Shown here: piece after piece, positions 1 to 64,000 of the stretch
Layout: each line of letters opens with the position of its first letter
How positions within the stretch are numbered: the first letter of the stretch is position 1
NCBI GenBank assembly: GCA_016458225.1
Contig: JAEMGR010000003.1
Span: 62,001 to 126,000 of the forward strand
DNA: 64,000 nt
Source: Myxococcaceae bacterium JPH2
Lineage (GTDB): Bacteria > Myxococcota > Myxococcia > Myxococcales > Myxococcaceae
Direction: 5' to 3'
Made by a program: the position numbers and the translations under genes
Notes under the pieces: model-generated
Seen by the model: the letters and a program-made list of their open reading frames with translations, nothing else
Told to the model about the DNA's origin: nothing
Databases searched by the model: none

Positions 1-370
1 TGAGCAGCAGCACCCCCTGCCGGGCCCACGGCTCGAGCGAGCCATCACGCGGCTTGGGCGCGCCCACGTCGCTCTGGAGCTCCTTGAAGATGTTCACCAG
101 CGAGGGCGGCACCGCGACGCCCGGGTGCACGGAGAACGCCAGCCCGTTGGCCTGTCCCGGGCCGTGATACGGGTCCTGCCCCAGCAGCAGCACGCGCACC
201 GCGCTCGGCGGCGTGAGCTGGAAGGCGGAGAACAGCTCGTCCTCGGGCGGGTAGACGGTGAATTGCTCGCGCTCCTCGGCCACGAAGCGCTCCAGCTTCG
301 CGAAGGACGGCGAGGCCAACGCCTCGCGCAGGAGCTGTTTCCACTCATCGGGCAGCCGGTCCGCCAACAT
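1..370 (-). CDS. ung: Uracil-DNA glycosylase, family 1 (5' part; C-terminus outside window)
   Basis: Removes uracil from DNA as the first step of base excision repair, in the cytoplasm. Reading leftward from the ATG at 370 gives [14 protein letters not shown] and then the family 1 signature [18 protein letters not shown]. The Asp of GQDPYH is the water-activating catalytic residue and the YH follows it as in all Ung proteins. The frame stays open to base 1, so about 123 of the usual 220-230 residues are present and the C-terminal catalytic-His loop lies outside the window. It diverges from the CpaF-type ATPase gene. Family assignment rests on a long exact signature and is secure. Confidence 0.95.
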
Positions 371-502
371 GGGTTCCTCCAGGGGGCGGGCATTGAAGCA
401 CCCGTCCCACCTGCCCGCTCGCTTCTTTTCGCGCGCGGGGGTCCCAGTGGACGCGGCGGACATTTGGGCTCGGGGAGCGGGGCGCGCTAACCTGCGGCCG
501 CC

Positions 503-2281
503 ATGTCGATGTACAACGAGTCACTCCGCGCCTTCCTCAAGCCCGTCCTCCCGTACCTGGACGACGAGTCGGTGTCGGAGATCATGATCAACGGCCCCAC
601 CGACGTGTGGATTGAACGCAGGGGCCAGCTGACGCACACCGACGCTTCCTTCACGGAGGAAGGCCTGCTGGGCGCCGCGCGCAACATGGCCCAGTTCGTG
701 GGCCGCATGCTCAACGAGGAGCGGCCTCGCCTGGATGCGCGCCTCCCGGATGGAAGCCGTATCCACGTGGTGATTGCGCCCATCGCGCGCAAGGGCACCA
801 CCATCTCCATCCGCAAGTTCTTCAAGGAGAAGCTGACGATTGACGCGCTGTTGCGCTTCAAGTCGCTCACCAAGCCCATGGCGCGCCTCATCGAGGCGGG
901 CATCGCCACCAAGCTGAACATGCTGGTGGCGGGCGGCACGGGCTCCGGCAAGACGACGCTGCTCAACATCGTCTCGTCGCTCATCCCCGACGAGGAGCGC
1001 ATCCTCACCATCGAGGACTCCGCCGAGCTTCAGCTCAACCAGACCCACGTCGTCCCCTTCGAGTCCCGGCCCGCCGACAAGTTCGGCAAGGGTCAGGTGG
1101 ACATGGGTGACCTGCTCCACTCGGCGCTGCGTCTGCGCCCGGACCGCATCGTGGTCGGCGAGGTGCGCGGCGGCGAGGCCTTCCACCTCATGCAGGCCAT
1201 GAACACGGGCCACGGCGGCTCGCTGGCCACGACGCACGCGAACACGCCCACGGACACGCTGCGCCGCATCGAGTCCCTGTGCCTCATGTCCGGCGTGGAG
1301 CTGCCCATGGTCGCCGTGCGCGCCCAGGTGGCCAGCGCCATCAACTTCATCATCTGCTGCGAGCGCTACCATGACGGTAGCCGCAAGACGAGCGCCCTGT
1401 CCGAGGTGCTGCCCCTCAACGAGAAGGGCGACTACCGCACGCAGGACATCTTCGTCTTCACGCCCGTCACCAAGGACGAGGACGGCCACATCCTCGGCTA
1501 CCACGCGCCCACGGGCATCATCCCCAACTTCGTCGCCAAGGCGCGCGCGTACGGCTTCGGAGACCTGGAGGAGTCCTTCTTCGACCCCGTCACCTACGGC
1601 CTGCCGCCTCCGCCGGTCTTCCACGCGGGCGAGTCCTACACCGTGCGCTGGGCGCCCTCGCTGAAGCACCGCGAGTCCGGTCACCCGGATCCGGACAACT
1701 ACAAGACGGAGTGGGCGCGCTTCGAGCAGCGCCTGCGCGACGAGGCCCGCGACGCCAAGGCCGCCGCGCCCAAGCCGGCGCCCTCCGCGCAGGTGCAGGT
1801 CCCCGCCGCGCTGCCCGCGGGTGCCGCCCGCCCGCCGCCCGCCAAGCCCGCCGCGGCGACGCCTCCTCCCGCGAAGCCCGCCGCGCCGCCGCGCCCGCCT
1901 CCCGCGGCGAGCGATGACGACAAGACGCCGCCGCCCACGCGCAATCCCTTCGGGCGCGCGGACGCCGCCGAGGAGTCCACCAACGCCGGCCCGCTGCCGT
2001 CCGAGGCCAAGGTGGAGGTGTCCGAGGACCTGCTCGCCGACGACCCCAGCTCGCGGCCCCCCATCCCGCGCCGGCCCGCCCCAGCAGCGCTGCGGCCCTC
2101 TCCCGGCACGCCCCCGAGCGCGCGCCCGGCCATCCCGCCGCGCCGCCCGCCGCCCGGCATGCCGCCCGCGCGGCCCGCTGCCGAGTCCCTGGATGACGAG
2201 GGCGACGACGACGTGCTGCCCGAGCCGCAGAGTTCGGAGAAGACGCAGATTCGGCCCGCGCCGGATCGCTCGCGTCGGTAG
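503..2281 (+). CDS. cpaF: CpaF/TadA-type secretion ATPase with Pro/Ala-rich C-terminal tail
   Basis: Hexameric ATPase that powers assembly of Flp/Tad-type pili or secretion at the inner membrane. The N-terminal domain (about 1-120) contains [17 protein letters not shown], typical of CpaF. The RecA-like domain carries Walker [10 protein letters not shown] (about 144-152), the Asp box [11 protein letters not shown], and the His box [14 protein letters not shown]. Homology ends near residue 400; residues about 410-592 are a Pro/Ala/acidic low-complexity tail, so the protein is longer than the usual 420-480. The start could be either ATG of ATG-TCG-ATG. Tad pseudopilin genes lie in the same window (21.7-25 kb, opposite strand) but are not contiguous, and no TadB/TadC genes follow here. 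Confidence 0.92.
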
Positions 2282-2312
2282 CGCGGCGCCCGACGCCCCA
2301 CGTTGCCTGGGC

Positions 2313-2334
2313 GCGCGGACCTTCGCGTCCGCGC
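2313..2334 (+). terminator. Hairpin downstream of the CpaF-type gene
   Basis: GCGCGGAC and GTCCGCGC form a perfect 8-bp stem around a 6-base loop, 31 bases after the stop codon at 2281. There is no clear T-tract, so termination is inferred from position only. Confidence 0.45.
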
Positions 2335-2485
2335 TCGGGCCATGCCCCCACGCCACGGGTGCGCTCCGTGAAGGACGCGCGGCATGCTCGGCCTGAGGTG
2401 GGGACCTGTCGCACTGTCATGCGAACGGGTCCGCGTGGCGTGAGCATGCACCGTGTCCTTGCGAGACGGGCAAGTCGGGGAGAAA

Positions 2486-3421
2486 GTGGCCGACGTGTTG
2501 ATTCCGCTCCTCGTCGCGCTCACCGTGGCCGCCGCATCTCCCGAGGCCCCCGTCACCGTGCTGCTGGCTCCTCCGGATGCGTCGGGGGTTCCCAGGCACA
2601 TCGCGGAGTTCGCCCAGGAGCACGTGGCCCAGCAGCTCAAGTCGCGCGACCTCCAGGTGGTGCGCATCGAGGAGGTCACTCGGAAGATGACCGCCCGGCA
2701 GCGCAAGGCCGTGCTGCGGTGCGATCGCACCGAGGCCGGGTGCATCGTGTCGCTGGGCACGGCGGGGAAGACCGAGGTGGTGATCGTCTCCGAGGTGGTC
2801 CCCTTCCTCAGCGGCTTCCGCGCCGGCATCCGCGCCTATCAGGCGCGCGACGGTCAGCTCCTCGCCGCGAATCAGGTGTCCGGAGTGAAGGAGGATCAGC
2901 TCCTGGATGGGCTCACGCAGGCGCTCGACGTGGTGGTGCCGAAGGTGAAGAACACGCTGCGTCCGCCGCCTCCCGTGGTCGCGCCGCCTCCGGCCCCCGT
3001 GGCCGCCGCGCCGTCGCTGGTCGTTCCGCCCCAGCCCGTCGTTCCCGTGAAGCCGGAGCATGCCGCGCCGACGCACACGTGGAAGACGCCCACGGGCATC
3101 GTGGGCGTGAGCGCGGGCGCGCTGGCCATCGCGGCGGGCGTCTACTTCGGCACGCAGGCGAAGAGCTCGCGCGACGACATCGACGCGGCCTACCGCGACC
3201 CCTCGGGCCCCACGCAGGAGGAGGTGCGCGGCTCGCTGTCGAACCACTACGAGGACCTCAAGCGTCAGCGCACGTTGGCCCTGGCCAGCGGTGGCGTGGG
3301 ACTCGTGCTGGCGGGCGTGGGCGCGTACCTGTGGCTCTCGGATGGCCCTCCCGAGCGCGCGGGCAGCACGCGGGTCATCGCCGGCCCCACCAGCGTGGGC
3401 GTCCTGGTCCGGCTCCCCTGA
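2486..3421 (+). CDS. Hypothetical membrane-associated protein with signal peptide and C-terminal membrane segments
   Basis: Function unknown. The chosen GTG at 2486 follows a GGGGAG ribosome site and starts directly with a signal peptide (MADVLIPLLVALTVAAAS); an upstream GTG at 2453 is also open. Residues about 20-150 form an alpha/beta domain with a pattern like the lipoprotein/TolB-N or CsgG-type folds (VTVLLAPPDASGV, then helices; inference only). A Pro/Val/Ala linker of about 50 residues follows, then two hydrophobic segments (TGIVGVSAGALAIAAGVYF and LALASGGVGLVLAGVGAYLW). It sits 172 bp upstream of the Ser/Thr kinase on the same strand, as PEGA/CsgG-like proteins often do in myxobacteria, so a role in the same signalling path is possible. 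Confidence 0.75.
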   Translation: MADVLIPLLVALTVAAASPEAPVTVLLAPPDASGVPRHIAEFAQEHVAQQLKSRDLQVVRIEEVTRKMTARQRKAVLRCDRTEAGCIVSLGTAGKTEVVIVSEVVPFLSGFRAGIRAYQARDGQLLAANQVSGVKEDQLLDGLTQALDVVVPKVKNTLRPPPPVVAPPPAPVAAAPSLVVPPQPVVPVKPEHAAPTHTWKTPTGIVGVSAGALAIAAGVYFGTQAKSSRDDIDAAYRDPSGPTQEEVRGSLSNHYEDLKRQRTLALASGGVGLVLAGVGAYLWLSDGPPERAGSTRVIAGPTSVGVLVRLP

Positions 3422-3593
3422 TGATGAAGCGGGACGCGCATCGCCTTCCGCCCAACACCCGACTGCCCCCGCCGACGGAGAACTGTTGGCTGGCGGGAAG
3501 ACGGGCGACCGGGCCATGTCCGCTCGCGGGCCCTGACTCGCTCGGACGCGTCGCGTCTCGGGTATCCACCTGTTACCCTGCGTCTCGTCTGCG

Positions 3594-5708
3594 ATGGCAC
3601 CCGAGCTGATCTGCGAAACCTGCGGCCTCGCCGTCCCGTCCGACACCTCGGTGTGTCCGCGCGACGGAACGGTGGTGCTTGCCTCGTTCAGCGTGTCACC
3701 CTCCGCTGAGCCGACCGTGGTGGTGCGGCAGAGCGCATCGGAACCACCTCCCGTCCCCCCACCCGCCGAGCCTCCCCGCGACCCGCTCATCGGCATGAAG
3801 CTGGGCGAGTACGAGCTGCGCTCCCGCATCGGCGTGGGCGGCATGGGGCTGGTGTACGACGGCATCCAGCCGCTGATTGGCAAGCGCGTGGCGGTGAAGG
3901 TGCTGCGTCCGGAGCTGGCGCACTCGGCCGAGCAGGTGGCCCGGTTGCTCGCCGAGGCTCGCGCGGTCAACGCCATCCGTCACCGCGGCATCATCGACAT
4001 CTTCGGCTTCGGCCAGGTGCCGGATGGGCGGCAGTACATCGTCATGGAGTTCCTGGACGGGCAGCCGCTGGACGCGGTGCTGGCGGAGAAGGGCCGGCTG
4101 CCCGTGCACGAGGCGCTCGCGCTGCTCGAGGAGGTCCTGGGCGGACTGGCCGCGGCGCACGGCGCGGGCGTGGTGCACCGCGACCTGAAGCCGAGCAACA
4201 TCTTCCTGGTCCAGCAGCCGGACGGCTCGCGCTACGTGAAGCTGTTGGACTTCGGTCTCGCCAAGCGCGGCGAGGGCCCCACCGGCCGTACGGCGCAGAC
4301 GCGCACGGACATGGTGGTGGGCACGCCCGAGTACATGGCGCCAGAGCAGGCGCGCGGCCAGGAAGTCGGGCCGATGACGGACCTGTACGCGATGGGCGTC
4401 GTCACCTTCGAGATGGTGACGGGCCGTCTACCGTTCGTGGGCAGCTCTCCGGTGGACCTGCTCATGAAGCACGTGGAGGCGCGCCCGCCGCGTCCGTCCG
4501 AGTTCGTCCCTGACCTACCGCCCGCGCTCGATGCCTTCGTGTTGCAGATGCTGACGAAGGACCCCGAGACACGTCCCAACTCGGCGGACACGCTGCGGCA
4601 GCAGCTCCAGCGCCTGCGGCGCACGCTGCGAGCGACGCGGACGAATCCCACCGCACCCGCGCCCACGGAGCCCGCGAGTGCGTCGACGCGCGCGGAGCTG
4701 GCGGACTCGCGACGACCCACCACGAACGTGCCCGCGCCGATGCCTCCGGAGCTGAGCACGCAAGAGGTCCGCGCGGTGGGGCGGAACACACTCGTGCGGC
4801 GGCTGCTGCCCGCGGGACTCGGCGCCACCGCGTTGCTGGCCGCCGTGGGCGTGGTCGCCTTCACGCGCGGCGCTGGAGAAGGAACAGCAGGCGCCACCGC
4901 GCAGACCGGCACGGCGATGGCTGGCGCGCAGACAGGTGCACCGACCGCCGCGGGTTCGCAGGCACAGCCGGGCATGGGCGCGGGGAGTGCGCAGCCAGGC
5001 ACAGCAGCGCAGGCCGTCGGGGGTGCTCCTTCGGGCGCGCTGGCAGGCGGCGCTCAAGCCGGTGCACCGACGCAGGCCATGGGCGGTGTCGCTGTGGGTA
5101 CTCAAGCGGGCGTCGGCGCAGGCAGCGCTCAAGCAGGCGCACCGACTCAGGCTGTGGGCGGTGTCGCCGCGGGTGCACAGACGGGCACTGCCGCAGGCAG
5201 TGCGCAAGCAGGCGCACCGACGCAGGCCGTGGGCGGTGTTCCTTCGGGCGCGCAGCCGGGCATTGCCGCAGGCAGCGCGCAATCCGGTGCACCGACACAA
5301 GCCGTGGGCGGTGTCCCATCGGGTGCTCAAGCAGGCATCGGCGCAGGCAGCGCTCAGACAGGTGCGGCGGCGAAAGTAGCGGGCGACATCCCAACGGGTG
5401 CACAGGCGACACTGGGCACGGGTCCGCAGGCGCAACCCATCACGGGAGCCAGCGCACCTCAGCGCGGAGTGAGCGCCGCGAGCGCCAAGCCGGGAGCCCC
5501 TTCGCAGAAGGAACTCTTCGCCCGCATCCGTCGCCTGGAGACGCGCATGAACGTCGTCTTCCCCATCGGGTCGCAAAGCGGCGACGGGGCTCGCAACTCG
5601 CTGGAGGGGCTGCGCCAGAAGACGAAGCTCGCGCAGGACGAAGGCAGCCGTCTCGACATCGCCAGCGCCCTGAACTCGTGGGAGCGGATGTTCCTCAAGA
5701 AGCGGTAG
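3594..5708 (+). CDS. Transmembrane Ser/Thr protein kinase with N-terminal zinc-ribbon-like motif and repeat-rich C-terminus
   Basis: Eukaryotic-like kinase phosphorylating Ser/Thr of target proteins. The first 25 residues hold CETCGLAV and CPRDGTVV, a zinc-ribbon-like start common in myxobacterial kinases. The kinase domain (about 70-340) has the glycine loop IGVGGMGLVYDG, Lys in VAVKVLRP, catalytic HRDLKPSNIFL, DFGLAKRG and GTPEYMAPEQ, so all key residues are present. A single membrane helix (about 400-422, LPAGLGATALLAAVGVVAF) follows, then an Ala/Gly/Gln/Thr-rich outer region with 25-residue tandem repeats and a short helical C-terminus of about 70 residues. Length 704. The likely input or anchor domain is extracytoplasmic. 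Confidence 0.93.
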   Translation: MAPELICETCGLAVPSDTSVCPRDGTVVLASFSVSPSAEPTVVVRQSASEPPPVPPPAEPPRDPLIGMKLGEYELRSRIGVGGMGLVYDGIQPLIGKRVAVKVLRPELAHSAEQVARLLAEARAVNAIRHRGIIDIFGFGQVPDGRQYIVMEFLDGQPLDAVLAEKGRLPVHEALALLEEVLGGLAAAHGAGVVHRDLKPSNIFLVQQPDGSRYVKLLDFGLAKRGEGPTGRTAQTRTDMVVGTPEYMAPEQARGQEVGPMTDLYAMGVVTFEMVTGRLPFVGSSPVDLLMKHVEARPPRPSEFVPDLPPALDAFVLQMLTKDPETRPNSADTLRQQLQRLRRTLRATRTNPTAPAPTEPASASTRAELADSRRPTTNVPAPMPPELSTQEVRAVGRNTLVRRLLPAGLGATALLAAVGVVAFTRGAGEGTAGATAQTGTAMAGAQTGAPTAAGSQAQPGMGAGSAQPGTAAQAVGGAPSGALAGGAQAGAPTQAMGGVAVGTQAGVGAGSAQAGAPTQAVGGVAAGAQTGTAAGSAQAGAPTQAVGGVPSGAQPGIAAGSAQSGAPTQAVGGVPSGAQAGIGAGSAQTGAAAKVAGDIPTGAQATLGTGPQAQPITGASAPQRGVSAASAKPGAPSQKELFARIRRLETRMNVVFPIGSQSGDGARNSLEGLRQKTKLAQDEGSRLDIASALNSWERMFLKKR
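5058..5357 (+). repeat. 75-bp in-frame tandem repeats in the kinase gene (four copies plus degenerate flanks)
   Basis: Four copies of a 25-residue unit of the form xGAPTQAxGGVxxGxQxG, ending in GAGSAQ or AAGSAQ, start at 5058, 5133, 5208 and 5283. A decayed fifth copy follows to about 5430, and weaker copies precede from about 4900. The unit keeps the reading frame and lies wholly in the predicted outer part of the kinase, so copy number may vary among strains without breaking the kinase. Confidence 0.85.
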
Positions 5709-5718
5709 CCCTCGCTCC

Positions 5719-6210
5719 ATGACCGAGCCGAACGGCGCGGAGTCGCCGGGACTCCTCGCGGTCGACCTGGGACTTCGCTCAGGACTCGCGCGCTATGGCC
5801 GAGAGGGTCGGCTGCGCTGGTATCGCTCGCAGAACTTCGCCACCCAGTCCCGCTTGAAGCGCGCGGTTCCTCAGGTGCTGCACGCCGCGGCACCGCTCGC
5901 GTGGCTCGTATTGGAGGGCGGTGGCCCCGTGGCCGAGGTCTGGGAGCGCGAGGCCCAGCGCCGCGCCCTGCCCGTGCTGCGCGTCTCCGCCGAGGACTGG
6001 CGCGCCCGGTTGCTCTACGCGCGTGAGCAGCGCAGCAGCGCGCTCGCCAAGGACGCGGCGGATGGGCTCGCCCGCCGCGTCATCGAGTGGTCCCACGCGG
6101 ACCGGCCCACCTCGCTGCGCCATGACGCGGCGGAGGCCGTCTTGCTGGGACTGTGGGCCGTGCTCGAAGTGGGCTGGCTCGACCAACTGCCCACCGGCCT
6201 GCGCCGCTGA
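5719..6210 (+). CDS. RuvC/RNase H-fold-like conserved protein
   Basis: No firm function. The 163-residue protein opens with a hydrophobic strand ending in Asp (LLAVDLGLRSGLA, D16), has a second strand followed by Glu (LVLEGGG, E66), and ends with HDAAEAVLLGLWAV (H135, D136, E139). This spacing is that of RuvC-like nucleases in the RNase H superfamily, where the C-terminal helix carries D/HxxDA. Known Holliday resolvases of this fold are of similar size. It starts 8 bp after the kinase stop, so it may be cotranscribed. Nuclease activity is inference; a catalytically altered member is equally possible. Confidence 0.7.
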   Translation: MTEPNGAESPGLLAVDLGLRSGLARYGREGRLRWYRSQNFATQSRLKRAVPQVLHAAAPLAWLVLEGGGPVAEVWEREAQRRALPVLRVSAEDWRARLLYAREQRSSALAKDAADGLARRVIEWSHADRPTSLRHDAAEAVLLGLWAVLEVGWLDQLPTGLRR

Positions 6211-6219
6211 ACGCGGACC

Positions 6220-6996
6220 CTACTTCGTCGTCAGGCAGGCCACCGGCTCGGCGATGGCATTGCGAGCGCGGTCCTCGCTGACGAGTTGCCAACCCGCGAG
6301 GTCACGCAGCAACAAGTCGCGGTTCTGCCGGATGAGCGTGGCGTTCTTGCACTGCTTCAGGTCGGTATAGAAGCCGTAGGGCGGCAGCGCGAGCTGAAGC
6401 TCCGCCAGCTCGGACAGCGACAGGTCCGCGAGCGGCTGACCGAAAATCTTCTGCGCCACGTCCTCCACGCCGACGATGCCGCGCTCGAAGCGGATGATGG
6501 CCAGGTCATAGGCGATGAGCTGGTCCTTCTGCAGGAAGCTGTGGAGCCGGTGCGCCGCCACCGCCAGCTCCAGGTTGTCCTTGATGCCGAGCGCCCGCGC
6601 GATGCGCACCGCCAGCAGGCGCTCGCACGCGCCATCCCCGGGCGGACGTGCGCCCAAGGCCACGCCCGCGAACAGGCGCCACGCCCAGGCCCGCCCGTCC
6701 TCGCGCGGGGTCTGGAAGTACGTGGGGCACTCCATCTGCCGGATGTAGAGCGCCACCAGGTCCTTCGGCAACCGCGAGAAGTCCGGCTTGGCGAACGTCA
6801 ACGGCTTGTTGCCTCGGTCGACCAGCCCGACCGCGACGCTCATCCGCTCGTCCTCGATGCTGTGGCGCAGCTGCTTCTCGACGTCCGTCTCGTTCTCCAG
6901 CGGCGGCAGCTTGCTCGCCGTGTAGAGGTACGTCAGTGGCACCACCACGCCGGTCAACCCGACGAGGAACATGAGGATCCAGAACACGGTCTTCAC
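6220..6996 (-). CDS. Membrane-anchored degenerate glycosyltransferase-51 (transglycosylase) domain protein
   Basis: One N-terminal membrane helix (VFWILMFLVGLTGVVVPLTYLY) precedes a domain of about 220 residues. Its second half matches the pattern of family 51 peptidoglycan glycosyltransferases: a helix, then DQLIAYDLAIIRFERG, then VEDVAQKIFGQP and LSLSELAELQLALP, the counterpart of the canonical YFGK and TLAEAALLA region. The catalytic block normally reading EDxxFxxH reads MECPTYFQTP here, so at best one of the usual acidic/His residues is kept. There is no transpeptidase domain. The likely role is a cell-wall protein with weak or no transferase activity. Convergent with the RuvC-like gene. 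Confidence 0.7.
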   Translation of the reverse strand: MKTVFWILMFLVGLTGVVVPLTYLYTASKLPPLENETDVEKQLRHSIEDERMSVAVGLVDRGNKPLTFAKPDFSRLPKDLVALYIRQMECPTYFQTPREDGRAWAWRLFAGVALGARPPGDGACERLLAVRIARALGIKDNLELAVAAHRLHSFLQKDQLIAYDLAIIRFERGIVGVEDVAQKIFGQPLADLSLSELAELQLALPPYGFYTDLKQCKNATLIRQNRDLLLRDLAGWQLVSEDRARNAIAEPVACLTTK

Positions 6997-7052
6997 AGAC
7001 CCTAGGCTACCAGGGGCAGCACTCGGATGGCGCGCAGGTTAAAACTGGGCCC

Positions 7053-7745
7053 ATGACCGACTGGCACCCGGCAGCCATCGCCGCCCGCTCGCCCGCCGCG
7101 GATGGCCTCACCGACCTCGTCCTCGACATTGGCGGTACCCCGCTCGTGGGCGCGCATGTCCGGCCCGGTCAGTACGTGCGGTTGCGGGTGCCCGACCACA
7201 AGGAGGGGCTCTTCGCCATCGCCTCTCCGCCCGACCCCCTCGGCACCCGCTGGGAGTTCCTCCTCAAGGGGGGCAGCCCCCTGGCCGACGCCCTCATCCA
7301 CATTCCCGTGGGCACGCGGGTGGAGGCGTCCCGCCCCGAGGGCAAGGGCTTCCCGCTGGAGCAGGCCCGAGGGCGCGACGTGCTCCTGTTCGCCACGGGC
7401 TCGGGCATCTCCGCCATCCGCCCCCTCATCGCCAGCCTGCGCCAGGAGCGCGGCGCCTACGGTCGGGTGACGCTCTACTTCGGCGCGCGCACCCCCAGCG
7501 CCTTCGCCTACTCGGACGAGTTGCACGAGTGGGAGGCGGGCCACGTGCGCGTGGTGCGCACCGTGAGCCAGCCCGGGGTCAGCGGCTGGCAGGGCCTCAC
7601 CGGCTACGTCCAGGCCCACCTGGGCGAGGAGCCCCTCCAGGACGCCATCGCCTTCGTCTGCGGACAGTCGGAGATGGTGCAGGGAGTCATGGCGCAGCTC
7701 CGGGAGCGAGGCGTCCCCCGGAGCGCCATCTTCCTCAACTACTGA
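7053..7745 (+). CDS. Ferredoxin/flavodoxin-NADP reductase-like FAD/NAD(P)-binding oxidoreductase
   Basis: Small two-domain flavoprotein of 230 residues. The N-terminal barrel contains VRPGQYVRLRVPDHKEG and FAIASPP, which stands where FNR proteins have the RxYS FAD motif. The NAD(P) domain has LLFATGSGISAIRPLI, the TGxG(I/T)xxxR signature, then YFGART and the terminal AFVCGQSEM segment. No iron-sulfur ferredoxin domain is fused. The partner acceptor cannot be read from the sequence. It diverges from the transglycosylase-like gene across 56 bp, and its last 7 bases overlap the convergent WD40 lipoprotein gene. The family is secure, the substrate unknown. Confidence 0.88.
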   Translation: MTDWHPAAIAARSPAADGLTDLVLDIGGTPLVGAHVRPGQYVRLRVPDHKEGLFAIASPPDPLGTRWEFLLKGGSPLADALIHIPVGTRVEASRPEGKGFPLEQARGRDVLLFATGSGISAIRPLIASLRQERGAYGRVTLYFGARTPSAFAYSDELHEWEAGHVRVVRTVSQPGVSGWQGLTGYVQAHLGEEPLQDAIAFVCGQSEMVQGVMAQLRERGVPRSAIFLNY

Positions 7746-9364
7746 GCCGCGACGGGCGGCTCGCGACGCTCCACGGTGGGCGCCACGTAGCGAACCCCCG
7801 TGAGCACCGCCGCGGGGTCACTCTCCTGATTGCCGGTGGCCTTCTGCGGCGTCCAGGCCGCCACGCCCAGCCACTGCCCATCCGGACTGAAGCGCACCCG
7901 CCGCACGGACCAGCCAAACGCCCGCTCGCCCAGCGGCGCGTCCTGGCCCTCCGCGAACAGGTACACGGACTTGTCCCAACCGCCCGAGGCCAGCGCGCGC
8001 CCATCCGGAGAGATGGCCGCCGTGGACACCACGCCGTGGTGGCGCTCCCACTTGCGGAGCACCTGCCCCGTCGCCGCGTCCACCAGCGCGCCCGCGTTCC
8101 ACGGGCCGCGTGGCTCCTCGATGTTCTTGCGCTCGCGCTCGTAGACCGTGCGGGAGCGCTCCGCCTTCTCCTCGCTGAAGGCCACGCCCAAACGGGCACC
8201 GCGCGCGTCCACGGTGACGTCGTTGACGTGCCCCTCGTAGGAGAAGTCCGAGCGAGGCTCCAGCACCAGCGTGGCCACCGCGCCCGCGTCCGAAGGCGCC
8301 CCGCCCTTCAAGCTCAGGAGCGCCTCATCCGCCGCCTCGTCGAAGCTCACCTCCACCCGGTCGGTGAAGGGCGCGCCGAGGACACCCTGAAGTCCCTGCG
8401 GCACGCACGCGTCGCAGATGGCCACATCCACGTTGTCCACCGCCAGGGACTTGAAGCGCAGGGACTGGCCATGCGCCAGCCGCGCCACCGTCGTCCCCAG
8501 CGCGCCGGGCACCGAGAGGCTGTCGGTGAGCGCTGCCACGTTGATGCCCGCCGCGCCCGCCGCCGCCGTCGTCAGCAGCACCGCGGGAGCGCGCGCATCC
8601 AGCGCGAGCGCCACCGGGGCCTTGCCCTGGATGCTGCCCTGCACCACCGCGAAGCCGCCCTGCCGCACGAAGCGCGTGCGCGCATGGTCCGCCCGCACGC
8701 GCTGCTCGGACGAGCGGAACGCGCGCACGTGCTTGTCCCAGCCGCCCGTGTACAGCGTCCCGTCCAGCGCGAACGCGAGCGCGCTCACCGGGCCTGCGTG
8801 CGCGCGAAGCTCCGCGGCGAACGTCAGCTCCGGCACCGACACGACGGAGACGAGCCCTTGCGCGCTGCCCATCGCGAGCCATCGGCCGCTCGGGTGGAAG
8901 GCCACGGACACCAGCGGCTCCTCCGTGGTGAACACGCCCTGCACCTGGCCGTTGGTCGCGTCGAACACGCGCACCGAGCCGTCGCGGCTGACCGCGGCCA
9001 CGCGCGCGCCGTTCGGCGAGAAGGCCACGCCCTCCACGTCCCACTGCTGCGCGTTGATGTCGGGGTCCGTCAACAGCCGAGGCTCTGGCGTCAGCGACCA
9101 CACGGACAGGTTGTAGGCCTTGAGCCCCAGGCGCGAGTACGCGACCCGGCCACCCTCGGGCGAGAAGTCCAACGCCCAGATGAAGTCCTGGTTGTTGAGC
9201 ACGGAGGTGTCACCCCCGAGTCCCGCCACCGGGCCCGCCAGATAGCCGCGCGGTGTCTCCATCAACCGCGCCAGCGTCTCGGGAGGAACCGAGGGCGCAT
9301 GCGCGCAGCCCTGCGCCAACGCCAGCCCCGCGACGAGCGCGAGGCACCCCACGCCCGCCTTCAT
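7739..9364 (-). CDS. WD40-repeat beta-propeller lipoprotein
   Basis: Signal peptide ending in lipobox LAQGC (Cys20) predicts export and lipid anchoring. The mature 520 residues contain repeated WD40-like blades, for example VEGVAFSPNGARVAAVSRDG, then VSVAFHPSGRWLAMGS, VSALAFALDGTLYTGGWDK and TAAISPDGRALASGGWDKS, enough for about seven to eight blades with an insertion in the middle. WD40 propellers act as protein-binding scaffolds; the partner is unknown. The start ATG overlaps the stop of the upstream PBP1-fold lipoprotein gene (ATGA at 9361-9364), so the two are translationally coupled and likely work together in the envelope. Confidence 0.88.
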   Translation of the reverse strand: MKAGVGCLALVAGLALAQGCAHAPSVPPETLARLMETPRGYLAGPVAGLGGDTSVLNNQDFIWALDFSPEGGRVAYSRLGLKAYNLSVWSLTPEPRLLTDPDINAQQWDVEGVAFSPNGARVAAVSRDGSVRVFDATNGQVQGVFTTEEPLVSVAFHPSGRWLAMGSAQGLVSVVSVPELTFAAELRAHAGPVSALAFALDGTLYTGGWDKHVRAFRSSEQRVRADHARTRFVRQGGFAVVQGSIQGKAPVALALDARAPAVLLTTAAAGAAGINVAALTDSLSVPGALGTTVARLAHGQSLRFKSLAVDNVDVAICDACVPQGLQGVLGAPFTDRVEVSFDEAADEALLSLKGGAPSDAGAVATLVLEPRSDFSYEGHVNDVTVDARGARLGVAFSEEKAERSRTVYERERKNIEEPRGPWNAGALVDAATGQVLRKWERHHGVVSTAAISPDGRALASGGWDKSVYLFAEGQDAPLGERAFGWSVRRVRFSPDGQWLGVAAWTPQKATGNQESDPAAVLTGVRYVAPTVERREPPVAAQ

Positions 9365-11517
9365 GTTCCCGAGCCTCCCGCCGCCGCCTTTTCCTTCTCC
9401 ACGTTGATCTCGGTGACGCCCTTGTTGTCGATGGCGATGAGGAACAGCTGCTTCTGGGCCTCGCGCTTCTCGTTCATGGACGTCTTGCCGGTGGCGCCCT
9501 CGAAGTCCTTCAGGTTCGCCAGCGCCTGCCGCATGTCCGCGCGCGTCTGGGGCCGCTGCTTCTCGATGATGTTCCGCAGAATGCGCGCCGAGTCGTAACC
9601 GATCGCCTCCAGCAGGCCGGGGTCACGCCCGCCCTCGCGGTACGCCTCGCGGTAGTCCTTCACGAAGCGGCGCGTGGCCGGCCGCTGCGAGTCCACGAAG
9701 AAGCCATCCACGTACACCGAGCAGGTGACGAACTTGCCGCCGCGCTCCAGCAGCTCCGGCAGGCCCGAGCGCCCCTTCGGGCTGCTCCACTGGTTGGTGC
9801 CGAAGAGCGTCACCGTCTTCAGCTCCTTCTTCCCCGTCGTCTTGCGGATGCGCTCCAGGTCGCGGGGGTCACACGCGTTGGTGACGATGTCCTCCACCGC
9901 CAGCGCCGGCGCCACCAGGCTCACGCGGCGCCAGTCGTCCGGGATGAAGAGGCCCTCGAAGTCGATGATGGGCTCCACGCCGCTGCGCGCCTTCTCCATC
10001 GCCTTGCGGCGGCGGAACGCGTCCAGGTTCTCGCCCTGCACGTCGCGCACGGCCTCGGCGTAGTCGCTGCGGTCGTCCAGGTAGTAGCGGCCCACCAGCT
10101 TCTTGGCCTCGCTGGTGAACGTGGTCTGGTCGTGCGCGTAGTTCTCCGCGCCGCGCATCACCCCGCCGTGCTCCAGCACCTCGTCCCAGAACTCGTTGGC
10201 CAGCTCCACGCCGTACGGGATGTTCGGGTAGAGCACCGCGAAGCGCTTGTAGCCCTTCACGTTCATCGCGTAGTCCGCGATGGCGCGCGCCTGCGCGGAG
10301 TTGGTCAGCATGTTGCGGAAGACGTAGGGCCCGATGTCGGTGATGCCCTCCTGCCGGCTCATGGTGAGCAGCGGAACCTGAAGCTCCTCGGCGGCCAGCG
10401 CCGCGCGCTTGGTGTCCTCCGTCAACAGCGGCCCGAGCGCCGCGATGGCGCCGTCATCGAACGCGAGCTGCTCCATCGCCTGGCCCGTCTTGTTGACGTC
10501 GCCCTGCGTGTCCTTCACCACCAGCTCGATATCGCTGCCATGGAGCGCGAGCTGCACGCCGCGCAGCACCGCCTCGCCAATGGGCTGGTAGCGGCCCGTC
10601 ATGGGCAAGAGCACCGCCACCGCCTTGGGCTTGGCCTCCACGCGCCGGGTCGCCCGAGCCAGCAGCTCGCGCGCCTGGGGTGCGAAGCTGCTGTTGGGCG
10701 CCTCGCGCAGGAAGCGCTGGAGCGTCTCCTCCAGCCGCGTCCAGTCGCGCAGGTGGTAGTAGATGCGCGCCAGCTTGAACGTCAGCACCGGCCACGCGGG
10801 ATTGGACGGAGACAGCCCGTCCGCCACGCGCGCGATGTCCACGAAGTCCGCGCGGCCCTCCACCAACTGCTCCACCTTGGCCACCGCCTGGGCCTGGGCC
10901 TCGGCGCCCTGGGCCTCGCCGGCGTCCTTCACGGCCATGGTCAGCGCCTGCGAGTACAGGCCCGCGCCCTCGGCCGCGCGCGAGAGTTCCTTGAGGAGCT
11001 GCTCCTTCTCCGCGCCCTCCGCGCGCTCGGCCAGGCTGGAGAGCGTCTGGTACGCGTCGCGGTAGGCGCCCACCGCCATCGCGGAGAGGGCCAGCTTGTG
11101 CTTGGCGTCATCCGCGCGCGGATACAGCGGGTTCTCGAAGAGCAGCTCGTTGAAGGACTTGCGCGCGTTGACGTAGTCCCGCGACTCGTAGAACAGGACG
11201 CCCGCTTGATAGAGGGCCTCCTGGCTCGCGGTGGTGGCGGGGTACGCCTTGCGCACGGACAGGTAGGCCTCGGCGGCCTTGCGCTTGTCCGAGCTGGCCT
11301 GCGCGGTGGCCCGAGCCTGGGCGAGCGCCGCGTCCGCGGACGCGTCCTGCTTCGCCTCCAGGCTGGGCCGGGTGGGGAACGGCTCGCCCTCGGGGTTCTC
11401 GCCGCCCGTCCCGCCAGCGGTGCGGGTGGGTGCCTTGGGACAGGCGGACATCAGCAGGGCCAGCGCCAGGACGAGCGCGCGGCGCGAAGCAGAGAGGACT
11501 TCCATGGCGAGGTGCAT
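9361..11517 (-). CDS. LpoA/LppC-like lipoprotein: TPR region plus periplasmic-binding-protein type 1 domain
   Basis: The signal peptide ends in lipobox LMSAC (start at 11517, or 11505 at MEVLSASRR). After a low-complexity stretch, residues about 60-300 form TPR-like helices (AAEAYLSVRKAYPATTASQE and similar). From about 310 a type 1 periplasmic-binding fold begins with VAVLLPMTGRYQPIGEAVLR and carries the usual IAALGPLLTEDTK strand-loop and YDSARI near the end. The TPR-then-PBP1 order is that of E. coli LpoA, an outer membrane activator of a penicillin-binding protein; amino acid ABC-receptor relatives are the alternative. It is the first gene of a pair with the WD40 lipoprotein. A cell-wall role is inferred, not shown. 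Confidence 0.85.
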   Translation of the reverse strand: MHLAMEVLSASRRALVLALALLMSACPKAPTRTAGGTGGENPEGEPFPTRPSLEAKQDASADAALAQARATAQASSDKRKAAEAYLSVRKAYPATTASQEALYQAGVLFYESRDYVNARKSFNELLFENPLYPRADDAKHKLALSAMAVGAYRDAYQTLSSLAERAEGAEKEQLLKELSRAAEGAGLYSQALTMAVKDAGEAQGAEAQAQAVAKVEQLVEGRADFVDIARVADGLSPSNPAWPVLTFKLARIYYHLRDWTRLEETLQRFLREAPNSSFAPQARELLARATRRVEAKPKAVAVLLPMTGRYQPIGEAVLRGVQLALHGSDIELVVKDTQGDVNKTGQAMEQLAFDDGAIAALGPLLTEDTKRAALAAEELQVPLLTMSRQEGITDIGPYVFRNMLTNSAQARAIADYAMNVKGYKRFAVLYPNIPYGVELANEFWDEVLEHGGVMRGAENYAHDQTTFTSEAKKLVGRYYLDDRSDYAEAVRDVQGENLDAFRRRKAMEKARSGVEPIIDFEGLFIPDDWRRVSLVAPALAVEDIVTNACDPRDLERIRKTTGKKELKTVTLFGTNQWSSPKGRSGLPELLERGGKFVTCSVYVDGFFVDSQRPATRRFVKDYREAYREGGRDPGLLEAIGYDSARILRNIIEKQRPQTRADMRQALANLKDFEGATGKTSMNEKREAQKQLFLIAIDNKGVTEINVEKEKAAAGGSGT

Positions 11518-11620
11518 AGCAGCGCGGGTGCGCCTCCGTCGACAACGGAGCAGGGGGAAGATTCCCCAGGGAAAACTCCCACCCTATTGCACCGCGCATG
11601 CCCTCGCGCACCGCCCTGAA

Positions 11621-11640
11621 GCGTGGCCGCGGGGCCACGC
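11621..11640 (-). terminator. Hairpin downstream of dnaJ
   Basis: GCGTGGCC and GGCCACGC make a perfect 8-bp stem with loop GCGG, 33 bases after the dnaJ stop on the minus strand. There is no long T-run. Confidence 0.55.
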
Positions 11641-11673
11641 GAACGTGGCTCACCGCGCACGCCCCAGTGCTCG

Positions 11674-12798
11674 CTAGCCGAACAGCTCCTTCACCTTGGC
11701 GAAGAAGCTCTTGGACTGCGGGTGGCTCTCTTCGCCCGCCAGCTCCGCGAAGCGCTCCAGCAGCTCGCGCTGCTTCGAGGACAGCTCCGTGGGCGTCTCC
11801 ACCACCACGCGCACGTGCTGGTCGCCCCGCTGCTGGCTGTGCAGATGCGGGATGCCCTTGCCGCGCAGGCGGAACACCTTGCCGGACTGCGTGCCCGCGG
11901 GGATGGTCATCTTCACCTTCCCGTCGAGCGTGGGCACGTCGATCTTCGCGCCGAGCGCCGCATGCGTGAACGAGATGGGCACCTCGCAGAAGACCTCGTA
12001 CTCCTCGCGCTGGAAGAGCGGGTGCTCGCGGACGATGACCGTCACGTACAGGTCGCCGGGAGGCCCGCCTCGGTCTCCAGGCTCGCCCATGCCCGCCAGG
12101 CGCACGCGCGTGCCGTTGTCCACGCCGCCCGGGATGGCCACCTCGATGACCTCGTCCGAGGGAATCTTGCCCGAGCCACGGCAGCGCGCGCACGGGTCCT
12201 GGATGGTGGTGCCCGCGCCGCCGCAGTCACCGCACGGACGCGACACGGCGAAGAAACCCTGCGTGTAGCGCAGCTCGCCGCTGCCGCCGCACGAGGCGCA
12301 CGTCCGAGCCCCCGCGCCGCTCTTGCTGCCCGAGCCCGAGCACGTGTCGCACTTCTTGGGCCGGGGGATGGTGACCTTGGGCTTGCAGCCGAAGGCCGCC
12401 TCCTCGAAGGAGATCTCCAGGTTGTAGCGCAGGTCCGCGCCCCGGCTCGTCTGCCGCCGGCCGCCAGCGCCGCGCGCGCCCCCGAAGATGTCTCCGAAGA
12501 TTTCCCCGAAGATGTCGTTGATGTTGACGCCCTGGAAGCCGCCGCCCGCGCCCTCGAACGGGTTGCCGGCGTGGCCGAAGCGGTCGTACTTCGCGCGCCG
12601 CTCCGCGTCGCTCAGGACCTCGTAGGCCTCGGAGGCTTCCTTGAACTTGTCCTCGGCGTCCTTGTTCCCCGGGTTGCGATCCGGGTGGTACTGCAGCGCG
12701 ACCTTGCGGAACGCGCTCTTGAGTTCCTGCGCCGACACGGTCTTCTGGACGCCCAGGACCTCGTAGTAGTCGCGCTTCTGCCCCGCGGCCGCTGCCAT
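11674..12798 (-). CDS. dnaJ: Chaperone protein DnaJ
   Basis: Hsp40 co-chaperone that delivers substrates to DnaK and stimulates its ATPase, in the cytoplasm. The J domain (about 9-72) has DYYEVLGV, the HPD motif in YHPDRNPG and YDRFGHAG. A Gly/Phe region follows (ending FGGARGAGG). The zinc region has four CxxCxGxG repeats: CDTCSGSG, CASCGGSG, CGDCGGAG and CARCRGSG. Then come the two C-terminal substrate-binding domains (IPGGVDNGTRVRL onward). Length 374 is normal for a type I DnaJ. No dnaK or grpE is adjacent. An AGGGG ribosome site 9 bases before the ATG lies inside a long inverted repeat (see separate entry). Confidence 0.97.
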   Translation of the reverse strand: MAAAAGQKRDYYEVLGVQKTVSAQELKSAFRKVALQYHPDRNPGNKDAEDKFKEASEAYEVLSDAERRAKYDRFGHAGNPFEGAGGGFQGVNINDIFGEIFGDIFGGARGAGGRRQTSRGADLRYNLEISFEEAAFGCKPKVTIPRPKKCDTCSGSGSKSGAGARTCASCGGSGELRYTQGFFAVSRPCGDCGGAGTTIQDPCARCRGSGKIPSDEVIEVAIPGGVDNGTRVRLAGMGEPGDRGGPPGDLYVTVIVREHPLFQREEYEVFCEVPISFTHAALGAKIDVPTLDGKVKMTIPAGTQSGKVFRLRGKGIPHLHSQQRGDQHVRVVVETPTELSSKQRELLERFAELAGEESHPQSKSFFAKVKELFG

Positions 12799-12807
12799 TC
12801 CGTCAAA

Positions 12808-12889
12808 CCCCTGGAAATTGCTGGTGTTTTCCTACTGCGTACAAATCCGAATCACTATAACGCAGCGAAACGCACCAGCAATCCAGGGG
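12808..12889 (-). repeat. Long interrupted inverted repeat over the dnaJ leader, including its ribosome site
   Basis: On the plus strand CCCCTGG (12808-12814) pairs with CCAGGGG (12883-12889), TTGCTGGTG (12818-12826) with CACCAGCAA (12873-12881), and CTGCGT (12835-12840) with ACGCAG (12860-12865), leaving a loop of 19 bases. In a minus-strand transcript the dnaJ ribosome site AGGGG would be base-paired. It starts 8 bp past the stop of the upstream gene, so it could be a terminator, an SD-sequestering leader, or a DNA operator. Confidence 0.8.
12854..12881 (-). promoter_or_regulatory. dnaJ: Candidate sigma-70-like promoter for dnaJ
   Basis: On the minus strand TTGCTG (12881-12876) and TATAGT (12859-12854) are separated by 16 bases, in the only AT-rich stretch ahead of dnaJ. 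The -10 matches five of six consensus bases, the -35 three. The promoter would lie inside the inverted repeat, so transcripts from it would lack the 5' arm. Confidence 0.4.
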
Positions 12890-12897
12890 TGTTGGCC

Positions 12898-13338
12898 CTA
12901 GACGGTCCAGACGCGATTGACCGTGAGCTCCATGCGGGCCAGCCGACGCTTGAGCGCCGGGTCGACGGGGCCATGGGCGGCCCATTTGGGGACCACGAAG
13001 TGCAGCTCGGCGTTGTAGAGCTTCGCGGCACTGGCCAGCAGGCTCCAGCGGTTCTCCGCCAACGGGTCGTCCACCAGCTCCGGTGTGACGATCTCCAGGA
13101 TGATGGGCGTATGGGCGGAGTCGGATTGGCGACAGGTGAAATCCGGCCGATGGTCCTCGATGGTCCCGGACAGGATGGGCGGAGGCATGAAGCCCGGCAG
13201 ACGGGCCTTGATGTCCGTGTAGCCAATGGTCCGGAAGTACTCGGCCATCAGCCACAGCAGGCGACGACGGTCCTCCTCCTCCACCACCGGTTCGCAGCCC
13301 GGATTGAACAGGGCCTCTTTCTCGTTGTTGGTCTCCAT
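12898..13338 (-). CDS. Conserved hypothetical protein, 146 aa
   Basis: Not recognised. The ATG at 13338 opens METNNEKEALFNPG. The body is a mixed alpha/beta soluble protein with a helix-rich N-terminus (EEEDRRRLLWLMAEYFRTIG), a strand-rich centre (TIEDHRPDFTCRQSDSAHTP then IILEIVTPE) and a C-terminal strand-helix (AELHFVVPKWAAHG, LKRRLARMELTVNRVWTV). The HRPDFTC...ILEIVT pattern resembles the core of small PD-(D/E)xK-type folds (D then ExV), but a Lys is not in the usual place, so this is only a hint. The frame is open far upstream to 15291, but that part is antisense to the ABC gene. Confidence 0.7.
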   Translation of the reverse strand: METNNEKEALFNPGCEPVVEEEDRRRLLWLMAEYFRTIGYTDIKARLPGFMPPPILSGTIEDHRPDFTCRQSDSAHTPIILEIVTPELVDDPLAENRWSLLASAAKLYNAELHFVVPKWAAHGPVDPALKRRLARMELTVNRVWTV

Positions 13339-13494
13339 GGCTCCCGGAAACCTGTCCGCCGGGCCCACGGGGAGCAACGAACGGCCCTGCGGGCTGCGTC
13401 CGCATGGCCGCACGGCAGCCGACGGACACGGGGCCAGGATGACCCTTTGGCTTGGACGTCCTCGTCGCATCGGTGACAGAGTGCGCGCCCACCC

Positions 13495-15258
13495 GTGGCT
13501 CCCCGTCCTTCCGCGCATGTCTATCGCCGGCTGCTCGGCTACCTGCGGCCCTATCGCGGGCTGCTGGTGGCGGGGACCTCGGCGTCGCTCGTGGCCGCCG
13601 TCGCCACCTCGGGTTACGCCTGGCTGGTGGGCCCCCTGCTGCGCGCGGTGCTGACCGGCGCGCCTGTCACGGTGGCGGGCGTGGCGCTCCCCATGGACGC
13701 GCTGCTCAAGCGACTTCCTTTGCTGGTGGTGGCGGTGGCCCTGGTGAAGTCCACGGCGCAGTTCCTCCAAGGAGGACTGATGCAGCGGCTGGGCCAGCGC
13801 GTCATGGCGGACCTGCGCGGCTTCCTCTACGAGAGCCTGCTCGCCCAGCCGCCCGCGTTCTTCGAGCGCCGGCACTCGGGGGAGCTGGTGGCGCGCTTCA
13901 CCGCGGACGTGCCGCTGGTGGAGTTCTCCGTCACGCAGGCGCTCACGTCGTACGTGCGAGACGGGCTGCAAATCCTCGCCCTGCTGACGACGTGCTTCCT
14001 CATCGACGGGAAACTGTTTCTCTTCACCTTCGTGGTGGTGCCGCTGACGGTGCTGCCCATCAACCGCTTCGCCCGCTCGCTGAAGAAGGTCGTCACGCGC
14101 ACGCAGGCGAGCCTGGGGGCGCTCACCGCCATCACCGCCGAGCAGCTCCAGAACCTGCCGGTGGTGCAGGCATACGGCACCGTGCCCCGCGCGCTCACCC
14201 GCTTCGACGCCGAGGCGGACGAGTACCTGTCCGAGATGCGCCGCTCGCTCTTCATCCGCGGCGCGGTGAGCCCCACGGTGGAGCTGCTGGGCATCGTGGG
14301 CGTGGCGGTGGCGGTGGCCTGGGGCGCGCGCGCGGTGGCGGTGGATCCAGGGCTGGCGGGGCGCTTGCTGTCCTTCATGGCCGCGGCGCTGCTCTTGTAC
14401 CAGCCGGTGAAGTCGCTGAGCGGCACGCTGTCGCAGGTGCTCACGGGGCTCGCCGCCGCCGAGCGCCTCTTCTCTCTCGCGGATGAGCCCGCGCCACCGG
14501 ACGTGGGCGCCGAGGCCGCGCCGCTCTCCCGCGCGCTCGAGCTTGAGGGCGTGCGGGCCACCTACGCGGATGGACGCGAGGCGCTGCGAGGTGTGGACCT
14601 GACGGTGCCCGCGGGCGCGCGCGTGGCGCTGGTGGGTGCCTCGGGGGCGGGCAAGACGACGCTGTTCTCCGTGCTGCTGGGCTTCCTCTCGCCGAGCGGC
14701 GGCGCGGTGCGCTGGGATGGACAGTCCTTGGCGGAGCTGAAGCCCTCCAGCGTGCGCGCGCAGCTCGCGTGGGTGCCGCAGGAGCCCGTGCTCTTCTCCG
14801 GCACCGTGCGCCACAACCTGCGGCTGGGCCGCCCCGAGGCCACGGACGAGGCGCTGTGGGAGGCCCTGCGGTTGGCGCACGCGGAGGACTTCGTGCGCCA
14901 GCTCCCCGGCGGACTGGACGAGCCCGTAGGTGAGCGCGGCGGACGGCTGTCCGGTGGACAGCGACAGCGGTTGGCCCTGGCGCGCGCCTTCCTCTGCCGG
15001 CCCTCGGTGCTGCTGTTGGATGAGCCCACCAGCGCGCTGGATGCGGCGAGCGAGGCCGCCGTGAGCGAGGGGCTCGCCGCGCTCATGAAGGGCCGCACCG
15101 TGCTCGTCATCGCGCACCGGCTGTCCACCGTGCGCGACGCGGACCTCATCGCGGTGATGGAGGCGGGTCGCATCGTCGAGGCGGGCACGCACGAGGAGCT
15201 GCTCGCCCGTCGAGGCCGCTACGCGCGGTTGCTCGGCGAAGGCGCCGTCGCCGCCTGA
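13495..15258 (+). CDS. MsbA-like ABC exporter (fused permease and ATPase)
   Basis: Half-transporter that dimerises to export lipids or other hydrophobic compounds across the inner membrane. The GTG start gives MAPRPSAHVYRRLLGYLRPY. Six membrane helices span about 20-310. The ATPase domain (about 335-575) has Walker A GASGAGKTT, Q-loop VPQEPVLF, signature LSGGQRQRLALARA, Walker B LLLDEPTSALD and the H-loop IAHRLSTV; all catalytic residues are present. Length 587 fits MsbA/LmrA types. The neighbours give no substrate clue. It diverges from the 146-residue protein gene over 156 bp. Confidence 0.93.
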   Translation: MAPRPSAHVYRRLLGYLRPYRGLLVAGTSASLVAAVATSGYAWLVGPLLRAVLTGAPVTVAGVALPMDALLKRLPLLVVAVALVKSTAQFLQGGLMQRLGQRVMADLRGFLYESLLAQPPAFFERRHSGELVARFTADVPLVEFSVTQALTSYVRDGLQILALLTTCFLIDGKLFLFTFVVVPLTVLPINRFARSLKKVVTRTQASLGALTAITAEQLQNLPVVQAYGTVPRALTRFDAEADEYLSEMRRSLFIRGAVSPTVELLGIVGVAVAVAWGARAVAVDPGLAGRLLSFMAAALLLYQPVKSLSGTLSQVLTGLAAAERLFSLADEPAPPDVGAEAAPLSRALELEGVRATYADGREALRGVDLTVPAGARVALVGASGAGKTTLFSVLLGFLSPSGGAVRWDGQSLAELKPSSVRAQLAWVPQEPVLFSGTVRHNLRLGRPEATDEALWEALRLAHAEDFVRQLPGGLDEPVGERGGRLSGGQRQRLALARAFLCRPSVLLLDEPTSALDAASEAAVSEGLAALMKGRTVLVIAHRLSTVRDADLIAVMEAGRIVEAGTHEELLARRGRYARLLGEGAVAA

Positions 15259-15323
15259 GCCTCCTCGCGGCGCCCGTGCTTGCGCGTGCATCCGTGCTCT
15301 GCCACCGTGACGGGCCCACGCTC

Positions 15324-15704
15324 ATGCCGTCGCCTCGGGAGCCCCTGTCCCTCAACGCGCTGCTGCTGGTGCCCGCCCTCGCGCTCGCGGGCCTGGCGTG
15401 TGTGGCCGTGGCCGCGCAGCACTTCGCCCTCGCTACCGCCACCACCCTCACGCTCGCGCTCGTCCCGCTCGTGTTCCGGCTGTGGACGCGCACCTGGTAT
15501 CGCGGCCTCGTCCTGCGCGGCCTGGGCCTCTTCGTCGCCGGGATGAACGCGCCCATCCTCGTGGGCGGCGTCATCGCCTACGGCCGCCTGGGGTGCGAAG
15601 GCCCCGAGTGCGGACGCATCCTCCTCGTGGGCATCCTCCTCGCCCCCGTCGTCGGCACCCTCTGCTCCGTCGTGTATTGGCTGGTGGGTCGTCCCCCAGT
15701 CTGA
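15324..15704 (+). CDS. Small hypothetical membrane protein, four hydrophobic segments
   Basis: Not recognised. From the ATG at 15324 the product is 126 residues with helices ALLLVPALALAGLACVAVAA, LATATTLTLALVPLVFRLW, LRGLGLFVAGMNAPILVGGV and ILLVGILLAPVVGTLCSVVY. A short polar loop GRLGCEGPECGR holds two Cys. A start at 15276 is possible but adds residues with no helix or ribosome site. It lies 65 bp after the ABC exporter on the same strand and 29 bp before the next membrane protein gene, so the three may be one unit. Confidence 0.65.
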   Translation: MPSPREPLSLNALLLVPALALAGLACVAVAAQHFALATATTLTLALVPLVFRLWTRTWYRGLVLRGLGLFVAGMNAPILVGGVIAYGRLGCEGPECGRILLVGILLAPVVGTLCSVVYWLVGRPPV

Positions 15705-15733
15705 ATTCACAGCTTTAGCAGGAGAGACTACTA

Positions 15734-16822
15734 TTGCCGGAAATGCTTGTTCCGGCCCGTCCTCGCCTCACCCCAGGTCTGCTCGGCGCGGCGACCCTGC
15801 CCGCCATCGTGGCCTTGTCCTGCCTCGTCCTTCCGCAGCTCCTGGGCGATGCCGGGGGGCTGTCGGGCGTCGTGAGGGCGGCAGGTCCTTTCGCGGCGCT
15901 GGTGGCGCTGACGCTGCTGGTGACGGTGCCGCTGCTGACGTTGATGCTCGCCTATACGGGCCTGGGGCGCCCGGTGCCGCTGGCGGTGATGGTGGGCGTG
16001 GCCACGCTGCCGTGGATGCTGGGGCTGCTGGGGACAGAAGTGCAGTTGGAGGCGGCCTGGGGGGAGCCGCCGTCGATGGAGCTGATGGACGCGGGTGGGC
16101 TGTTGCCTTCGGGCACCGCGGCGGCCATGGCACCTCGACTGTTGGGGGCGTGGACCAGCGCGATGTTGCTGGGCGCGCTCGCGGTGGGACTCGCGCTGGC
16201 GCGGCTGGCTCCCGCGTGCGCGAGAGAGCATGGCGCGCGGCCGGGGACACGAGGCGTGCTGTTACTGGGCAGCGCGCTGTCCGCCGTGCTCGCGTGCGTG
16301 GCGCTGGTGGGCGCGATGGAGGCGCACCACCTGTTCGCCCTGCTCAACCGGCTCGGGCACGGGCCGAGCCTGGAGCTGCCCGAGCGCCTGGACGACGTGG
16401 CCTCGCTGCATGCCGCGCGCTGGACGTGCATCGCGCTGTTGGCGGTGCTCGCGTTCGCGATGGGGGCGCGGCGCGCGAGGGAACGTCGACCGCACGCGCT
16501 GGAGTGGATGGGCGGTTTGGTCCTCACCGGGGCGCTGGCGGGCCTGCTCGTCCTGGACGCGCATCCGCCGAGCGCGACAGGCCATGGCGAGCGCCCATCA
16601 CCGCTGGCGCCCGCGCAGCACGCCTCCGGGTGGGGCGTGGACATGCGGCGGCTCTTGGGACAGCGGAGCCTGGCGCCCCGCCCCGCGCCGCGGCAGGTCC
16701 ATCAGAGAAGCCAGAAGAGCAGGACCACGGTCAACGCGGTGGCCACGCCAAAGACGGCGAGCATCACCAGCCCTTCCGAGTGGCGCACCACCGGCGGCAG
16801 CACCTCGTTGGGCAACGACTGA
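15734..16822 (+). CDS. Hypothetical polytopic membrane protein
   Basis: Not recognised. The start is a TTG at 15734, supported by AGGAGAG 7 bases upstream; an ATG at 15743 is worse placed. About seven hydrophobic stretches occur between residues 12 and 285, for example LVALTLLVTVPLLTLMLAY and LLGALAVGLALARL. The last 80 residues are polar and Arg/Ser/Thr-rich. The final 40 codons run through the 3' end of the convergent gene at 16702-17331, an overlap of 121 bp, so the real C-terminus may be shorter if a frameshift or sequencing error is present. The opposite-strand gene has a clear membrane anchor in the shared region. Confidence 0.65.
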   Translation: MPEMLVPARPRLTPGLLGAATLPAIVALSCLVLPQLLGDAGGLSGVVRAAGPFAALVALTLLVTVPLLTLMLAYTGLGRPVPLAVMVGVATLPWMLGLLGTEVQLEAAWGEPPSMELMDAGGLLPSGTAAAMAPRLLGAWTSAMLLGALAVGLALARLAPACAREHGARPGTRGVLLLGSALSAVLACVALVGAMEAHHLFALLNRLGHGPSLELPERLDDVASLHAARWTCIALLAVLAFAMGARRARERRPHALEWMGGLVLTGALAGLLVLDAHPPSATGHGERPSPLAPAQHASGWGVDMRRLLGQRSLAPRPAPRQVHQRSQKSRTTVNAVATPKTASITSPSEWRTTGGSTSLGND

Positions 16823-17331
16823 CCGAAGCGCAGCGGCTCCGCGGGGCGCTCGGCCTCGACCACGGGCGGCTCGGGCGCCACCGCGACGGGCTTCGCGCGC
16901 GTGGCGTCGATGCGCGCCAGCTCCAGGCCCTCGCGAGCGAGCGCCAGCACGCGCTGGATGTGGAGGATGTAACGGTCCTGTCCTTCGTATGAGGACAGCG
17001 CGCTCGCGACCTCCAGCACGCGCCCGGGCACCAGCTCCACGTCCGTCTGGACCACCGAGGACGCGGGGCCTCCTGGAGCACCCTCGCCCCGCTCGACGCG
17101 GCCGGTGCGCACGCCTTCGCCGCTGGCCCACACGCAGTGGTCCTCCAGCAGCGTGAGTTCCTGGCGCTGCACGCGCCCGTCGCGATCCACGAGGGACAGC
17201 AGCTCCGCGCCCGCCGCGCCCAGGTGCCAGACGGTGCGCAGCCCGTTCTCGCCGGGCGGTCCCTCCACCGCGCGAACTCCGTACAGGGCCTGCATCGCGC
17301 GCTTCCGAGTCTCTTGCGAGGGGTCTGACAT
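16702..17331 (-). CDS. Hypothetical C-terminally membrane-anchored protein
   Basis: Not recognised. The ATG at 17331 gives MSDPSQETRKRAMQALYGVR. The 209-residue product has a soluble beta-rich N-terminal part (RTVWHLGAAGAELLSLVDRD, LTLLEDHCVWASGE), a helical part (YILHIQRVLALAREGLELA), an Ala/Pro/Glu linker and a single C-terminal helix (LVMLAVFGVATALTVVLLFW) that would make it a tail-anchored protein. It overlaps 121 bp with the end of the convergent membrane protein gene. Codon use of the shared region favours this strand, because the TM helix here is clean while the opposite reading is Arg/Ser-rich. Confidence 0.68.
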   Translation of the reverse strand: MSDPSQETRKRAMQALYGVRAVEGPPGENGLRTVWHLGAAGAELLSLVDRDGRVQRQELTLLEDHCVWASGEGVRTGRVERGEGAPGGPASSVVQTDVELVPGRVLEVASALSSYEGQDRYILHIQRVLALAREGLELARIDATRAKPVAVAPEPPVVEAERPAEPLRFGQSLPNEVLPPVVRHSEGLVMLAVFGVATALTVVLLFWLL

Positions 17332-17458
17332 GAAGGGCGCCAGACTAGGAGCGCGCGCGTGGAAACGGAAGACAACCGGACGCTCGTCCGCCCGACCGCG
17401 GACGCCACGCCCGACGCTGCACAGCTTGAAGTGTCTTGGCCCCGACTGGAGGTCTTCC

Positions 17459-17695
17459 ATGGCCATCGAGATTCCCGATTCGCCGCTCGACACACCGTTC
17501 AGCGTCCCGCCCTGGCCTCGCACCGAGGTCACGGACGAGCCTCCTCGCCTGCCGGGCTTCGACCCGCGCTACCCGGACGTGAGCTGGGATGGCGAGGCCC
17601 AACATGGGGGTGGCCACGTGCCCGAAGACTTCGCCTGGACCGGCAATCCGAAGGAACACCAGGATGAGTTGATGGGCGAGTGGCCCGCCCATTGA
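17459..17695 (+). CDS. Small hypothetical protein, 78 aa
   Basis: Not recognised. The ATG at 17459 has GGAGG 7 bases upstream. The acidic product (MAIEIPDSPLDTPFSVPPW, ending KEHQDELMGEWPAH) is soluble and Pro-rich with no predicted membrane segment. It is 17 bp upstream of the next gene, so it probably opens a small operon with the 254- and 184-residue proteins. The spacing and ribosome site support that it is real. Confidence 0.6.
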   Translation: MAIEIPDSPLDTPFSVPPWPRTEVTDEPPRLPGFDPRYPDVSWDGEAQHGGGHVPEDFAWTGNPKEHQDELMGEWPAH

Positions 17696-17711
17696 TACGG
17701 TCCGCGCGCCC

Positions 17712-18476
17712 ATGAGCCGCAGCCGCGACCGAGGAACCGAGTTCACCCGTCAGTTCGAGGGACCGCAGACGCTGGATGGATTGCTGGACCTCGCAGGCAG
17801 CCCCTGCGACACCACCGAGGTGCTCACGCGCATGCGCGAGGCGCACGCGAAGGGACGGACGCACAGCGACGTCATCCCCACGCTCTTCCCCGAGGAGCCG
17901 CGCTTCCCCTCTCCCGAGCTGGCGCGGCGCCTGTACCAGAACCTGCTGGGCCTCTGGGACCTGGTGGAAGAAGGCGCCGCCATCCGACTGGAGGACGAGG
18001 GGCCGCGTGCCCCCCGGCCGAAGAAGGAACGGCGCGCGGCGCCCGCGCCCTTCCATCCGGGCGAGCCCTCCAGCGAATTCGTGGAGGCCGCCTGGCGTTA
18101 TCTGGAAGACGACGAGAAGGCGCGCACACGGCTCTTGCACGCGTTCGAGAACCGGCAGGATGGCTTGCTGGGCGCGCTTGACGCCGCGGGGCTCACGGAC
18201 GAAGGATACGGCGTCGCCCGCCACCTGCTCTTCGAGCTGCACGCCATGCTGGAGCTGGGCTGCCCGCCGGGGCCTGGGTTCGTGGATCCGGCGGCGCTGG
18301 AGAAGGATTCGGACGCTCCGCCCGTGCCCGTCAGCCTCCAGGCATACGCGGACGAAGCGCTGTTCGAGGCGGAGCAAGACGAGGAGCAGCCCCTGTCCCC
18401 CGAGGAACTGGAGCGGTTGCGTCCCCTCGTCCGGCGAGGACTGGCGGCGCTGTGGCAAGCCCGCAAGGGGAGATGA
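17712..18476 (+). CDS. Conserved hypothetical protein, 254 aa
   Basis: Not recognised. Soluble and mostly helical: residues about 15-85 (TLDGLLDLAGSPCDTTEVL then helices, with PEEPRFPSPELARRLYQNLL), a basic Pro linker near 95-110, and a second helical half (FVEAAWRYLEDDEKARTRLL, VARHLLFELHAMLELG) ending in EELERLRPLVRRGLAALW. There are no catalytic motifs. It starts 17 bp after the 78-residue gene and ends 4 bp before the next gene, so it is the middle member of a three-gene unit. Confidence 0.72.
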   Translation: MSRSRDRGTEFTRQFEGPQTLDGLLDLAGSPCDTTEVLTRMREAHAKGRTHSDVIPTLFPEEPRFPSPELARRLYQNLLGLWDLVEEGAAIRLEDEGPRAPRPKKERRAAPAPFHPGEPSSEFVEAAWRYLEDDEKARTRLLHAFENRQDGLLGALDAAGLTDEGYGVARHLLFELHAMLELGCPPGPGFVDPAALEKDSDAPPVPVSLQAYADEALFEAEQDEEQPLSPEELERLRPLVRRGLAALWQARKGR

Positions 18477-18479
18477 AGG

Positions 18480-19034
18480 ATGGCGAAGGACGACAACGAC
18501 GGTGGTGGCTTCAGCGGCAAGCGCAACAAGAGCTGGCGCGAGCTGGATGCCCAACGCGGCAAGAGCCGCTACCACTCCCGCCAGGACGACCCGGCGCAGC
18601 AGAAGATTGAGCGCAGCGCCAGCTACCAGAAATACAAGACGGCGGCGGACGCGCTCTTCACGGGCGGCGAGTTGCCCGAGGGGCTCGCCAAGACGTTCGA
18701 CCCCGACGGCAAGCGCAAGGCCCAGAAGCAGGCGATGATGAAGGTCCAGGAGTCCGAGACGCGCGCCGCGTGGGTGGCGGCCGTGGTGGACTACCTGGAG
18801 AAGTATCCGGACCTGCCCGACGACGCGTACTTCCTCGACAGCCTCCTGGACCACCCGCGCGAGCGCATCGTGGACAAGGCGCTGGCGAAGCTGGAGGCGC
18901 TCCAGGAAGAGGGCAAGCTCAAGGCGAAGGTGCCGCAGAGCCTGGAGCAGCGCTTGAAGTCCGTGGAGCTGACGGGCTCCGACCCGGACACCCAGGGCCG
19001 AGCCAAGGCGCTGCGCGAGAAGCTGCGCACCTGA
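18480..19034 (+). CDS. Conserved hypothetical helical, highly charged protein, 184 aa
   Basis: Not recognised. The ATG at 18480 gives MAKDDNDGGGFSGKRNKSW. The first 50 residues are Gly/Lys/Arg/Gln-rich and likely disordered. The rest is helical (KAQKQAMMKVQESETRAAW, VDKALAKLEALQEEGKLK) and ends in AKALREKLRT. It starts 4 bp after the previous gene and is the last of the three-gene group. The charge pattern suggests a nucleic-acid or ribosome-associated protein, but nothing confirms this. Confidence 0.72.
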   Translation: MAKDDNDGGGFSGKRNKSWRELDAQRGKSRYHSRQDDPAQQKIERSASYQKYKTAADALFTGGELPEGLAKTFDPDGKRKAQKQAMMKVQESETRAAWVAAVVDYLEKYPDLPDDAYFLDSLLDHPRERIVDKALAKLEALQEEGKLKAKVPQSLEQRLKSVELTGSDPDTQGRAKALREKLRT

Positions 19035-19135
19035 CGCCGCGCGCGGCCCGCCTGGGGCCCGCTCGCTCGGAGGTTGTCCCCTCGGCACCGCTGCTCCACC
19101 TTCCTTCGCGGGGTGAACACGCCAAGGGGGCAGGC

Positions 19136-19741
19136 ATGAGGGCGGGCATCGGACTGGGGCTGTGTGTCGCGCTGCTGGCGGGCGAGGCGCTGGGCGCGTC
19201 GCCAGGCGCCTCGGCCCGGAACGCCGGCTACATCGACTGGAGAGGGCCCTACTTCCTCTTCGGCGCCGGAGTGGAGGGCTACACCGGAAAGCTGGCCCCC
19301 AACCTCAACCCCGGGCTCACCTACGGCGTGCTCGTGGGCTACCGCGCCACGAACCTGCTGGGCGTGGAGGTGGGCTACAGCGGCGGCATCAACGACGTGC
19401 AGGGCTCGCGCGGCAACGGCGGCCCGGACATCGTGCGCAACGGCGCGCAGGCCGCGTTCACCGTGGCCATCACCTCCACGCGGCTCCAGCCCTTCGGCTA
19501 CGCGGGCATCGGCGTGGAGCGCTACTCCGTGCGCCACGGCTTCTCGTTCCAGTTCATCGACGACACGGGCGGCTACGCGCCCCTCGGTGCCGGCCTGCGC
19601 TACCAGCTCACTCCGTCACTCACCGCCGAGTTTCGCGGCGGCTTCAGCTTCCTGTTCGGCCAGGACTTCGCCTTGGTCCCTGGACAGGAGGCGCTGGACG
19701 GGCGCTACCACGCGCTGTTGCAACTGGGTGGCAGCTACTGA
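19136..19741 (+). CDS. Outer membrane beta-barrel protein (OmpA-barrel-like)
   Basis: The signal peptide MRAGIGLGLCVALLAGEALG is followed by about 180 residues of alternating short strands, for example PYFLFGAGVEGYTGKL, GVEVGYSGGINDV, AAFTVAITSTRLQPFGYAGI and AEFRGGFSFLFG, typical of an eight-stranded barrel. The last residues are HALLQLGGSY, with an aromatic end as expected for a barrel signal. The ATG at 19136 was chosen because it begins the signal peptide; the frame is open further upstream but that is a shadow of the previous gene. Ligand and role unknown. Convergent with the next outer membrane gene. Confidence 0.78.
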   Translation: MRAGIGLGLCVALLAGEALGASPGASARNAGYIDWRGPYFLFGAGVEGYTGKLAPNLNPGLTYGVLVGYRATNLLGVEVGYSGGINDVQGSRGNGGPDIVRNGAQAAFTVAITSTRLQPFGYAGIGVERYSVRHGFSFQFIDDTGGYAPLGAGLRYQLTPSLTAEFRGGFSFLFGQDFALVPGQEALDGRYHALLQLGGSY

Positions 19742-19753
19742 CGCCCGCGCGCC

Positions 19754-20821
19754 TCACCAGATGTAGCGGAGGATGAGCTGCGCATAGGTGAGCGTGGGCT
19801 TGTCGGATTCCTGGTCGCGGCCCTCGGCCCCGAGGCCCTGAAGGGGCTCGGCGGACAGCGTGGCCACCGCGCCCAGGCCCACCTGGAGGCTGGGGCGCCC
19901 GGTGTAATAGAGCCCCAGGGCCATCGTGCTCAGGCCGAGCGTGCGGTCCTTGCGGACCAGTTCCTGCTGCGAGCCCGTGCGCAGGGCGTACTCGCCCATG
20001 AGGCCCACGGGGACGTGCACCACGGGCTGGAAGTCCACGGCGGCGGCGAGCGCCAGGTCCACGCGCACCGCGTGCGTCACCTGGTCGGAGCGAACGCCCA
20101 ACGACACATCGAAGGGCTTCCGCTTCTGCCACGCGTACTCGGCGCTGGCGGAGGCCTGCAGCGAGAACCACGTGCCGAGCGCCTGCGCCACGAAGAAGCC
20201 ACCGCCCGCCGTCTTCTCGGTCTTGGGCAACAACAAGAGCTGGCTCAGGTTGCCGTCGACCACCGAGCCCACGGTGGGCTGAGGCGAGTTCACGATGGCG
20301 TCCACCAAGGGCAGCATCTGGATGCCGCGCTCGTTGCTGAGACCGAAGTGGCCTCGGACAGAGAGCTGGGTGCCGGTCTCCTCGACGCGCAGCACGCGCC
20401 CCACCACGCCCAGCTCGCCGAGCAACTCGAACGATGCGCCGCTCGCGAGCAGCGACGCGGCATTCACGCCGCTGACCACATTGGCCCGAGCAAAGCCCGT
20501 CAGGCCCAGCCACGGCGTCACGCGCAGGCCCAGGTCGAGCGTCTGCTGGAAACCCGTCAGCGTGACGTCAAAGGCGCCGAGCTGTCCGGCGGGGAGCTGC
20601 GGCACCGAATAGCGCGCCACTCCCTCGCGGATGCCCACGTGCGTGGTGACGAAGGCGGTCTGCTGGAGGATGGGGAAGATGAAGGTCTGTCCGCCAAGGC
20701 GCCGCGTGGCGGCCTGTTCACATTCCTGCGACTGCCCTTCGGCTTCGGCGGCGGCGGGCGCGGTGGCCACTCCCGGAGCCGCGTTGAGCAGCCACAACAA
20801 CCCCAATGTCGTCAGCGTCAT
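19754..20821 (-). CDS. Outer membrane beta-barrel protein, 355 aa
   Basis: The signal peptide MTLTTLGLLWLLNAAPGVATA leads to an export-type protein rich in amphipathic strands (FDVTLTGFQQTLDLGLRVTP, FSLQASASAEYAW) and ending in AQLILRYIW, a terminal aromatic barrel signal. The middle part (VVGRVLRVEETGTQLSVRGH) also fits barrel strands. The substrate is not evident. The gene lies 179 bp downstream of the minus-strand Tad pseudopilin operon and could be read through from it or have its own promoter. Confidence 0.75.
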   Translation of the reverse strand: MTLTTLGLLWLLNAAPGVATAPAAAEAEGQSQECEQAATRRLGGQTFIFPILQQTAFVTTHVGIREGVARYSVPQLPAGQLGAFDVTLTGFQQTLDLGLRVTPWLGLTGFARANVVSGVNAASLLASGASFELLGELGVVGRVLRVEETGTQLSVRGHFGLSNERGIQMLPLVDAIVNSPQPTVGSVVDGNLSQLLLLPKTEKTAGGGFFVAQALGTWFSLQASASAEYAWQKRKPFDVSLGVRSDQVTHAVRVDLALAAAVDFQPVVHVPVGLMGEYALRTGSQQELVRKDRTLGLSTMALGLYYTGRPSLQVGLGAVATLSAEPLQGLGAEGRDQESDKPTLTYAQLILRYIW

Positions 20822-21000
20822 GTCCGCGAACGTGGGGAAGCCACCCCGTTGCGACCATCACCCTTGGGACTCGGGGCCGCGTCCAACACTGCTCACCCCG
20901 GTGCTCGCGAACCCCGAGCGCGGCCTCGATTCAGCCGCGTCACGGCACCGCGCTCGGCGTTGCGTCTCGGCGTGGGTGCGGCAACGTCACCGCATCGCGA

Positions 21001-21711
21001 CTACCGGGCGCGGCCTCGATACACCAGCACCACCGCTCGAAGTCCGCCGGCGCCGGGCTGGTGCACCACGCGCAGCTCTTCGTTCGCGCGCGTGTACAGG
21101 CCGGCTTCGTCTCCGCGCTTCCAACCCGCGGCGGGGAGCGCGCGCGCGTAGAACGCATCCACCTGCTCACCACTGAGCGCGACGTGGAACGCGAGGGTTC
21201 GCGAACCCTCCCCGCCCACTCGCAGCACCTCGCGAGCGTCGGGAGGAAGCGGCGCGAAGTCAGGGGAGGCGTCGGGCGCGCGGCGCAGCACGTGGTTCGC
21301 CTCGCCCAGGTACACGAGCGTGGTGCCATCGGGTTGCGCCTGGAGGATGGCCGTGTACGTGATGCCCCGAGGCATGTCCGCCGCGGTGAGCATGGCGGCA
21401 TTGCGCGCGAGCTGCGGCTGCTCACGTCCAGAAGGAACGAAGAGCCCCGCTGCGAGGAACGCGTCCGCGAGCTTCTGCACCACCTCGGCGGGAGACTCCT
21501 TCACCCGCACCGCTCGCAGCGCCACCGGCAGGCCCGCGGCCTCGACGATTTCGCTCGACTCGACATGGGACAACACCCGGAACGAGGGCCAGGCGAAGCG
21601 CGGAGGCTCGCTGCCGCCGTCCTGCTGCGCACGGGCCACTTGCGACAGCAGTCCCACGAAGCACGCCAGGAGCCACGCCGCGAAGCGCGCGCTGTCGCGC
21701 CGAGCGCTCAC
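21001..21711 (-). CDS. Secreted hypothetical protein of the Tad-associated operon
   Basis: Not recognised. The GTG at 21711 overlaps the stop of the upstream gene (GTGA, 21708-21711), so translation is coupled. The signal peptide (ARFAAWLLACFVGLLSQVARAQ) predicts export. The 236-residue product has two similar alpha/beta halves: VAGL-like start, then AVRVKESPAEVVQKLADAFL with TYTAILQAQPDGTTLVYLGE, and later LAFHVALSGEQVDAFYARAL with LRAVVLVYRGRAR. The repeat of strand-helix-strand suggests a small duplicated fold. It is the last gene of the pseudopilin operon. Confidence 0.72.
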   Translation of the reverse strand: MSARRDSARFAAWLLACFVGLLSQVARAQQDGGSEPPRFAWPSFRVLSHVESSEIVEAAGLPVALRAVRVKESPAEVVQKLADAFLAAGLFVPSGREQPQLARNAAMLTAADMPRGITYTAILQAQPDGTTLVYLGEANHVLRRAPDASPDFAPLPPDAREVLRVGGEGSRTLAFHVALSGEQVDAFYARALPAAGWKRGDEAGLYTRANEELRVVHQPGAGGLRAVVLVYRGRAR

Positions 21712-22661
21712 CGCGGCACACCGCCCAGCCAACTGTTCTCCCGAGGTACGTCGTAGCGAGGACCGCCCGGCGGCACGTGGAAGGGCGTGACCTCCCAACG
21801 TGACTGGCCCCCCGCGTGCGTGGGGCCGATGTTCTCCTCGTAGCCGTCCTCCTCGCCGCGGTAGCTCATGAAGAACTGGTCCTCGTTGACGCCGGGCGCG
21901 CCCACGACCGCCGCCAGCGCGCTGCCCGCCCCACCGCCACCACCGTTGGCGCGGTACACGCGCTCCGTCCACTGGTAGTAGTCCGCGTTGGCGCAGCGGC
22001 TGGCACCGTTGATGTTGAGCGCGCAGGAGCGTCCCTCGGCCACGCCCGCCAAGCCCCAGTCATCCAGCAGGAGCGAGAAGCGTCCCGGGCACGCGCCACC
22101 CTTCGCGCGTCCCGCGGCGCACACGGTGAAGGCGTTGGCCGCCTTGCGCTGCGTCTCCTTGAACGGTGGCTCCAGGAACTTCCCGATGCGCGAGGCGCTC
22201 AGCCCCGAGGACGCCGTGCACGTCATGCCCGGCGACACCACGTTCATGGCCTGAGCGAGCGCCGAGCCTCCCCCTGCGTCATTGGGGGTGATGCCTCGCA
22301 GGCCGTTGGGCAGGCCCGCCTCGCACTTCACCTGGATGGGCGTGGCGCGGGCGATGGCTTGCTGGAGCGTGACGGCGCCGGCGCCCTTGCTCTCGCGTCC
22401 GTCGAAGTCCTGGTAGCGCCGCGAGGCCTCGGCTTCGGCGAGCGACACGGCGTTGTCGCGCTGCCACTCGTTGGACTCGGGCGAGTGCTGCACGTGGGCC
22501 GTGGCGTCCCACAGCGCGAAGTTGGCCGCCTCTTGGACCTTCAGCGTGATGGCGCCCACCTCCGCGAAGTAGATGCCGAACAGGAGGATGGTGACGAACA
22601 CCATCAGCCCCAGCGACGTCTCCACCAGCGATTGCCCGCGTCGGGCCGCGTGCGTGCGCAT
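21708..22661 (-). CDS. TadE-like pilus assembly protein
   Basis: The N-terminal segment RRGQSLVETSLGLMVFVTIL has the TadE/TadG pattern, with basic residues, Gly then Gln before the helix and a Glu at about position 5 of the hydrophobic stretch. The region following is a large periplasmic domain with several Cys (VKCEAGL, GMTCTASS, FTVCAAGRAKGGACPG, SCALNI, SRCANADYY), likely disulphide-bonded. Such proteins are pseudopilins of the Tad/Flp system, made as precursors and processed at the helix start. It is in a four-gene minus-strand operon. Confidence 0.85.
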   Translation of the reverse strand: MRTHAARRGQSLVETSLGLMVFVTILLFGIYFAEVGAITLKVQEAANFALWDATAHVQHSPESNEWQRDNAVSLAEAEASRRYQDFDGRESKGAGAVTLQQAIARATPIQVKCEAGLPNGLRGITPNDAGGGSALAQAMNVVSPGMTCTASSGLSASRIGKFLEPPFKETQRKAANAFTVCAAGRAKGGACPGRFSLLLDDWGLAGVAEGRSCALNINGASRCANADYYQWTERVYRANGGGGGAGSALAAVVGAPGVNEDQFFMSYRGEEDGYEENIGPTHAGGQSRWEVTPFHVPPGGPRYDVPRENSWLGGVPR

Positions 22662-22664
22662 GGC

Positions 22665-24218
22665 TCAGTACCTTCCGCCGCGCCGACTGCCGCCCCGGTA
22701 GCCCGCGGCGTCCAACTGACGCAGGGCCGCGGCGTGGTCGGTGAAGCCCGCGGTGGAGAGGCTCTCCGCGGGCTTGTCGTCGTCGGAGCCCTCGGCGCTC
22801 ACCAGCGTGGCGCGCCAGAAGGGGTTGAGGAAGTTGGGCGGCTCGCGCCAACCGCCCCCCGCCGAAGCGGGCCGGGGCCGGTGGTAGTAGGCGATGCCCG
22901 CCGCGAGGGCCACCTGGTTGCGCGGCACCTCTTCGCGGCCCGTGGGCTGGATGCGGCCCAGTGGGCTCGCGTTGTCGAACTCGGTGTCGCTCTGCTCGGT
23001 GAAGTGGAAGCGGAAGTAGAGGTTCCAGGGGTCCGGGTGCTTGCGGCGCGAGTCGCTCGCGTAGTCGCGGAACAGGATGGAGTACAGCTTGGGCTGCCCG
23101 TACTGGTTGCCCCCGCCCGCTCCGAGCGCCGTGGTGTTGTAGCCCATGGCGAACGGCCAGATGCCCGGGCACACCACGCAGGTGCCCAGCGTGTGGCGGT
23201 CCCCCATCTCCTCCGCGTTCTCGGGCTGCTGGCCCGGAGGCGCGCGCGCGCCGTACACGTGCTGGTCCTCGCGCGTCTGGCGCTCGTCGGACATCACCCA
23301 CGCGCCCGTCACCGGCACCACCGGCGGCTTGGGCGGGTTGATGCAACGCGTGGGGATCACCACGGTCGCGTGGTCATGGCCCCACGAGTTGCGTCCCGAC
23401 ACCGTGCCGTAGCGAGATGGATCCATGCCAGCCGGGCTGTTGTAGTGCCGGAAGGCCGCGGACGAAGCCGCGTTGCCCGAGCCGAACCCCGCCGAGCCGC
23501 CCGCGCGGTTGTGCACCCACGTCCACCCCAGGCTGCCCATGGTCGCGTGCAGCGAGGGCCGCGTGCTGCCACCGGCCGGACACACCGCGCCAGAAACAGC
23601 GCCACAGCCGCCACCGGGCGACGTGCCGGTCTTCTGGCCCTGCATGACCTCGGACTCCTCGGGCACGGGGCCGTCGCCGTTGACCTCCATCAGGCTCTTG
23701 GCGGCGCCCTCGGCCGGGGCCTGCAGCTCCGCGTTCGCCTCGCGGGCGATGCGCGCGGCCAGCTTCTGAGCTCCCAACTGCTCGGTGAGCAGCTTCGAGT
23801 AGAGCGTCAGCGAGGCGCTGTAGAGCGAGCCCGCTTGGCCTTGGAGCGCGCGCGTCTGGGCGGCGGCGGCCTTGTCCGCCGCGAACCACGCGGCCTCGAG
23901 CACGTCACCCGGGCACGCGACCTGGTGCGCCGCGTACACCTGGCCGCTCTTGCTGATCATGGCCTGCGTGCCGGCCATCGCCACCATGTGCGCGACCTGG
24001 GCGCGGTTCATCACCGCGATGGCGTTGAAGGTGCGCGCCACCGACACGGCCTCGCTGTACGCGGCCGCGTCCGCCGCCATCTGGATTTCGACGCGCTCCT
24101 TGGCGCGCATGCCGAAGCCCAGCGTCATCAGCACCATCAACGCCATGAGGAGCAGCGTCAGCGCGAAGAGCACCAGCGCTTGTCCCCGACGGAGCCTCAG
24201 AATCCGGTGACCGGGCAT
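22665..24218 (-). CDS. TadG/TadE-like Flp pilus protein, large
   Basis: The N-terminus RRGQALVLFALTLLLMALMV is the TadG-like prepilin-type helix, next to a long alpha domain (AADAAAYSEAVSVARTFNAI), the typical 'putative Flp pilus-assembly TadE/G-like' N-terminal domain. The remaining about 350 residues are Gly/Asn-rich with no recognised domain. It lies 3 bp from the following TadE-like gene and overlaps the preceding one by 22 bp. The whole product (517 aa) is longer than the usual TadG core. Confidence 0.82.
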   Translation of the reverse strand: MPGHRILRLRRGQALVLFALTLLLMALMVLMTLGFGMRAKERVEIQMAADAAAYSEAVSVARTFNAIAVMNRAQVAHMVAMAGTQAMISKSGQVYAAHQVACPGDVLEAAWFAADKAAAAQTRALQGQAGSLYSASLTLYSKLLTEQLGAQKLAARIAREANAELQAPAEGAAKSLMEVNGDGPVPEESEVMQGQKTGTSPGGGCGAVSGAVCPAGGSTRPSLHATMGSLGWTWVHNRAGGSAGFGSGNAASSAAFRHYNSPAGMDPSRYGTVSGRNSWGHDHATVVIPTRCINPPKPPVVPVTGAWVMSDERQTREDQHVYGARAPPGQQPENAEEMGDRHTLGTCVVCPGIWPFAMGYNTTALGAGGGNQYGQPKLYSILFRDYASDSRRKHPDPWNLYFRFHFTEQSDTEFDNASPLGRIQPTGREEVPRNQVALAAGIAYYHRPRPASAGGGWREPPNFLNPFWRATLVSAEGSDDDKPAESLSTAGFTDHAAALRQLDAAGYRGGSRRGGRY

Positions 24219-24988
24219 GCGCCCCCCCGCTGGAAGTAGTCCGCCATGGCGGGCGTCATCATCCGCATGGAGGCGTTGACCTGGATGGGGAAGACGAAAT
24301 GGCCGCTGTCGCTCCAGGCCACCATCCGCTGTCCCAAGTCGCCGCCGGGCCAGTCATCCGGGCCGAGCGTGAGCGGCTCGTCGCCCCACCAGTCCGACTG
24401 CTTCTGCACGGGCATGAGGGGATTGGCCGCCGTGTAGCGCTTGAGGTGGAAGTGAGCCAGGAACATGCGGCTCATCACCCAGTTCGCGAACGGGATGCGC
24501 ATGTAGTACCAGGCCACCATGCGGATCTCGAGCGTGCGCGCGCGCACCTCGGCTCGCGAATCCGTGGGCGCGTCGAACATCAGGTCCTCGCCCGAGTCGA
24601 GCCCTCGCACCCAGTCCGCGTCCGGCGACTCGCGGACGATTTCGATCATCGGCCCCTGGAAGTCCTCGCCGTAGGAGCTGCGCACGTCGTAGCGGTTGTC
24701 CCGTCGGCGCTCGAAGGCCTTGGCCAGCCGCGCGCCCGAGTCCGTGCGCGCCACCGTGGGCAGCATCGTCACCATCGCCGCGTGCATCATGGGGCGGCAG
24801 TCCCCGTGGTTCAGGCTCCCCGCGCGCACGGCCCGGTAGGCCGCCACCTGCGCGAGGATGCGCCCCTGCAACATCATGAAGAGCTGCAGCGTGCCCAGCA
24901 GGAGGAACACGACCAGCGGCAGGCTCAGGGCTGCTTCCACGGCCGCCTGGCCGGATTGCTTCGCGGTCTGTGCAGCCTGACCAGCCAT
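24197..24988 (-). CDS. TadE-like pseudopilin, first gene of the operon
   Basis: The 263-residue product begins with a cytoplasmic stub and the helix KQSGQAAVEAALSLPLVVFL, the TadE signature with SGQAAVEAA. Most of the rest is a periplasmic domain (AWYYMRIPFANWVMSR, PVQKQSDWWGDEPLTLGP). Together with the two following genes it forms the minor-pilin or anchoring part of a Tad system. No prepilin peptidase, TadB/C or RcpA secretin gene is near; the CpaF-like ATPase at 503-2281 is the only other Tad part here. Confidence 0.82.
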   Translation of the reverse strand: MAGQAAQTAKQSGQAAVEAALSLPLVVFLLLGTLQLFMMLQGRILAQVAAYRAVRAGSLNHGDCRPMMHAAMVTMLPTVARTDSGARLAKAFERRRDNRYDVRSSYGEDFQGPMIEIVRESPDADWVRGLDSGEDLMFDAPTDSRAEVRARTLEIRMVAWYYMRIPFANWVMSRMFLAHFHLKRYTAANPLMPVQKQSDWWGDEPLTLGPDDWPGGDLGQRMVAWSDSGHFVFPIQVNASMRMMTPAMADYFQRGGACPVTGF

Positions 24989-25072
24989 AGGATTGGGGAG
25001 AGCATCCAGGAGCGGGGGGAGACGGACACTCCAGCTCGCAGATTCTCGACAATCGAGGAATCAGTCAAATGG

Positions 25073-25106
25073 CCGGGGACGGAAAGTTTCAGCCTTCCGC
25101 CCCCGG
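25073..25106 (-). terminator. Hairpin after the RapA-like gene
   Basis: On the plus strand CCGGGG then CGGAA (25073-25084) pairs with TTCCG then CCCCGG (25095-25106), giving a 12-bp stem with one mismatch and a 10-base loop. It begins 10 bases past the stop of the RapA-like gene, which is transcribed toward it. Confidence 0.6.
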
Positions 25107-25116
25107 TGGCCGCCGC

Positions 25117-28100
25117 TCAACGGTTCAGCGTGAAACCGGAGGCGGCGTCGAGCACGGGCTTCGCGCCCGCGAGCGCCTGGAGCAGCCGCTCGTAGTGCGC
25201 GCGCTCGGCGCCGAGCTGGGCCTCCACCGCCTCGGCGGCGAGCCCCTGGTGCGTGAGCGACAGGCGCAGCCGCTCCAGCGCGGCGTCCCGCTCCGCCTCG
25301 ATGCCCTTGCGCGCCTGGGTGGCCAGCTTCGCCAGCGCGGCGGCGGCGGCCTCCTCGGCCACGGGCACCGCCGCGTCCACGAAGGCGCCAAAGCCCGGGA
25401 ACGCGCGCAGCACTTCGTCACCCTTGAGCGCGCGGCCTTCAATCTCCAGCGCGTGGAGGACCGAGGCATCGGCCTTGGGGCCGCCCGCGGACTCCACCAC
25501 CGCGAGGTGCAGCAGCGAGCGCTCCAGGAAGCGCGCCAGCTGACGGCTGGGCACGCGCGCGCCCGGTGAGGTGTCCTCGGGCTCGGGGAGCTGCACGTGG
25601 AAGAGGAACTCCAGGCCGCGGGCCTTCTGGGGGCCGCGCTTCTCGATGGCTCGGAAGGCGCTGCGGCCATACGGGCCATCGCGCAGGAAGCCGAAGAGGG
25701 CCTCCACCAGCGGGTGGCCTGTGGCGAAGTACTCCAGCTCCTCGGCCTCCACGGCGGTGTCGCGCCAGAAGGTCCCCAGCACCGTGCGGTCCTCCAGCAC
25801 GTCGATGCCCGGCAGCCCGTCCACCTTGAGCGCGTGGCCGAAGTGGAAGGCCACCTGGAACGCATCCACCTGCTCGTCCGTGTCCACGCCGATGCCCACG
25901 CGGCGCGCCAGCTCGGTGACGGTCTCCTCCAGGCGCTCGTCCAGGTCCCGTGCCACGCCCCACAGGCCGTCTTCCAGGGGCTGGGCCTCGGCGTCCTCGT
26001 CGGGCTCCTCGCCCATGCGAGCCAGGGCGCGCTTCACCAGCCGCTCCACCGCCGGCTTGTCGAAGCTGCGCAGGTCCAGCAGCGGATCATACGCGCGCTT
26101 CACCTGCGCCCGCGCCGCCTCCACGCGCGTCTTCAGCTCCTGCGCGTACGCCATGCGCTCCTCGCGCGGCACGAGCGCGAGCTCCGCCAGCCGGTCCTCC
26201 ACCTCCTCCAGCACCGCGTCCAGGCCGCCCACCGTCTCGCCGAAGACGCCCACCGCGTCCGACAGCAGCATCAGCACGTCCGCCGCCAGCGTGCCCGCCG
26301 GGTCGAACACGTGGATCTCCACCGGGTGCGACTGGCCAATGCGGTCCAACCGACCGATGCGCTGCTCCACCGTGGCCGGGCTCCAGGGCAGGTCGTAGTG
26401 CACCAGGTGGTGCGCGAACTGGAAGTTGCGGCCCTCGCCGCCCACCTCCGTGCACACGAGCACCTTCGGGCCCTCCGGATCGCGGAAGCGCGCCACCTGC
26501 CGGTCCCGCTCCACCAGCGGCAGGTCGCCGTGGTAGCCGAGCGACTCCACGCCCTCGCGCCCCAGCTCCGCCTGGAGCATGTCCAGCGTGTCGCGGCTCT
26601 CGGTGAACACGAGCACCTTCGCGCGCGGCTCGCCCTTCCAGATGACGCCCTGGAGCACGCGCAGGAACGCGGAGAACTTCGCGTCGCGCGCGGGCAGCTT
26701 CAGGCCCGAGTCCTTGAGCGCCGGGTTGGAGCGCACCGCGCCCGCGAAGGACGCGGCGCTCGACTCCAGTCGGCGCAGCACGTTGCCCAGCGGCGCGCCC
26801 CGCAGCGATGACTTCGCCAGCGCCGCCAGCGCCGCGTCGCGCGTCTTCAGCTCCTCGGGGCTCAACGTCACCGGATGGCGGTGCAGGCGCCGCGTGGAGA
26901 AGCCGCCCACCACCGCGCGCCGGTTGCGCACCAATCGGTCGGACAAGCTGTACGTCTCCGCCAGGTGCGCCAGCAGCGCCTCGCGGTCCTTGAGTGACGT
27001 GAGGCGGCTGTCCTCGGGGAAGCGCCTGGCCAGCGCGCGCACCGCCTCGGAGGCCTTGCCGCCTTCCAGCAGCGAGCGCACCGCGGCGGACAGCTCCTCC
27101 TGCCGCTGGAGCCGCGCCTCGAAGCCCTCCACGGTGGGCGCCGTGGCCGCGTCGATGAGCGTGAGCAGGCCGTGGTACTCGGCCGGGTCCAACTGCATGG
27201 GCGTGGCGGTCAGCAGCAACAGGCCCCACGAGTTGGCGGCGAGTCCGCGCGCCGCGGCGAAGGCCTTCTCGCCCTTGAGGTGGTGCGCCTCGTCGATGAT
27301 GACCAGGTCCCAGAACGCGTCCTCGCCAGCCACCTCGCGGCGGTGCTCCTCCGAGCGCGCGAGCAGCTCCAGGCTCGTCACCACCAGCGGGAAGCGCGCC
27401 CACGGCGACACGCCGGGCGCCTCCTTGAGGGACTGCGCGTGGCGATCCGAGTCCATCAGCGTGAAGAGCTGGTTGAACTTGTGGAACAGCTCCACCAGCC
27501 ACTGCACGGTGAGGTGGCTGGGCGCCACCACGAGCACGCGACGCGCCAGCCCCACCAGCCGCAGCGCGCTGAACACCATGCCTGCTTCAATCGTCTTGCC
27601 CAGGCCCACTTCGTCCGCGAGCACGAAGCGCGGACGCCGCGCGGACAGCACGCGCTGCACCACACCCACCTGATGCGGCTTCACCATCACGCGGCTCGCG
27701 AGCAGCGCGCCCAGCGCGTCACCGCGACGCTCGTCGTCCAGAATCAACGCCTGCTTGCGCAGGGTGAAGGCACGCGCCTCGCCCACGCGCCCCTCGCGCA
27801 GCGTGGACACCAGGTCCGAGCGCGGCGGCAGCGCGCGCACCTCGGACTCGGGCAGCTCGTCCTCTTCTCCCGTGTCCGCGAAGCGCACCACGTAGCGGCG
27901 CAGGCCGCGCGCGCCGGGCTCCTCGCCCAGGATGACGGCCTTGCGTCCCTTGGGGGTCTGCACCGGCTCGCCCCGGGCCAGCGCGGTGGGCACCAGCGCC
28001 CCGCCCTTGGCGGACACCAGCACGGGCGCGTCCTCGCGCCCCGGGAAGGCAACGAGGGCCCGAGCCCCCTCCTCCTGAAGCGACAGCAAATGCCCCACGC

Positions 28101-28152
28101 CCCATTCGGGCTGGGGCAGGTAGCGGACCTTCAAACCTTCAACGAGGGACAT
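25117..28152 (-). CDS. RapA-like SNF2 ATPase (helicase-related)
   Basis: Swi2/Snf2 ATPase that tracks on nucleic acid; the E. coli relative RapA recycles RNA polymerase. The ATG at 28152 has GGAG 7 bases before it; the frame is open to 28209. Motif I is ADEVGLGKTIEAGM, motif II IIDEAHHLKG, motif III LLLTATPMQ, and motif VI VEQRIGRLDRIGQ, all intact. Residues about 1-130 are an N-terminal Tudor-like region (VRFADTGEEDELPESEV), as in RapA. About 1011 residues compares with 968 for E. coli. A C-terminal region of about 400 residues is helical and family-typical. A divergent sensor kinase gene follows the 316-bp gap. Confidence 0.9.
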   Translation of the reverse strand: MSLVEGLKVRYLPQPEWGVGHLLSLQEEGARALVAFPGREDAPVLVSAKGGALVPTALARGEPVQTPKGRKAVILGEEPGARGLRRYVVRFADTGEEDELPESEVRALPPRSDLVSTLREGRVGEARAFTLRKQALILDDERRGDALGALLASRVMVKPHQVGVVQRVLSARRPRFVLADEVGLGKTIEAGMVFSALRLVGLARRVLVVAPSHLTVQWLVELFHKFNQLFTLMDSDRHAQSLKEAPGVSPWARFPLVVTSLELLARSEEHRREVAGEDAFWDLVIIDEAHHLKGEKAFAAARGLAANSWGLLLLTATPMQLDPAEYHGLLTLIDAATAPTVEGFEARLQRQEELSAAVRSLLEGGKASEAVRALARRFPEDSRLTSLKDREALLAHLAETYSLSDRLVRNRRAVVGGFSTRRLHRHPVTLSPEELKTRDAALAALAKSSLRGAPLGNVLRRLESSAASFAGAVRSNPALKDSGLKLPARDAKFSAFLRVLQGVIWKGEPRAKVLVFTESRDTLDMLQAELGREGVESLGYHGDLPLVERDRQVARFRDPEGPKVLVCTEVGGEGRNFQFAHHLVHYDLPWSPATVEQRIGRLDRIGQSHPVEIHVFDPAGTLAADVLMLLSDAVGVFGETVGGLDAVLEEVEDRLAELALVPREERMAYAQELKTRVEAARAQVKRAYDPLLDLRSFDKPAVERLVKRALARMGEEPDEDAEAQPLEDGLWGVARDLDERLEETVTELARRVGIGVDTDEQVDAFQVAFHFGHALKVDGLPGIDVLEDRTVLGTFWRDTAVEAEELEYFATGHPLVEALFGFLRDGPYGRSAFRAIEKRGPQKARGLEFLFHVQLPEPEDTSPGARVPSRQLARFLERSLLHLAVVESAGGPKADASVLHALEIEGRALKGDEVLRAFPGFGAFVDAAVPVAEEAAAAALAKLATQARKGIEAERDAALERLRLSLTHQGLAAEAVEAQLGAERAHYERLLQALAGAKPVLDAASGFTLNR

Positions 28153-28468
28153 GGCGCTCCATAACTCCGGCCCGCGGCGAAGGCCATCACGTTGCCATCC
28201 CCCCTGCACCTCCCCGCGCCCCGGTCAACTCCCCCGGTTGCCGCCGCCCCCCCTCGCAGTGTCCACGGCCAGACGCCCGGTCCGGTCCGCGCCTGCGCGG
28301 CTCGGTCCGCGCGCCACGGCCACCTCGGCCACGCCCTCGGGGCGAGCGCGCTGTCCATGGGTCAACGAGGCCCCGTCCGTGGGTCCCATGTTGGGGCAGG
28401 GCCCGCATCGGTGATGTTGAGGGCTGTACTGCACGCAAGCACTCGGTGCCGTTCGGGGGGAGTGCAAC
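28153..28468. other. Divergent intergenic region (RapA-like / sensor kinase), no gene seen
   Basis: This 316-bp stretch between two divergent starts holds no credible gene; reading frames in it are Arg/Pro-rich shadows. The sensor kinase ATG (28469) has GGGGGGAG at 28455-28462, and the RapA-like ATG has GGAG at 28159-28162 (read on the minus strand). No promoter consensus is clear. Confidence 0.6.
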
Positions 28469-30718
28469 ATGCTGCGCCGTTGGACCTTCGCTCAGCGAGT
28501 GGGGGCAGGTCTGTCCGCCTGCCTCCTGACCGGCCTCGTCCTCCTCGGCACCCTGTTGTCCACCGCGCGCACGCTCGCGTCCGATGAGGACTCGGGCACG
28601 CACCAGGCCTCCGACTTCCTCGTGGAGGTGGAGCGGCTGCGGCGCGCCTTCGCGGAGATGGTGGCCACGGGGCGGGGCTACATGTTGTCCGGCGCGCCCG
28701 CGGACTTGAGGGCGCGGGAAGTCGCGCGCGAGCGCTTCCGGGCCTCGCTGCAGCGGCTGGAGACGCACCCGGCCGGCCAGAACTTCCGGCCCGAGGTGGC
28801 CGCCCTGCGCAAGGCCGAGGAGCTGGCCGAGGTGCACGTGGCGGACGCGGCGGCGCGCAACCTCCTGGACCCGCTGGAGCACCGCGTGCGCGCGGAGGAG
28901 ACGCCCGCGCGCCAGGAGGTGGAGCAGCGCATGGAGGCGCTGGCGGACACCGCCGAGAGCGCGCTGGTGGCCCGGCTGTTCGCGCAGCACGAGGCGGCTC
29001 GGGGCTGGCTGCACCACGCGCTGATAGCGGGCGTGCTGGGGCTGGCGGGCGTGGGCGCGCTGGGGCTCGTCCTGCGGCGCTCACTGGAGCCGCTGCACAA
29101 CGAGCATGTGCAGAGCGAGCGGCGGCTGCACCTCTTCATGGACGGCGTGTCGGACTACGCGCTGTGCTTCCTGGAGCCGGACGGCGCGGTGTCCGGATGG
29201 AGCACCGGCGCCGAGCGCCTCACCGGGTGGACGTCCGAGGACATCGTCGGGCTGGGCGTGGAGGTGCTCCACCCCGAGGAGGCGCTGGCCACCGGGCTGC
29301 CCCGCAGCTACCGCGAGCGCGCCGCGCGCGAGGGTCGCCTCCAGTCCGAGGGCTGGCGACTGCGGCGCGACGGCTCGCGCTTCTGGGCCGAGACGCTGCT
29401 CACCGCGCTGCACGACGAGCGCGGCCGGCTGCAGGGCTTCGCCGAGGTGACGCGCGACATCACCGAGCGCCGCCGCGTGGAGCGCATGCAGGCCTTGCTC
29501 GTGGAGGCAGGCCGCGTGCTGCCCCCGCTCGCCAGCGCCCCCGAGCTGGGCGCGGCGCTCACCCGCCTGTGCGTCCCGGAGATGGCCGAGGCGTGCGTCC
29601 TGTACTCGGAGGACGATGACGGCGTGGTGCGCCCGGTGGCCGTGACGTGCGCGGACCAGGGCACGCGCGAGCGGCTGTGGGAGCCGCTCCTGGGCAGCCC
29701 CGAGGCCGACGAGACCGGCCCTGGGCGCGTGGTGCACACCGGCCGCGCCGAGCGCTTCCTGGAGGTGGACCCCGAGCGGCTGCCGCCCGCCGTGCGAGAC
29801 AGCGCCCAGGGTGAGCTGTGGCGGGCCCTGGGCGTGCGCTCCGCCCTCACCGTGCCGCTGGCGGTGGGCCCGCGCATCGTGGGCGCGCTGAGCCTCTTGT
29901 CCACCCGCCCCCACCGCCGCTACGGCGCCGCGGACCAGGCGCTGCTGGAGGAGCTGGCCGCGCGCGCCGCGCTCGCCATGGACAACGCCCGGCTGCTGGC
30001 CGAAGCCCAGGGCGCGCTGGAGCTCATCGGCGTGGCGGCGCACGACCTGGGCAACCCGCTCAGCTCCCTGCAGCTCCGCCTGCGGCGCCTGCGCATGCTG
30101 ACCGCGAGCACCCCGGACGCGCGCCTGCGCGACGGGCTCACCCTCGCCGAGGGCGAGACGCTCCGCCTGGGCCGGCTGGTGCACAACCTGCTGGACCTGT
30201 CGCGCCTGTCCGCGGGCCGGCTGGTGCTGGACACCGAGGAGCTGGACCTGGCCGAGCTGGCGCGCGAGGTGGTGGACCGCCACGCGGACCAGGCCGCCGC
30301 CGCTGGGTGCGCCCTGAGCGTGCGCGCCGACGATGGCGCCACCGGCCCCTGGGACCGCCAGCGCCTGGACCGCGTCCTCACCAACCTCGTCAGCAACGCC
30401 CTCAAGTTCGGCCCGGGTCAGCCCGTGGAGGTGCACGTCGAGGTGGACGCCCGCCACGCCCGCCTCGTCGTGCGCGACCGCGGCGTGGGCATCCCCAGCG
30501 AGGCCCAGGAGCGCCTCTTCTCCCGCTTCGAGCGGGGCCTCGCCGGCGGCCACCAGCCCGGCTTCGGCCTGGGCCTCTACATCGTCCGCCAGCTCGTCGA
30601 GGCCCACGGCGGCACCATCCGGGTCCACAGCCGAGTCGGGGAAGGCTCGGAATTCACGGTGGAGCTTCCCCGCCTCCCCGCCGCGTCCATCCCCCTCGCG
30701 GCCGAGGCCCGTGCCTAG
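28469..30718 (+). CDS. Membrane sensor histidine kinase (periplasmic sensor, PAS, GAF, HisKA, HATPase)
   Basis: Two membrane helices (AGLSACLLTGLVLLGTLL and ALIAGVLGLAGVGALGLVL) flank an about 140-residue helical periplasmic domain. Then come a PAS domain (FMDGVSDYALCFLEPDGAVS, about 205-330), a GAF domain (about 345-510), and the dimerisation/phosphotransfer helix with the H-box GVAAHDLGNPLSSL. The ATPase domain has the N-box LTNLVSNALKFG, G1 DRGVGIP, and GFGLGLYIVRQLVEAHGG. All kinase residues are present. 749 aa. There is no receiver gene adjacent. A terminator follows directly. Confidence 0.9.
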   Translation: MLRRWTFAQRVGAGLSACLLTGLVLLGTLLSTARTLASDEDSGTHQASDFLVEVERLRRAFAEMVATGRGYMLSGAPADLRAREVARERFRASLQRLETHPAGQNFRPEVAALRKAEELAEVHVADAAARNLLDPLEHRVRAEETPARQEVEQRMEALADTAESALVARLFAQHEAARGWLHHALIAGVLGLAGVGALGLVLRRSLEPLHNEHVQSERRLHLFMDGVSDYALCFLEPDGAVSGWSTGAERLTGWTSEDIVGLGVEVLHPEEALATGLPRSYRERAAREGRLQSEGWRLRRDGSRFWAETLLTALHDERGRLQGFAEVTRDITERRRVERMQALLVEAGRVLPPLASAPELGAALTRLCVPEMAEACVLYSEDDDGVVRPVAVTCADQGTRERLWEPLLGSPEADETGPGRVVHTGRAERFLEVDPERLPPAVRDSAQGELWRALGVRSALTVPLAVGPRIVGALSLLSTRPHRRYGAADQALLEELAARAALAMDNARLLAEAQGALELIGVAAHDLGNPLSSLQLRLRRLRMLTASTPDARLRDGLTLAEGETLRLGRLVHNLLDLSRLSAGRLVLDTEELDLAELAREVVDRHADQAAAAGCALSVRADDGATGPWDRQRLDRVLTNLVSNALKFGPGQPVEVHVEVDARHARLVVRDRGVGIPSEAQERLFSRFERGLAGGHQPGFGLGLYIVRQLVEAHGGTIRVHSRVGEGSEFTVELPRLPAASIPLAAEARA

Positions 30719-30721
30719 CGC

Positions 30722-30743
30722 CCTGGGGTGACTCCACCCCAGG
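30722..30743 (+). terminator. Intrinsic terminator of the sensor kinase
   Basis: CCTGGGGTG and CACCCCAGG (ending at 30743) make a 9-bp stem with a 4-base loop, four bases past the stop. The following CATGTCTTTCTATC is T-rich. Confidence 0.75.
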
Positions 30744-30807
30744 CATGTCTTTCTATCTCTTTGATAACACTCAGAGTTCAGTTCCCAGCGGAATTGTTTC
30801 TTAAAAG

Positions 30808-30837
30808 TTGAACCTGTCTGTTCAATACGGATATTCT
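30808..30837 (+). promoter_or_regulatory. Candidate promoter with an overlapping palindrome upstream of the cytochrome gene
   Basis: This lies in a markedly AT-rich stretch (30750-30890). TTGAAC (30808-30813) resembles a -35; TATTCT (30832-30837) is a -10 at 18-base spacing. TTGAAC and GTTCAA (30820-30825) make a perfect 6-bp inverted repeat with a 6-base spacer, as an operator overlapping the -35 would. The regulated gene starts at 30984 after AAGGAG. Confidence 0.45.
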
Positions 30838-30983
30838 TCGTACGGCTAAAAAGTCCTGCTCTCCGGAAAGTCGGAAACAGGACGGACGCCGCCCTCCTCG
30901 CCCCCCAGCGAACGAGGCCTTCGGCTCCACCGGCCAGGACGTCCCCCAGGCGTCCGCTTTCACACGTACGAAGGAGTTCCCCC

Positions 30984-32840
30984 ATGGGTGGCATTGGAGC
31001 AGCTCGGACGCCTTGGACGCGTCTAGCGCGCGTTGCATCCCCCTCAGGAGTCCCCGGTCGTGCCTCGCTGCTGGCGATGTTGGCGGGCTTGATGGTGGCG
31101 TGTGGCGGGCAGGAGGCGGACGGCGAGCCGGCATCGTTGGAGTCCCAGGGACAGGCGCTGGCGGCGGAGGACGCGGACCTCGCGCGCCGGCCGACCCAGG
31201 CGCCCGCGGTGCCACTGGCCCTGGAAGTGAACAATGGCCAGGGCGTGCCCCTGAAGGTGCGCGCCGGCCAGGCCTTCTACGTGAACCAGCTGGACATCCG
31301 CGCGTCCATCAACGCCTTCAAGGACGAGGGCGTGAACGGGCTGCGCCGCGACGGTGACTTCACCGGCGTGGGCTGGATGGGCGTGCAGCAGGCGGACCAG
31401 GAGTTCGTGCTCCTGTCCAACGCGGACGGCACCTATACCCGCCGGCGCTTCTTCCGCGGCGCGGCGTGGATGGACCTGCCCAGCTTCTTCATCGTGGAGC
31501 CGGTGGACGCGCGCGGCTTCCTCACCGGCCTGCCCATCGTGCTCAACGCCGGCACCGAGCACGAGCGCCGCACCAACCAGGACGACTTCTTCATCCGCCG
31601 CTTCCGCGCCATCCAGTGGACGCGCGACTGCGTCAGCACCGAGAGCTGCGCGGGCGCCAAGGTCTTCGAGGAAGAGGCCCTGGTGGAGCTCAGAAACGCC
31701 TACGAGCACTCCAAGGCCCAGACGCTCACCTTCCGCGCGGACACCCGCGGCGTGCGCCTGCGCTGGAGCCTGCGCCCCGCCGCGCCCTGGCTCATCCCCG
31801 TGGAGCAGGTGAAGAACCCCGAGTTCGCCTACGGCTTCGGCATCGACATCCAGCCCCTTACGCCGCCGGGCGCCAACGGAACCTACGCCCCTGGGTCGGA
31901 CATCACCTTCCAGCTCACACTTCGTGACGGCGCCGGCAAGCGACTTCACCCCAAGGGCAGCCTGCCCACCTACAATGAGACCGTTCCGCCCGGCGCCCCC
32001 GGCAACGCGGCGGGAATTCAGTATTATTCAGCTTTCTTCGACCCGACGACGACGTATTACCGGCGGAAGCACCGGGAGCGGATGATGATGACGCAGCTCA
32101 TCGGGCCGGCGCAGGACATCCAGCCCATCCGCACCATCATCGACCTGGAGGCCTTCCTGGATGACTCGGCGGACGTGCAGACGGTGGCGACCCCCGAGCG
32201 CGATGGCGTCTATGGCCAGTTCATGACGTTCCCGCCGGCCAACAAGCTCTTCGGCGGCGCCTTCTTCCCCAACGAGGGCCGCTGGGACGCGCCCGTGAGC
32301 GACACGTGGACGTACCACATCCCGGCGGACGCGCGCCCCGGCACCTATCTGGTGTCCGCCAAGGCTCGCCGCGTGTACCTGGGTGAGGACCGGCCGGCGT
32401 CGCGCACCATCGAGATCCAGGTGGGCAGCCCGGTGCACACCGAGGCCAAGCTGACCACCGGCCCGTGCAACAGCTGCCACAGCCAGGGCGGCCAGCTGGC
32501 CGAGGTGCTGCACGGCAACGACAACCGCGCCGCGTGCGCGGCGTGCCACGCGCCGCTGGGCTTCGAGCTGGAAGGCCCCATCGTCGTGCGCACGCACTTC
32601 ATCCACTCGCGCTCGAACCGGTTCGACGCGCCGCTGGAGAAGTGCTCTTCCTGCCACCTGACCCAGGACAGCACGCAGCGGACCAGCAAGGCCGCGTGTC
32701 TGTCGTGCCACAAGAGCTACCCGGACAGCCACGTGGCGAAGTTCGGCCCCATCGAAAGCATGTACGTCGGCGGGGGCCGCGAATCCTTCCAGCAGTGCAC
32801 CGGCGCCTGCCACAAGACACACCCGGGCAGCGGCTTCTAG
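30984..32840 (+). CDS. Multiheme c-type cytochrome lipoprotein
   Basis: Likely electron-transfer protein on the envelope. The ATG has AAGGAG 7 bases upstream. The lipobox MLAGLMVACG predicts a lipoprotein. The first 480 residues have no recognised domain and include beta-rich segments. The last 125 hold heme-attachment motifs CNSCH (495), CAACH (518), CSSCH (554), CLSCH (572) and a CxxxCH-type CTGACH (605), with several extra His. This clustering of hemes at the C-terminus after a beta domain resembles MtrC/OmcA-type cytochromes. It is followed 28 bp later by a FIST sensor gene. Confidence 0.82.
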   Translation: MGGIGAARTPWTRLARVASPSGVPGRASLLAMLAGLMVACGGQEADGEPASLESQGQALAAEDADLARRPTQAPAVPLALEVNNGQGVPLKVRAGQAFYVNQLDIRASINAFKDEGVNGLRRDGDFTGVGWMGVQQADQEFVLLSNADGTYTRRRFFRGAAWMDLPSFFIVEPVDARGFLTGLPIVLNAGTEHERRTNQDDFFIRRFRAIQWTRDCVSTESCAGAKVFEEEALVELRNAYEHSKAQTLTFRADTRGVRLRWSLRPAAPWLIPVEQVKNPEFAYGFGIDIQPLTPPGANGTYAPGSDITFQLTLRDGAGKRLHPKGSLPTYNETVPPGAPGNAAGIQYYSAFFDPTTTYYRRKHRERMMMTQLIGPAQDIQPIRTIIDLEAFLDDSADVQTVATPERDGVYGQFMTFPPANKLFGGAFFPNEGRWDAPVSDTWTYHIPADARPGTYLVSAKARRVYLGEDRPASRTIEIQVGSPVHTEAKLTTGPCNSCHSQGGQLAEVLHGNDNRAACAACHAPLGFELEGPIVVRTHFIHSRSNRFDAPLEKCSSCHLTQDSTQRTSKAACLSCHKSYPDSHVAKFGPIESMYVGGGRESFQQCTGACHKTHPGSGF

Positions 32841-32868
32841 GCCGCCGCCCTTCTCGAGGAGGTTCTCC

Positions 32869-34029
32869 ATGGCACAAGTGAAGATGCAGACGGCTCGCAC
32901 CACACTCGCCGAGCCGGCCGCTGCCGCGGAGGACCTCCTACGACAACTCAACGGGCCACCGCCCAAGCTGGTGACGCTGTTCGCGGCGCGCAACCGCAAT
33001 CAGCTGGAACTCAACCGCGCGGTGCGCGCGCGGCTGCCCAAGGAGACCCGCCTGGTGGGCGCCACCACCGGCGGAGAGCTGGACAACGACGGCATCCACG
33101 AGGACACCGTGGTGCTGGGCGCCATGTCCGGCGACTTCGAGGTGGGCCTGGGGCTGGGCAGCGGGCTCACCGTGGACGCGTTCGGCGCGGGCGCCGCGGC
33201 CATCAAGCGCGCGTGCGAGGAACTGGGCGTCCGGCAGCAGGACCTGAATCCGCGCCACTACGTCGGGCTCGTGATTGACGACGGCTTCCGCTACAAGAAA
33301 GAGGAGCTGCTGCTGGGCATCCTCGACAAGAGCCAGACGCTGGTGCTCGTGGGCGGCGGTGCCAGCGACTACAGCCGGGACCCCGCGCGCCAGTCCGCGC
33401 TGGTGCACGTGGACGGCGAGGTGGCCGGCGACGGCGTGCTGGTGGCCCTGTTCAAGACGAACGCGCCGTGGGGCGCGCTGCGCTCGCACTGGTACGTGCC
33501 CACCGGCGAGAAGCTCACCATCACCCGCGTGGACGAGACGCACACGCGCGCGCTGGAGATCGACGGCAAGCCCGCGGCGGCGCGCTACGCGGAGCTGTTG
33601 GACGTGCGCCCGGAGGACCTGGAGTTCGGCAGTCCGCGTGGCTTCGCGGTGCGGCCCACCGCGCTCAAGGTGGGCCGGGAGTACTTCATCCGCGCCGCGT
33701 GGCGGCCGCTGGAGGACGGCTCCATCCTGTTCGCCAACCTGCTCGAGGAAGGCAGCGAGCTGGAGCTGATGAAGATTGGCGACATGGCGGGCATGACGCG
33801 CGCCTTCTTCACCGAGGAGCTGCCGCGCCGGGTGCCCAACCCCCAGGCCACGCTCCTGTTCCACTGCAGCGGACGCATGTGGTACGCGGGCGCCACCGGC
33901 TCGGTGCCCCAGCTGTCAGAGGCGATGAAGGTCGCTCCCACGGCCGCTGGGATGAATGTGCACTTCGAGATCTACTCGGGGTTCCACATCAACACCACGC
34001 TGACCGTGCTGGCTTTCGGGGCGAACTGA
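32869..34029 (+). CDS. FIST domain sensor protein
   Basis: FIST (F-box intracellular signal transduction) proteins bind small ligands and signal in two-component systems. The 386 residues cover the N-terminal FIST domain (ETRLVGATTGGELDNDG, about 55-70, is a family hallmark) and the C-terminal FIST_C domain (LPRRVPNPQATLLFHCSGRM, about 320-340). The ATG at 32869 has GGAGG 7 bases upstream. It precedes the hybrid kinase gene by 3 bp, consistent with a sensor-kinase complex. No ligand can be read from the sequence. Confidence 0.88.
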   Translation: MAQVKMQTARTTLAEPAAAAEDLLRQLNGPPPKLVTLFAARNRNQLELNRAVRARLPKETRLVGATTGGELDNDGIHEDTVVLGAMSGDFEVGLGLGSGLTVDAFGAGAAAIKRACEELGVRQQDLNPRHYVGLVIDDGFRYKKEELLLGILDKSQTLVLVGGGASDYSRDPARQSALVHVDGEVAGDGVLVALFKTNAPWGALRSHWYVPTGEKLTITRVDETHTRALEIDGKPAAARYAELLDVRPEDLEFGSPRGFAVRPTALKVGREYFIRAAWRPLEDGSILFANLLEEGSELELMKIGDMAGMTRAFFTEELPRRVPNPQATLLFHCSGRMWYAGATGSVPQLSEAMKVAPTAAGMNVHFEIYSGFHINTTLTVLAFGAN

Positions 34030-34032
34030 TTC

Positions 34033-36987
34033 ATGGCCACCCAATCGTCTGTCGCGGAGCCCGTCGCGGGCCCTCCCTCCACCGTTCTGCTCGTCGGTAG
34101 CGAGCGGGAGTACGCCCTGGCCCGCACGGCCCTGGGGCGCGCGGGCGTCGCCGTGGCGCTGGAGGTCGTCAGCACGCAGCCGGCGCTGGAGGCCGCGCTC
34201 GTCCGCCCGTGGGTGCTGGTGCTGTGCGGCGCCGAGGCCCAGGGCCTGGACTGGGCCAAGGCCCACGCCACCTGGACGGCGCGGGGCCTGGAGCTGCCCT
34301 TCGTGGTGCTGTCCGGTGAGTGGAGCGAGTCCACCCTGTCCGCGGCCATGCGCGCCGGCGCGCGGGACTACGTCACCGAGGACCGCTACGGCCACCTGCC
34401 CTTCGTGGTGGAGCGCGAGCTGCGCCTGGCCACCGAGGAGCGCCAGCACCTGGACACGGCCAGCGAGCTGAAGCGCACCAACTGGATTCTGGGCAACATC
34501 ATCGACTCGCTGCCCTTCGTCCTCTTCGTGAAGGACGCGCAGACGCGCCGGCTGGTGGTGGCCAACCAGACGTTCGCGGACGCGTTCAAGGTCACCAAGG
34601 AGTGGCTGCTCGGGAAGCTGGACCACGACTACTTCCCGCAGGAGCAGGCGGACTCCTTCGTCGCCATCGACACGGAGATCCTCGAGACGAAGAAGATGAA
34701 GACGTTCGAGGAGGTGGCCCGCGCCGGTGGCGTGGACCGCATCTTCGCCACGCGCAAGATTCCGCTGCTGGATGACACCGGCACCGCGCGCTACGTGCTC
34801 GGCGTCACCGAGGACATCACCGAGCGCAAGCAGAACGAGGAGATGCTGCGCGCGTCCACCTCGGAGCTGGCCGCGGCCAACCGGCAGCTCGCCGCCAGCC
34901 TGGAGGAAATCAAGCGCACGCGCGCCGTCTCCGCCCGCTCGCTGGCCAGCTACCAGCAGCGCGCGCTCCAGATGGAGATCATCCGCCAGCAGAACGAGGA
35001 CCTGGACCGGCTGGCCCAGGAGCTGGCGGTGGCCAAGCGCAACGAGGAGGAGCGCGCCCGCGAGGCCGAGGCCGCCGCCCGCCTCAAGAGCGAGTTCCTG
35101 GCCAACTTCAGCCACGAGATTCGCACGCCGCTCAACGGCATCATCGGCTACTGCGACCTGCTCATGCGCGAGGAGGGCAACCGGCTCACGCCGCACGGCC
35201 GCCGCGACCTGGGCGTGGTGAAGACGAACGCGAAGACGCTGCTGGCGCTCATCAACGACATCCTCGACCTGTCCAAGATTGAAGCGGGCCGCGTGGAGGT
35301 CGTCACCGAGCAGGTGGACGCGCAGGAGCTGGCCGACGAGTGCATGGCCACGGTGAAGGAGTACCTCAAGGGCAAGGACGTGGCCCTCACCACGCACATC
35401 GACGACGTGGCGCGCATGGTGCGCACCGACGCGCTGAAGCTGCGGCAGATCATGCTCAACCTCTTGAGCAACGCCGCGAAGTTCACCGAGACGGGCGAGG
35501 TGGCGCTGTCCATGGCCTCCGCGGGCGGCGGTGAGCTGCTCATGAAGGTGGAGGACACGGGCGTGGGCATCCCGTCCGACCAGCTCCCCTTCATCTTCGA
35601 GAAGTTCCGTCAGGTGGACGGCTCCACCACGCGCAAGGTGGGCGGCACCGGGCTGGGGCTCGCCATCGTGCGCGAGCTGTCTCGCGTGCTGGGCGGCACC
35701 GTGGCGGTGACGAGCACCCTGGGGCGCGGCTCCACCTTCAGCGTGCGGCTGCCCAGCGTGCTCGCGGACTCGCCCAACCACCCGCGGCCCCACAGCGAGC
35801 GGCTGGTGCCGGTGGAAGAGGTCGCGGGCCAGCTCGCGCCCGTGGCGCAGCCGGGCAGCACCGTGCTGGTGGTGGATGATGATCCGCTCATCCAGCAGCT
35901 CGTCGTCGGCCAGCTGGAGCCCGCGGGCTTCAAGGTGGTGACGGCGGATGACGGCATCTCCGCGCTCAACCTGGCCCGCCAGGTGAAACCGCAGGCCATC
36001 CTCCTGGACATCCACCTGCCGCGGCTGGACGGGTGGTCGGTGCTCAGTCAGCTCAAGGGCGAGCCGACCCTGGCGGGCATCCCCGTCATCCTCGTGTCCG
36101 TGGAGGAGCAGCGCGCGCGCGGCTTCAGCCTGGGCGCGTGCGAGTACCTGGTGAAGCCCGTGGAGCCCGAGCGGCTGGTGGAGGTGGTGCAGCGCTGCCT
36201 GGCCTCCTCGGGCGTCACCTCGGGCTCGGGCACCGCCGAGGTGCTGGTGGTGGACGACGACGCGGCCACCCGCGAGCTGGTCAGCCGCAACCTGCGCCGC
36301 GCCGGCTTCTCCACCAACGAGGCCCGCAACGGCGAGGACGCGCTGCTCAAGGCGCGCGTGTCGCCGCCGTCGCTGGTGGTGTTGGACCTGATGATGCCCA
36401 ACCTGGACGGCTTCGAGGTGCTGCGCCGGCTGCGCGCGGAGAAGCTGGCCGTGCCCGTGGTGGTGCTCACCGGCAAGACGCTGAGCCACGACGAGGAGAC
36501 ACTCCTGCGCGATGGCTTCGCGGGCTTCGTGCGCAAGGGCGGCCACGCGCTGGAGGACGTCATCGCGCAGGCCAAGGGGCTCTTGCTATCCCAGCGCGCC
36601 GCCAGCGCCGGACGGCTGCCGCGCGTGCTGTACGTGGAGGACAGCGCGCAGAACCGGGACATCGTCCGCCGCTACCTGGGCGGGCTGTTCGACCTCATCG
36701 AAGCGGAGGACGGCGAGCACGGCCTCGAGCGCGCCACCCGCGACAACCCAGACCTCATTCTGATGGACCTGTCCCTTCCCCGCCTGGATGGCTGGGAAGT
36801 CACCAGGCGGTTGCGAGCACTTCCCTCCGTGACGCAGGTCCCCGTGATTGCCGTCACGGCCCACGCCGGAAGGGAATACCAGGACAAGGCGCAGGCGGCC
36901 GGGTGCAATGCCTACCTGACCAAGCCCTTGGATCGTGAACAGTTGCTCGAGACCATCCGCAAGCATCTAGGGAGAAGCCATGGCTGA
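34033..36987 (+). CDS. Hybrid histidine kinase with PAS and three C-terminal receiver domains
   Basis: 984 residues. Residues about 13-135 look like a receiver fold without the phospho-Asp (the strand reads VLVLCGAE). A PAS domain (about 150-275, [20 protein letters not shown]), a coiled coil (about 280-345) and the HisKA H-box [13 protein letters not shown] follow. The HATPase domain has [12 protein letters not shown] and [14 protein letters not shown]. Three receivers come after: [26 protein letters not shown] and [14 protein letters not shown] each show the phospho-Asp. The ATG is 3 bp past the FIST stop, and its end overlaps the next receiver gene by 8 bp. This is one relay with FIST sensor, kinase and receiver. 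Confidence 0.92.
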
Positions 36988-37393
36988 AGCAAAAACTCGC
37001 GTCCTCGTCGTGGACGACGACCCCGACCTGCTCGACCTCGTGCAGCGCTCGCTGAGCGCCTACGGATTCGAAGTGCAGACCCACACCTCCGCGCTGGGGG
37101 TGTCCAACATCGTGCGCGCGTCCGAGCCCGACTTCGTGCTCATCGACGTGAACTTCCCCGCGCTCAAGGGCGACAAGGTCGTTGGCCTCGCGCGTCAATA
37201 CGCGCCGCCGGGAACGCGCTTCATCCTCTACTCGGCCTCGGATGAGTCCAAGCTGCGCTCACTGGCATTGGCCTCGGGCGCGGATGGCTACATCTCCAAG
37301 AGCGTCCAGGGCGCGGAGCTGGCCCAGAAGCTCCAGGCCATGCGCCTCAAGCCCCGCCCGCCCAATCCCAATCCCGCACCTGTCGAGGGGTGA
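36980..37393 (+). CDS. Single-domain response regulator
   Basis: A 137-residue receiver with no output domain. [10 protein letters not shown] has the acidic pocket, FVLIDVNFPALKG the phospho-Asp, ILYSASDE the Ser, and GYISKSV the conserved Lys. The start overlaps the hybrid kinase end by 8 bp. Very similar to the receiver gene at 44276-44671, including the stretch ISKSVQGA and the LGVSN loop. A Pro-rich tail ends the protein. Likely a phospho-acceptor from the preceding hybrid kinase. Confidence 0.92.
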   Translation: MAEAKTRVLVVDDDPDLLDLVQRSLSAYGFEVQTHTSALGVSNIVRASEPDFVLIDVNFPALKGDKVVGLARQYAPPGTRFILYSASDESKLRSLALASGADGYISKSVQGAELAQKLQAMRLKPRPPNPNPAPVEG

Positions 37394-37398
37394 GCATC

Positions 37399-37432
37399 TG
37401 CCCGCGCGAGGCAATTCCCCCACGCGCGGGCA
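37399..37432 (+). terminator. Terminator of the FIST/hybrid kinase/receiver operon
   Basis: TGCCCGCGCG (37399-37408) and CGCGCGGGCA (37423-37432) make a perfect 10-bp stem with a 14-base loop, 6 bases past the receiver stop, followed by TTTGATGG. Confidence 0.7.
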
Positions 37433-37468
37433 TTTGATGGTATGCAGCGAATCGATGTGACTCGCAGT

Positions 37469-37483
37469 AGTGATGTCATCACT
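37469..37483 (+). promoter_or_regulatory. Candidate operator palindrome upstream of the TDO-like operon
   Basis: AGTGATGTCATCACT is palindromic around the central T (7-bp arms), 131 bases upstream of the TDO-like ATG in AT-richer sequence. Such GTGATnTCATCAC-like sites can be bound by GntR- or Crp-type dimers. No regulator gene is adjacent. Confidence 0.45.
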
Positions 37484-37532
37484 GTTAGTCCCGTAGCTGC
37501 CTTCCCCGTTTGAGCAGTGCCGTACCACCTGG

Positions 37533-37560
37533 TGCCCGCGGCTCCCCAGTCCCGCGGGCA
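37533..37560 (+). other. GC-rich hairpin in the TDO-like leader
   Basis: TGCCCGCGG and CCGCGGGCA form a perfect 9-bp stem around a 10-base loop, 53 bases before the ATG. It could act as an attenuator-type leader hairpin for the TDO-like operon. No leader peptide was found. Confidence 0.4.
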
Positions 37561-37613
37561 CGTCCCCAAAGAAGTCCCTTCCGAAGTCCCTCACCCCCCG
37601 CTCGGAGGGCCTC

Positions 37614-39398
37614 ATGCACTCGACCACTGATTACAGCCACGCGGAAAAACTACGCCTCGAGCTGGAGCAACCGCTGTTCAACCCGCTGTTGAAGAAGTGG
37701 GTGGGCCGAGGGGAGTTGGACTACGAGCTGTATTTGAAGACGCCGACGTTGCTGTCGCTCCAGTCCACGGAGACGGAGCTGGTGGCGCACGACGAGCTGA
37801 TGTTCCAGATCGTCCATCAGTCGCAGGAGCTGTGGCTGAAGTTGGTGTCGCGCGAGATGGTCGAGGTGGTGGACGAGTTGGATCGCGACTCGCTTTGGGC
37901 CGTGTCGTCGCGGCTGGAGCGCGTGGCGCGCATCCTCCGGTGCGTGTCGTCGGAGATGGCGGTGCTGGAGACGATGACTCCAGACACGTACCAAACCATC
38001 CGCCGCAGCCTGGGCAATGGCAGTGGTCAGGAGTCCCCCGGCTACAACACGCTGCGCACGGCGGCGAGCGGCATGGAGGACGCGCTGGACCGGCTGCTGG
38101 CGCGGCGGAGCACCACGCTGATGGCGGTGTACTCGGGCCACGGCACCACGGACCTCAAGCGCGTGTGTGAGCAATTGGTGGACGCGGACGAGGCCTTCCA
38201 GGGATGGCTGTACGCGCACTTCCAGCTCGTGCGCCGGACCATCGGCGTGGACCGGCAGGTGAAGGCGCTGGATGGGTTGCCCTCGCAGGTGCTGGCGGCG
38301 CGGATGAACCTGCCGCTGTTCCGCAAGCTGTGGGACGTGCGCGTGGAGATGACCACGGCGTGGAAGCGCGAGGGAGGCCATGCGCCCGGCGTCGAGCGGA
38401 GCGCCGGCGGCGGCTGCCCGGCCATGGCGGAGCTGCGCGCCGAGGCTGAGCGTGCCGCGGCGGGAGCAACGCCAGTGCTCGCCGACGCGCCCCAGACCGA
38501 GGCGGCGCATATGCCCAAGGCCGCGCACGCGAACGTCACGGCGCACGTGCCCAAGGCTGCGCACGCGGACGTCACGACCCACGTGCTGGTGGCTGCGCAC
38601 GCGGCCGCGACAGCGCACATGCCCGTGGCGATGCAGGCGAGCCCGGCTCCGCAGATGCACGCGGACGCGGCGGCCCACATGCCTGCCTCCTTCTCGAACC
38701 TGCCGTACAGCCGCGAGGAGATCGCGCGGATGGCGGCGGCCGCGGGCTGCCCCATGCACGCGGAGCTGGCGAAGCGCGGCGAGGACAGCGCCAAGGCGGA
38801 CGCCGCGAAGGCACCGCACGCCGAGGCACACGCGGACGCCTCGCACGGGCGCGACGAGGCGCCTCGCGCGACCGTGGCTCACGCTGGGCATCCGGAGCTG
38901 TCTCACCGTCGCGCCGAGGCTCCGCGCCCCGGAGCACCGCACATCACGCACGGGACTCACGCCGAGCCGCATCGTCGCGATGACACCCCGCGCCCCACGC
39001 TCGCGCACGGGGCGCACGCCGAACCCCACCGTCGTGACGAAGTCCTGCGCAGCAGTCTCGCGCACGTCGCGCACGCGGAGCCGCACCGCCGTGATGACAC
39101 CCTGCGCGCCAGTCTGGTCCACGGCGCTCATGCGGATCTCCGCGTCGGCACGGTGCACGGGGCGCACTCGGATGCGGTCCATCACGGGGGACATGCCTCG
39201 CATGCCCACGCGGACTCCCTGCATCGACGCGAGGAGCTGGGGCGAAGCGCTGGAGGCCACCCCGTTTCGCCGCATCGCGCGGTGGACCCCATCACCGCGG
39301 GCGCGCACCACGCCTCGGACTCCTCCACCCGCGCGAGCGTGGGCACCCCGACCCCCGTGCCCTCCACGTACCTGAACCCGCCCAGAGGGCGGTCATGA
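37614..39398 (+). CDS. Tryptophan 2,3-dioxygenase-like heme protein with long His-rich repeat extension
   Basis: Residues about 35-250 match the TDO/heme-dependent aromatic oxygenase fold. HDELMFQIVHQSQELWLKL (H68) aligns with the distal-His helix of TDO, and WLYAHFQLVRRTIG (H202) with the proximal heme ligand helix. The Arg that in TDO binds the substrate carboxylate (in QFR) reads N145 (ESPGYN), and the GTGGSSGYHYLR loop is missing, so the substrate may differ from tryptophan. Residues about 260-594 are an Ala/His/Arg-rich extension with two repeat families and two Cys-Pro sites (C268, C379). The ATG has GGAGGG 4 bases upstream. First gene of a coupled operon. Confidence 0.8.
   Translation: MHSTTDYSHAEKLRLELEQPLFNPLLKKWVGRGELDYELYLKTPTLLSLQSTETELVAHDELMFQIVHQSQELWLKLVSREMVEVVDELDRDSLWAVSSRLERVARILRCVSSEMAVLETMTPDTYQTIRRSLGNGSGQESPGYNTLRTAASGMEDALDRLLARRSTTLMAVYSGHGTTDLKRVCEQLVDADEAFQGWLYAHFQLVRRTIGVDRQVKALDGLPSQVLAARMNLPLFRKLWDVRVEMTTAWKREGGHAPGVERSAGGGCPAMAELRAEAERAAAGATPVLADAPQTEAAHMPKAAHANVTAHVPKAAHADVTTHVLVAAHAAATAHMPVAMQASPAPQMHADAAAHMPASFSNLPYSREEIARMAAAAGCPMHAELAKRGEDSAKADAAKAPHAEAHADASHGRDEAPRATVAHAGHPELSHRRAEAPRPGAPHITHGTHAEPHRRDDTPRPTLAHGAHAEPHRRDEVLRSSLAHVAHAEPHRRDDTLRASLVHGAHADLRVGTVHGAHSDAVHHGGHASHAHADSLHRREELGRSAGGHPVSPHRAVDPITAGAHHASDSSTRASVGTPTPVPSTYLNPPRGRS
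38505..38648 (+). repeat. 12-residue His-containing tandem repeats (four copies of 36 bp)
   Basis: Copies at 38505, 38541, 38577 and 38613 encode AHMPKAAHANVT, AHVPKAAHADVT, THVLVAAHAAAT and AHMPVAMQASPA. The first three place His at positions 2 and 8; the fourth has decayed. They lie between the two Cys-Pro sites of the TDO-like protein. Confidence 0.85.
38949..39119 (+). repeat. 19-residue His/Arg tandem repeats (three copies of 57 bp)
   Basis: Copies at 38949, 39006 and 39063 encode HGTHAEPHRRDDTPRPTLA, HGAHAEPHRRDEVLRSSLA and HVAHAEPHRRDDTLRASLV, with the core HAEPHRRD unchanged. Degenerate units lie on both sides. Confidence 0.88.
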
Positions 39399-40543
39399 CC
39401 GCTGCGCCCACGTCGCTCTCGACGCTGCGCGCGCACTATCCCCTCCTCGCGTCCTGCACGTACCTCAACAGCAACTCCACCGGCGCCTTGCCGGTGGCGG
39501 TCGAGCGGGTGCTCCGCGAGTACTGGGACACGATGCGCGCCTGGCGCGACGACGCGTGGGAACGCTGGATGGACGGCATCTTCGGCTACGCGAACACGGT
39601 GGCGCGCCTCATCGGTGCGCCTCCGGGCTCGGTGGCCACGGACGTGAGCCTGAGCACGTTGCTCGGGCGGCTCGGCACTAGCTTCGACTGGAGCGGGCCG
39701 CGCCGCCGCGTCGTCGTGACCGACCTGGAGTTCCCCACCGTGCCCTTCCTGTGGAAGGGCTTCGAGCGCTACGGCGCCGAGCTGGTGGTGGTGCCCTCGC
39801 GCGACGGGCGCGTGGACGAGGAGCGCCTGTGCTCGGCCATCGATGAGCGGACGCTGCTCGTCTCCGTGTCGCATGGGAGCTTCTCCACCGGCGCCGTCCT
39901 GGATGCCGCGCGCGTGGCGAAGGCCGCCCATGCGATGGGGGCGCTCATCGCGCTCGATGCCTACCAGACCGTGGGCACCGTGCCGGTGGACGTGGGCGCG
40001 CTGGACGTGGACTTCCTCCTGGGCGGCGCGCACAAGTGGCTGAGCGGATCCGAGGTCGCGTACCTGTACACGCGCCCCTCCCTGCTCCCCACCCTGCGTC
40101 CGGCCGCCACGGGCTGGCTCGCGGGCGACGCGCCGTTCACGTTCCAGCCCTCCGGAGACTACGCGCCGGACGCGCGCCGGCTCATGGCGGGAACCCCCGC
40201 GCCGCTCCTCGCCCTGCTGTCTCGTCCGGGCCTGGACCTGCTGCTGAGCGTGGGCGTGGAGGCCATCCGGGCCCACTCGCTCGCGCTCACCTCGCGCATC
40301 ATCGCGCGAGCCGACGCGGCGGGGCTGACCGTGGTGACGCCGCGCGAGCCACACCGGCGCGGCGGCGTGGTGTGTCTGCGATTCCCGGGCGACACGGACG
40401 TGGTGAAGCGACTGGCCGCGAAGTCTTTCATCTGCAGCCACCGCGGCTCACTGCGCATCGGGCCGCACTTCTACAACACCGCCGAGGAAGTGGAGGCCTT
40501 CATGGATGCGCTGACCGAGGAGCACCGGAGGGCAGCGGCATGA
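39395..40543 (+). CDS. Kynureninase-like PLP-dependent enzyme (class V aminotransferase fold)
   Basis: Likely hydrolyses kynurenine or a substituted analogue to an anthranilate and alanine in the cytoplasm. The first part has YLNSNSTGALP, the counterpart of YLDGNSLG in KynU. The PLP strand reads DAYQTVGTVPVDVGALDVDF and the Schiff-base Lys is in GAHKWLSGSE. The end, SHRGSLRIGPHFYNTAEEV, resembles the KynU C-terminal domain. 382 residues, slightly shorter than most KynU. Other class V enzymes (cysteine desulfurase, isopenicillin-N-epimerase-like) are the alternative. The ATG overlaps the TDO-like stop (ATGA, 39395-39398). Confidence 0.82.
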   Translation: MTAAPTSLSTLRAHYPLLASCTYLNSNSTGALPVAVERVLREYWDTMRAWRDDAWERWMDGIFGYANTVARLIGAPPGSVATDVSLSTLLGRLGTSFDWSGPRRRVVVTDLEFPTVPFLWKGFERYGAELVVVPSRDGRVDEERLCSAIDERTLLVSVSHGSFSTGAVLDAARVAKAAHAMGALIALDAYQTVGTVPVDVGALDVDFLLGGAHKWLSGSEVAYLYTRPSLLPTLRPAATGWLAGDAPFTFQPSGDYAPDARRLMAGTPAPLLALLSRPGLDLLLSVGVEAIRAHSLALTSRIIARADAAGLTVVTPREPHRRGGVVCLRFPGDTDVVKRLAAKSFICSHRGSLRIGPHFYNTAEEVEAFMDALTEEHRRAAA

Positions 40544-41574
40544 GCGCGCTCGCCATGGACGCCAGCTCGCCGCGCGCGCTGTTGCACCTGCTCTTCAACG
40601 GCGCGCGCGCCGTGGACGTGCTGGAGACCGCCCTGGCCCTGGGCCTGCTCGACGTGCTGGAGCCCGGCCCCGTGACGCTCGGCGCGCTGGCCGCGCAGCA
40701 CAAGCTGGTGCCCGGCCGGCTCTACAAGTTCCTCGACTGTCTGGAGAGCCTGGGGCTCGTGAAGCGCGAGCAGGACTCGGACGCGCTGGAGTCCGCGCGC
40801 TACCGCGCCGTGCCGGGGCTGCGCGCCGCGGCCGAGGCCGTGCTGGGCCTGCACTCCCTGGAGCGCGACCGCGAGCAGTACGCCTGGCAGGAGCTGCGCG
40901 GCCGACTCCCCGAGGTGCTGCGCGGCGCCCACTCGATGTCCACCGCGTCCTTCGACTGGCCTCCGCGCACCGCGTCTCAAGTCGAGGGCTTCGAGTCCAG
41001 CATGGCCGCGGGCCTCGGCCCCATCCTGGAGACGTTCCGCACGCACGCGGCGAGCCTCTTCTCGGCGGGAGCGCGGCTGCTCGACGTGGGCGGCGGCGAT
41101 GGCACGCTCGCGGGGCATCTGCTCCGCGACCATGTGGGGCTCAGCGTGGACGTCTACAACCTGCCGGCCACCGAGCCGCTGGTGGCGCGCACGCGTCAGC
41201 GCTTCGAGCACCCTCCCGCGCGCATGGGCTTCGTGGGAGGAGACTTCCTGCGCGAGGCCCTGCCGACGGGCTACTCCGCGCTGTCCTTCGTGCGCGTGCT
41301 GCACGACTGGCCGGCCGAGGTGGCCCGGTCGCTGATGAAGGCCGCGTACGAGGCGCTCCCCTCGGGAGGACGCATCCTCATCTGCGAGGAGTTCCGAACC
41401 CCGGAGCGACTGGCCGCGCAGTTCTTCTGGTCCTACTTCCTCATGGGGGTGGACTCGTGCGTCAGCCGACTGCGCGAGGTGGATTTCTACCTGCGAACGC
41501 TGGAGGAAGTGGGCTTCCACGCGCCGCACGTGAAGCCCGGGCCCTTCGAGCTGGTCGTCGCCCTCAAGCCCTGA
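40540..41574 (+). CDS. Plant-type O-methyltransferase, SAM-dependent
   Basis: Methylates a small aromatic substrate, typically a phenol or catechol hydroxyl. The N-terminal dimerisation domain (about 10-100) leads to a Rossmann domain with SAM motif LLDVGGGDGTLAGHLL and the later LSFVRVLHDWPAEVARSLM and GGRILICEEF, classic for the O-methyltransferase_2 family. 344 residues. The start overlaps the kynureninase-like stop (ATGA at 40540-40543). The genetic coupling suggests that its substrate is made by the two upstream enzymes; related pathways methylate 3-hydroxykynurenine or 3-hydroxyanthranilate, although there by C-methyltransferases. Confidence 0.88.
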   Translation: MSALAMDASSPRALLHLLFNGARAVDVLETALALGLLDVLEPGPVTLGALAAQHKLVPGRLYKFLDCLESLGLVKREQDSDALESARYRAVPGLRAAAEAVLGLHSLERDREQYAWQELRGRLPEVLRGAHSMSTASFDWPPRTASQVEGFESSMAAGLGPILETFRTHAASLFSAGARLLDVGGGDGTLAGHLLRDHVGLSVDVYNLPATEPLVARTRQRFEHPPARMGFVGGDFLREALPTGYSALSFVRVLHDWPAEVARSLMKAAYEALPSGGRILICEEFRTPERLAAQFFWSYFLMGVDSCVSRLREVDFYLRTLEEVGFHAPHVKPGPFELVVALKP

Positions 41575-41600
41575 GGCCGGGTGTCTCGCAGCGGACGGAA

Positions 41601-41627
41601 GGGCGCGGTTTCTTGCTCACCGCGCCC
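41601..41627 (+). terminator. Hairpin after the O-methyltransferase gene
   Basis: GGGCGCGGT and ACCGCGCCC make a perfect 9-bp stem with a 9-base loop, 26 bases past the stop. It separates the three coupled genes from the hydrolase-like gene and may end the transcript or attenuate it. Confidence 0.55.
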
Positions 41628-41676
41628 TCGGCAATGCTCAACTCCCTGAAGCCATACGCAGACGGGAGGAGCCTCC

Positions 41677-42471
41677 ATGAAGGGTCCCCGGTCACGGTCG
41701 GGGTGGAGCGCCGCGTCGAGCGGCGTGAGGCTGGCGGAAGCGGAGCCTGGGCCCCGTGAGCACGGGGACGTGGGCGTGGGGCGTGTCGGCCCCGAACGCG
41801 AGGTCATGGTTCCGGTGGATGACGCCACCGTGCTGCGCGGGCGACTGGCGATTCCCCCGGGCGCGGTGGGCCTGGTGGTGCTGGCGCGCGGCAGTGACAG
41901 CAGTCGCGGCAGCCTCCGGCTCGCGCAGACGGCGGGGCTGTTGCGACAGGCCGGGCTGGGCACCCTGCTCCTGGACCTGCTGACCCACGTGGAGGAAGAG
42001 GAGCGGCGCACGCGCCAGCTTCGCTTCAACATCGGGCTGCTCGGCCTGCGCATGGCGGGCGCGGCGCGATGGCTCCAGCGCAGCGCCCTCACATCCCGAC
42101 TGCGCGTGGGCTACTTCGGCTCGCACACGGGAGCAGGCGCCGCCCTGTGCGCGGCGGCCTCGCGCCCGGAATGGGTGCACGCGGTCGTCTCGCGAGGTGG
42201 GCGGCCAGACCTTGCCGGAAACGCGCTGACTCGGGTGCGAGCCCCCACGCTGCTGTTGGTGGGCGGCGCAGACGCGCTGGGCCTGGAGGTCAACGACCGG
42301 GCCTGCGCCACGCTGCGCGCCGACAAGCACGTCGAGGTCATCCCCGGCGCGACGCATCACTTCCATGGGCCCGGGGAACTCGCGCGGGTGGCCGAGCTCG
42401 CCAGCCAGTGGTTCCTCCTGCATCTGACCGAAACGCCCGCGTCCGCATGGGAGGCAGCACCCACGCCATGA
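41677..42471 (+). CDS. Dienelactone hydrolase-like alpha/beta hydrolase with altered nucleophile position
   Basis: 264 residues. The nucleophile elbow normally reads GxSxG (often GASTG in this family); here it is GSHTG (G148 to G152), so His150 occupies the Ser site and no Ser can serve as nucleophile at that position. Asp199 (LVGGADALGLE) and His227 (GATHHFHGPGEL) stand where the acid and His of the triad would be. GGGAGGAG lies 5 bases before the ATG. A formamidase role for formylkynurenine would fit the neighbourhood but conflicts with the altered nucleophile, so an inactive or ligand-binding protein is possible. Confidence 0.78.
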   Translation: MKGPRSRSGWSAASSGVRLAEAEPGPREHGDVGVGRVGPEREVMVPVDDATVLRGRLAIPPGAVGLVVLARGSDSSRGSLRLAQTAGLLRQAGLGTLLLDLLTHVEEEERRTRQLRFNIGLLGLRMAGAARWLQRSALTSRLRVGYFGSHTGAGAALCAAASRPEWVHAVVSRGGRPDLAGNALTRVRAPTLLLVGGADALGLEVNDRACATLRADKHVEVIPGATHHFHGPGELARVAELASQWFLLHLTETPASAWEAAPTP

Positions 42472-42533
42472 AGCGCGCGCACCGCCCGGCAAGCGGCCTG
42501 CGAGAGGAGGACCGCGCGGTGGAGATGGCCTGT

Positions 42534-42549
42534 GCCCCGGGCGCGGGGC
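42534..42549. terminator. Short hairpin between convergent genes
   Basis: GCCCCG and CGGGGC pair in a 6-bp stem with a 4-base loop between the convergent hydrolase-like and histidine kinase genes. Weak. Confidence 0.35.
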
Positions 42550-42562
42550 TCGCGCACCCGGC

Positions 42563-43624
42563 TCAACGCCCAGAACGCGGCGGCCAGCGCGGCAGCCACG
42601 CGGTGAACGTCGTGCCCCCGGGCTCGGTGGACGTCACCGTCAGGGTGCCGTGATGCGCGAGCACAATCTGTCGCGCGAGGAAGAGGCCCAGGCCCACGCG
42701 GCCCGCCTCCGTGCGCTCGCGTGGCTCGAAGAGGTGCGGCAGCCGCTCGGCGGGGATGGCCGGGCCCTCGTTGTGGACCTCGAACCGGACCCCGTCCTGC
42801 TCTCCGTGACTGCCCACGGTCACCACGCCGTCCGGCGCCCCGTGCAGCAATGCGTTGCTGACCAGGTGCACGAGCAACTGCCCCATCCGCTCGGGATCCC
42901 AATCACCGTGGCCTTCGCCGGACTGCGCGTGTCGCAGCGCGCGGCCCGCGTGCGCCTGGGCCATTCCATCCAGCGAGTGCTCCACCAGCTCGTGCAAGTC
43001 GAACGAGCGGTACTGAAGCACCAGCCCTCCGCCCACCTTCGCCTGCGCGAAGTCGAGCACGCTCCCGAACACGCGATGCACCCGCTCGGCCGAGGCGAAG
43101 ATGCGCCCCACCGCGGACTCCAGTCGCCCGCCCAGCTCGCCACTGCGCAAGAGCGCCAGCGCCAGCTCCTGGATGTGCGCGAGCGGCGCGTCCAGGTCGT
43201 CGCGCAGGATGCCCAACACCCGGCGCTCGAACGCCTCATGCTCGCGCACCACCTCCGCGAGCCCGCCCTCCTCCGCGTACAGCACCACCCCGAAGCCTCC
43301 GGTCTCCGGCGGCAGCCGACGCACCGTCACCCGCGCCAGCTCGGTGCCACCGTCCCGCCGCGCCACGGCCAGTCGCGCCCGCGCGACACCCCGCGCCTCC
43401 GCCTCGCGCAGCAGGCCAGCGGGCCGTCCCGCGCGCGCATCCTCTGCCCCGAAGAGGGCCTCGAACGGCTGACCCACGCGCTCCGCCGTGGCGTGGCCCC
43501 ATCGGCGCTCGGCCCCTGCATTCCAGCTCGCCACGCGGCCCCCTGGGTCCACGCGGACCAAGGCGAGCGAATCCAGGTCCTCTACCGGCACGGTCCATCG
43601 CGAATCGACTTCAGGTTCGGCCAT
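42563..43624 (-). CDS. PAS-type histidine kinase lacking the phospho-acceptor histidine
   Basis: 353 residues, soluble. A PAS domain (about 15-120, LVRVDPGGRVASWNAGAERR) and a HisKA-like helix pair precede the ATPase domain. The H-box reads VLGILRDDLDAPLAH; aligned with LGIVGHDLRNPL, the acceptor His is Asp142. The ATPase domain looks intact: LVHLVSNALLHG, NEGPAIPAERLP and GLGLFLARQIVLAH. It may bind ATP but not autophosphorylate normally. It diverges from a receiver gene at 43754 over 129 bp. Confidence 0.83.
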   Translation of the reverse strand: MAEPEVDSRWTVPVEDLDSLALVRVDPGGRVASWNAGAERRWGHATAERVGQPFEALFGAEDARAGRPAGLLREAEARGVARARLAVARRDGGTELARVTVRRLPPETGGFGVVLYAEEGGLAEVVREHEAFERRVLGILRDDLDAPLAHIQELALALLRSGELGGRLESAVGRIFASAERVHRVFGSVLDFAQAKVGGGLVLQYRSFDLHELVEHSLDGMAQAHAGRALRHAQSGEGHGDWDPERMGQLLVHLVSNALLHGAPDGVVTVGSHGEQDGVRFEVHNEGPAIPAERLPHLFEPRERTEAGRVGLGLFLARQIVLAHHGTLTVTSTEPGGTTFTAWLPRWPPRSGR

Positions 43625-43753
43625 GACTTCCTCGCTGAGGCGCGCCAGCCAACGTTCCCCTCGAACTCAAGTACAGCTTGAAATCGAACAAGGACCGCAA
43701 TTGGGTGGAATTTTTCACTCCCACGCGCACGGCCCGCCCGTTACGTTGTCCAG

Positions 43754-44134
43754 GTGCCAGCCGAGACCTCACAGCGCACGGTTCTGGTCGTGGAGGATGA
43801 CCCGGACATCCGGGGGGCCGTCTGCGAGCTGCTCGAGTTGGAGGGCTACGGTATCGCCTCCGCCCGCCACGGCGCCGAGGCGCTCCAGTATCTGAACGGG
43901 CGGGCGCACCTGCCCTCCCTCATCCTGCTGGACCTGATGATGCCGGTGCTGGACGGCCAGGGGCTGCTGGAGCGGCTCCGCGCCGACACGCGGCTTTCCA
44001 CCATCCCCGTGCTGGTGCTGACGGCGAGCCCCATGGCGACGCCGCCCGTGGGCGCGGTGGGGCTGCTGCGCAAACCCGTGCAGTTGGAGGAGCTGCTCGA
44101 TGAAGTGGCCCTGCGCTGTGCACCGACGCACTGA
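43754..44134 (+). CDS. Single-domain response regulator
   Basis: 126-residue receiver. The GTG start gives MPAETSQRTVLVVEDDPDIR. The phospho-Asp is in LILLDLMMPVLDGQ, Thr in VLTASPM and Lys in LLRKPVQ. No output domain. Divergent from the kinase-like gene that lacks the acceptor His, so phosphate must come from another kinase or the receiver works unphosphorylated. Confidence 0.9.
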   Translation: MPAETSQRTVLVVEDDPDIRGAVCELLELEGYGIASARHGAEALQYLNGRAHLPSLILLDLMMPVLDGQGLLERLRADTRLSTIPVLVLTASPMATPPVGAVGLLRKPVQLEELLDEVALRCAPTH

Positions 44135-44275
44135 GCCCGCAGGTCCCAGGAACGAACGCGCGGCCGGGATGGCGACAGCGCGTCGGGGCTGGGTGATACT
44201 CGGGGCGAGACGGGCCGTTCACATGGGAGTGCGGCCCGAACCTGTCATGTCCGCGCAACCTTGGGGGGAAGTGCC

Positions 44276-44671
44276 TTGTCGGAGATGAAGATCCGCGTGC
44301 TCGTCGTGGACGATGACCAGGACCAGTTGGTCCTGGCGGAACGGACCTTGAGCGCCTTCGGGTTCGACGTGCGGACGCACCGCTCCTCATTGGGCGTGTC
44401 CAACCTGGTGCGCACCACGACGCCGGACCTCGTCCTCCTGGACGTGAACATCCCGGCGCTCAGCGGCGACAAGGTGCTCGCGCTCGCCCGCGCGCAGGCC
44501 CCCAAGAACACCCGGTTCATCCTCTTCTCCGCCTCGGACGAGTCCAAGCTGCGCGCGCTCGCGCAGTCCTCGGGCGCGGATGGCTACATCTCCAAGAGCG
44601 TCCAGGGCGCGGACCTGGCCAAGAAGCTGGAGCAGCTCCACAAGAAGGGCCGTCCTCCGTCCACGCCCTGA
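44276..44671 (+). CDS. Single-domain response regulator, paralogue of the 36980 receiver
   Basis: 131-residue receiver. TTG at 44276 was chosen because GGGGGA lies about 8 bases upstream and the product then starts MSEMKIRVLVVDDD, matching [14 protein letters not shown] of the receiver at 36980-37393 position for position; the ATG at 44285 is the alternative. LVLLDVNIPALSG holds the phospho-Asp and GYISKSVQGA is identical to the paralogue. A short Lys/Pro tail ends it. No kinase is adjacent on the same strand. Confidence 0.88.
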   Translation: MSEMKIRVLVVDDDQDQLVLAERTLSAFGFDVRTHRSSLGVSNLVRTTTPDLVLLDVNIPALSGDKVLALARAQAPKNTRFILFSASDESKLRALAQSSGADGYISKSVQGADLAKKLEQLHKKGRPPSTP

Positions 44672-44688
44672 GCGGCTCCGCGCTCAGG
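44667..44688. terminator. Shared hairpin spanning both stop codons of convergent genes
   Basis: CCTGAGCG (44667-44674) and CGCTCAGG (44681-44688) form a perfect 8-bp stem with a 6-base loop. The receiver stop TGA (44669-44671) and the ABC1 kinase stop (44684-44686) both lie inside the arms. Confidence 0.6.
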
Positions 44689-45991
44689 CGGATGGCAGGG
44701 CCGCCACTTCCAGGAAGGCGCCGCGGAAGTCACCGCTCGCGCCCACCATGCGGAGGTTGAGGTTCAGCCCTCCGGTGGAGCGGAAGAACATCACCGCCTC
44801 GGCCGGCGGCTTCACCTTGAGGAAGCGCGCGGCGTTGCCGGAGAAGTAGTTGCGCAGGTCGCGGCTGACATTGCACGTCGCATAGTCATACGGCGTCGTG
44901 CGCAGCGGCCGGCCCGCGATGTGGAGCACCTCGCTGAGCAGCCCCGCGGCCTCGGGCCCCGGCAGCTCCACGGTGAAGCCCACCTCGCGGCACAGCTCCA
45001 GGATGTCAGGCCGCTCGTGCTCCAGGGAGAGCGCGAACATGCGCCGGTTGACGTCCACGAAGCGCGGGCTGAAGCGCTTGACGGAGCCGAAGTCGAGCAG
45101 CCCCAGGCGCCCGTCCGGCATCACCATGAAATTGCCCGGGTGAGGGTCCGCGTGAATCTCGCCCGCGCAGAAGAAGGGCCCGTAGGTGGCGCGGATGAGC
45201 TGGCGCGCGACGCGGAAGCGCTCCTCCGGCGAAGGCTCCGTCGTCCCCCAGTCCTTCAACGTCTGCCCCGGCAACAGCTCCAGCGTGAGGACGCGCGCCG
45301 CGCTGAGCTCCTCGACGACGGTGGGCACGTACAAGTCCGGCAGGCGCGCCACGCTGCGCTTGAAGCCCGTGGCCAGCGAGGCCTCGCGGCGATAGTCCAG
45401 CTCCAGCATCAACTCGTCTCGGAACTCCTGGAAGTAGGCGGTGCCGTCCAGCAAGCGAGACGTCTTGGACACGGTCTTCACCACCATGCCCAGGTTCTCC
45501 ATGTCGTGGAGCATGGAGCGCGCGATGCCTGGGTATTGCACCTTCACCGCCACCGGCCGCCCGTCCTTCAGCACCGCGCGGTGCACCTGCCCCAGCGACG
45601 CGGCGGCGATCGCCTCCGGCGTGAACTCGCGGAACAGCGCCTCGGGCGGCGCGCCCAGCTCCTCGCGCACCACCTGGACCACCTGCACGTAGGACATGGC
45701 CGGGGCCTGGTTCTGCAAGCGGGCCAGCACCTGCCGCACCTCGGGCGTGGCCAGGTCGGGGTCCATGGAGATGGCCTGCCCCAGCTTCATGGCCGCGCCC
45801 TTCATCTCGCCCAGGGTGGCGACGAGCTTCTCGGCCGTCCCCCGGCCCATCAGCTCGGGCGCCTGCCCGACCATCCGCTTCGCCCCGGACTTCAGGGCCT
45901 CTGCGCCTACCTGGACAGAGAGCCCCGCCAGCTTGCGCAGCCGGGTGAAGCGCCCCTGCGGAGGCAACGAATCATCGGAGTCGGAAGACAT
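44684..45991 (-). CDS. ABC1/UbiB-type (AarF) atypical kinase
   Basis: ADCK/UbiB-family protein, often needed for quinone biosynthesis or membrane lipid homeostasis. The family hallmarks are present: the KxGQ motif in AAMKLGQAISMDPD, the Ala-rich loop AAASLGQVHRA (replacing a Gly-rich loop), VAVKVQYPG with the ATP-binding Lys, HADPHPGNF as the catalytic loop and LLDFGSVKRF as DFG. 435 residues. There is no C-terminal membrane helix of the kind seen in UbiB, so it may be soluble. Convergent with the receiver at 44276. Confidence 0.93.
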   Translation of the reverse strand: MSSDSDDSLPPQGRFTRLRKLAGLSVQVGAEALKSGAKRMVGQAPELMGRGTAEKLVATLGEMKGAAMKLGQAISMDPDLATPEVRQVLARLQNQAPAMSYVQVVQVVREELGAPPEALFREFTPEAIAAASLGQVHRAVLKDGRPVAVKVQYPGIARSMLHDMENLGMVVKTVSKTSRLLDGTAYFQEFRDELMLELDYRREASLATGFKRSVARLPDLYVPTVVEELSAARVLTLELLPGQTLKDWGTTEPSPEERFRVARQLIRATYGPFFCAGEIHADPHPGNFMVMPDGRLGLLDFGSVKRFSPRFVDVNRRMFALSLEHERPDILELCREVGFTVELPGPEAAGLLSEVLHIAGRPLRTTPYDYATCNVSRDLRNYFSGNAARFLKVKPPAEAVMFFRSTGGLNLNLRMVGASGDFRGAFLEVAALPSA

Positions 45992-46068
45992 GTCCCAACT
46001 GGATTAACGAGGAGCCCGTCCGGGGACGCAAGGCAAGCGCAGGTCCCGCGAGCGCTCGATTACTCGCC

Positions 46069-48045
46069 CTACTTGGGAGGCTGAGCGCCGCGCAGCCGGG
46101 ACTTGAGCGCACGCCAGCGCTTGAGCCCCTCCAGGTCCAGCGGATCCACGCGCAGCGCCTGCTCATAAGCGGCGAGCGCCTCCGCGTACCGGCCCACCGA
46201 CGCGAGCGCATCACCGGACAGCCGGTGCACCGCGGCCCGGCCATCGCGCCCCGGGTTGGCCGCGAGGAAGCGGCGGCGGCACTGCTCCAACATCGTCACG
46301 GTGAGGCCGGCGGACAGGCAGCGCTCGATGCCCTCGACGTTGCCCAGGGCCGCGTCGTACTCGGCGCGGCGCTCCACGGGGCCCAGCGTCTGGAACGCCA
46401 GCACCAGGCGCTCCATGGTGCGATCCACCTGGGCGCGCTGGTTGGCGGACAGGGGCCGAGACTTGAGCAGCTCCAGGGAGCCTCGCGCGCGCTGGGTGCT
46501 GGTGCGCACCGCCTCCGCGGTCGCGTCGCGCGGCAGCTCCAGCACCGCGTAGTGGTCGCCGCCCAACCGGCGGCGGAAGCCCTGGAGGATGGCCTCGGCC
46601 TCGGGGTCCTCCGGCGCGGGCGTGGGCGGCGGCGTCAGCGGGGCCTTCCGGTCGCCCGACTTCAAGCGCGCCAGGGCGTCGTGGAAGGCGGGGCCCGTGT
46701 CACGAAGCTGCACGCCGAAGCCCGGGTTCATCCGCCACGCGCGGGCCTGCTCCACCGTCACGTGGCGCACCACCTCACCCGAGCACGACAACTCACCACC
46801 GGGGAGGCGCAGCACCAGGCTCACGTCCGACAGCACCGGCGGCGGCGAGCCTTCCATCTGGAGGAACAGGCCCATGCGGCCCACCCACTCGCAGCGCAGC
46901 TCCTGCGTCGTGTTCGTTCCGTCCCAGCGCACCCGCGCGGTGAAGGCGGGCGGCGCGGTGGGCGCCTCCGGCACCAGCGCGGTCTCGAGCGCGGTACGCA
47001 GCGCCGCGGCGGAGGCGAAGCGATCCTCGGGGCGCTTGGCCAGCGCGCGCAGCAGCACGCGAGACAGGGCCTGCGGGACTCCGGGCCGCAGCGTGTGAGG
47101 CGCCGCGGGCGTCTTCTGCAGGTGCCCGATGAGCACCTCCGCCGCGTTCCGCCCCGCGAAGGGCACCTGTCCGGTGAGCAGCAGGTAGCCCAGCACGCCC
47201 GCGGCGTAGATGTCCGTGCGCGCGTCCACGGCGCCATCACCGCACTGCTCGGGGGCCATGAACTCGGGCGTCCCCAGCAGCACGCCGACCTCGGTGGTCA
47301 TCTGCCCCACGGGCCGCGACAGCAGCTTCGCGATGCCGAAGTCCAGCAGCTTCACGCGGTGCTTGCCGCCAGTGCCCGGCACGAGGAAGACATTGGCGGG
47401 CTTGAGGTCGCGGTGGACGATGCCATGCGCGTGCGCGGCGCCGAGCGCGTCACAGACCTGCATCATCAGCTCCACGACGAGCGCCGGCGCGAGCGGCTCG
47501 GTGGCGAAGGTCGCGAGGTTCTGCCCCTCCAGGTACTCCATCACCAGGTACGGGCGCCCATCGCGCGCGTCCAGGTCGTAGAGGGTGACGACGTTCTCGT
47601 GCTGCACCAGCGTCAGCGTGCGCGCCTCGGACAGGAAGCGGGACACCAGCTCCGGCTCCTGCGCCAGATGCGGGTGCAGCACCTTGATGGCCACGCGCTT
47701 CTGGATGAGGGCGTGCTCCGCCAGCACCACCGTCCCCATGCCGCCCCGGCCCAGCTCTCGCACCACGCGGAAGCGGCCGAACTCCTGGCCCACCAGCGAC
47801 TCCGCCGCGCCCACCATCAGCGGCGCCACGGGCGTCACGCCGGGAGACTCCGGAGGCGGCGTCCCCGCGTACAGCATCGTGCTGCCTCCCGTGTCCCGGT
47901 CACGCAGCAGCGTGGGGCAGTCCCCCGCATGGGAGTGCGGCTGCGGGCACGAGCAACTCTGGGACGACGGAACGAGCACGGGGTTCAGGGGACGTGGGGT
48001 GTTGGGAAAGTGACGCGGCGGGGCGTCTTGCGATGGCCGTGCCAT
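46069..48045 (-). CDS. Ser/Thr protein kinase fused to PilZ-like, J-like and TPR modules
   Basis: The kinase domain (about 85-350) has GRGGMGTVVLAEH, VAIKVLHP, HRDLKPANVFL, DFGIAKLL and GTPEFMAPEQ, so it looks active. Residues about 385-475 resemble a PilZ-like domain (VRWDGTNTTQELRCEWVGRM, then LRLPGGELSCSGEVV); the usual RxxxR-D/NxSxxG binding residues are not clear. Residues about 510-580 have a J-domain pattern (HYAVLELPRDATAEAV, RRAEYDAALG) without HPD. A helical TPR-like end closes it (YAEALAAYEQALRVDPLDLE). The ATG at 48045 opens a Cys/His-rich leader (CSCPQPHSHAGDCP). A strong GGGAGG site before ATG 47877 suggests a start there (602 aa). Confidence 0.85.
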   Translation of the reverse strand: MARPSQDAPPRHFPNTPRPLNPVLVPSSQSCSCPQPHSHAGDCPTLLRDRDTGGSTMLYAGTPPPESPGVTPVAPLMVGAAESLVGQEFGRFRVVRELGRGGMGTVVLAEHALIQKRVAIKVLHPHLAQEPELVSRFLSEARTLTLVQHENVVTLYDLDARDGRPYLVMEYLEGQNLATFATEPLAPALVVELMMQVCDALGAAHAHGIVHRDLKPANVFLVPGTGGKHRVKLLDFGIAKLLSRPVGQMTTEVGVLLGTPEFMAPEQCGDGAVDARTDIYAAGVLGYLLLTGQVPFAGRNAAEVLIGHLQKTPAAPHTLRPGVPQALSRVLLRALAKRPEDRFASAAALRTALETALVPEAPTAPPAFTARVRWDGTNTTQELRCEWVGRMGLFLQMEGSPPPVLSDVSLVLRLPGGELSCSGEVVRHVTVEQARAWRMNPGFGVQLRDTGPAFHDALARLKSGDRKAPLTPPPTPAPEDPEAEAILQGFRRRLGGDHYAVLELPRDATAEAVRTSTQRARGSLELLKSRPLSANQRAQVDRTMERLVLAFQTLGPVERRAEYDAALGNVEGIERCLSAGLTVTMLEQCRRRFLAANPGRDGRAAVHRLSGDALASVGRYAEALAAYEQALRVDPLDLEGLKRWRALKSRLRGAQPPK

Positions 48046-48507
48046 GAAGGAAACAGGCGAATGGCCATGGCGGCGAGAAACGATGACGGGGAGGCGCCTC
48101 GGACTGTGGGCAGTGTTCGCAAACGTGCGCTCCCGGACTTGCGCGGAGCTCCTCCTGTCCTCCGGCGAAAGTTACAGCCATCCCATTGAAGAATCTTCTT
48201 TCCCCACCACACAACGCACATCCTGTGACTTCTTGAGCATTATCCGCCAGCGAACATGCGCCGCCGAGCGGACGACCTCTCCGGTCCGAGGGCGAATACC
48301 GCTCAAGCCTTGAAAGTGATGGCAGGTATCCGGGCTCCGCGTGGAGCCCTGGACTTGGAGGCGGAGGCGCGTTCCGATCGTCCGGGAGGGACGCGGGCGC
48401 GTTCTGGCCGGACGCTCGGCGAGCGAGAGGGCGCCCACCATTCCGCGCCGATGGCCGGGGGTGTTCGTCTACTGTGGCTCGGTCTCGGAAAGGTCAGTGC
48501 TCGCCTC
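48046..48507. other. Divergent intergenic region (kinase / radical SAM), no gene seen
   Basis: This 462-bp gap has a moderately AT-rich part at about 48165-48260. Frames in it are not credible as genes. The radical SAM frame is open back to 48256, so part of the gap could be coding if an upstream start (ATG 48451) is used. Confidence 0.5.
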
Positions 48508-50226
48508 ATGGGTAGTGGTCGTGTGCTCTCGCCAGTTCTCCTCGTCGGCGCCGGAACGGGCGAGGCCACGTGCGGCATTCTCTATCTGGCCAGCTACCTG
48601 CGGCGCGGTGGCATCGAGGCCTTCGTCCGGCTCTACGACGGAGACGAGACCGAGGCCGAAGTCACGCGCACGTTCGAGGCGCTCCTCGCCCGAGTGCGTC
48701 CCAAGCTGGTGGGCATCAGCTTCAAGTGGTTCCACCACGTGGACCGCGCGCTGCTCATCGCGCGGACCGTGAAGCGCATCGACCCGGAGATTCAAGTCGT
48801 CGTGGGCGGCAACTCCGCCTCGTATTGGTGGCGGGAGCTGAGCGCCTACGACTGCATCGACCGCATCGTGTTGGGAGATGGAGAGCGGCCCTTGCTGGCT
48901 CTCTGCCAGGGGGACGCGTCACCGCCCAACTGCGTGACGCGGGCGCCGGATGGTCGGCCGCGTCGCCTGCCGCTGGAGTACGTGCAGGGCGCGACGAACA
49001 GCGAGGACGTCCACTACTCGCACTTCCACGAGATGTTCCTGAGCCAGATGGACCTGCACTCCTTCTCGGGGTGGGTGGCGCCGGGCAAGGGGTGCGGCGA
49101 GAACTGTCTGTATTGCGGCGGGGCGCGCGGCAATCAGAAGGCGGGGTTCGGGCGCGCGAAGCCCTTCCTGCGCGCGGAGGAGAGCGTGCGCAAGGACCAC
49201 GCCGAGATCGCGTCGCGGACGTGGCAGCTTCGCTACGACTTCTCGGGGAGCACTGCGGAGTTCCTGGGGAGCACGTGGGCGGGCGTGGACTTGTCACGCC
49301 ACTGCTGCACGTACTTCCTGTGGGGCGTGCCGCGCGTGGAGTTGGTGGACGCGTTGGCGGCGACGTTCCAGCGCGTCTACATGGTCGTCGACATCGGGTG
49401 CTTCTCCGAGCAGCAGCGCCTGGAGCAGATGCGGCGCGGATTGCTCAAGCCCTGCGCGACGGACACGGAGCTGCTGGCGCTCATCGAGGCGAGTCGTCGC
49501 CATGCGAACCTGGGCATTGAAATCTCGGGCATCGGCGGGCTTCCGTTCGCGAGCCGAGACACGCTGGCCGAAGAGGTGCGGCTGGTGGAGCGCATCATCG
49601 GGATGGACTGCGTGGTGGGCTATCAGCGGCTGGAGGCGCAGCCCGGCGCGCTCGTGACGGAGCATCCCGCGCGCTTCGACATGGAGACCGAGGCGCGAAC
49701 GTTCACGGAGTTCCTCGACTACTTCGAGCGGCGCGAGCCCGGAAACAACTCGGTGCCGATGATCCGCTTCCGCGACGCGGGGCTGGAAGCGGCGGTGCAG
49801 CGCACCTCCGACCAAGTGGACGCGCTGGCGTGGAAGCACCGGGACTCGAAGCGGCAGGTCACGGTGCGCGATGGAACGCGGCTCAAGAACACGGCGCCGT
49901 GGACGCAGCGCTTCACGTTGGGCGAGTGGCTGGGGAATCACCGGGCCACGGCGAAGGTGGCGCAGGAGCCAGTGACGGTGCTGCGCTCGGTGGATGGCAT
50001 CACGCTGAGCTGCGCGCCGTCCGTGAGTCCACGGAAGTTCTCGGACCCCACGCTCGTGCTGGGCGCGGACGGAGACATCCTCCTGAAGGCGCTGGGCACA
50101 TTCGAGCGAGCCACGACGGTCTCCAGCGCGGTGGCGCAGCTCGGGAAGAAGGCGCGGTTGGATCCGCACTCCGCCCGCGAAGTGATTGATCACCTCGTGG
50201 ACGGCCGCTTCCTCCAGCCCGCCTGA
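48508..50226 (+). CDS. B12-binding-fold radical SAM protein with winged-helix/PqqD-like C-terminus
   Basis: Radical SAM enzyme with substrate unknown. The ATG at 48508 begins MGSGRVLSPVLLVGAGTGEA, as expected for a B12-fold start; ATG 48451 or further upstream is also open. The N-terminal fold (about 1-150, LVGISFKWFHHVDRALLIAR) lacks the DxHxxG cobalamin motif. The iron-sulfur motif CGENCLYCGG has three Cys. A TIM-barrel half follows (GIEISGIGGLPFASRDTLAE). The last 70 residues (LGADGDILLKALGTFERATT, EVIDHLVDGRFL) look like a PqqD/winged-helix peptide-binding domain. No precursor peptide gene was found. It ends at a perfect hairpin. Confidence 0.82.
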   Translation: MGSGRVLSPVLLVGAGTGEATCGILYLASYLRRGGIEAFVRLYDGDETEAEVTRTFEALLARVRPKLVGISFKWFHHVDRALLIARTVKRIDPEIQVVVGGNSASYWWRELSAYDCIDRIVLGDGERPLLALCQGDASPPNCVTRAPDGRPRRLPLEYVQGATNSEDVHYSHFHEMFLSQMDLHSFSGWVAPGKGCGENCLYCGGARGNQKAGFGRAKPFLRAEESVRKDHAEIASRTWQLRYDFSGSTAEFLGSTWAGVDLSRHCCTYFLWGVPRVELVDALAATFQRVYMVVDIGCFSEQQRLEQMRRGLLKPCATDTELLALIEASRRHANLGIEISGIGGLPFASRDTLAEEVRLVERIIGMDCVVGYQRLEAQPGALVTEHPARFDMETEARTFTEFLDYFERREPGNNSVPMIRFRDAGLEAAVQRTSDQVDALAWKHRDSKRQVTVRDGTRLKNTAPWTQRFTLGEWLGNHRATAKVAQEPVTVLRSVDGITLSCAPSVSPRKFSDPTLVLGADGDILLKALGTFERATTVSSAVAQLGKKARLDPHSAREVIDHLVDGRFLQPA

Positions 50227-50258
50227 AGCGCCGCACCACCGGCGTTTGAGGTGAACAG

Positions 50259-50291
50259 AATACCCCTCCCTCTTACTGAGGGAGGGGTATT
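50259..50291. terminator. Perfect 14-bp hairpin after the radical SAM gene
   Basis: AATACCCCTCCCTC (50259-50272) and GAGGGAGGGGTATT (50278-50291) are exact inverted copies around TTACT. It begins 33 bases past the stop. The stem ends in A/T pairs but no T-tract follows, and it may work from either side. Confidence 0.75.
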
Positions 50292-50906
50292 GCTCACCAA
50301 CAAATGCTCTGCCCGTCAATACGCTACCCAAGTTTCAACCCACGCTCTGCGCAGTCTCGGCAGATGGCGACCGACATGCTGTGGCATATCGTTGCGCAAG
50401 CGGGGTTGATGGGCCACTCAACTCTCAGTGGGCAAAGCCAATCTCTGCCTTGGGAGGCGCAGAGTCCTGAGAAACTTGGCCGTGGCAAAGGCGCCAAGCT
50501 ACATCAAGACTGAACGGCGATAGAATGACCCCATCGCAGTGGCATTGGATGTGAATGGTGAGGGGATGTTCCAGGAGCCAGCGAAGGAGTCCCGACAAGA
50601 CAACAGCAAAAAAGACAACAATTACCGAGTTCATACGGTCTCCGGTGCAGTCAGACCTTCTTGGGAAGCGTTCTGACAGTGGGAGCCGAGAAATGCTCTT
50701 CCTGGCGCAGGAAGCCAACGGCACTCTCATCCCGGAGCTTTGTTTTTGGGTGAACACTTTCACGCCCAGGCCTGCTCGCTGACAGCCCGCAGCACGCGTT
50801 CGCGCGGCTTCTGATCACCACCGAACAGGGTCGGACATGTGTTGAACGCTGATCGCGTGGGCCCCTGCCTATCGTGCGGACCTCCATCCAACTCGGGAGT
50901 CCCCGC
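50292..50906. other. Less GC-rich stretch without a convincing gene
   Basis: About 600 bp noticeably less GC-rich than the flanks, with A-rich runs such as AGCAAAAAAGACAACAATTA near 50605-50624. Frames here are short and lack a ribosome site; the 112-residue minus frame (50425-50763) has one hydrophobic stretch and no partner. A remnant of a foreign insertion is possible. The promoter of the aldehyde dehydrogenase gene probably lies in its last part. Confidence 0.5.
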
Positions 50907-52433
50907 ATGTCGACGGTCTACGAAGCGCCGGGTCAGAAGGGCAGCAAGGCGCAGTTCAAGAGCCGCTACGGAAACTACATCGGCGGGGAGTTCGTCCCAC
51001 CCGTGCGCGGGCAGTACTTCGAGAACATCAGCCCCGTCACCGGCAAGCCCTTCTGCGAAGTGCCGCGCTCCACCCACGAGGACATCGAGAAGGCCCTCGA
51101 CGCCGCCCACAAGGCCAAGGACTCCTGGGGCCGCACCTCCGTCACCGAGCGCTCGGACATCCTTTTGCGCATCGCGGACCGCATGCAGAAGAACCTGGAG
51201 ATGCTCGCCGTCGCCGAGACCTGGGACAACGGCAAGCCCGTGCGCGAGACCCTCGCCGCCGACCTGCCCCTCGCCATCGACCACTTCCGCTACTTCGCCG
51301 GCGTCATCCGCGCCCAGGAAGGCTCGCTCGGCCAGATTGACGAGAACACCGTCGCGTACCACTTCAAGGAGCCGCTCGGCGTCGTGGGGCAGATCATCCC
51401 CTGGAACTTCCCGCTCCTCATGGCGGCCTGGAAGATGGCCCCCGCGCTCGCCGCCGGCAACTGCGTGGTGCTCAAGCCCGCCGAGCAGACCCCCGCCACC
51501 ATCCTGGTCCTCATGGAGCTGGTCGGCGACCTGCTCCCCCCCGGCGTCATCAACGTCGTGAATGGCTTTGGCATCGAGGCCGGCAAGCCGCTCGCCAGCA
51601 GCAAGCGCGTGGCCAAGGTGGCCTTCACCGGTGAGACGACCACCGGCCGCCTCATCATGCAGTACGCGTCCGAGAACCTCATCCCCGTGACGCTGGAGCT
51701 GGGCGGCAAGTCCCCCAACATCTTCTTCGAGGACGTCTTCGCCAAGGACGATGACTTCGCCCAGAAGGCCCTCGAGGGCTTCACCATGTTTGCCCTCAAC
51801 CAGGGCGAGGTCTGCACGTGTCCCTCGCGCGCCCTCGTCGCCGAGCGCATCTACGACGACTTCATGCAGAAGGCCGTCGAGCGCACGCGCAAGGTGGTGC
51901 AGGGCAACCCGCTCGACCCGGAGACGATGATTGGCGCGCAGGCCTCCAACGACCAGTTGGAGAAGATCCTCGCGTACATCGACATCGGCAAGAAGGAGGG
52001 CGCCAAGCTGCTCACCGGCGGCGGACGCAAGACGCTGCCCGGCTCGCTGGCCGAGGGCTACTACGTCGAGCCCACCATCTTCGAAGGCCACAACAAGATG
52101 CGCGTCTTCCAGGAGGAGATCTTCGGCCCCGTCGTGTCCGTGGCGAAGTTCAAGGACGCGCAGGACGCGCTCGCCATGGCCAATGACACGCTCTACGGCT
52201 TGGGCGCGGGCGTGTGGACGCGCGACACGCAGACCGCCTACCGCATGGGCCGCGCCATCCAGGCCGGCCGCGTCTGGGTGAACTGCTACCACCTGTATCC
52301 GGCGCACGCGGCCTTCGGTGGCTACAAGCAGTCGGGCATCGGGCGCGAGACGCACCACATGATGCTCAATCACTACCAACAGACGAAGAACCTGCTCGTC
52401 AGCTACGACCCGAAGCCCATGGGCTTCTTCTGA
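50907..52433 (+). CDS. NAD(P)-dependent aldehyde dehydrogenase (acetaldehyde/ExaC-like)
   Basis: Oxidises an aldehyde, probably acetaldehyde or a short-chain homologue, to the acid in the cytoplasm. The ATG at 50907 gives [17 protein letters not shown]. Motifs are [17 protein letters not shown] and VLKPAEQTP (cofactor), [16 protein letters not shown] with the general-base Glu, and the catalytic Cys in [17 protein letters not shown]. 508 residues. The following DUF779 gene 10 bp downstream is a frequent partner of this ALDH subclass. The family is secure; the substrate is inferred. Confidence 0.94.
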
Positions 52434-52443
52434 GCCACCGCCC

Positions 52444-52833
52444 ATGCGCGTCCCGCGCGTCGATGTGACGCCCACCGCCGAGGCCCTGCTCCGCAAGATG
52501 CAGGGCCTCCACGGCGCACTGATGTTCCACCAGTCCGGAGGCTGCTGCGACGGCAGCGCGCCCATGTGCTTCCCCCGAGGCGACTTCATCGTGGGCCAGG
52601 AGGACGTGTACCTGGGCACCATCGTGGACACGCCCTTCTACATCTCGGGGCCGCAGTTCGAGTACTGGCGGCACACGCACCTCACCGTGGACGTGGTGCC
52701 GGGCCGAGGCAGCGGCTTCTCCGTCGAGGCTCCCGAAGGCGTGCGCTTCCTCATCCGCTCGCGCGTCTTCACGGATGACGAGTACCGCGCCCTCCAGCAG
52801 CAGGGACCTCCGCCCCGAGGCCCCCAGCCCTGA
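52444..52833 (+). CDS. DUF779 domain protein
   Basis: 129 residues. The core HQSGGCCDGSAPMCFP has the paired Cys and the GS motif of the DUF779 family; later GPQFEYWRHTHLTVDVVPG is also typical. The function is unknown, but genes of this family lie next to acetaldehyde/aldehyde dehydrogenases, as here, so it may help the ALDH (metal or redox role suggested by the Cys). It starts 10 bp past the ALDH stop. Confidence 0.88.
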   Translation: MRVPRVDVTPTAEALLRKMQGLHGALMFHQSGGCCDGSAPMCFPRGDFIVGQEDVYLGTIVDTPFYISGPQFEYWRHTHLTVDVVPGRGSGFSVEAPEGVRFLIRSRVFTDDEYRALQQQGPPPRGPQP

Positions 52834-52838
52834 CGCTT

Positions 52839-52869
52839 CCGCCGCCCGGCCTCACGCGCCGGGCGGCGG
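52839..52869. terminator. Perfect 12-bp hairpin shared by convergent genes
   Basis: CCGCCGCCCGGC (52839-52850) and GCCGGGCGGCGG (52858-52869) form a 12-bp stem with a 7-base loop. It follows the DUF779 stop and overlaps the stop region (52852-52854) of the histidine kinase on the opposite strand, so it can serve both. Confidence 0.7.
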
Positions 52870-55536
52870 GGCACACGGCAGATGCACGGTGAAGGTGGCA
52901 CCCTGCCCCGGCAGGCTCGCCACCTCGATGCGCCCACCCAGCGCCTCCACGATTTGACGGCTGATGTAGAGCCCGAGCCCCAGGCCGCCGTAGTTCCGCT
53001 CGGACACCGCGCGCTCGAAGCGCCCGAACAACCGAGGCAGCGCGTCCGCGGGGATGCCAATCCCCTCGTCGCGCACCTCGACCCAGGCCTCGCCTCGCTC
53101 GCCCCGGCCCGTGCTCACCCGCACGGGCCGACCCGCGCCGTACTTCGCCGCGTTGGTGAGCAGGTTCACCAGCACCTGGTCCAACCGCAGCGCATCCCAC
53201 TGACCTCGCAGTGGCTCGCGCGTCTCCACCGACACGGGGCACCGCGCCTGCGCGAAGACCTCGCCCAGCCGGTCCACCGCGTCGCGCGCGGCCTGCGCCA
53301 GGTCCACCTCCGTGGGCTCCAGCGACAGGTTCCCCAAAGACAGACGGCTCACGTCCAACAGGTTGTCCACCAGCGCGGTGAGTCGCTGCACCTGCCGCAT
53401 CGCCGTGGTCAGCCGCAGCCCCACCTGCGAGCCCGTGTCCGGCCCCAGCGCCCGCTCGATGAGCCCGTGCTGGAGGATGAGGCTGGTGAGCGGGGTCTTC
53501 AATTCATGGCTCGCGACGGAGAGGAACTCGTCTCGCATCCGCACCGCCGCCTGCGCCTGCGCGTGCGCGGCCTGGAGCGCCTCGTACAGCTCGGCGCGCT
53601 CCAGCGCCTGCGCGCACTGCCGCGCCAGCGCATCCAGGAAGGTGCGCTCCGCGGCCGTGAAGTTCCGGGTCGCCTCCCAGCCGAGCAGCAGGTAGCCCAG
53701 CACCCGCGACTCGGTCATCAGCGGCAACGCCGCGCGCGCGCCCTCGCCCGTGGACTCCGTCGCGGAGGACTCCTCGGGGTGCTCGGCGTGGATGACCGCC
53801 CGCGAGGAGAACCACAAGGACTCGCGCCGCGCCTCCACGCGCGCCAGCATGGGCGTCGCGGCCACCGTCTGGAGCATCTGGAGGCGCTCCTGCATGACGG
53901 GGCCGTAGCCCGCGAGCCGCAGGGGACGCACCCGCCCCACCGCGTCTCGCATCAGCACCGCGCCACGCACGGCGCCGCTGGCCTGCAATCCCTCTCGCAC
54001 CAGCACGTCCGCCACGTCCTCGGCGGTGACCGCGCGAGACAGCGCCGCGGTGACGGACTGGAGCCGCTCGGTGCGAGCCTGCGCCTCGCGCGCCTCCGCG
54101 TACAGCAGGGCATGGTCCGCCGCCAGGCTTGCGCGCCGGGCCAGCTCCATCGCCAGCGCGAGGTCCGCTTCCGAGTAGCGCCGCCCGCCGTCTTCCACCA
54201 CGAAGCTCACGCACCCCAGCACGCGCCCACGCGCGCGCAGCGGCACCACCATGAGCCCACGCAGGCCCCACGCGCGCAGCAGCGACAGATGCTCAGCGTC
54301 CCGGGCGAGCGCGTCGCGCTGTGCCTCGGTCAAATCGGGGAGGAACCAGGGCTGACCCGCGCGAAGCACCTCCGCGACGTCGCCCTCGGGCCCCGCGCCG
54401 AGCGGCCAACGTCGCCCCATCTCTCGCGCAATCGCCCCGCGCTCCGGGTCGCGATGCGACAGCGCCACCCGCTCCACCGCTCCGTCCTCGGTGAGCAGGT
54501 CCACCGCGCAGCCGTCCGCGAGCCTCGGCACCGCCAGCTCCGTCAGCCGTTGCAGCAGCGGGCGACACTCCAGCGACGAGGACAGCACCTCGCCCGCGTG
54601 CTCCATGAACGCGAAGCGATCCTCGGCCGCCTTGCGCTCTCGGAGGTCCTGCACCACGACGGCGCGGTAGGCCACTCGCCCGTCCGCGCCGCGCAGCGCC
54701 ACCGCGTCCACCAGCACCGGGAAGTGGACGCCGTTGCGCTGCACGCGCACCTGCTCGTAGGTGTGGTGCCCTCGGTCCAGCGTGATGGCGAGCTGCGCGG
54801 GGAAGGCCTCCCAGGACTTCGCGGACATCAGCGCGCGCACCGGCACGCCGATGAGGTCCGCGGGACAGTCGTAGCCGTGCATGCGCGCGTAGGCGGCATT
54901 GACCGCGTCGAGCAGCCCCGTCTCGGGGTCCACGCTCGCCATGCCCAGCGCCGCGTGCGCGAAGAGTCGCTCCCAGCCGTCGAGCGCGCGCGCCTGCCGC
55001 GCCATGCCCTCTTCCAGCACCTCGGCGCGCTGGAGGGCACGCACCTGGGACGTGACCTCCACCACCGCCATCAACACGCCATCCACCTGCCCCTCGGCGT
55101 CGCGCAGGGGCTGGCACAGCATGTCGAAGAGGGCCTCATCGAGCTGGCCGTCTCCGTGTCGGTCCAACGCCACGGGGAACGCATCGCCGACGAAGGGCTC
55201 GCCCGTGCGCAGCACGCCCTCAATCATGTTCATCACGCGAGGCTGTGCCGCGACCTCCGGCAGCACGACGCGCAAGGGCAGCCCCAGTGAGATGCCCCGC
55301 CCCACGAACTTCTCCGCGCGCGTGTTCACCAACTCAAAGACAAGGTCGGGGCCCCGCAACAACACCAACGCCACCGGCGCCTGCATGAGCAGGGAATGAA
55401 AGGGCGCCAGCGAGCCGGGCCATGCCTCGGCCGCCGAGGCCATGGCGCGAGCCAGCGCCTCCACCGAGCCGGAGGCGTGCTCGGGGATGGACTCCGGGGT
55501 GGGGACCACCGGCGGGACTGGGGAGAGAACCGACAT
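52852..55536 (-). CDS. Soluble sensor histidine kinase with PAS and GAF domains
   Basis: The ATG at 55536 gives MSVLSPVPPVVPTPESIPEH; the frame is open to 56568 but that part is antisense to other genes. 894 residues. Two PAS domains (about 45-175, FHSLLMQAPVALVLLRGPDL; and 195-320, FAHAALGMASVDPETGLLDA), two GAF domains (about 330-480 and 500-650), then HisKA with the H-box SVASHELKTPLTSL and HATPase with LVNLLTNAAKYG, EVRDEGIGIPADALP and GGLGLGLYISRQIVEALGG. All kinase residues are present. No membrane helix, so input is cytoplasmic. No receiver is adjacent. Confidence 0.9.
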   Translation of the reverse strand: MSVLSPVPPVVPTPESIPEHASGSVEALARAMASAAEAWPGSLAPFHSLLMQAPVALVLLRGPDLVFELVNTRAEKFVGRGISLGLPLRVVLPEVAAQPRVMNMIEGVLRTGEPFVGDAFPVALDRHGDGQLDEALFDMLCQPLRDAEGQVDGVLMAVVEVTSQVRALQRAEVLEEGMARQARALDGWERLFAHAALGMASVDPETGLLDAVNAAYARMHGYDCPADLIGVPVRALMSAKSWEAFPAQLAITLDRGHHTYEQVRVQRNGVHFPVLVDAVALRGADGRVAYRAVVVQDLRERKAAEDRFAFMEHAGEVLSSSLECRPLLQRLTELAVPRLADGCAVDLLTEDGAVERVALSHRDPERGAIAREMGRRWPLGAGPEGDVAEVLRAGQPWFLPDLTEAQRDALARDAEHLSLLRAWGLRGLMVVPLRARGRVLGCVSFVVEDGGRRYSEADLALAMELARRASLAADHALLYAEAREAQARTERLQSVTAALSRAVTAEDVADVLVREGLQASGAVRGAVLMRDAVGRVRPLRLAGYGPVMQERLQMLQTVAATPMLARVEARRESLWFSSRAVIHAEHPEESSATESTGEGARAALPLMTESRVLGYLLLGWEATRNFTAAERTFLDALARQCAQALERAELYEALQAAHAQAQAAVRMRDEFLSVASHELKTPLTSLILQHGLIERALGPDTGSQVGLRLTTAMRQVQRLTALVDNLLDVSRLSLGNLSLEPTEVDLAQAARDAVDRLGEVFAQARCPVSVETREPLRGQWDALRLDQVLVNLLTNAAKYGAGRPVRVSTGRGERGEAWVEVRDEGIGIPADALPRLFGRFERAVSERNYGGLGLGLYISRQIVEALGGRIEVASLPGQGATFTVHLPCAPPPGA

Positions 55537-55878
55537 GGGGCGTCCCAGATAATGACGCCAGCCACGCGGCTCCGACGACTGGAGGCCCCCTCGCGCGGCC
55601 CAACTGTCATCCAGACAACCTCGCAGACTGCTGGAAGAGCAGGCGCCCCGGGGCATGAACCACCGCGTCATGGCGCCGGGCGCGTCTCTCCAGAACGCGC
55701 CCGCGTTCCTTCCGTACGCGCGCCGCGCATCCGCCACCGCGGGCCGGGCCTCGCGGACTTGCCCCTCGCGTCGCCTCGGGCAGTTCGCCGCGCCTCCGAC
55801 ACGACAGGTCCTCTCCTGGCGATTCCCCACCCCACTCCCAAGAGCACCCGCGCCACGCGCGCGCGTGAGGCATGTCGC
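55537..55878. other. Divergent intergenic region (kinase / LysM protein), no gene seen
   Basis: 342 bp between divergent starts. Frames crossing it are Arg/Pro-rich shadows. GAGG at 55867-55870 is the ribosome site of the LysM gene. No clear promoter. Confidence 0.5.
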
Positions 55879-56550
55879 ATGCAGTGCGAATGTTTCATGG
55901 GGAACAGATTGCAGACGGGCACGCGCCACACCGTGCTCGCCGGGGAAAGCATCGAGAGCCTCGCCTACGACTCGGGGCACGTGGGCACCACGCTCTGGAA
56001 CCACGCGGAGAACGAGGCCCTCCGCCAGAAAGGCCGAGACCCCAACGCGCTCGCGGAAGGTGACGAGGTCTTCATCCCGCCGTTTCGCGAGAAGCAGGTC
56101 GCGGTCAGAACGGGCGCGCTCCATAAATTCACGCGTCGGGGCGTGCCCTCGGTGCTGCGCTTCCTTCCGCTTGTCTTTGGACAGCCCTTGCCACACACGC
56201 CCTTCACGGTCGTGGTGGATGGCAAGGAGACCACGGGCAAGACGACCGACAAGGGCCTCGTGCAGTGCTTCATCCGCCCCGATGCGCCGCGCGCCACCGT
56301 GCTCGTGGGCGAGGAGCCCGTCGTCCTCACCTATGAGCTGGACCTGAGACTGCTGGCGCCCGTGGAGCTGCCACACGGCACCCTCACGCGGCTGCGCAAC
56401 CTGGGGCTCTATGACGGCCCGCTGGAGAATCCGCCGGAGGACGCGCTGCCGAGCGCCCTGCGCCGCTTCCAGGAGCAGCAGGGACTTCCCTCCACGGGTG
56501 AGCTGGACGCACGCACCCGCGAAACCCTCCTCGCGCGCCACGGGCGCTGA
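55879..56550 (+). CDS. LysM and peptidoglycan-binding-domain protein
   Basis: 223 residues without a signal peptide. The ATG at 55879 has GAGG 8 bases upstream (an ATG at 55897 is an alternative). A LysM-like unit (HTVLAGESIESLAYDSGHVG, then GDEVFIPPF) is followed by a beta-rich middle (FTVVVDGKETTGKTTDKGLV), and a peptidoglycan_binding_1 domain at the C-terminus (LRNLGLYDGPL, ALRRFQEQQGLPSTGELDA, TRETLLARHG). Such signal-less LysM/PG-binding proteins lie next to type VI secretion VgrG/effector genes in other proteobacteria. It precedes the HNH protein by 20 bp, so the pair is likely cotranscribed. Confidence 0.78.
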   Translation: MQCECFMGNRLQTGTRHTVLAGESIESLAYDSGHVGTTLWNHAENEALRQKGRDPNALAEGDEVFIPPFREKQVAVRTGALHKFTRRGVPSVLRFLPLVFGQPLPHTPFTVVVDGKETTGKTTDKGLVQCFIRPDAPRATVLVGEEPVVLTYELDLRLLAPVELPHGTLTRLRNLGLYDGPLENPPEDALPSALRRFQEQQGLPSTGELDARTRETLLARHGR

Positions 56551-56570
56551 GCCACCCACCGAGCCCACCC

Positions 56571-58520
56571 ATGATTCAAATCTCAGTCGCGCAGAAGGGC
56601 GCCGTGCCCGCCAAGCTGACGGAGGCCAAGGCCCAGGCCACCGCGTGGCTCACCGAGTACAACCAGTTCGCGGCCTCGGGCCTCTCGGCGGACAAGATCG
56701 CCGAGAACCAGGCCAAGTTCCTCAAGGAGCTGGAGATCACCTCGGAGAGCTATGCGCCCACCGCGGTCAAGGTCCAGCTCGTCACCTGCCACCATGGGAA
56801 GTGCGCGTATTGCGAGACGCGCATCATCCACAACCACTACGGCGACGTGGAGCACTTCCGCCCCAAGAAGGGCGTCACCATCTACGACAAGACCGGCAAG
56901 ATGGCGACCATTCCAGACGCGTACTTCTGGCGCGCGTTCGATTGGAACAACCTCTTCCTGTCCTGTGGCGTCTGCAACGAGCAGTACAAGAAGAACTATT
57001 TCGCGCTCCTGCCGGACCTCAGCCCCACCGATATCGAGCGACACTACGCGGGCGTGGGTCCCTTGACGAAGCAGGTCATCGCGGACCGACGTCAGAGCCC
57101 CGCGAACCCCAACCTCGTCGAGCATGCGGTCCTCATCGATCCAGGAATCGATGATCCCCGGGTGCTCCTGCGCTTCAACCCGGAGAACGGCGAGGCCCAA
57201 CCCAGTCCGCTCATCCAACTGGCGAACGGGGACAAGAACCTCGCGTTCGCGCGCACGCACAAGACCATCGAGGTCATGGGGCTGAACCGGCCCGCGCTGC
57301 TCGCGGAGCGCAAGCAGCACCTCCAGGGCCTGCACCTGCTCCTGATGCCCATCCTCAATGACTGGCACGCGCTCGTGGCCTTCGCGCAGTTCGGCGCGTT
57401 GATTGAGCAGAAGAAGCTCCCCATGCCTCCCCGCTCGGACCCGTACGCCGGTGCCCTCGCGCAGGCGTCGGCGGCCGTGAAGAAGCAGAGCCCGAACTCG
57501 GCGGCCTCCCTGGCCTTCGACCGGCTCGTCGAGGCCATTCAGCCCTGGGCCGAGTACTCGGCGCTCGCGCTGGACGCAGTCACCCTGTGGAGCATGGTGG
57601 AGTACAAGAAGCTGAGCGCCGCGCAGTCCGTCCAGGCCACGACGCAGGCCTCCGCGGGGAGCGCGCAGATTGGCGCCACGCATACCCTGACCCCTCGGAT
57701 TCCCGAGACCTTGCTCAAGACGCTGGTGATGCAGTTCCCAGACTACCGGCAGGTGGTCGCGGCCTATTGCAAACACCGCTGGGCCGCGGGCGACGAGGAC
57801 AAGGAGGAGCAGGCCGACTTGCGCCGCGAGTTGCATGGGGAGATGAACTCGCTCATCGACGACTATGAGCACCGGTGGACGGCGTTCGATCGGCGCCTCA
57901 AGGAGTTCAACACCCAGGAAGCCATGCTCCGCCACAAGTACCTCAAGGACGAGGTGGAGAACTATCAAGCGGACCTGGCTCGAGGCCTCGAGGACGCGGT
58001 GGATGAGCCCCATCTCCTCGACTGTCTGAAGACCGTGAGCACGGCGCTCACCCCCATCTTCGGGCAGATGCTCGCGAGCAAGAACCTGGACCAGGCCAAG
58101 GCGCTCGTCGCGCATCACCGCAAGGTCCTGGAGACGGAGATCCCCGCGTTCTATGCGGCGAGGCTCAAGATCGCGGAGACGCAGCTCGCGCCCACGAAGT
58201 CGATGACCCACTGGCAGAAACAGCACGGGTTCTTCATGGAGCGGCTGGACCACACGCTCGGAGCGGCATCGCTCGACAAGTTCAAGAAGGACTTCCTGGA
58301 GGAGTCCGAGGATGACTTCATGGACCTCTACGAGCACCTCACGGATCTCATCGTCCGCTACCGGCTCGGGGACCTCTACAACAAGACCTCGAGCAACCGC
58401 GCGGATCCGCTGAAGGAGGGGATCCAAGAGATGCTCGTGCAGATCCGCACCCTCGCGGCGGGCAAGCCCATCGCCAAGCTCGCGGAGATGAAGCAGATCA
58501 ACGGCATCAGCATTCGCTGA
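56571..58520 (+). CDS. Large HNH-endonuclease protein of PtuB/TIGR02646 type
   Basis: 649 residues. The HNH core reads GKCAYCETRI (C78, C81), DVEHFRPKKG (H95), FDWNNLFLSCGVCN (N127, C132, C135), the two-CxxC zinc arrangement of the PtuB/TIGR02646 nucleases of Septu and retron systems. The remaining about 500 residues are a helical extension with Lys/Glu-rich stretches, no recognised domain, and no PtuA-type ATPase gene beside it. PtuB proteins are usually about 250 residues, so this is a much longer variant. Neighbour to the LysM protein. Possible roles: DNase effector, or defence nuclease. No immunity gene was identified with confidence. Confidence 0.82.
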   Translation: MIQISVAQKGAVPAKLTEAKAQATAWLTEYNQFAASGLSADKIAENQAKFLKELEITSESYAPTAVKVQLVTCHHGKCAYCETRIIHNHYGDVEHFRPKKGVTIYDKTGKMATIPDAYFWRAFDWNNLFLSCGVCNEQYKKNYFALLPDLSPTDIERHYAGVGPLTKQVIADRRQSPANPNLVEHAVLIDPGIDDPRVLLRFNPENGEAQPSPLIQLANGDKNLAFARTHKTIEVMGLNRPALLAERKQHLQGLHLLLMPILNDWHALVAFAQFGALIEQKKLPMPPRSDPYAGALAQASAAVKKQSPNSAASLAFDRLVEAIQPWAEYSALALDAVTLWSMVEYKKLSAAQSVQATTQASAGSAQIGATHTLTPRIPETLLKTLVMQFPDYRQVVAAYCKHRWAAGDEDKEEQADLRRELHGEMNSLIDDYEHRWTAFDRRLKEFNTQEAMLRHKYLKDEVENYQADLARGLEDAVDEPHLLDCLKTVSTALTPIFGQMLASKNLDQAKALVAHHRKVLETEIPAFYAARLKIAETQLAPTKSMTHWQKQHGFFMERLDHTLGAASLDKFKKDFLEESEDDFMDLYEHLTDLIVRYRLGDLYNKTSSNRADPLKEGIQEMLVQIRTLAAGKPIAKLAEMKQINGISIR

Positions 58521-58526
58521 ACGGCT

Positions 58527-58928
58527 TCAGCCGCGTCGCGCGGCGGCGAGCGCCTGGTGGACCTTCTCCAGCAGCGTCTGGATGTCGAAGGGCTTCTGGA
58601 GGAACTCCAGCTCGGGGAACTTCCGGCGCAGGAGGCTCACGTCCACCGCGCTCATCCCCAGGAGCGCCAGGTCCCGCAGTCTGGGATTGGCTCGAATGGC
58701 TTCCACCAAGGCCGGCCCATCCAACACCGGCATCATCCAGTCCGTCAGCACCAGGTCGGGCGTGTCTCGCTCCAGATGCGCCAGGGCCTCACGGCCGTGC
58801 GCGGCGCAGAGGACTCGAAAGCCTTCGTCGCGGAGGAGATCCGCCACCGCCTCGAGGATGCCCTGCTCGTCCTCCACCACCAGCACCGTGACGCGCCCTG
58901 CTGTCTCCGAAGCTCTCAGCTCATCCAA
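58527..58928 (-). CDS. Single-domain response regulator
   Basis: A receiver of about 133 residues. TTG at 58928 is used as the likely start (AGGGGA about 11 bases upstream); no ATG or GTG lies near in frame. Phospho-Asp is in LVLTDWMMPVLDGP, Ser in LLGMSAVDV and Lys in FLQKPFDIQ. No output domain. The gene starts convergently 6 bp past the HNH gene and diverges from the AtoE-like gene. It has no kinase beside it. Confidence 0.82.
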   Translation of the reverse strand: MDELRASETAGRVTVLVVEDEQGILEAVADLLRDEGFRVLCAAHGREALAHLERDTPDLVLTDWMMPVLDGPALVEAIRANPRLRDLALLGMSAVDVSLLRRKFPELEFLQKPFDIQTLLEKVHQALAAARRG

Positions 58929-59049
58929 GACACACCCGCTTCCCCTCCCCCAGCTTCGGGTCCCGCTCCTCCCGCTGTTCGGCAGAGGACATGACGCTGG
59001 CTCATACCGTAAAAGGTCGAGACTCGCCTCTGTCGCGCACCGGCGAGCC

Positions 59050-60411
59050 ATGGGAGCGCGCACCGTGGAAACCCTCGTCCGCTTCGCCGAAGGACTCGGC
59101 CGCTTCTCCGCCCGATTCGTCCCCAGCGCCTTCGCCATCGCCGTGCTGCTCACCCTGCTCACCATGGGGTTGGCCTTCGGCTGGGCAGGGGCCACGCCTC
59201 CCGCCATCCTCGATGGCTGGGGAGGCGGTTTCTGGGAGCTGCTCACCTTCTCCATGCAGATGGCCCTGGTCATGTTCACCGGCTACCTGCTGGCCCTCAC
59301 CGCCCCGGTGAAGCGACTGCTGGAGCTCGTGGCCGGACTGGCGCACACCCCGCGCGGCGCCACCGCCCTCATGGCCCTGGTCTCCATGGGACTGGCCTAC
59401 ATCAACTGGGGACTCTCGCTCGTCGCCAGCGCCATGCTCGTGCGCTTCATCGCGCGGCGACGCCCCGACGTGGACTACCGACTCCTGGTCGCATGCGCCT
59501 ACTTCGGCATGGGCGCCACCTGGCACGCGGGCCTGTCCGCCTCCGCGCCCCTGCTCGTGGCCACGCCCGGGCACTTCCTCCAGAAGCAGCTCGGCATCAT
59601 CCCCATCGACCGCACCCTCTTCTCCGCGTTCAACCTGGGCCTCACCGCCGCCTCCGTCACGCTGCTCACCGCCCTGGCGTGGGCGCTCCACCCCAGCCCC
59701 GGCCGCGCCGTGCACGTGGATCCCGCCGTGCTGGAGAAGCTCAGCGACTTCGTCCCGCCCGAGCGTCCTCCAGGGAAGCTGGCCCCCGCGGTGTGGTTGG
59801 ACCACTCGCGATGGCTCAACACCACGTTCGGTGTGCTCGGGCTCGCGTGGCTGGGCCACACGCTGTGGCTCAACGGTGGCTGGCGCGCGCTCAACCTCAA
59901 CGTGGTGAACTTCACCTTCCTCACGTTGGCGGTGCTGCTGCACGGCACGCCCGCGCGACTCTTGAAGGCCAGCGAAGAAGCCGGCGGCGTGCTGCACGGC
60001 ATCGTGCTCCAGTTCCCGCTGTATGCCGGCATCTACGGCATCTTCAAGGCGACGGGACTCACCGACAGGATTGGCGAGCTGTTCGTCTCGCTCTCCACGC
60101 AGAAGACGTTCCCCGCCATCGTCTATCTCTACAGCGGCGTGGTGAACTACTTCGTCCCCTCGGGCGGCTCCAAGTGGGCCATCGAGGCGCCCTACCTGCT
60201 GGACGCCGCGAGCCGCCTGGGCGTGTCTCCTGAGAAGGTCGTGCTCGCCTACGCATGGGGCGACATGGCCACCGACCTCATCCAGCCCTTCTGGGCGCTG
60301 CCCCTGCTCGCGGTGGCGCGCTTGGAGTTCAAGGACATCCTCGGCTTCCTCCTGGTGGCCTTCCTCGCCTACCTGCCGCTGGTGACGCTGGGCTTCTTCC
60401 TCTTCGGGTAG
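59050..60411 (+). CDS. atoE: AtoE-like short-chain fatty acid transporter
   Basis: Inner membrane carrier for short-chain fatty acids such as acetoacetate or butyrate. From the ATG at 59050 the product is 453 residues, near the usual 440. About ten hydrophobic segments; family motifs include the N-terminal FVPSAFAIAVLLTLL, AYINWGLSLVASAML, ACAYFGMGATWHAGLSASAP and NYFVPSGGSKWAIEAPYL. No CoA-transferase or thiolase gene lies next to it, so the substrate is inferred from the family only. Divergent from the receiver gene over 121 bp. Confidence 0.88.
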   Translation: MGARTVETLVRFAEGLGRFSARFVPSAFAIAVLLTLLTMGLAFGWAGATPPAILDGWGGGFWELLTFSMQMALVMFTGYLLALTAPVKRLLELVAGLAHTPRGATALMALVSMGLAYINWGLSLVASAMLVRFIARRRPDVDYRLLVACAYFGMGATWHAGLSASAPLLVATPGHFLQKQLGIIPIDRTLFSAFNLGLTAASVTLLTALAWALHPSPGRAVHVDPAVLEKLSDFVPPERPPGKLAPAVWLDHSRWLNTTFGVLGLAWLGHTLWLNGGWRALNLNVVNFTFLTLAVLLHGTPARLLKASEEAGGVLHGIVLQFPLYAGIYGIFKATGLTDRIGELFVSLSTQKTFPAIVYLYSGVVNYFVPSGGSKWAIEAPYLLDAASRLGVSPEKVVLAYAWGDMATDLIQPFWALPLLAVARLEFKDILGFLLVAFLAYLPLVTLGFFLFG

Positions 60412-60496
60412 GAAGGGGGCTCGGAAATCGTGCTAGACCACGCGCTGTGGCCGGATGTGGGCCGGCCCGCAATCACAAACGAGGGGACCCCAATCC

Positions 60497-61006
60497 ATGA
60501 AGAAGACCCTGATGCGGAGCGTGGTGTGCGCGGTGGTGGGCCTGGCGTCGGCGGCGATGGCGCAGGACGCGGCGGCGCCCGAGGCACCCAAGGAGCAGGT
60601 GAAGGCACCGAGCGCGGACGCCGTGCGCGATACCTGGAACTACTTCTACAAGGGCCAGGGTCAGGGTCCCATCCTCGTGGAGGCCAAGCTGTGCACCGAG
60701 GTGGCCAAGGAAGGCCCCAACAAGTTCGAGTGCACCGCCGAGGTGGGCGCCGAGGGCGTGAAGGCCGGCACCTCCGTCATGCTGTGGCAGAGCTACCTGG
60801 TGCCGCAGGGTGACTCGGTGGAGGACCTGCTGGTGCAGGTGAAGCAGGGCAACGTGGTGCGCGAGACCAAGGACGTGAAGGTGAAGGGCGACGGCTGGCG
60901 CGCGCGGCAGTGGACCGGCGTGCGGCTCAACAAGCCCGGCGCGTGGACCGTGAACATCATGCGCGGTGACACCGTCCTCAAGGAGGTCCAGGTCAAGGTG
61001 CTGTAA
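60497..61006 (+). CDS. Secreted hypothetical protein, 169 aa
   Basis: Not recognised. The ATG at 60497 starts a clear signal peptide (MKKTLMRSVVCAVVGLASAA, cleaved near AMA-Q). The mature part is a beta-rich domain with two Cys (KLCTEVAKE and FECTAEVGAE) that may form a disulphide, and the end VNIMRGDTVLKEVQVKV. Likely periplasmic or extracellular. It ends before a hairpin and is convergent with the DUF4397 gene. Confidence 0.75.
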   Translation: MKKTLMRSVVCAVVGLASAAMAQDAAAPEAPKEQVKAPSADAVRDTWNYFYKGQGQGPILVEAKLCTEVAKEGPNKFECTAEVGAEGVKAGTSVMLWQSYLVPQGDSVEDLLVQVKQGNVVRETKDVKVKGDGWRARQWTGVRLNKPGAWTVNIMRGDTVLKEVQVKVL

Positions 61007-61034
61007 TCCCAGCGCCGCTGGACTGAATCACACG

Positions 61035-61072
61035 ACGCCCGCCTGGGACCCGACACGGCCCCGCGCGGGCGT
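61035..61072. terminator. Hairpin between convergent genes
   Basis: ACGCCCGC (61035-61042) and GCGGGCGT (61065-61072) pair in an 8-bp stem with a 22-base loop, 28 bases past the secreted protein gene and 18 before the stop of the next gene on the minus strand. TTCCCATTT follows on the plus strand. Confidence 0.5.
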
Positions 61073-61090
61073 TCCCATTTCGCGCGATGA

Positions 61091-62935
61091 CTACGGCGCC
61101 ACGTAGCCCGCCTGCGCCGCCGAGGTGGCCCACTGTGGCGTACGCGTGTTGATGAGGCGGTGTTGCAACACCAGACTCCCGCTCGTCGCGTCCGCGTCTC
61201 CCAGGAGCACCACGAAGCTGGGCGCCACGGGCCGCGCGCCCGTCGCGTAGCGCTCGAACGGCGTCGTGCCCGCTGCGGACTTGATGCCGAAATAGGAGAA
61301 CGGCGCGCCCGCCGCGGGCGTTACCACGGGAGGCTCGAACGCCGCTCCCGCCGCCGGCCCGGTCACCGAGGCATACGCCGCGCCCGAGAACACGGGCGTG
61401 AAGGCTCCACGCGACGTCCCATCCGACGCGAGCGCGTAGTACCCGAAGTCGAGCGGCTCCGGCACGGTGGGCGAGGCATTGACGAAGCGCACGAGCGGGC
61501 GCGCCAACGGCTCCGGCTCGAAGGACTCGGGGATGAGCGTGAGCCGAGGGCTCGCCTCCTGACGTCCGCTCACCACGGCCAGATAGCGGCGCCCCGCCTC
61601 CAACGGCCCCGTCTGCGTCTCGGGCACCACCGTGGTGCTTCCTCCCGAGAGCACGACGGAGAGCGCCAGCCCCGTGGACGCGGCGGGCAGCTCGGCGACC
61701 TTGGGGAGCTGGCCGTAGCGGAAGTCATTGGCCACCACCGCGCCCGAGCGCAGCGCGGACAACCGAGGCGCCGCCGAGCCCGTGGCGGGCAGCACCGCGT
61801 TGAAGAAGTACACGAGCGGATCCCGCTTCACGCGCACGAAGCCGTCCTCGCCCGCGCGAATCCAGAGCAGCGATGGCGCGCCCTCGTCCGCGAGCGACCG
61901 CGCGACATTGCCGGTGAGCACCGCGAAATAGCTCGCCCCCGCGACGAGCGCCCCATCCCGCAGCGAGAAGAAGAGCTTGCCGCTCTGAGAGGGAATGAAC
62001 GTCGGCTCACCCGACACCGCCAGCCGCGTGAGCGTCGAGGGCAGAGACTTGCCCTCGGGCGTCGAGTCCACGCCATATGGATTCGTGGTCGCGTACACGG
62101 TCGCGCCCAGCTCATCGGTGAAGTTGCGGTTGTCGGAATCCACGGGCCCGGCCACGAAGTCCGCGGACACGAAGCGGACGCGCACCCTGCCCGAGTCGAC
62201 CGCGCCGAACGCCTCGGTCAACGCCAACGCGCGAGGACGGTCCGACGCATCCGGGGCCCCCGCGGGCAAAAGCCCCGCGCCCACCAGCGTCAGGTGTTGC
62301 CCCGCATGCAGCTCCGCGGTGGTCGTCGCCAAAGGCTCGGCGCTCGCCACGGCATCCGCGTCCCGCAGCGTGAAGCGCACCGTTCCTCCCGCCGCCGGGA
62401 TCTCCACCGAGGCATACACGGTCACCGCCGAGTCCCCCGGCTTCACCGCCGAGAACACCTTCACGTCGTCCGCATAGACATCCACGCGGAACGGCTCCCA
62501 CGCCGCGTTGTCCGCCGTGCCGCTGCGCAGGCCCGAGAACACATGGACGAAGCGCACGAGCGCGCGCGCCGAGGGCACCCCTCCCCCACAGCCACCATCC
62601 GCGCCGGGCACGCCTCCATCCGCGCAGGTGCCCGCGTCCACGCCCCCATCGCCCAGCCCCGCGTCGACGGTGCCCGCGTCGGGAGTGCTCGCATCGACTC
62701 CGCCCGCGTCGGGCGAGCCCGCGTCCCCGTGCCCCGCATCCACTGACTCGGGTGGCTTTGGCACGGGGACCGCTGTGCACCTCTCTTCACGACAGGCCCA
62801 GACCTGCCCTTCGGGGACCGAGCCTTGGTCGCGGCAATCAAAGGCGTCCCGACACTCGACGGCGTTGCATCCGGCCAGCCAGGTCAACCAGAGCGCGACG
62901 ACCCAGGTGCTGCCCTGAAACGATTGTCTCTTCAC
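61091..62935 (-). CDS. DUF4397 domain lipoprotein
   Basis: The GTG at 62935 opens a signal peptide ending in lipobox WLAGC. After a short Cys-rich part (VECRDAFDCRD, WACREERCTAV) comes a linker of repeated DAGxxDAG units (DAGHGDAGSPDAGGVD and so on), common in myxobacterial lipoproteins. The mature domain has the DUF4397 pattern: VRFVHVFSGLRSGTADNA, VDVYADDVKVFSAVKPGDSA and LTLVGAGLLPAG, and further similar units (VRFVNASPTVPEPLDFGYYA) in the C-terminal part, so several copies are present. 614 residues. Role unknown; envelope location inferred. Confidence 0.82.
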   Translation of the reverse strand: MKRQSFQGSTWVVALWLTWLAGCNAVECRDAFDCRDQGSVPEGQVWACREERCTAVPVPKPPESVDAGHGDAGSPDAGGVDASTPDAGTVDAGLGDGGVDAGTCADGGVPGADGGCGGGVPSARALVRFVHVFSGLRSGTADNAAWEPFRVDVYADDVKVFSAVKPGDSAVTVYASVEIPAAGGTVRFTLRDADAVASAEPLATTTAELHAGQHLTLVGAGLLPAGAPDASDRPRALALTEAFGAVDSGRVRVRFVSADFVAGPVDSDNRNFTDELGATVYATTNPYGVDSTPEGKSLPSTLTRLAVSGEPTFIPSQSGKLFFSLRDGALVAGASYFAVLTGNVARSLADEGAPSLLWIRAGEDGFVRVKRDPLVYFFNAVLPATGSAAPRLSALRSGAVVANDFRYGQLPKVAELPAASTGLALSVVLSGGSTTVVPETQTGPLEAGRRYLAVVSGRQEASPRLTLIPESFEPEPLARPLVRFVNASPTVPEPLDFGYYALASDGTSRGAFTPVFSGAAYASVTGPAAGAAFEPPVVTPAAGAPFSYFGIKSAAGTTPFERYATGARPVAPSFVVLLGDADATSGSLVLQHRLINTRTPQWATSAAQAGYVAP

Positions 62936-63000
62936 GCGATGCTCCCGTTCCGCGAAGGGTGGAGGGACGGGCCGCGCGAGGGCGGACCACGCCCCGGGGT

Positions 63001-64000
63001 TCAGCGCTTCTCGCACTCGGTCCGCAGGGGATAGAACCGCTCCTGGACGAGCGCGTCTCGGAAGTCGCGCACGTAGAAGTAGGCCATCACGCCCGCGTTG
63101 AACTGGGCATGGCGCAGCCACTCCGCGACCGCGTCTGGGTTGGTTCCCCCGCGAATGGCATCCGTCAGCGGGTTGTCCAACGTGCAGATGGCTTCCCACA
63201 TCCGCGCGCCCCCCACCGCGCGCACGTTGCCGCTGTGCGGCTCCAGCGAGCCCGAGCCGAACTTCCCAGCGCGGACCAGGTCGCACGCGCCACGCGCCGC
63301 GCCCAGCATGTTGGCGCCCCACCGCGCCCAGTCCTTGAGGTCCGGCGAGAAGTCGATGTCCACCTCGCCGTACTTCACCCAGGCCTGCATGAACTCCTCG
63401 GTGAACTTCACGCTCGTCCCACCCGAGGCCATCCACACGAGGTAGCGCGCGGCGCCGTCAGCGCCATACGCGGACTCGAACAGCGCGCGGTTGGGCGCAC
63501 CCTCCGGCGTGCTCCCGAACAGGCCATGCGTCAGGTCCGCCACGCGCGCGCCATTGAACGCCACCAACGTCTTGGCCGCGCCGCTCTGCCCGTTCGCCGC
63601 GCGACCGTGGCAGTTGGCGCAGACGCCCTGGAACACCGTGGCGCCCGGCGTGGAGAAGTAGAGGTAACCCCAAGGCAATCGCGGGTTGCCCAGCCGGTCC
63701 AACATCCACGGCTCCACCACCTGCGGCGCAGGCGCGCGGGCATCGAACGCGCACTCGTCCTTGGGCTCCCAGAAGTTCGTGGCGAAGGGCGCGCGGGCCA
63801 GCGCCTCATGAGCGGGCGTGATGCGGTAGCCCGTGAGGTAGGCGTTCTCCGGCAGGGCCATGAGCGACCGCCACGCCGTGTTGCGCGGCTCATACGGAAC
63901 CTTGTCGGTGAAGTCCTCGCCCACCCAACGCACGTCCGCGGGAGGGACGCAGTCCTCGCGCACGGCGGCGTCCGCCTGTCGCAGCCGCGCCTGCTTCGCG
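63001..64000 (-). CDS. Cytochrome c-like protein, partial (N-terminus outside window)
   Basis: The frame is open to the window end; a GTG at 63963 exists but lacks a signal peptide and the frame continues upstream, so the gene probably starts outside. The last about 330 residues contain one heme motif CANCHGRAANG, after FSTPGATVFQGV, with AYLTGYRITPAHEALARAP upstream. Met and His near the end (NAGVMAYFYVRDFRDAL) may supply other ligands. No other CxxCH is present. It lies 65 bp upstream of the DUF4397 lipoprotein gene and is transcribed with it. Confidence 0.75.
   Translation of the reverse strand, partial: AKQARLRQADAAVREDCVPPADVRWVGEDFTDKVPYEPRNTAWRSLMALPENAYLTGYRITPAHEALARAPFATNFWEPKDECAFDARAPAPQVVEPWMLDRLGNPRLPWGYLYFSTPGATVFQGVCANCHGRAANGQSGAAKTLVAFNGARVADLTHGLFGSTPEGAPNRALFESAYGADGAARYLVWMASGGTSVKFTEEFMQAWVKYGEVDIDFSPDLKDWARWGANMLGAARGACDLVRAGKFGSGSLEPHSGNVRAVGGARMWEAICTLDNPLTDAIRGGTNPDAVAEWLRHAQFNAGVMAYFYVRDFRDALVQERFYPLRTECEKR

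Follow-up and report, generated by a model that had tools for sequence, protein, structure and literature searches.

An inverted repeat enclosing a promoter-like element before dnaJ in Myxococcaceae: a probable translation lock against read-through RNA

Introduction

What does a long inverted repeat do when it covers both the ribosome site of a chaperone gene and the promoter-like sequence in front of that gene? The question is raised by the dnaJ locus in the DNA analyzed here (the window), a stretch of 64,000 nucleotides from Myxococcaceae bacterium JPH2. The first-pass annotation, made from the letters of the window, read the repeat as an RNA thermometer or, alternatively, as a palindromic operator over the promoter. 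Here we weigh these proposals, and others, against folding predictions and comparisons across relatives.

Results

The window belongs to a 9.0-Mb Myxococcaceae genome whose closest named relative, among those found, is Citreicoccus inhibens (dnaJ protein 99% identical), followed by Corallococcus and Pyxidicoccus. The dnaJ product matches NCBIfam TIGR02349 with a score above the cut-off, and 99 nt separate the dnaJ ATG from the stop codon of the gene upstream. Searches of Pfam and NCBIfam with this upstream gene returned zero family matches; this family-less gene is conserved beside dnaJ across the Myxococcaceae. The genes and the parts of the repeat are as follows.

11674..12798, minus strand: dnaJ, 374 aa, with a J domain, a CXXCXGXG zinc domain and a C-terminal domain (Pfam PF00226, PF00684, PF01556)
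12796-12798, minus strand: dnaJ start codon ATG, from the sequence
12898..13338, minus strand: upstream gene, 146 codons, co-directional with dnaJ, supposed origin of read-through RNA
12807..12815, minus strand: outer 3' arm TCCAGGGGT, in the dnaJ leader, a perfect 9-bp inverted repeat with 12882-12890
12808..12812, minus strand: AGGGG, the Shine-Dalgarno sequence of dnaJ, within the outer 3' arm and 9 bases ahead of the ATG
12817..12826, minus strand: middle 3' arm CACCAGCAAT, in the dnaJ leader, a perfect 10-bp inverted repeat with 12873-12882, with which it coevolves
12835..12840, minus strand: inner 3' arm ACGCAG, paired with 12860-12865 in the predicted fold
12841..12859, minus strand: loop of 19 bases, containing the -10 element and the predicted transcription start
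12860..12865, minus strand: inner 5' arm CTGCGT, overlapping the promoter spacer
12873..12882, minus strand: middle 5' arm ATTGCTGGTG, including the -35-like TTGCTG (12881-12876)
12882..12890, minus strand: outer 5' arm ACCCCTGGA, not part of the predicted own-promoter mRNA

Three nested arm pairs around a 19-base loop had been reported at this site, namely CCCCTGG/CCAGGGG (12808-12814/12883-12889), TTGCTGGTG/CACCAGCAA (12818-12826/12873-12881) and CTGCGT/ACGCAG (12835-12840/12860-12865). All three stand, and two prove longer than described: the outer pair, given as 7 bp, is a perfect 9 bp (12807-12815/12882-12890), and the middle pair, given as 9 bp, extends by one base to a perfect 10 bp. 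The reported position of AGGGG inside the outer arm, at its distance from the ATG, also holds in the sequence. The folding energy of the repeat has an MFE z of -6.1 relative to dinucleotide shuffles. Raw folding energy was dropped as an argument for rarity, because GC-rich windows fold equally strongly: 314 of 12,784 windows of this GC-rich stretch match the raw MFE of the repeat. Architecture was used as the criterion, defined as two stacked perfect arms, together at least 18 bp, with a bulge of at most 3; the dnaJ repeat is the single occurrence in the 464 kb of the same contig that were scanned, and a shuffled copy of these 464 kb contains 0. The inverted repeat before dnaJ is real and beyond chance.

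The first-pass annotation had also placed a promoter at 12854-12881, overlapping the repeat, and a promoter-like pair is indeed found there.

12881-12854, minus strand: -35-like TTGCTG and -10-like TATAGT, spacing 16, from the sequence
12854..12859, minus strand: -10-like TATAGT, inside CTGCGTTATAGTG; GCGTTATAGTG is invariant in 56 distinct core upstream regions
12847, minus strand: predicted +1 of the dnaJ promoter, placed 7 nt beyond TATAGT, giving a leader of about 49 nt

A strict sigma-70 scan did not flag TTGCTG-16-TATAGT. Across same-family genomes, ATTGC-N14-GCGTTATAGTG is present in 63/63 core loci (56 distinct sequences) at a fixed position 82-85 nt ahead of the dnaJ ATG, and a recognizable copy of the pair occurs in 20 of 27 more distant loci. 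The spacing is identical in 82 of the 83 loci with the motif, with TTG at a fixed distance. By form and position, the pair suggests a sigma-70-type promoter. Because its -10 element lies at the loop and the predicted start at about 12847 falls within the loop, the 5' arm lies outside the predicted mRNA of dnaJ itself; if the pair is such a promoter, own-promoter dnaJ mRNA would carry the 3' arm only. Many hairpin-less relatives have a -10-like site about 10-20 nt ahead of the ATG, a position consistent with a promoter whose leader is very short. The main text of a Myxococcus xanthus start-site paper does not contain dnaJ. The motif is absent from groES and grpE of this genome, and with two mismatches permitted it has one further genome match, compared with two for a reversed control pattern; the idea of a wider regulon sharing the motif was dropped, since the genome matches do not exceed this control.

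The explanation that we favor, with a probability of roughly 0.62, is a start-site-dependent translation lock at dnaJ that insulates the gene against read-through. RNA running on from the upstream gene would contain both arms and fold into a hairpin of about 30 bp, which would bury AGGGG and leave dnaJ untranslated from that RNA. RNA initiated at dnaJ's own promoter would start inside the loop, lack the 5' arm and expose AGGGG. Because read-through RNA would be closed in this way and the gene's own RNA would escape, dnaJ output would be coupled to its own promoter, although no terminator parts dnaJ from the upstream gene. Support comes from the hairpin, the coevolution of its arms, the conserved promoter-like pair, the co-directional neighbor and the predicted difference in exposure. 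The gene arrangement provides an upstream unit that could read through: the same upstream gene is co-directional with dnaJ in 62 of 63 hairpin loci, with its stop codon 98-178 nt ahead of the ATG. Most distant relatives with a different neighbor have short leaders and lack the hairpin. At one locus, L161 (G069:C2:4462795-4463995), an antisense transposase-like frame replaces the usual upstream gene and looks like a recent insertion; the hairpin there is intact.

Column-based consensus folding of the 56 sequences failed: the register in which the arms pair differs from genus to genus, and the promoter holds the 5' side constant. Half-swap and tree-null tests were used in its place. Since each half of the repeat is constrained by itself, pairing was tested by exchanging the 5' half (promoter-like pair) and the 3' half (ribosome site) between genera. 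The advantage of native pairing over the value predicted by row and column means is 5.2 kcal/mol (nine genera; z = -4.2, p < 5e-5), and the half-swap with 22 clade representatives gives z = -5.6. In the tree null, the parsimony changes of each column were placed randomly on the flanking-gene tree in 300 simulations; this null gives 0.0 +/- 0.8, and the observed value was reached in 0/300 simulations. The mean native duplex energy of the 56 sequences is -36.8, compared with -24.6 +/- 2.9 for the tree null. The inner arms alone, with the ribosome site left out, coevolve with p = 6e-5, and a reversed-sequence control of this inner-arm test shows no signal (z = 0.6). The sequence of the inner arms differs between genera and their complementarity is kept. 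Judged from these comparisons, the two arms coevolve. An AAA run in the leader (12827-12830, minus strand; columns 66-68 of the core upstream-region alignment) is invariant even where UUU is missing as its 5' partner, and is perhaps a separate leader signal.

Burial of the ribosome site was compared across relatives. The native upstream sequences of hairpin lineages close this site beyond their dinucleotide shuffles (mean z 2.4; 31/56 above 2), whereas other relatives show no excess closing (mean z 0.26; 0/20 above 2). Opening energies of read-through and own RNA compared without this shuffle control were set aside as unspecific, because short-leader relatives also show a difference. A separate GC-rich hairpin of 11-13 bp, without a U tract, lies between the upstream stop and the dnaJ -35 element in several loci (L006, L010, L158, L159, L164-L168) and is possibly a second kind of insulator. 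The lineages with this GC hairpin are the Archangium/Cystobacter-like groups g8 and g12 (genus names for the numbered groups were inferred from named relatives) and parts of Myxococcus. Their ribosome site is less buried, with a mean z of 1.08 vs 3.57 in lineages without the GC hairpin; this would fit a lock and a GC hairpin that are two exchangeable insulation devices, a pattern drawn from few independent events. Six early-branching family members (L011, L012, L013, L018, L169, L171) have the same upstream gene and no clear lock. In L013, the -10 region (CCCTG..AGTGG) could instead pair with the ribosome-site region (CCACT..CAGGG), perhaps a lock of independent origin.

In g8, g12 and some Myxococcus, the inner arms still coevolve and AGGGG itself is unburied. 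Thus, pairing of AGGGG is not the sole selected effect. A stem ending directly beside AGGGG may still hinder ribosomes in g8 and g12, or the hairpin may have a further role. Because coevolution persists in genera with a free AGGGG, we tentatively consider that the promoter-spanning hairpin might have a selected role beyond AGGGG burial, for example as a DNA or nascent-RNA fold that regulates the dnaJ promoter, with the lock added in some lineages, although we think this improbable.

The same retention of inner arms where AGGGG is unburied would also fit a repeat that worked in DNA, either as the palindromic operator of a regulator, as the first-pass annotation had proposed, or as a supercoiling-driven cruciform that switches the promoter. 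The promoter is wholly enclosed by the repeat, and a sense-strand test by G-U pairs (100 against 88) gives RNA no preference over DNA. However, an operator should hold its arm sequence across relatives, and the inner arms instead vary in sequence and shift register while still pairing, which makes an operator unlikely. Conservation is seen in the outer arm, which also serves as -35 flank and Shine-Dalgarno sequence. The loop of 19 bases, together with the bulges and internal loops, makes cruciform extrusion unfavorable. Taken as a whole, we judge a function in DNA to be unlikely.

RNase III or another nuclease might instead cut the read-through duplex, so that the operon transcript is processed and dnaJ perhaps released. 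In favor of this, Corallococcus has a long, near-perfect stem, and the stem is conserved even where AGGGG is unpaired, but this proposal leaves unexplained both the conserved promoter-like pair at the loop and the link to ribosome-site burial, and we consider it quite unlikely.

For the window's own sequence, the predicted mean probability that AGGGG is unpaired is 0.00-0.001 in read-through RNA at 20-50 °C, supporting the earlier view that the repeat would bury this site. For RNA begun at the predicted own start, the corresponding value is 0.63-0.73, nearly constant over 20-50 °C, and the predicted structure of this leader is weak. The thermometer, in which heat shock melts the hairpin and frees the ribosome site, has in its favor that many bacteria have dnaJ among their heat-shock genes and that the fold covers the ribosome site. 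A thermometer should be closed when cool and open at heat-shock temperature; the long hairpin is instead predicted to stay closed throughout 20-50 °C (-59 to -36 kcal/mol), and the own-promoter leader to be mostly open at all of these temperatures. Folding at different temperatures had been suggested as a check, and the predictions show almost no change in either RNA, which disfavors the thermometer. In addition, a start inside the loop had been named beforehand as evidence against it, and that is where the promoter-like pair puts the predicted start. Rfam has no family at gathering score within the window, hence no known thermometer family. A thermometer is thus highly improbable. The same holds for an intrinsic terminator of the upstream gene, for although a strong hairpin shortly follows the stop codon, it has no U tract (GGGGUUUGA comes after the hairpin), the dnaJ promoter-like pair lies inside it, and an intrinsic-terminator scan found none.

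Discussion

The start-site-dependent lock, a reading absent from the first-pass annotation, fits these data better than the thermometer or operator proposed there. One feature of such locks, a stable hairpin that buries the Shine-Dalgarno sequence in upstream-initiated RNA, is predicted here. In phage T4, RNA initiated at upstream promoters forms a stable hairpin that hides the ribosome site of gene e, soc and I-TevI; the late promoter of each gene is located within or at the 5' arm, and the gene's own transcript, without that arm, is translated (PMC3014915, PMC2988022). Hairpins of this late-promoter type also occur at segB and Aeh1 mobE (PMC3014915, PMC2988022). The dnaJ hairpin resembles the e/I-TevI type in that it would hide the ribosome site in upstream-initiated RNA; the putative own promoter of dnaJ has its -10 element at the loop. 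The T4 genes, however, are phage late genes under a time switch, whereas dnaJ is a chaperone gene of a bacterial cell, with a repeat that covaries across genera, and no time switch is known for it. In Bacillus subtilis, a hairpin of 20+ bp was proposed to block translation of sigG from spoIIGA-sigE read-through RNA, a hairpin that the PsigG transcript is unable to form (PMC5942855). Here, too, there are differences, as sigG encodes a sporulation sigma factor and a second small hairpin acts in its own transcript, unlike the own leader of dnaJ, for which only weak structure is predicted.

Other chaperone systems are less similar. Like the ROSE and fourU heat-shock thermometers, the dnaJ element folds over the ribosome site of a heat-shock gene, but its hairpin is much too stable, is missing from the predicted own-promoter transcript and has no Rfam match. 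It shares with CIRCE/HrcA an inverted repeat at a chaperone promoter; the CIRCE consensus (TTAGCACTC-N9-GAGTGCTAA), as had been noted before, is absent from the dnaJ element, and exact CIRCE copies lie upstream of groES in this genome.

The principle of sequestration is already known, and the dnaJ case looks like a new example from a cellular gene, backed by comparative data; a search of open-licence papers returned no description of such a lock at dnaJ. The lock reading yields sharp predictions that can be checked on public start-site data. Such locks are known so far from phage T4 and one sporulation gene. If the reading is true at a core chaperone gene, it would suggest that insulation by a promoter inside a hairpin is a general answer for tightly packed, co-directional genes without terminators.
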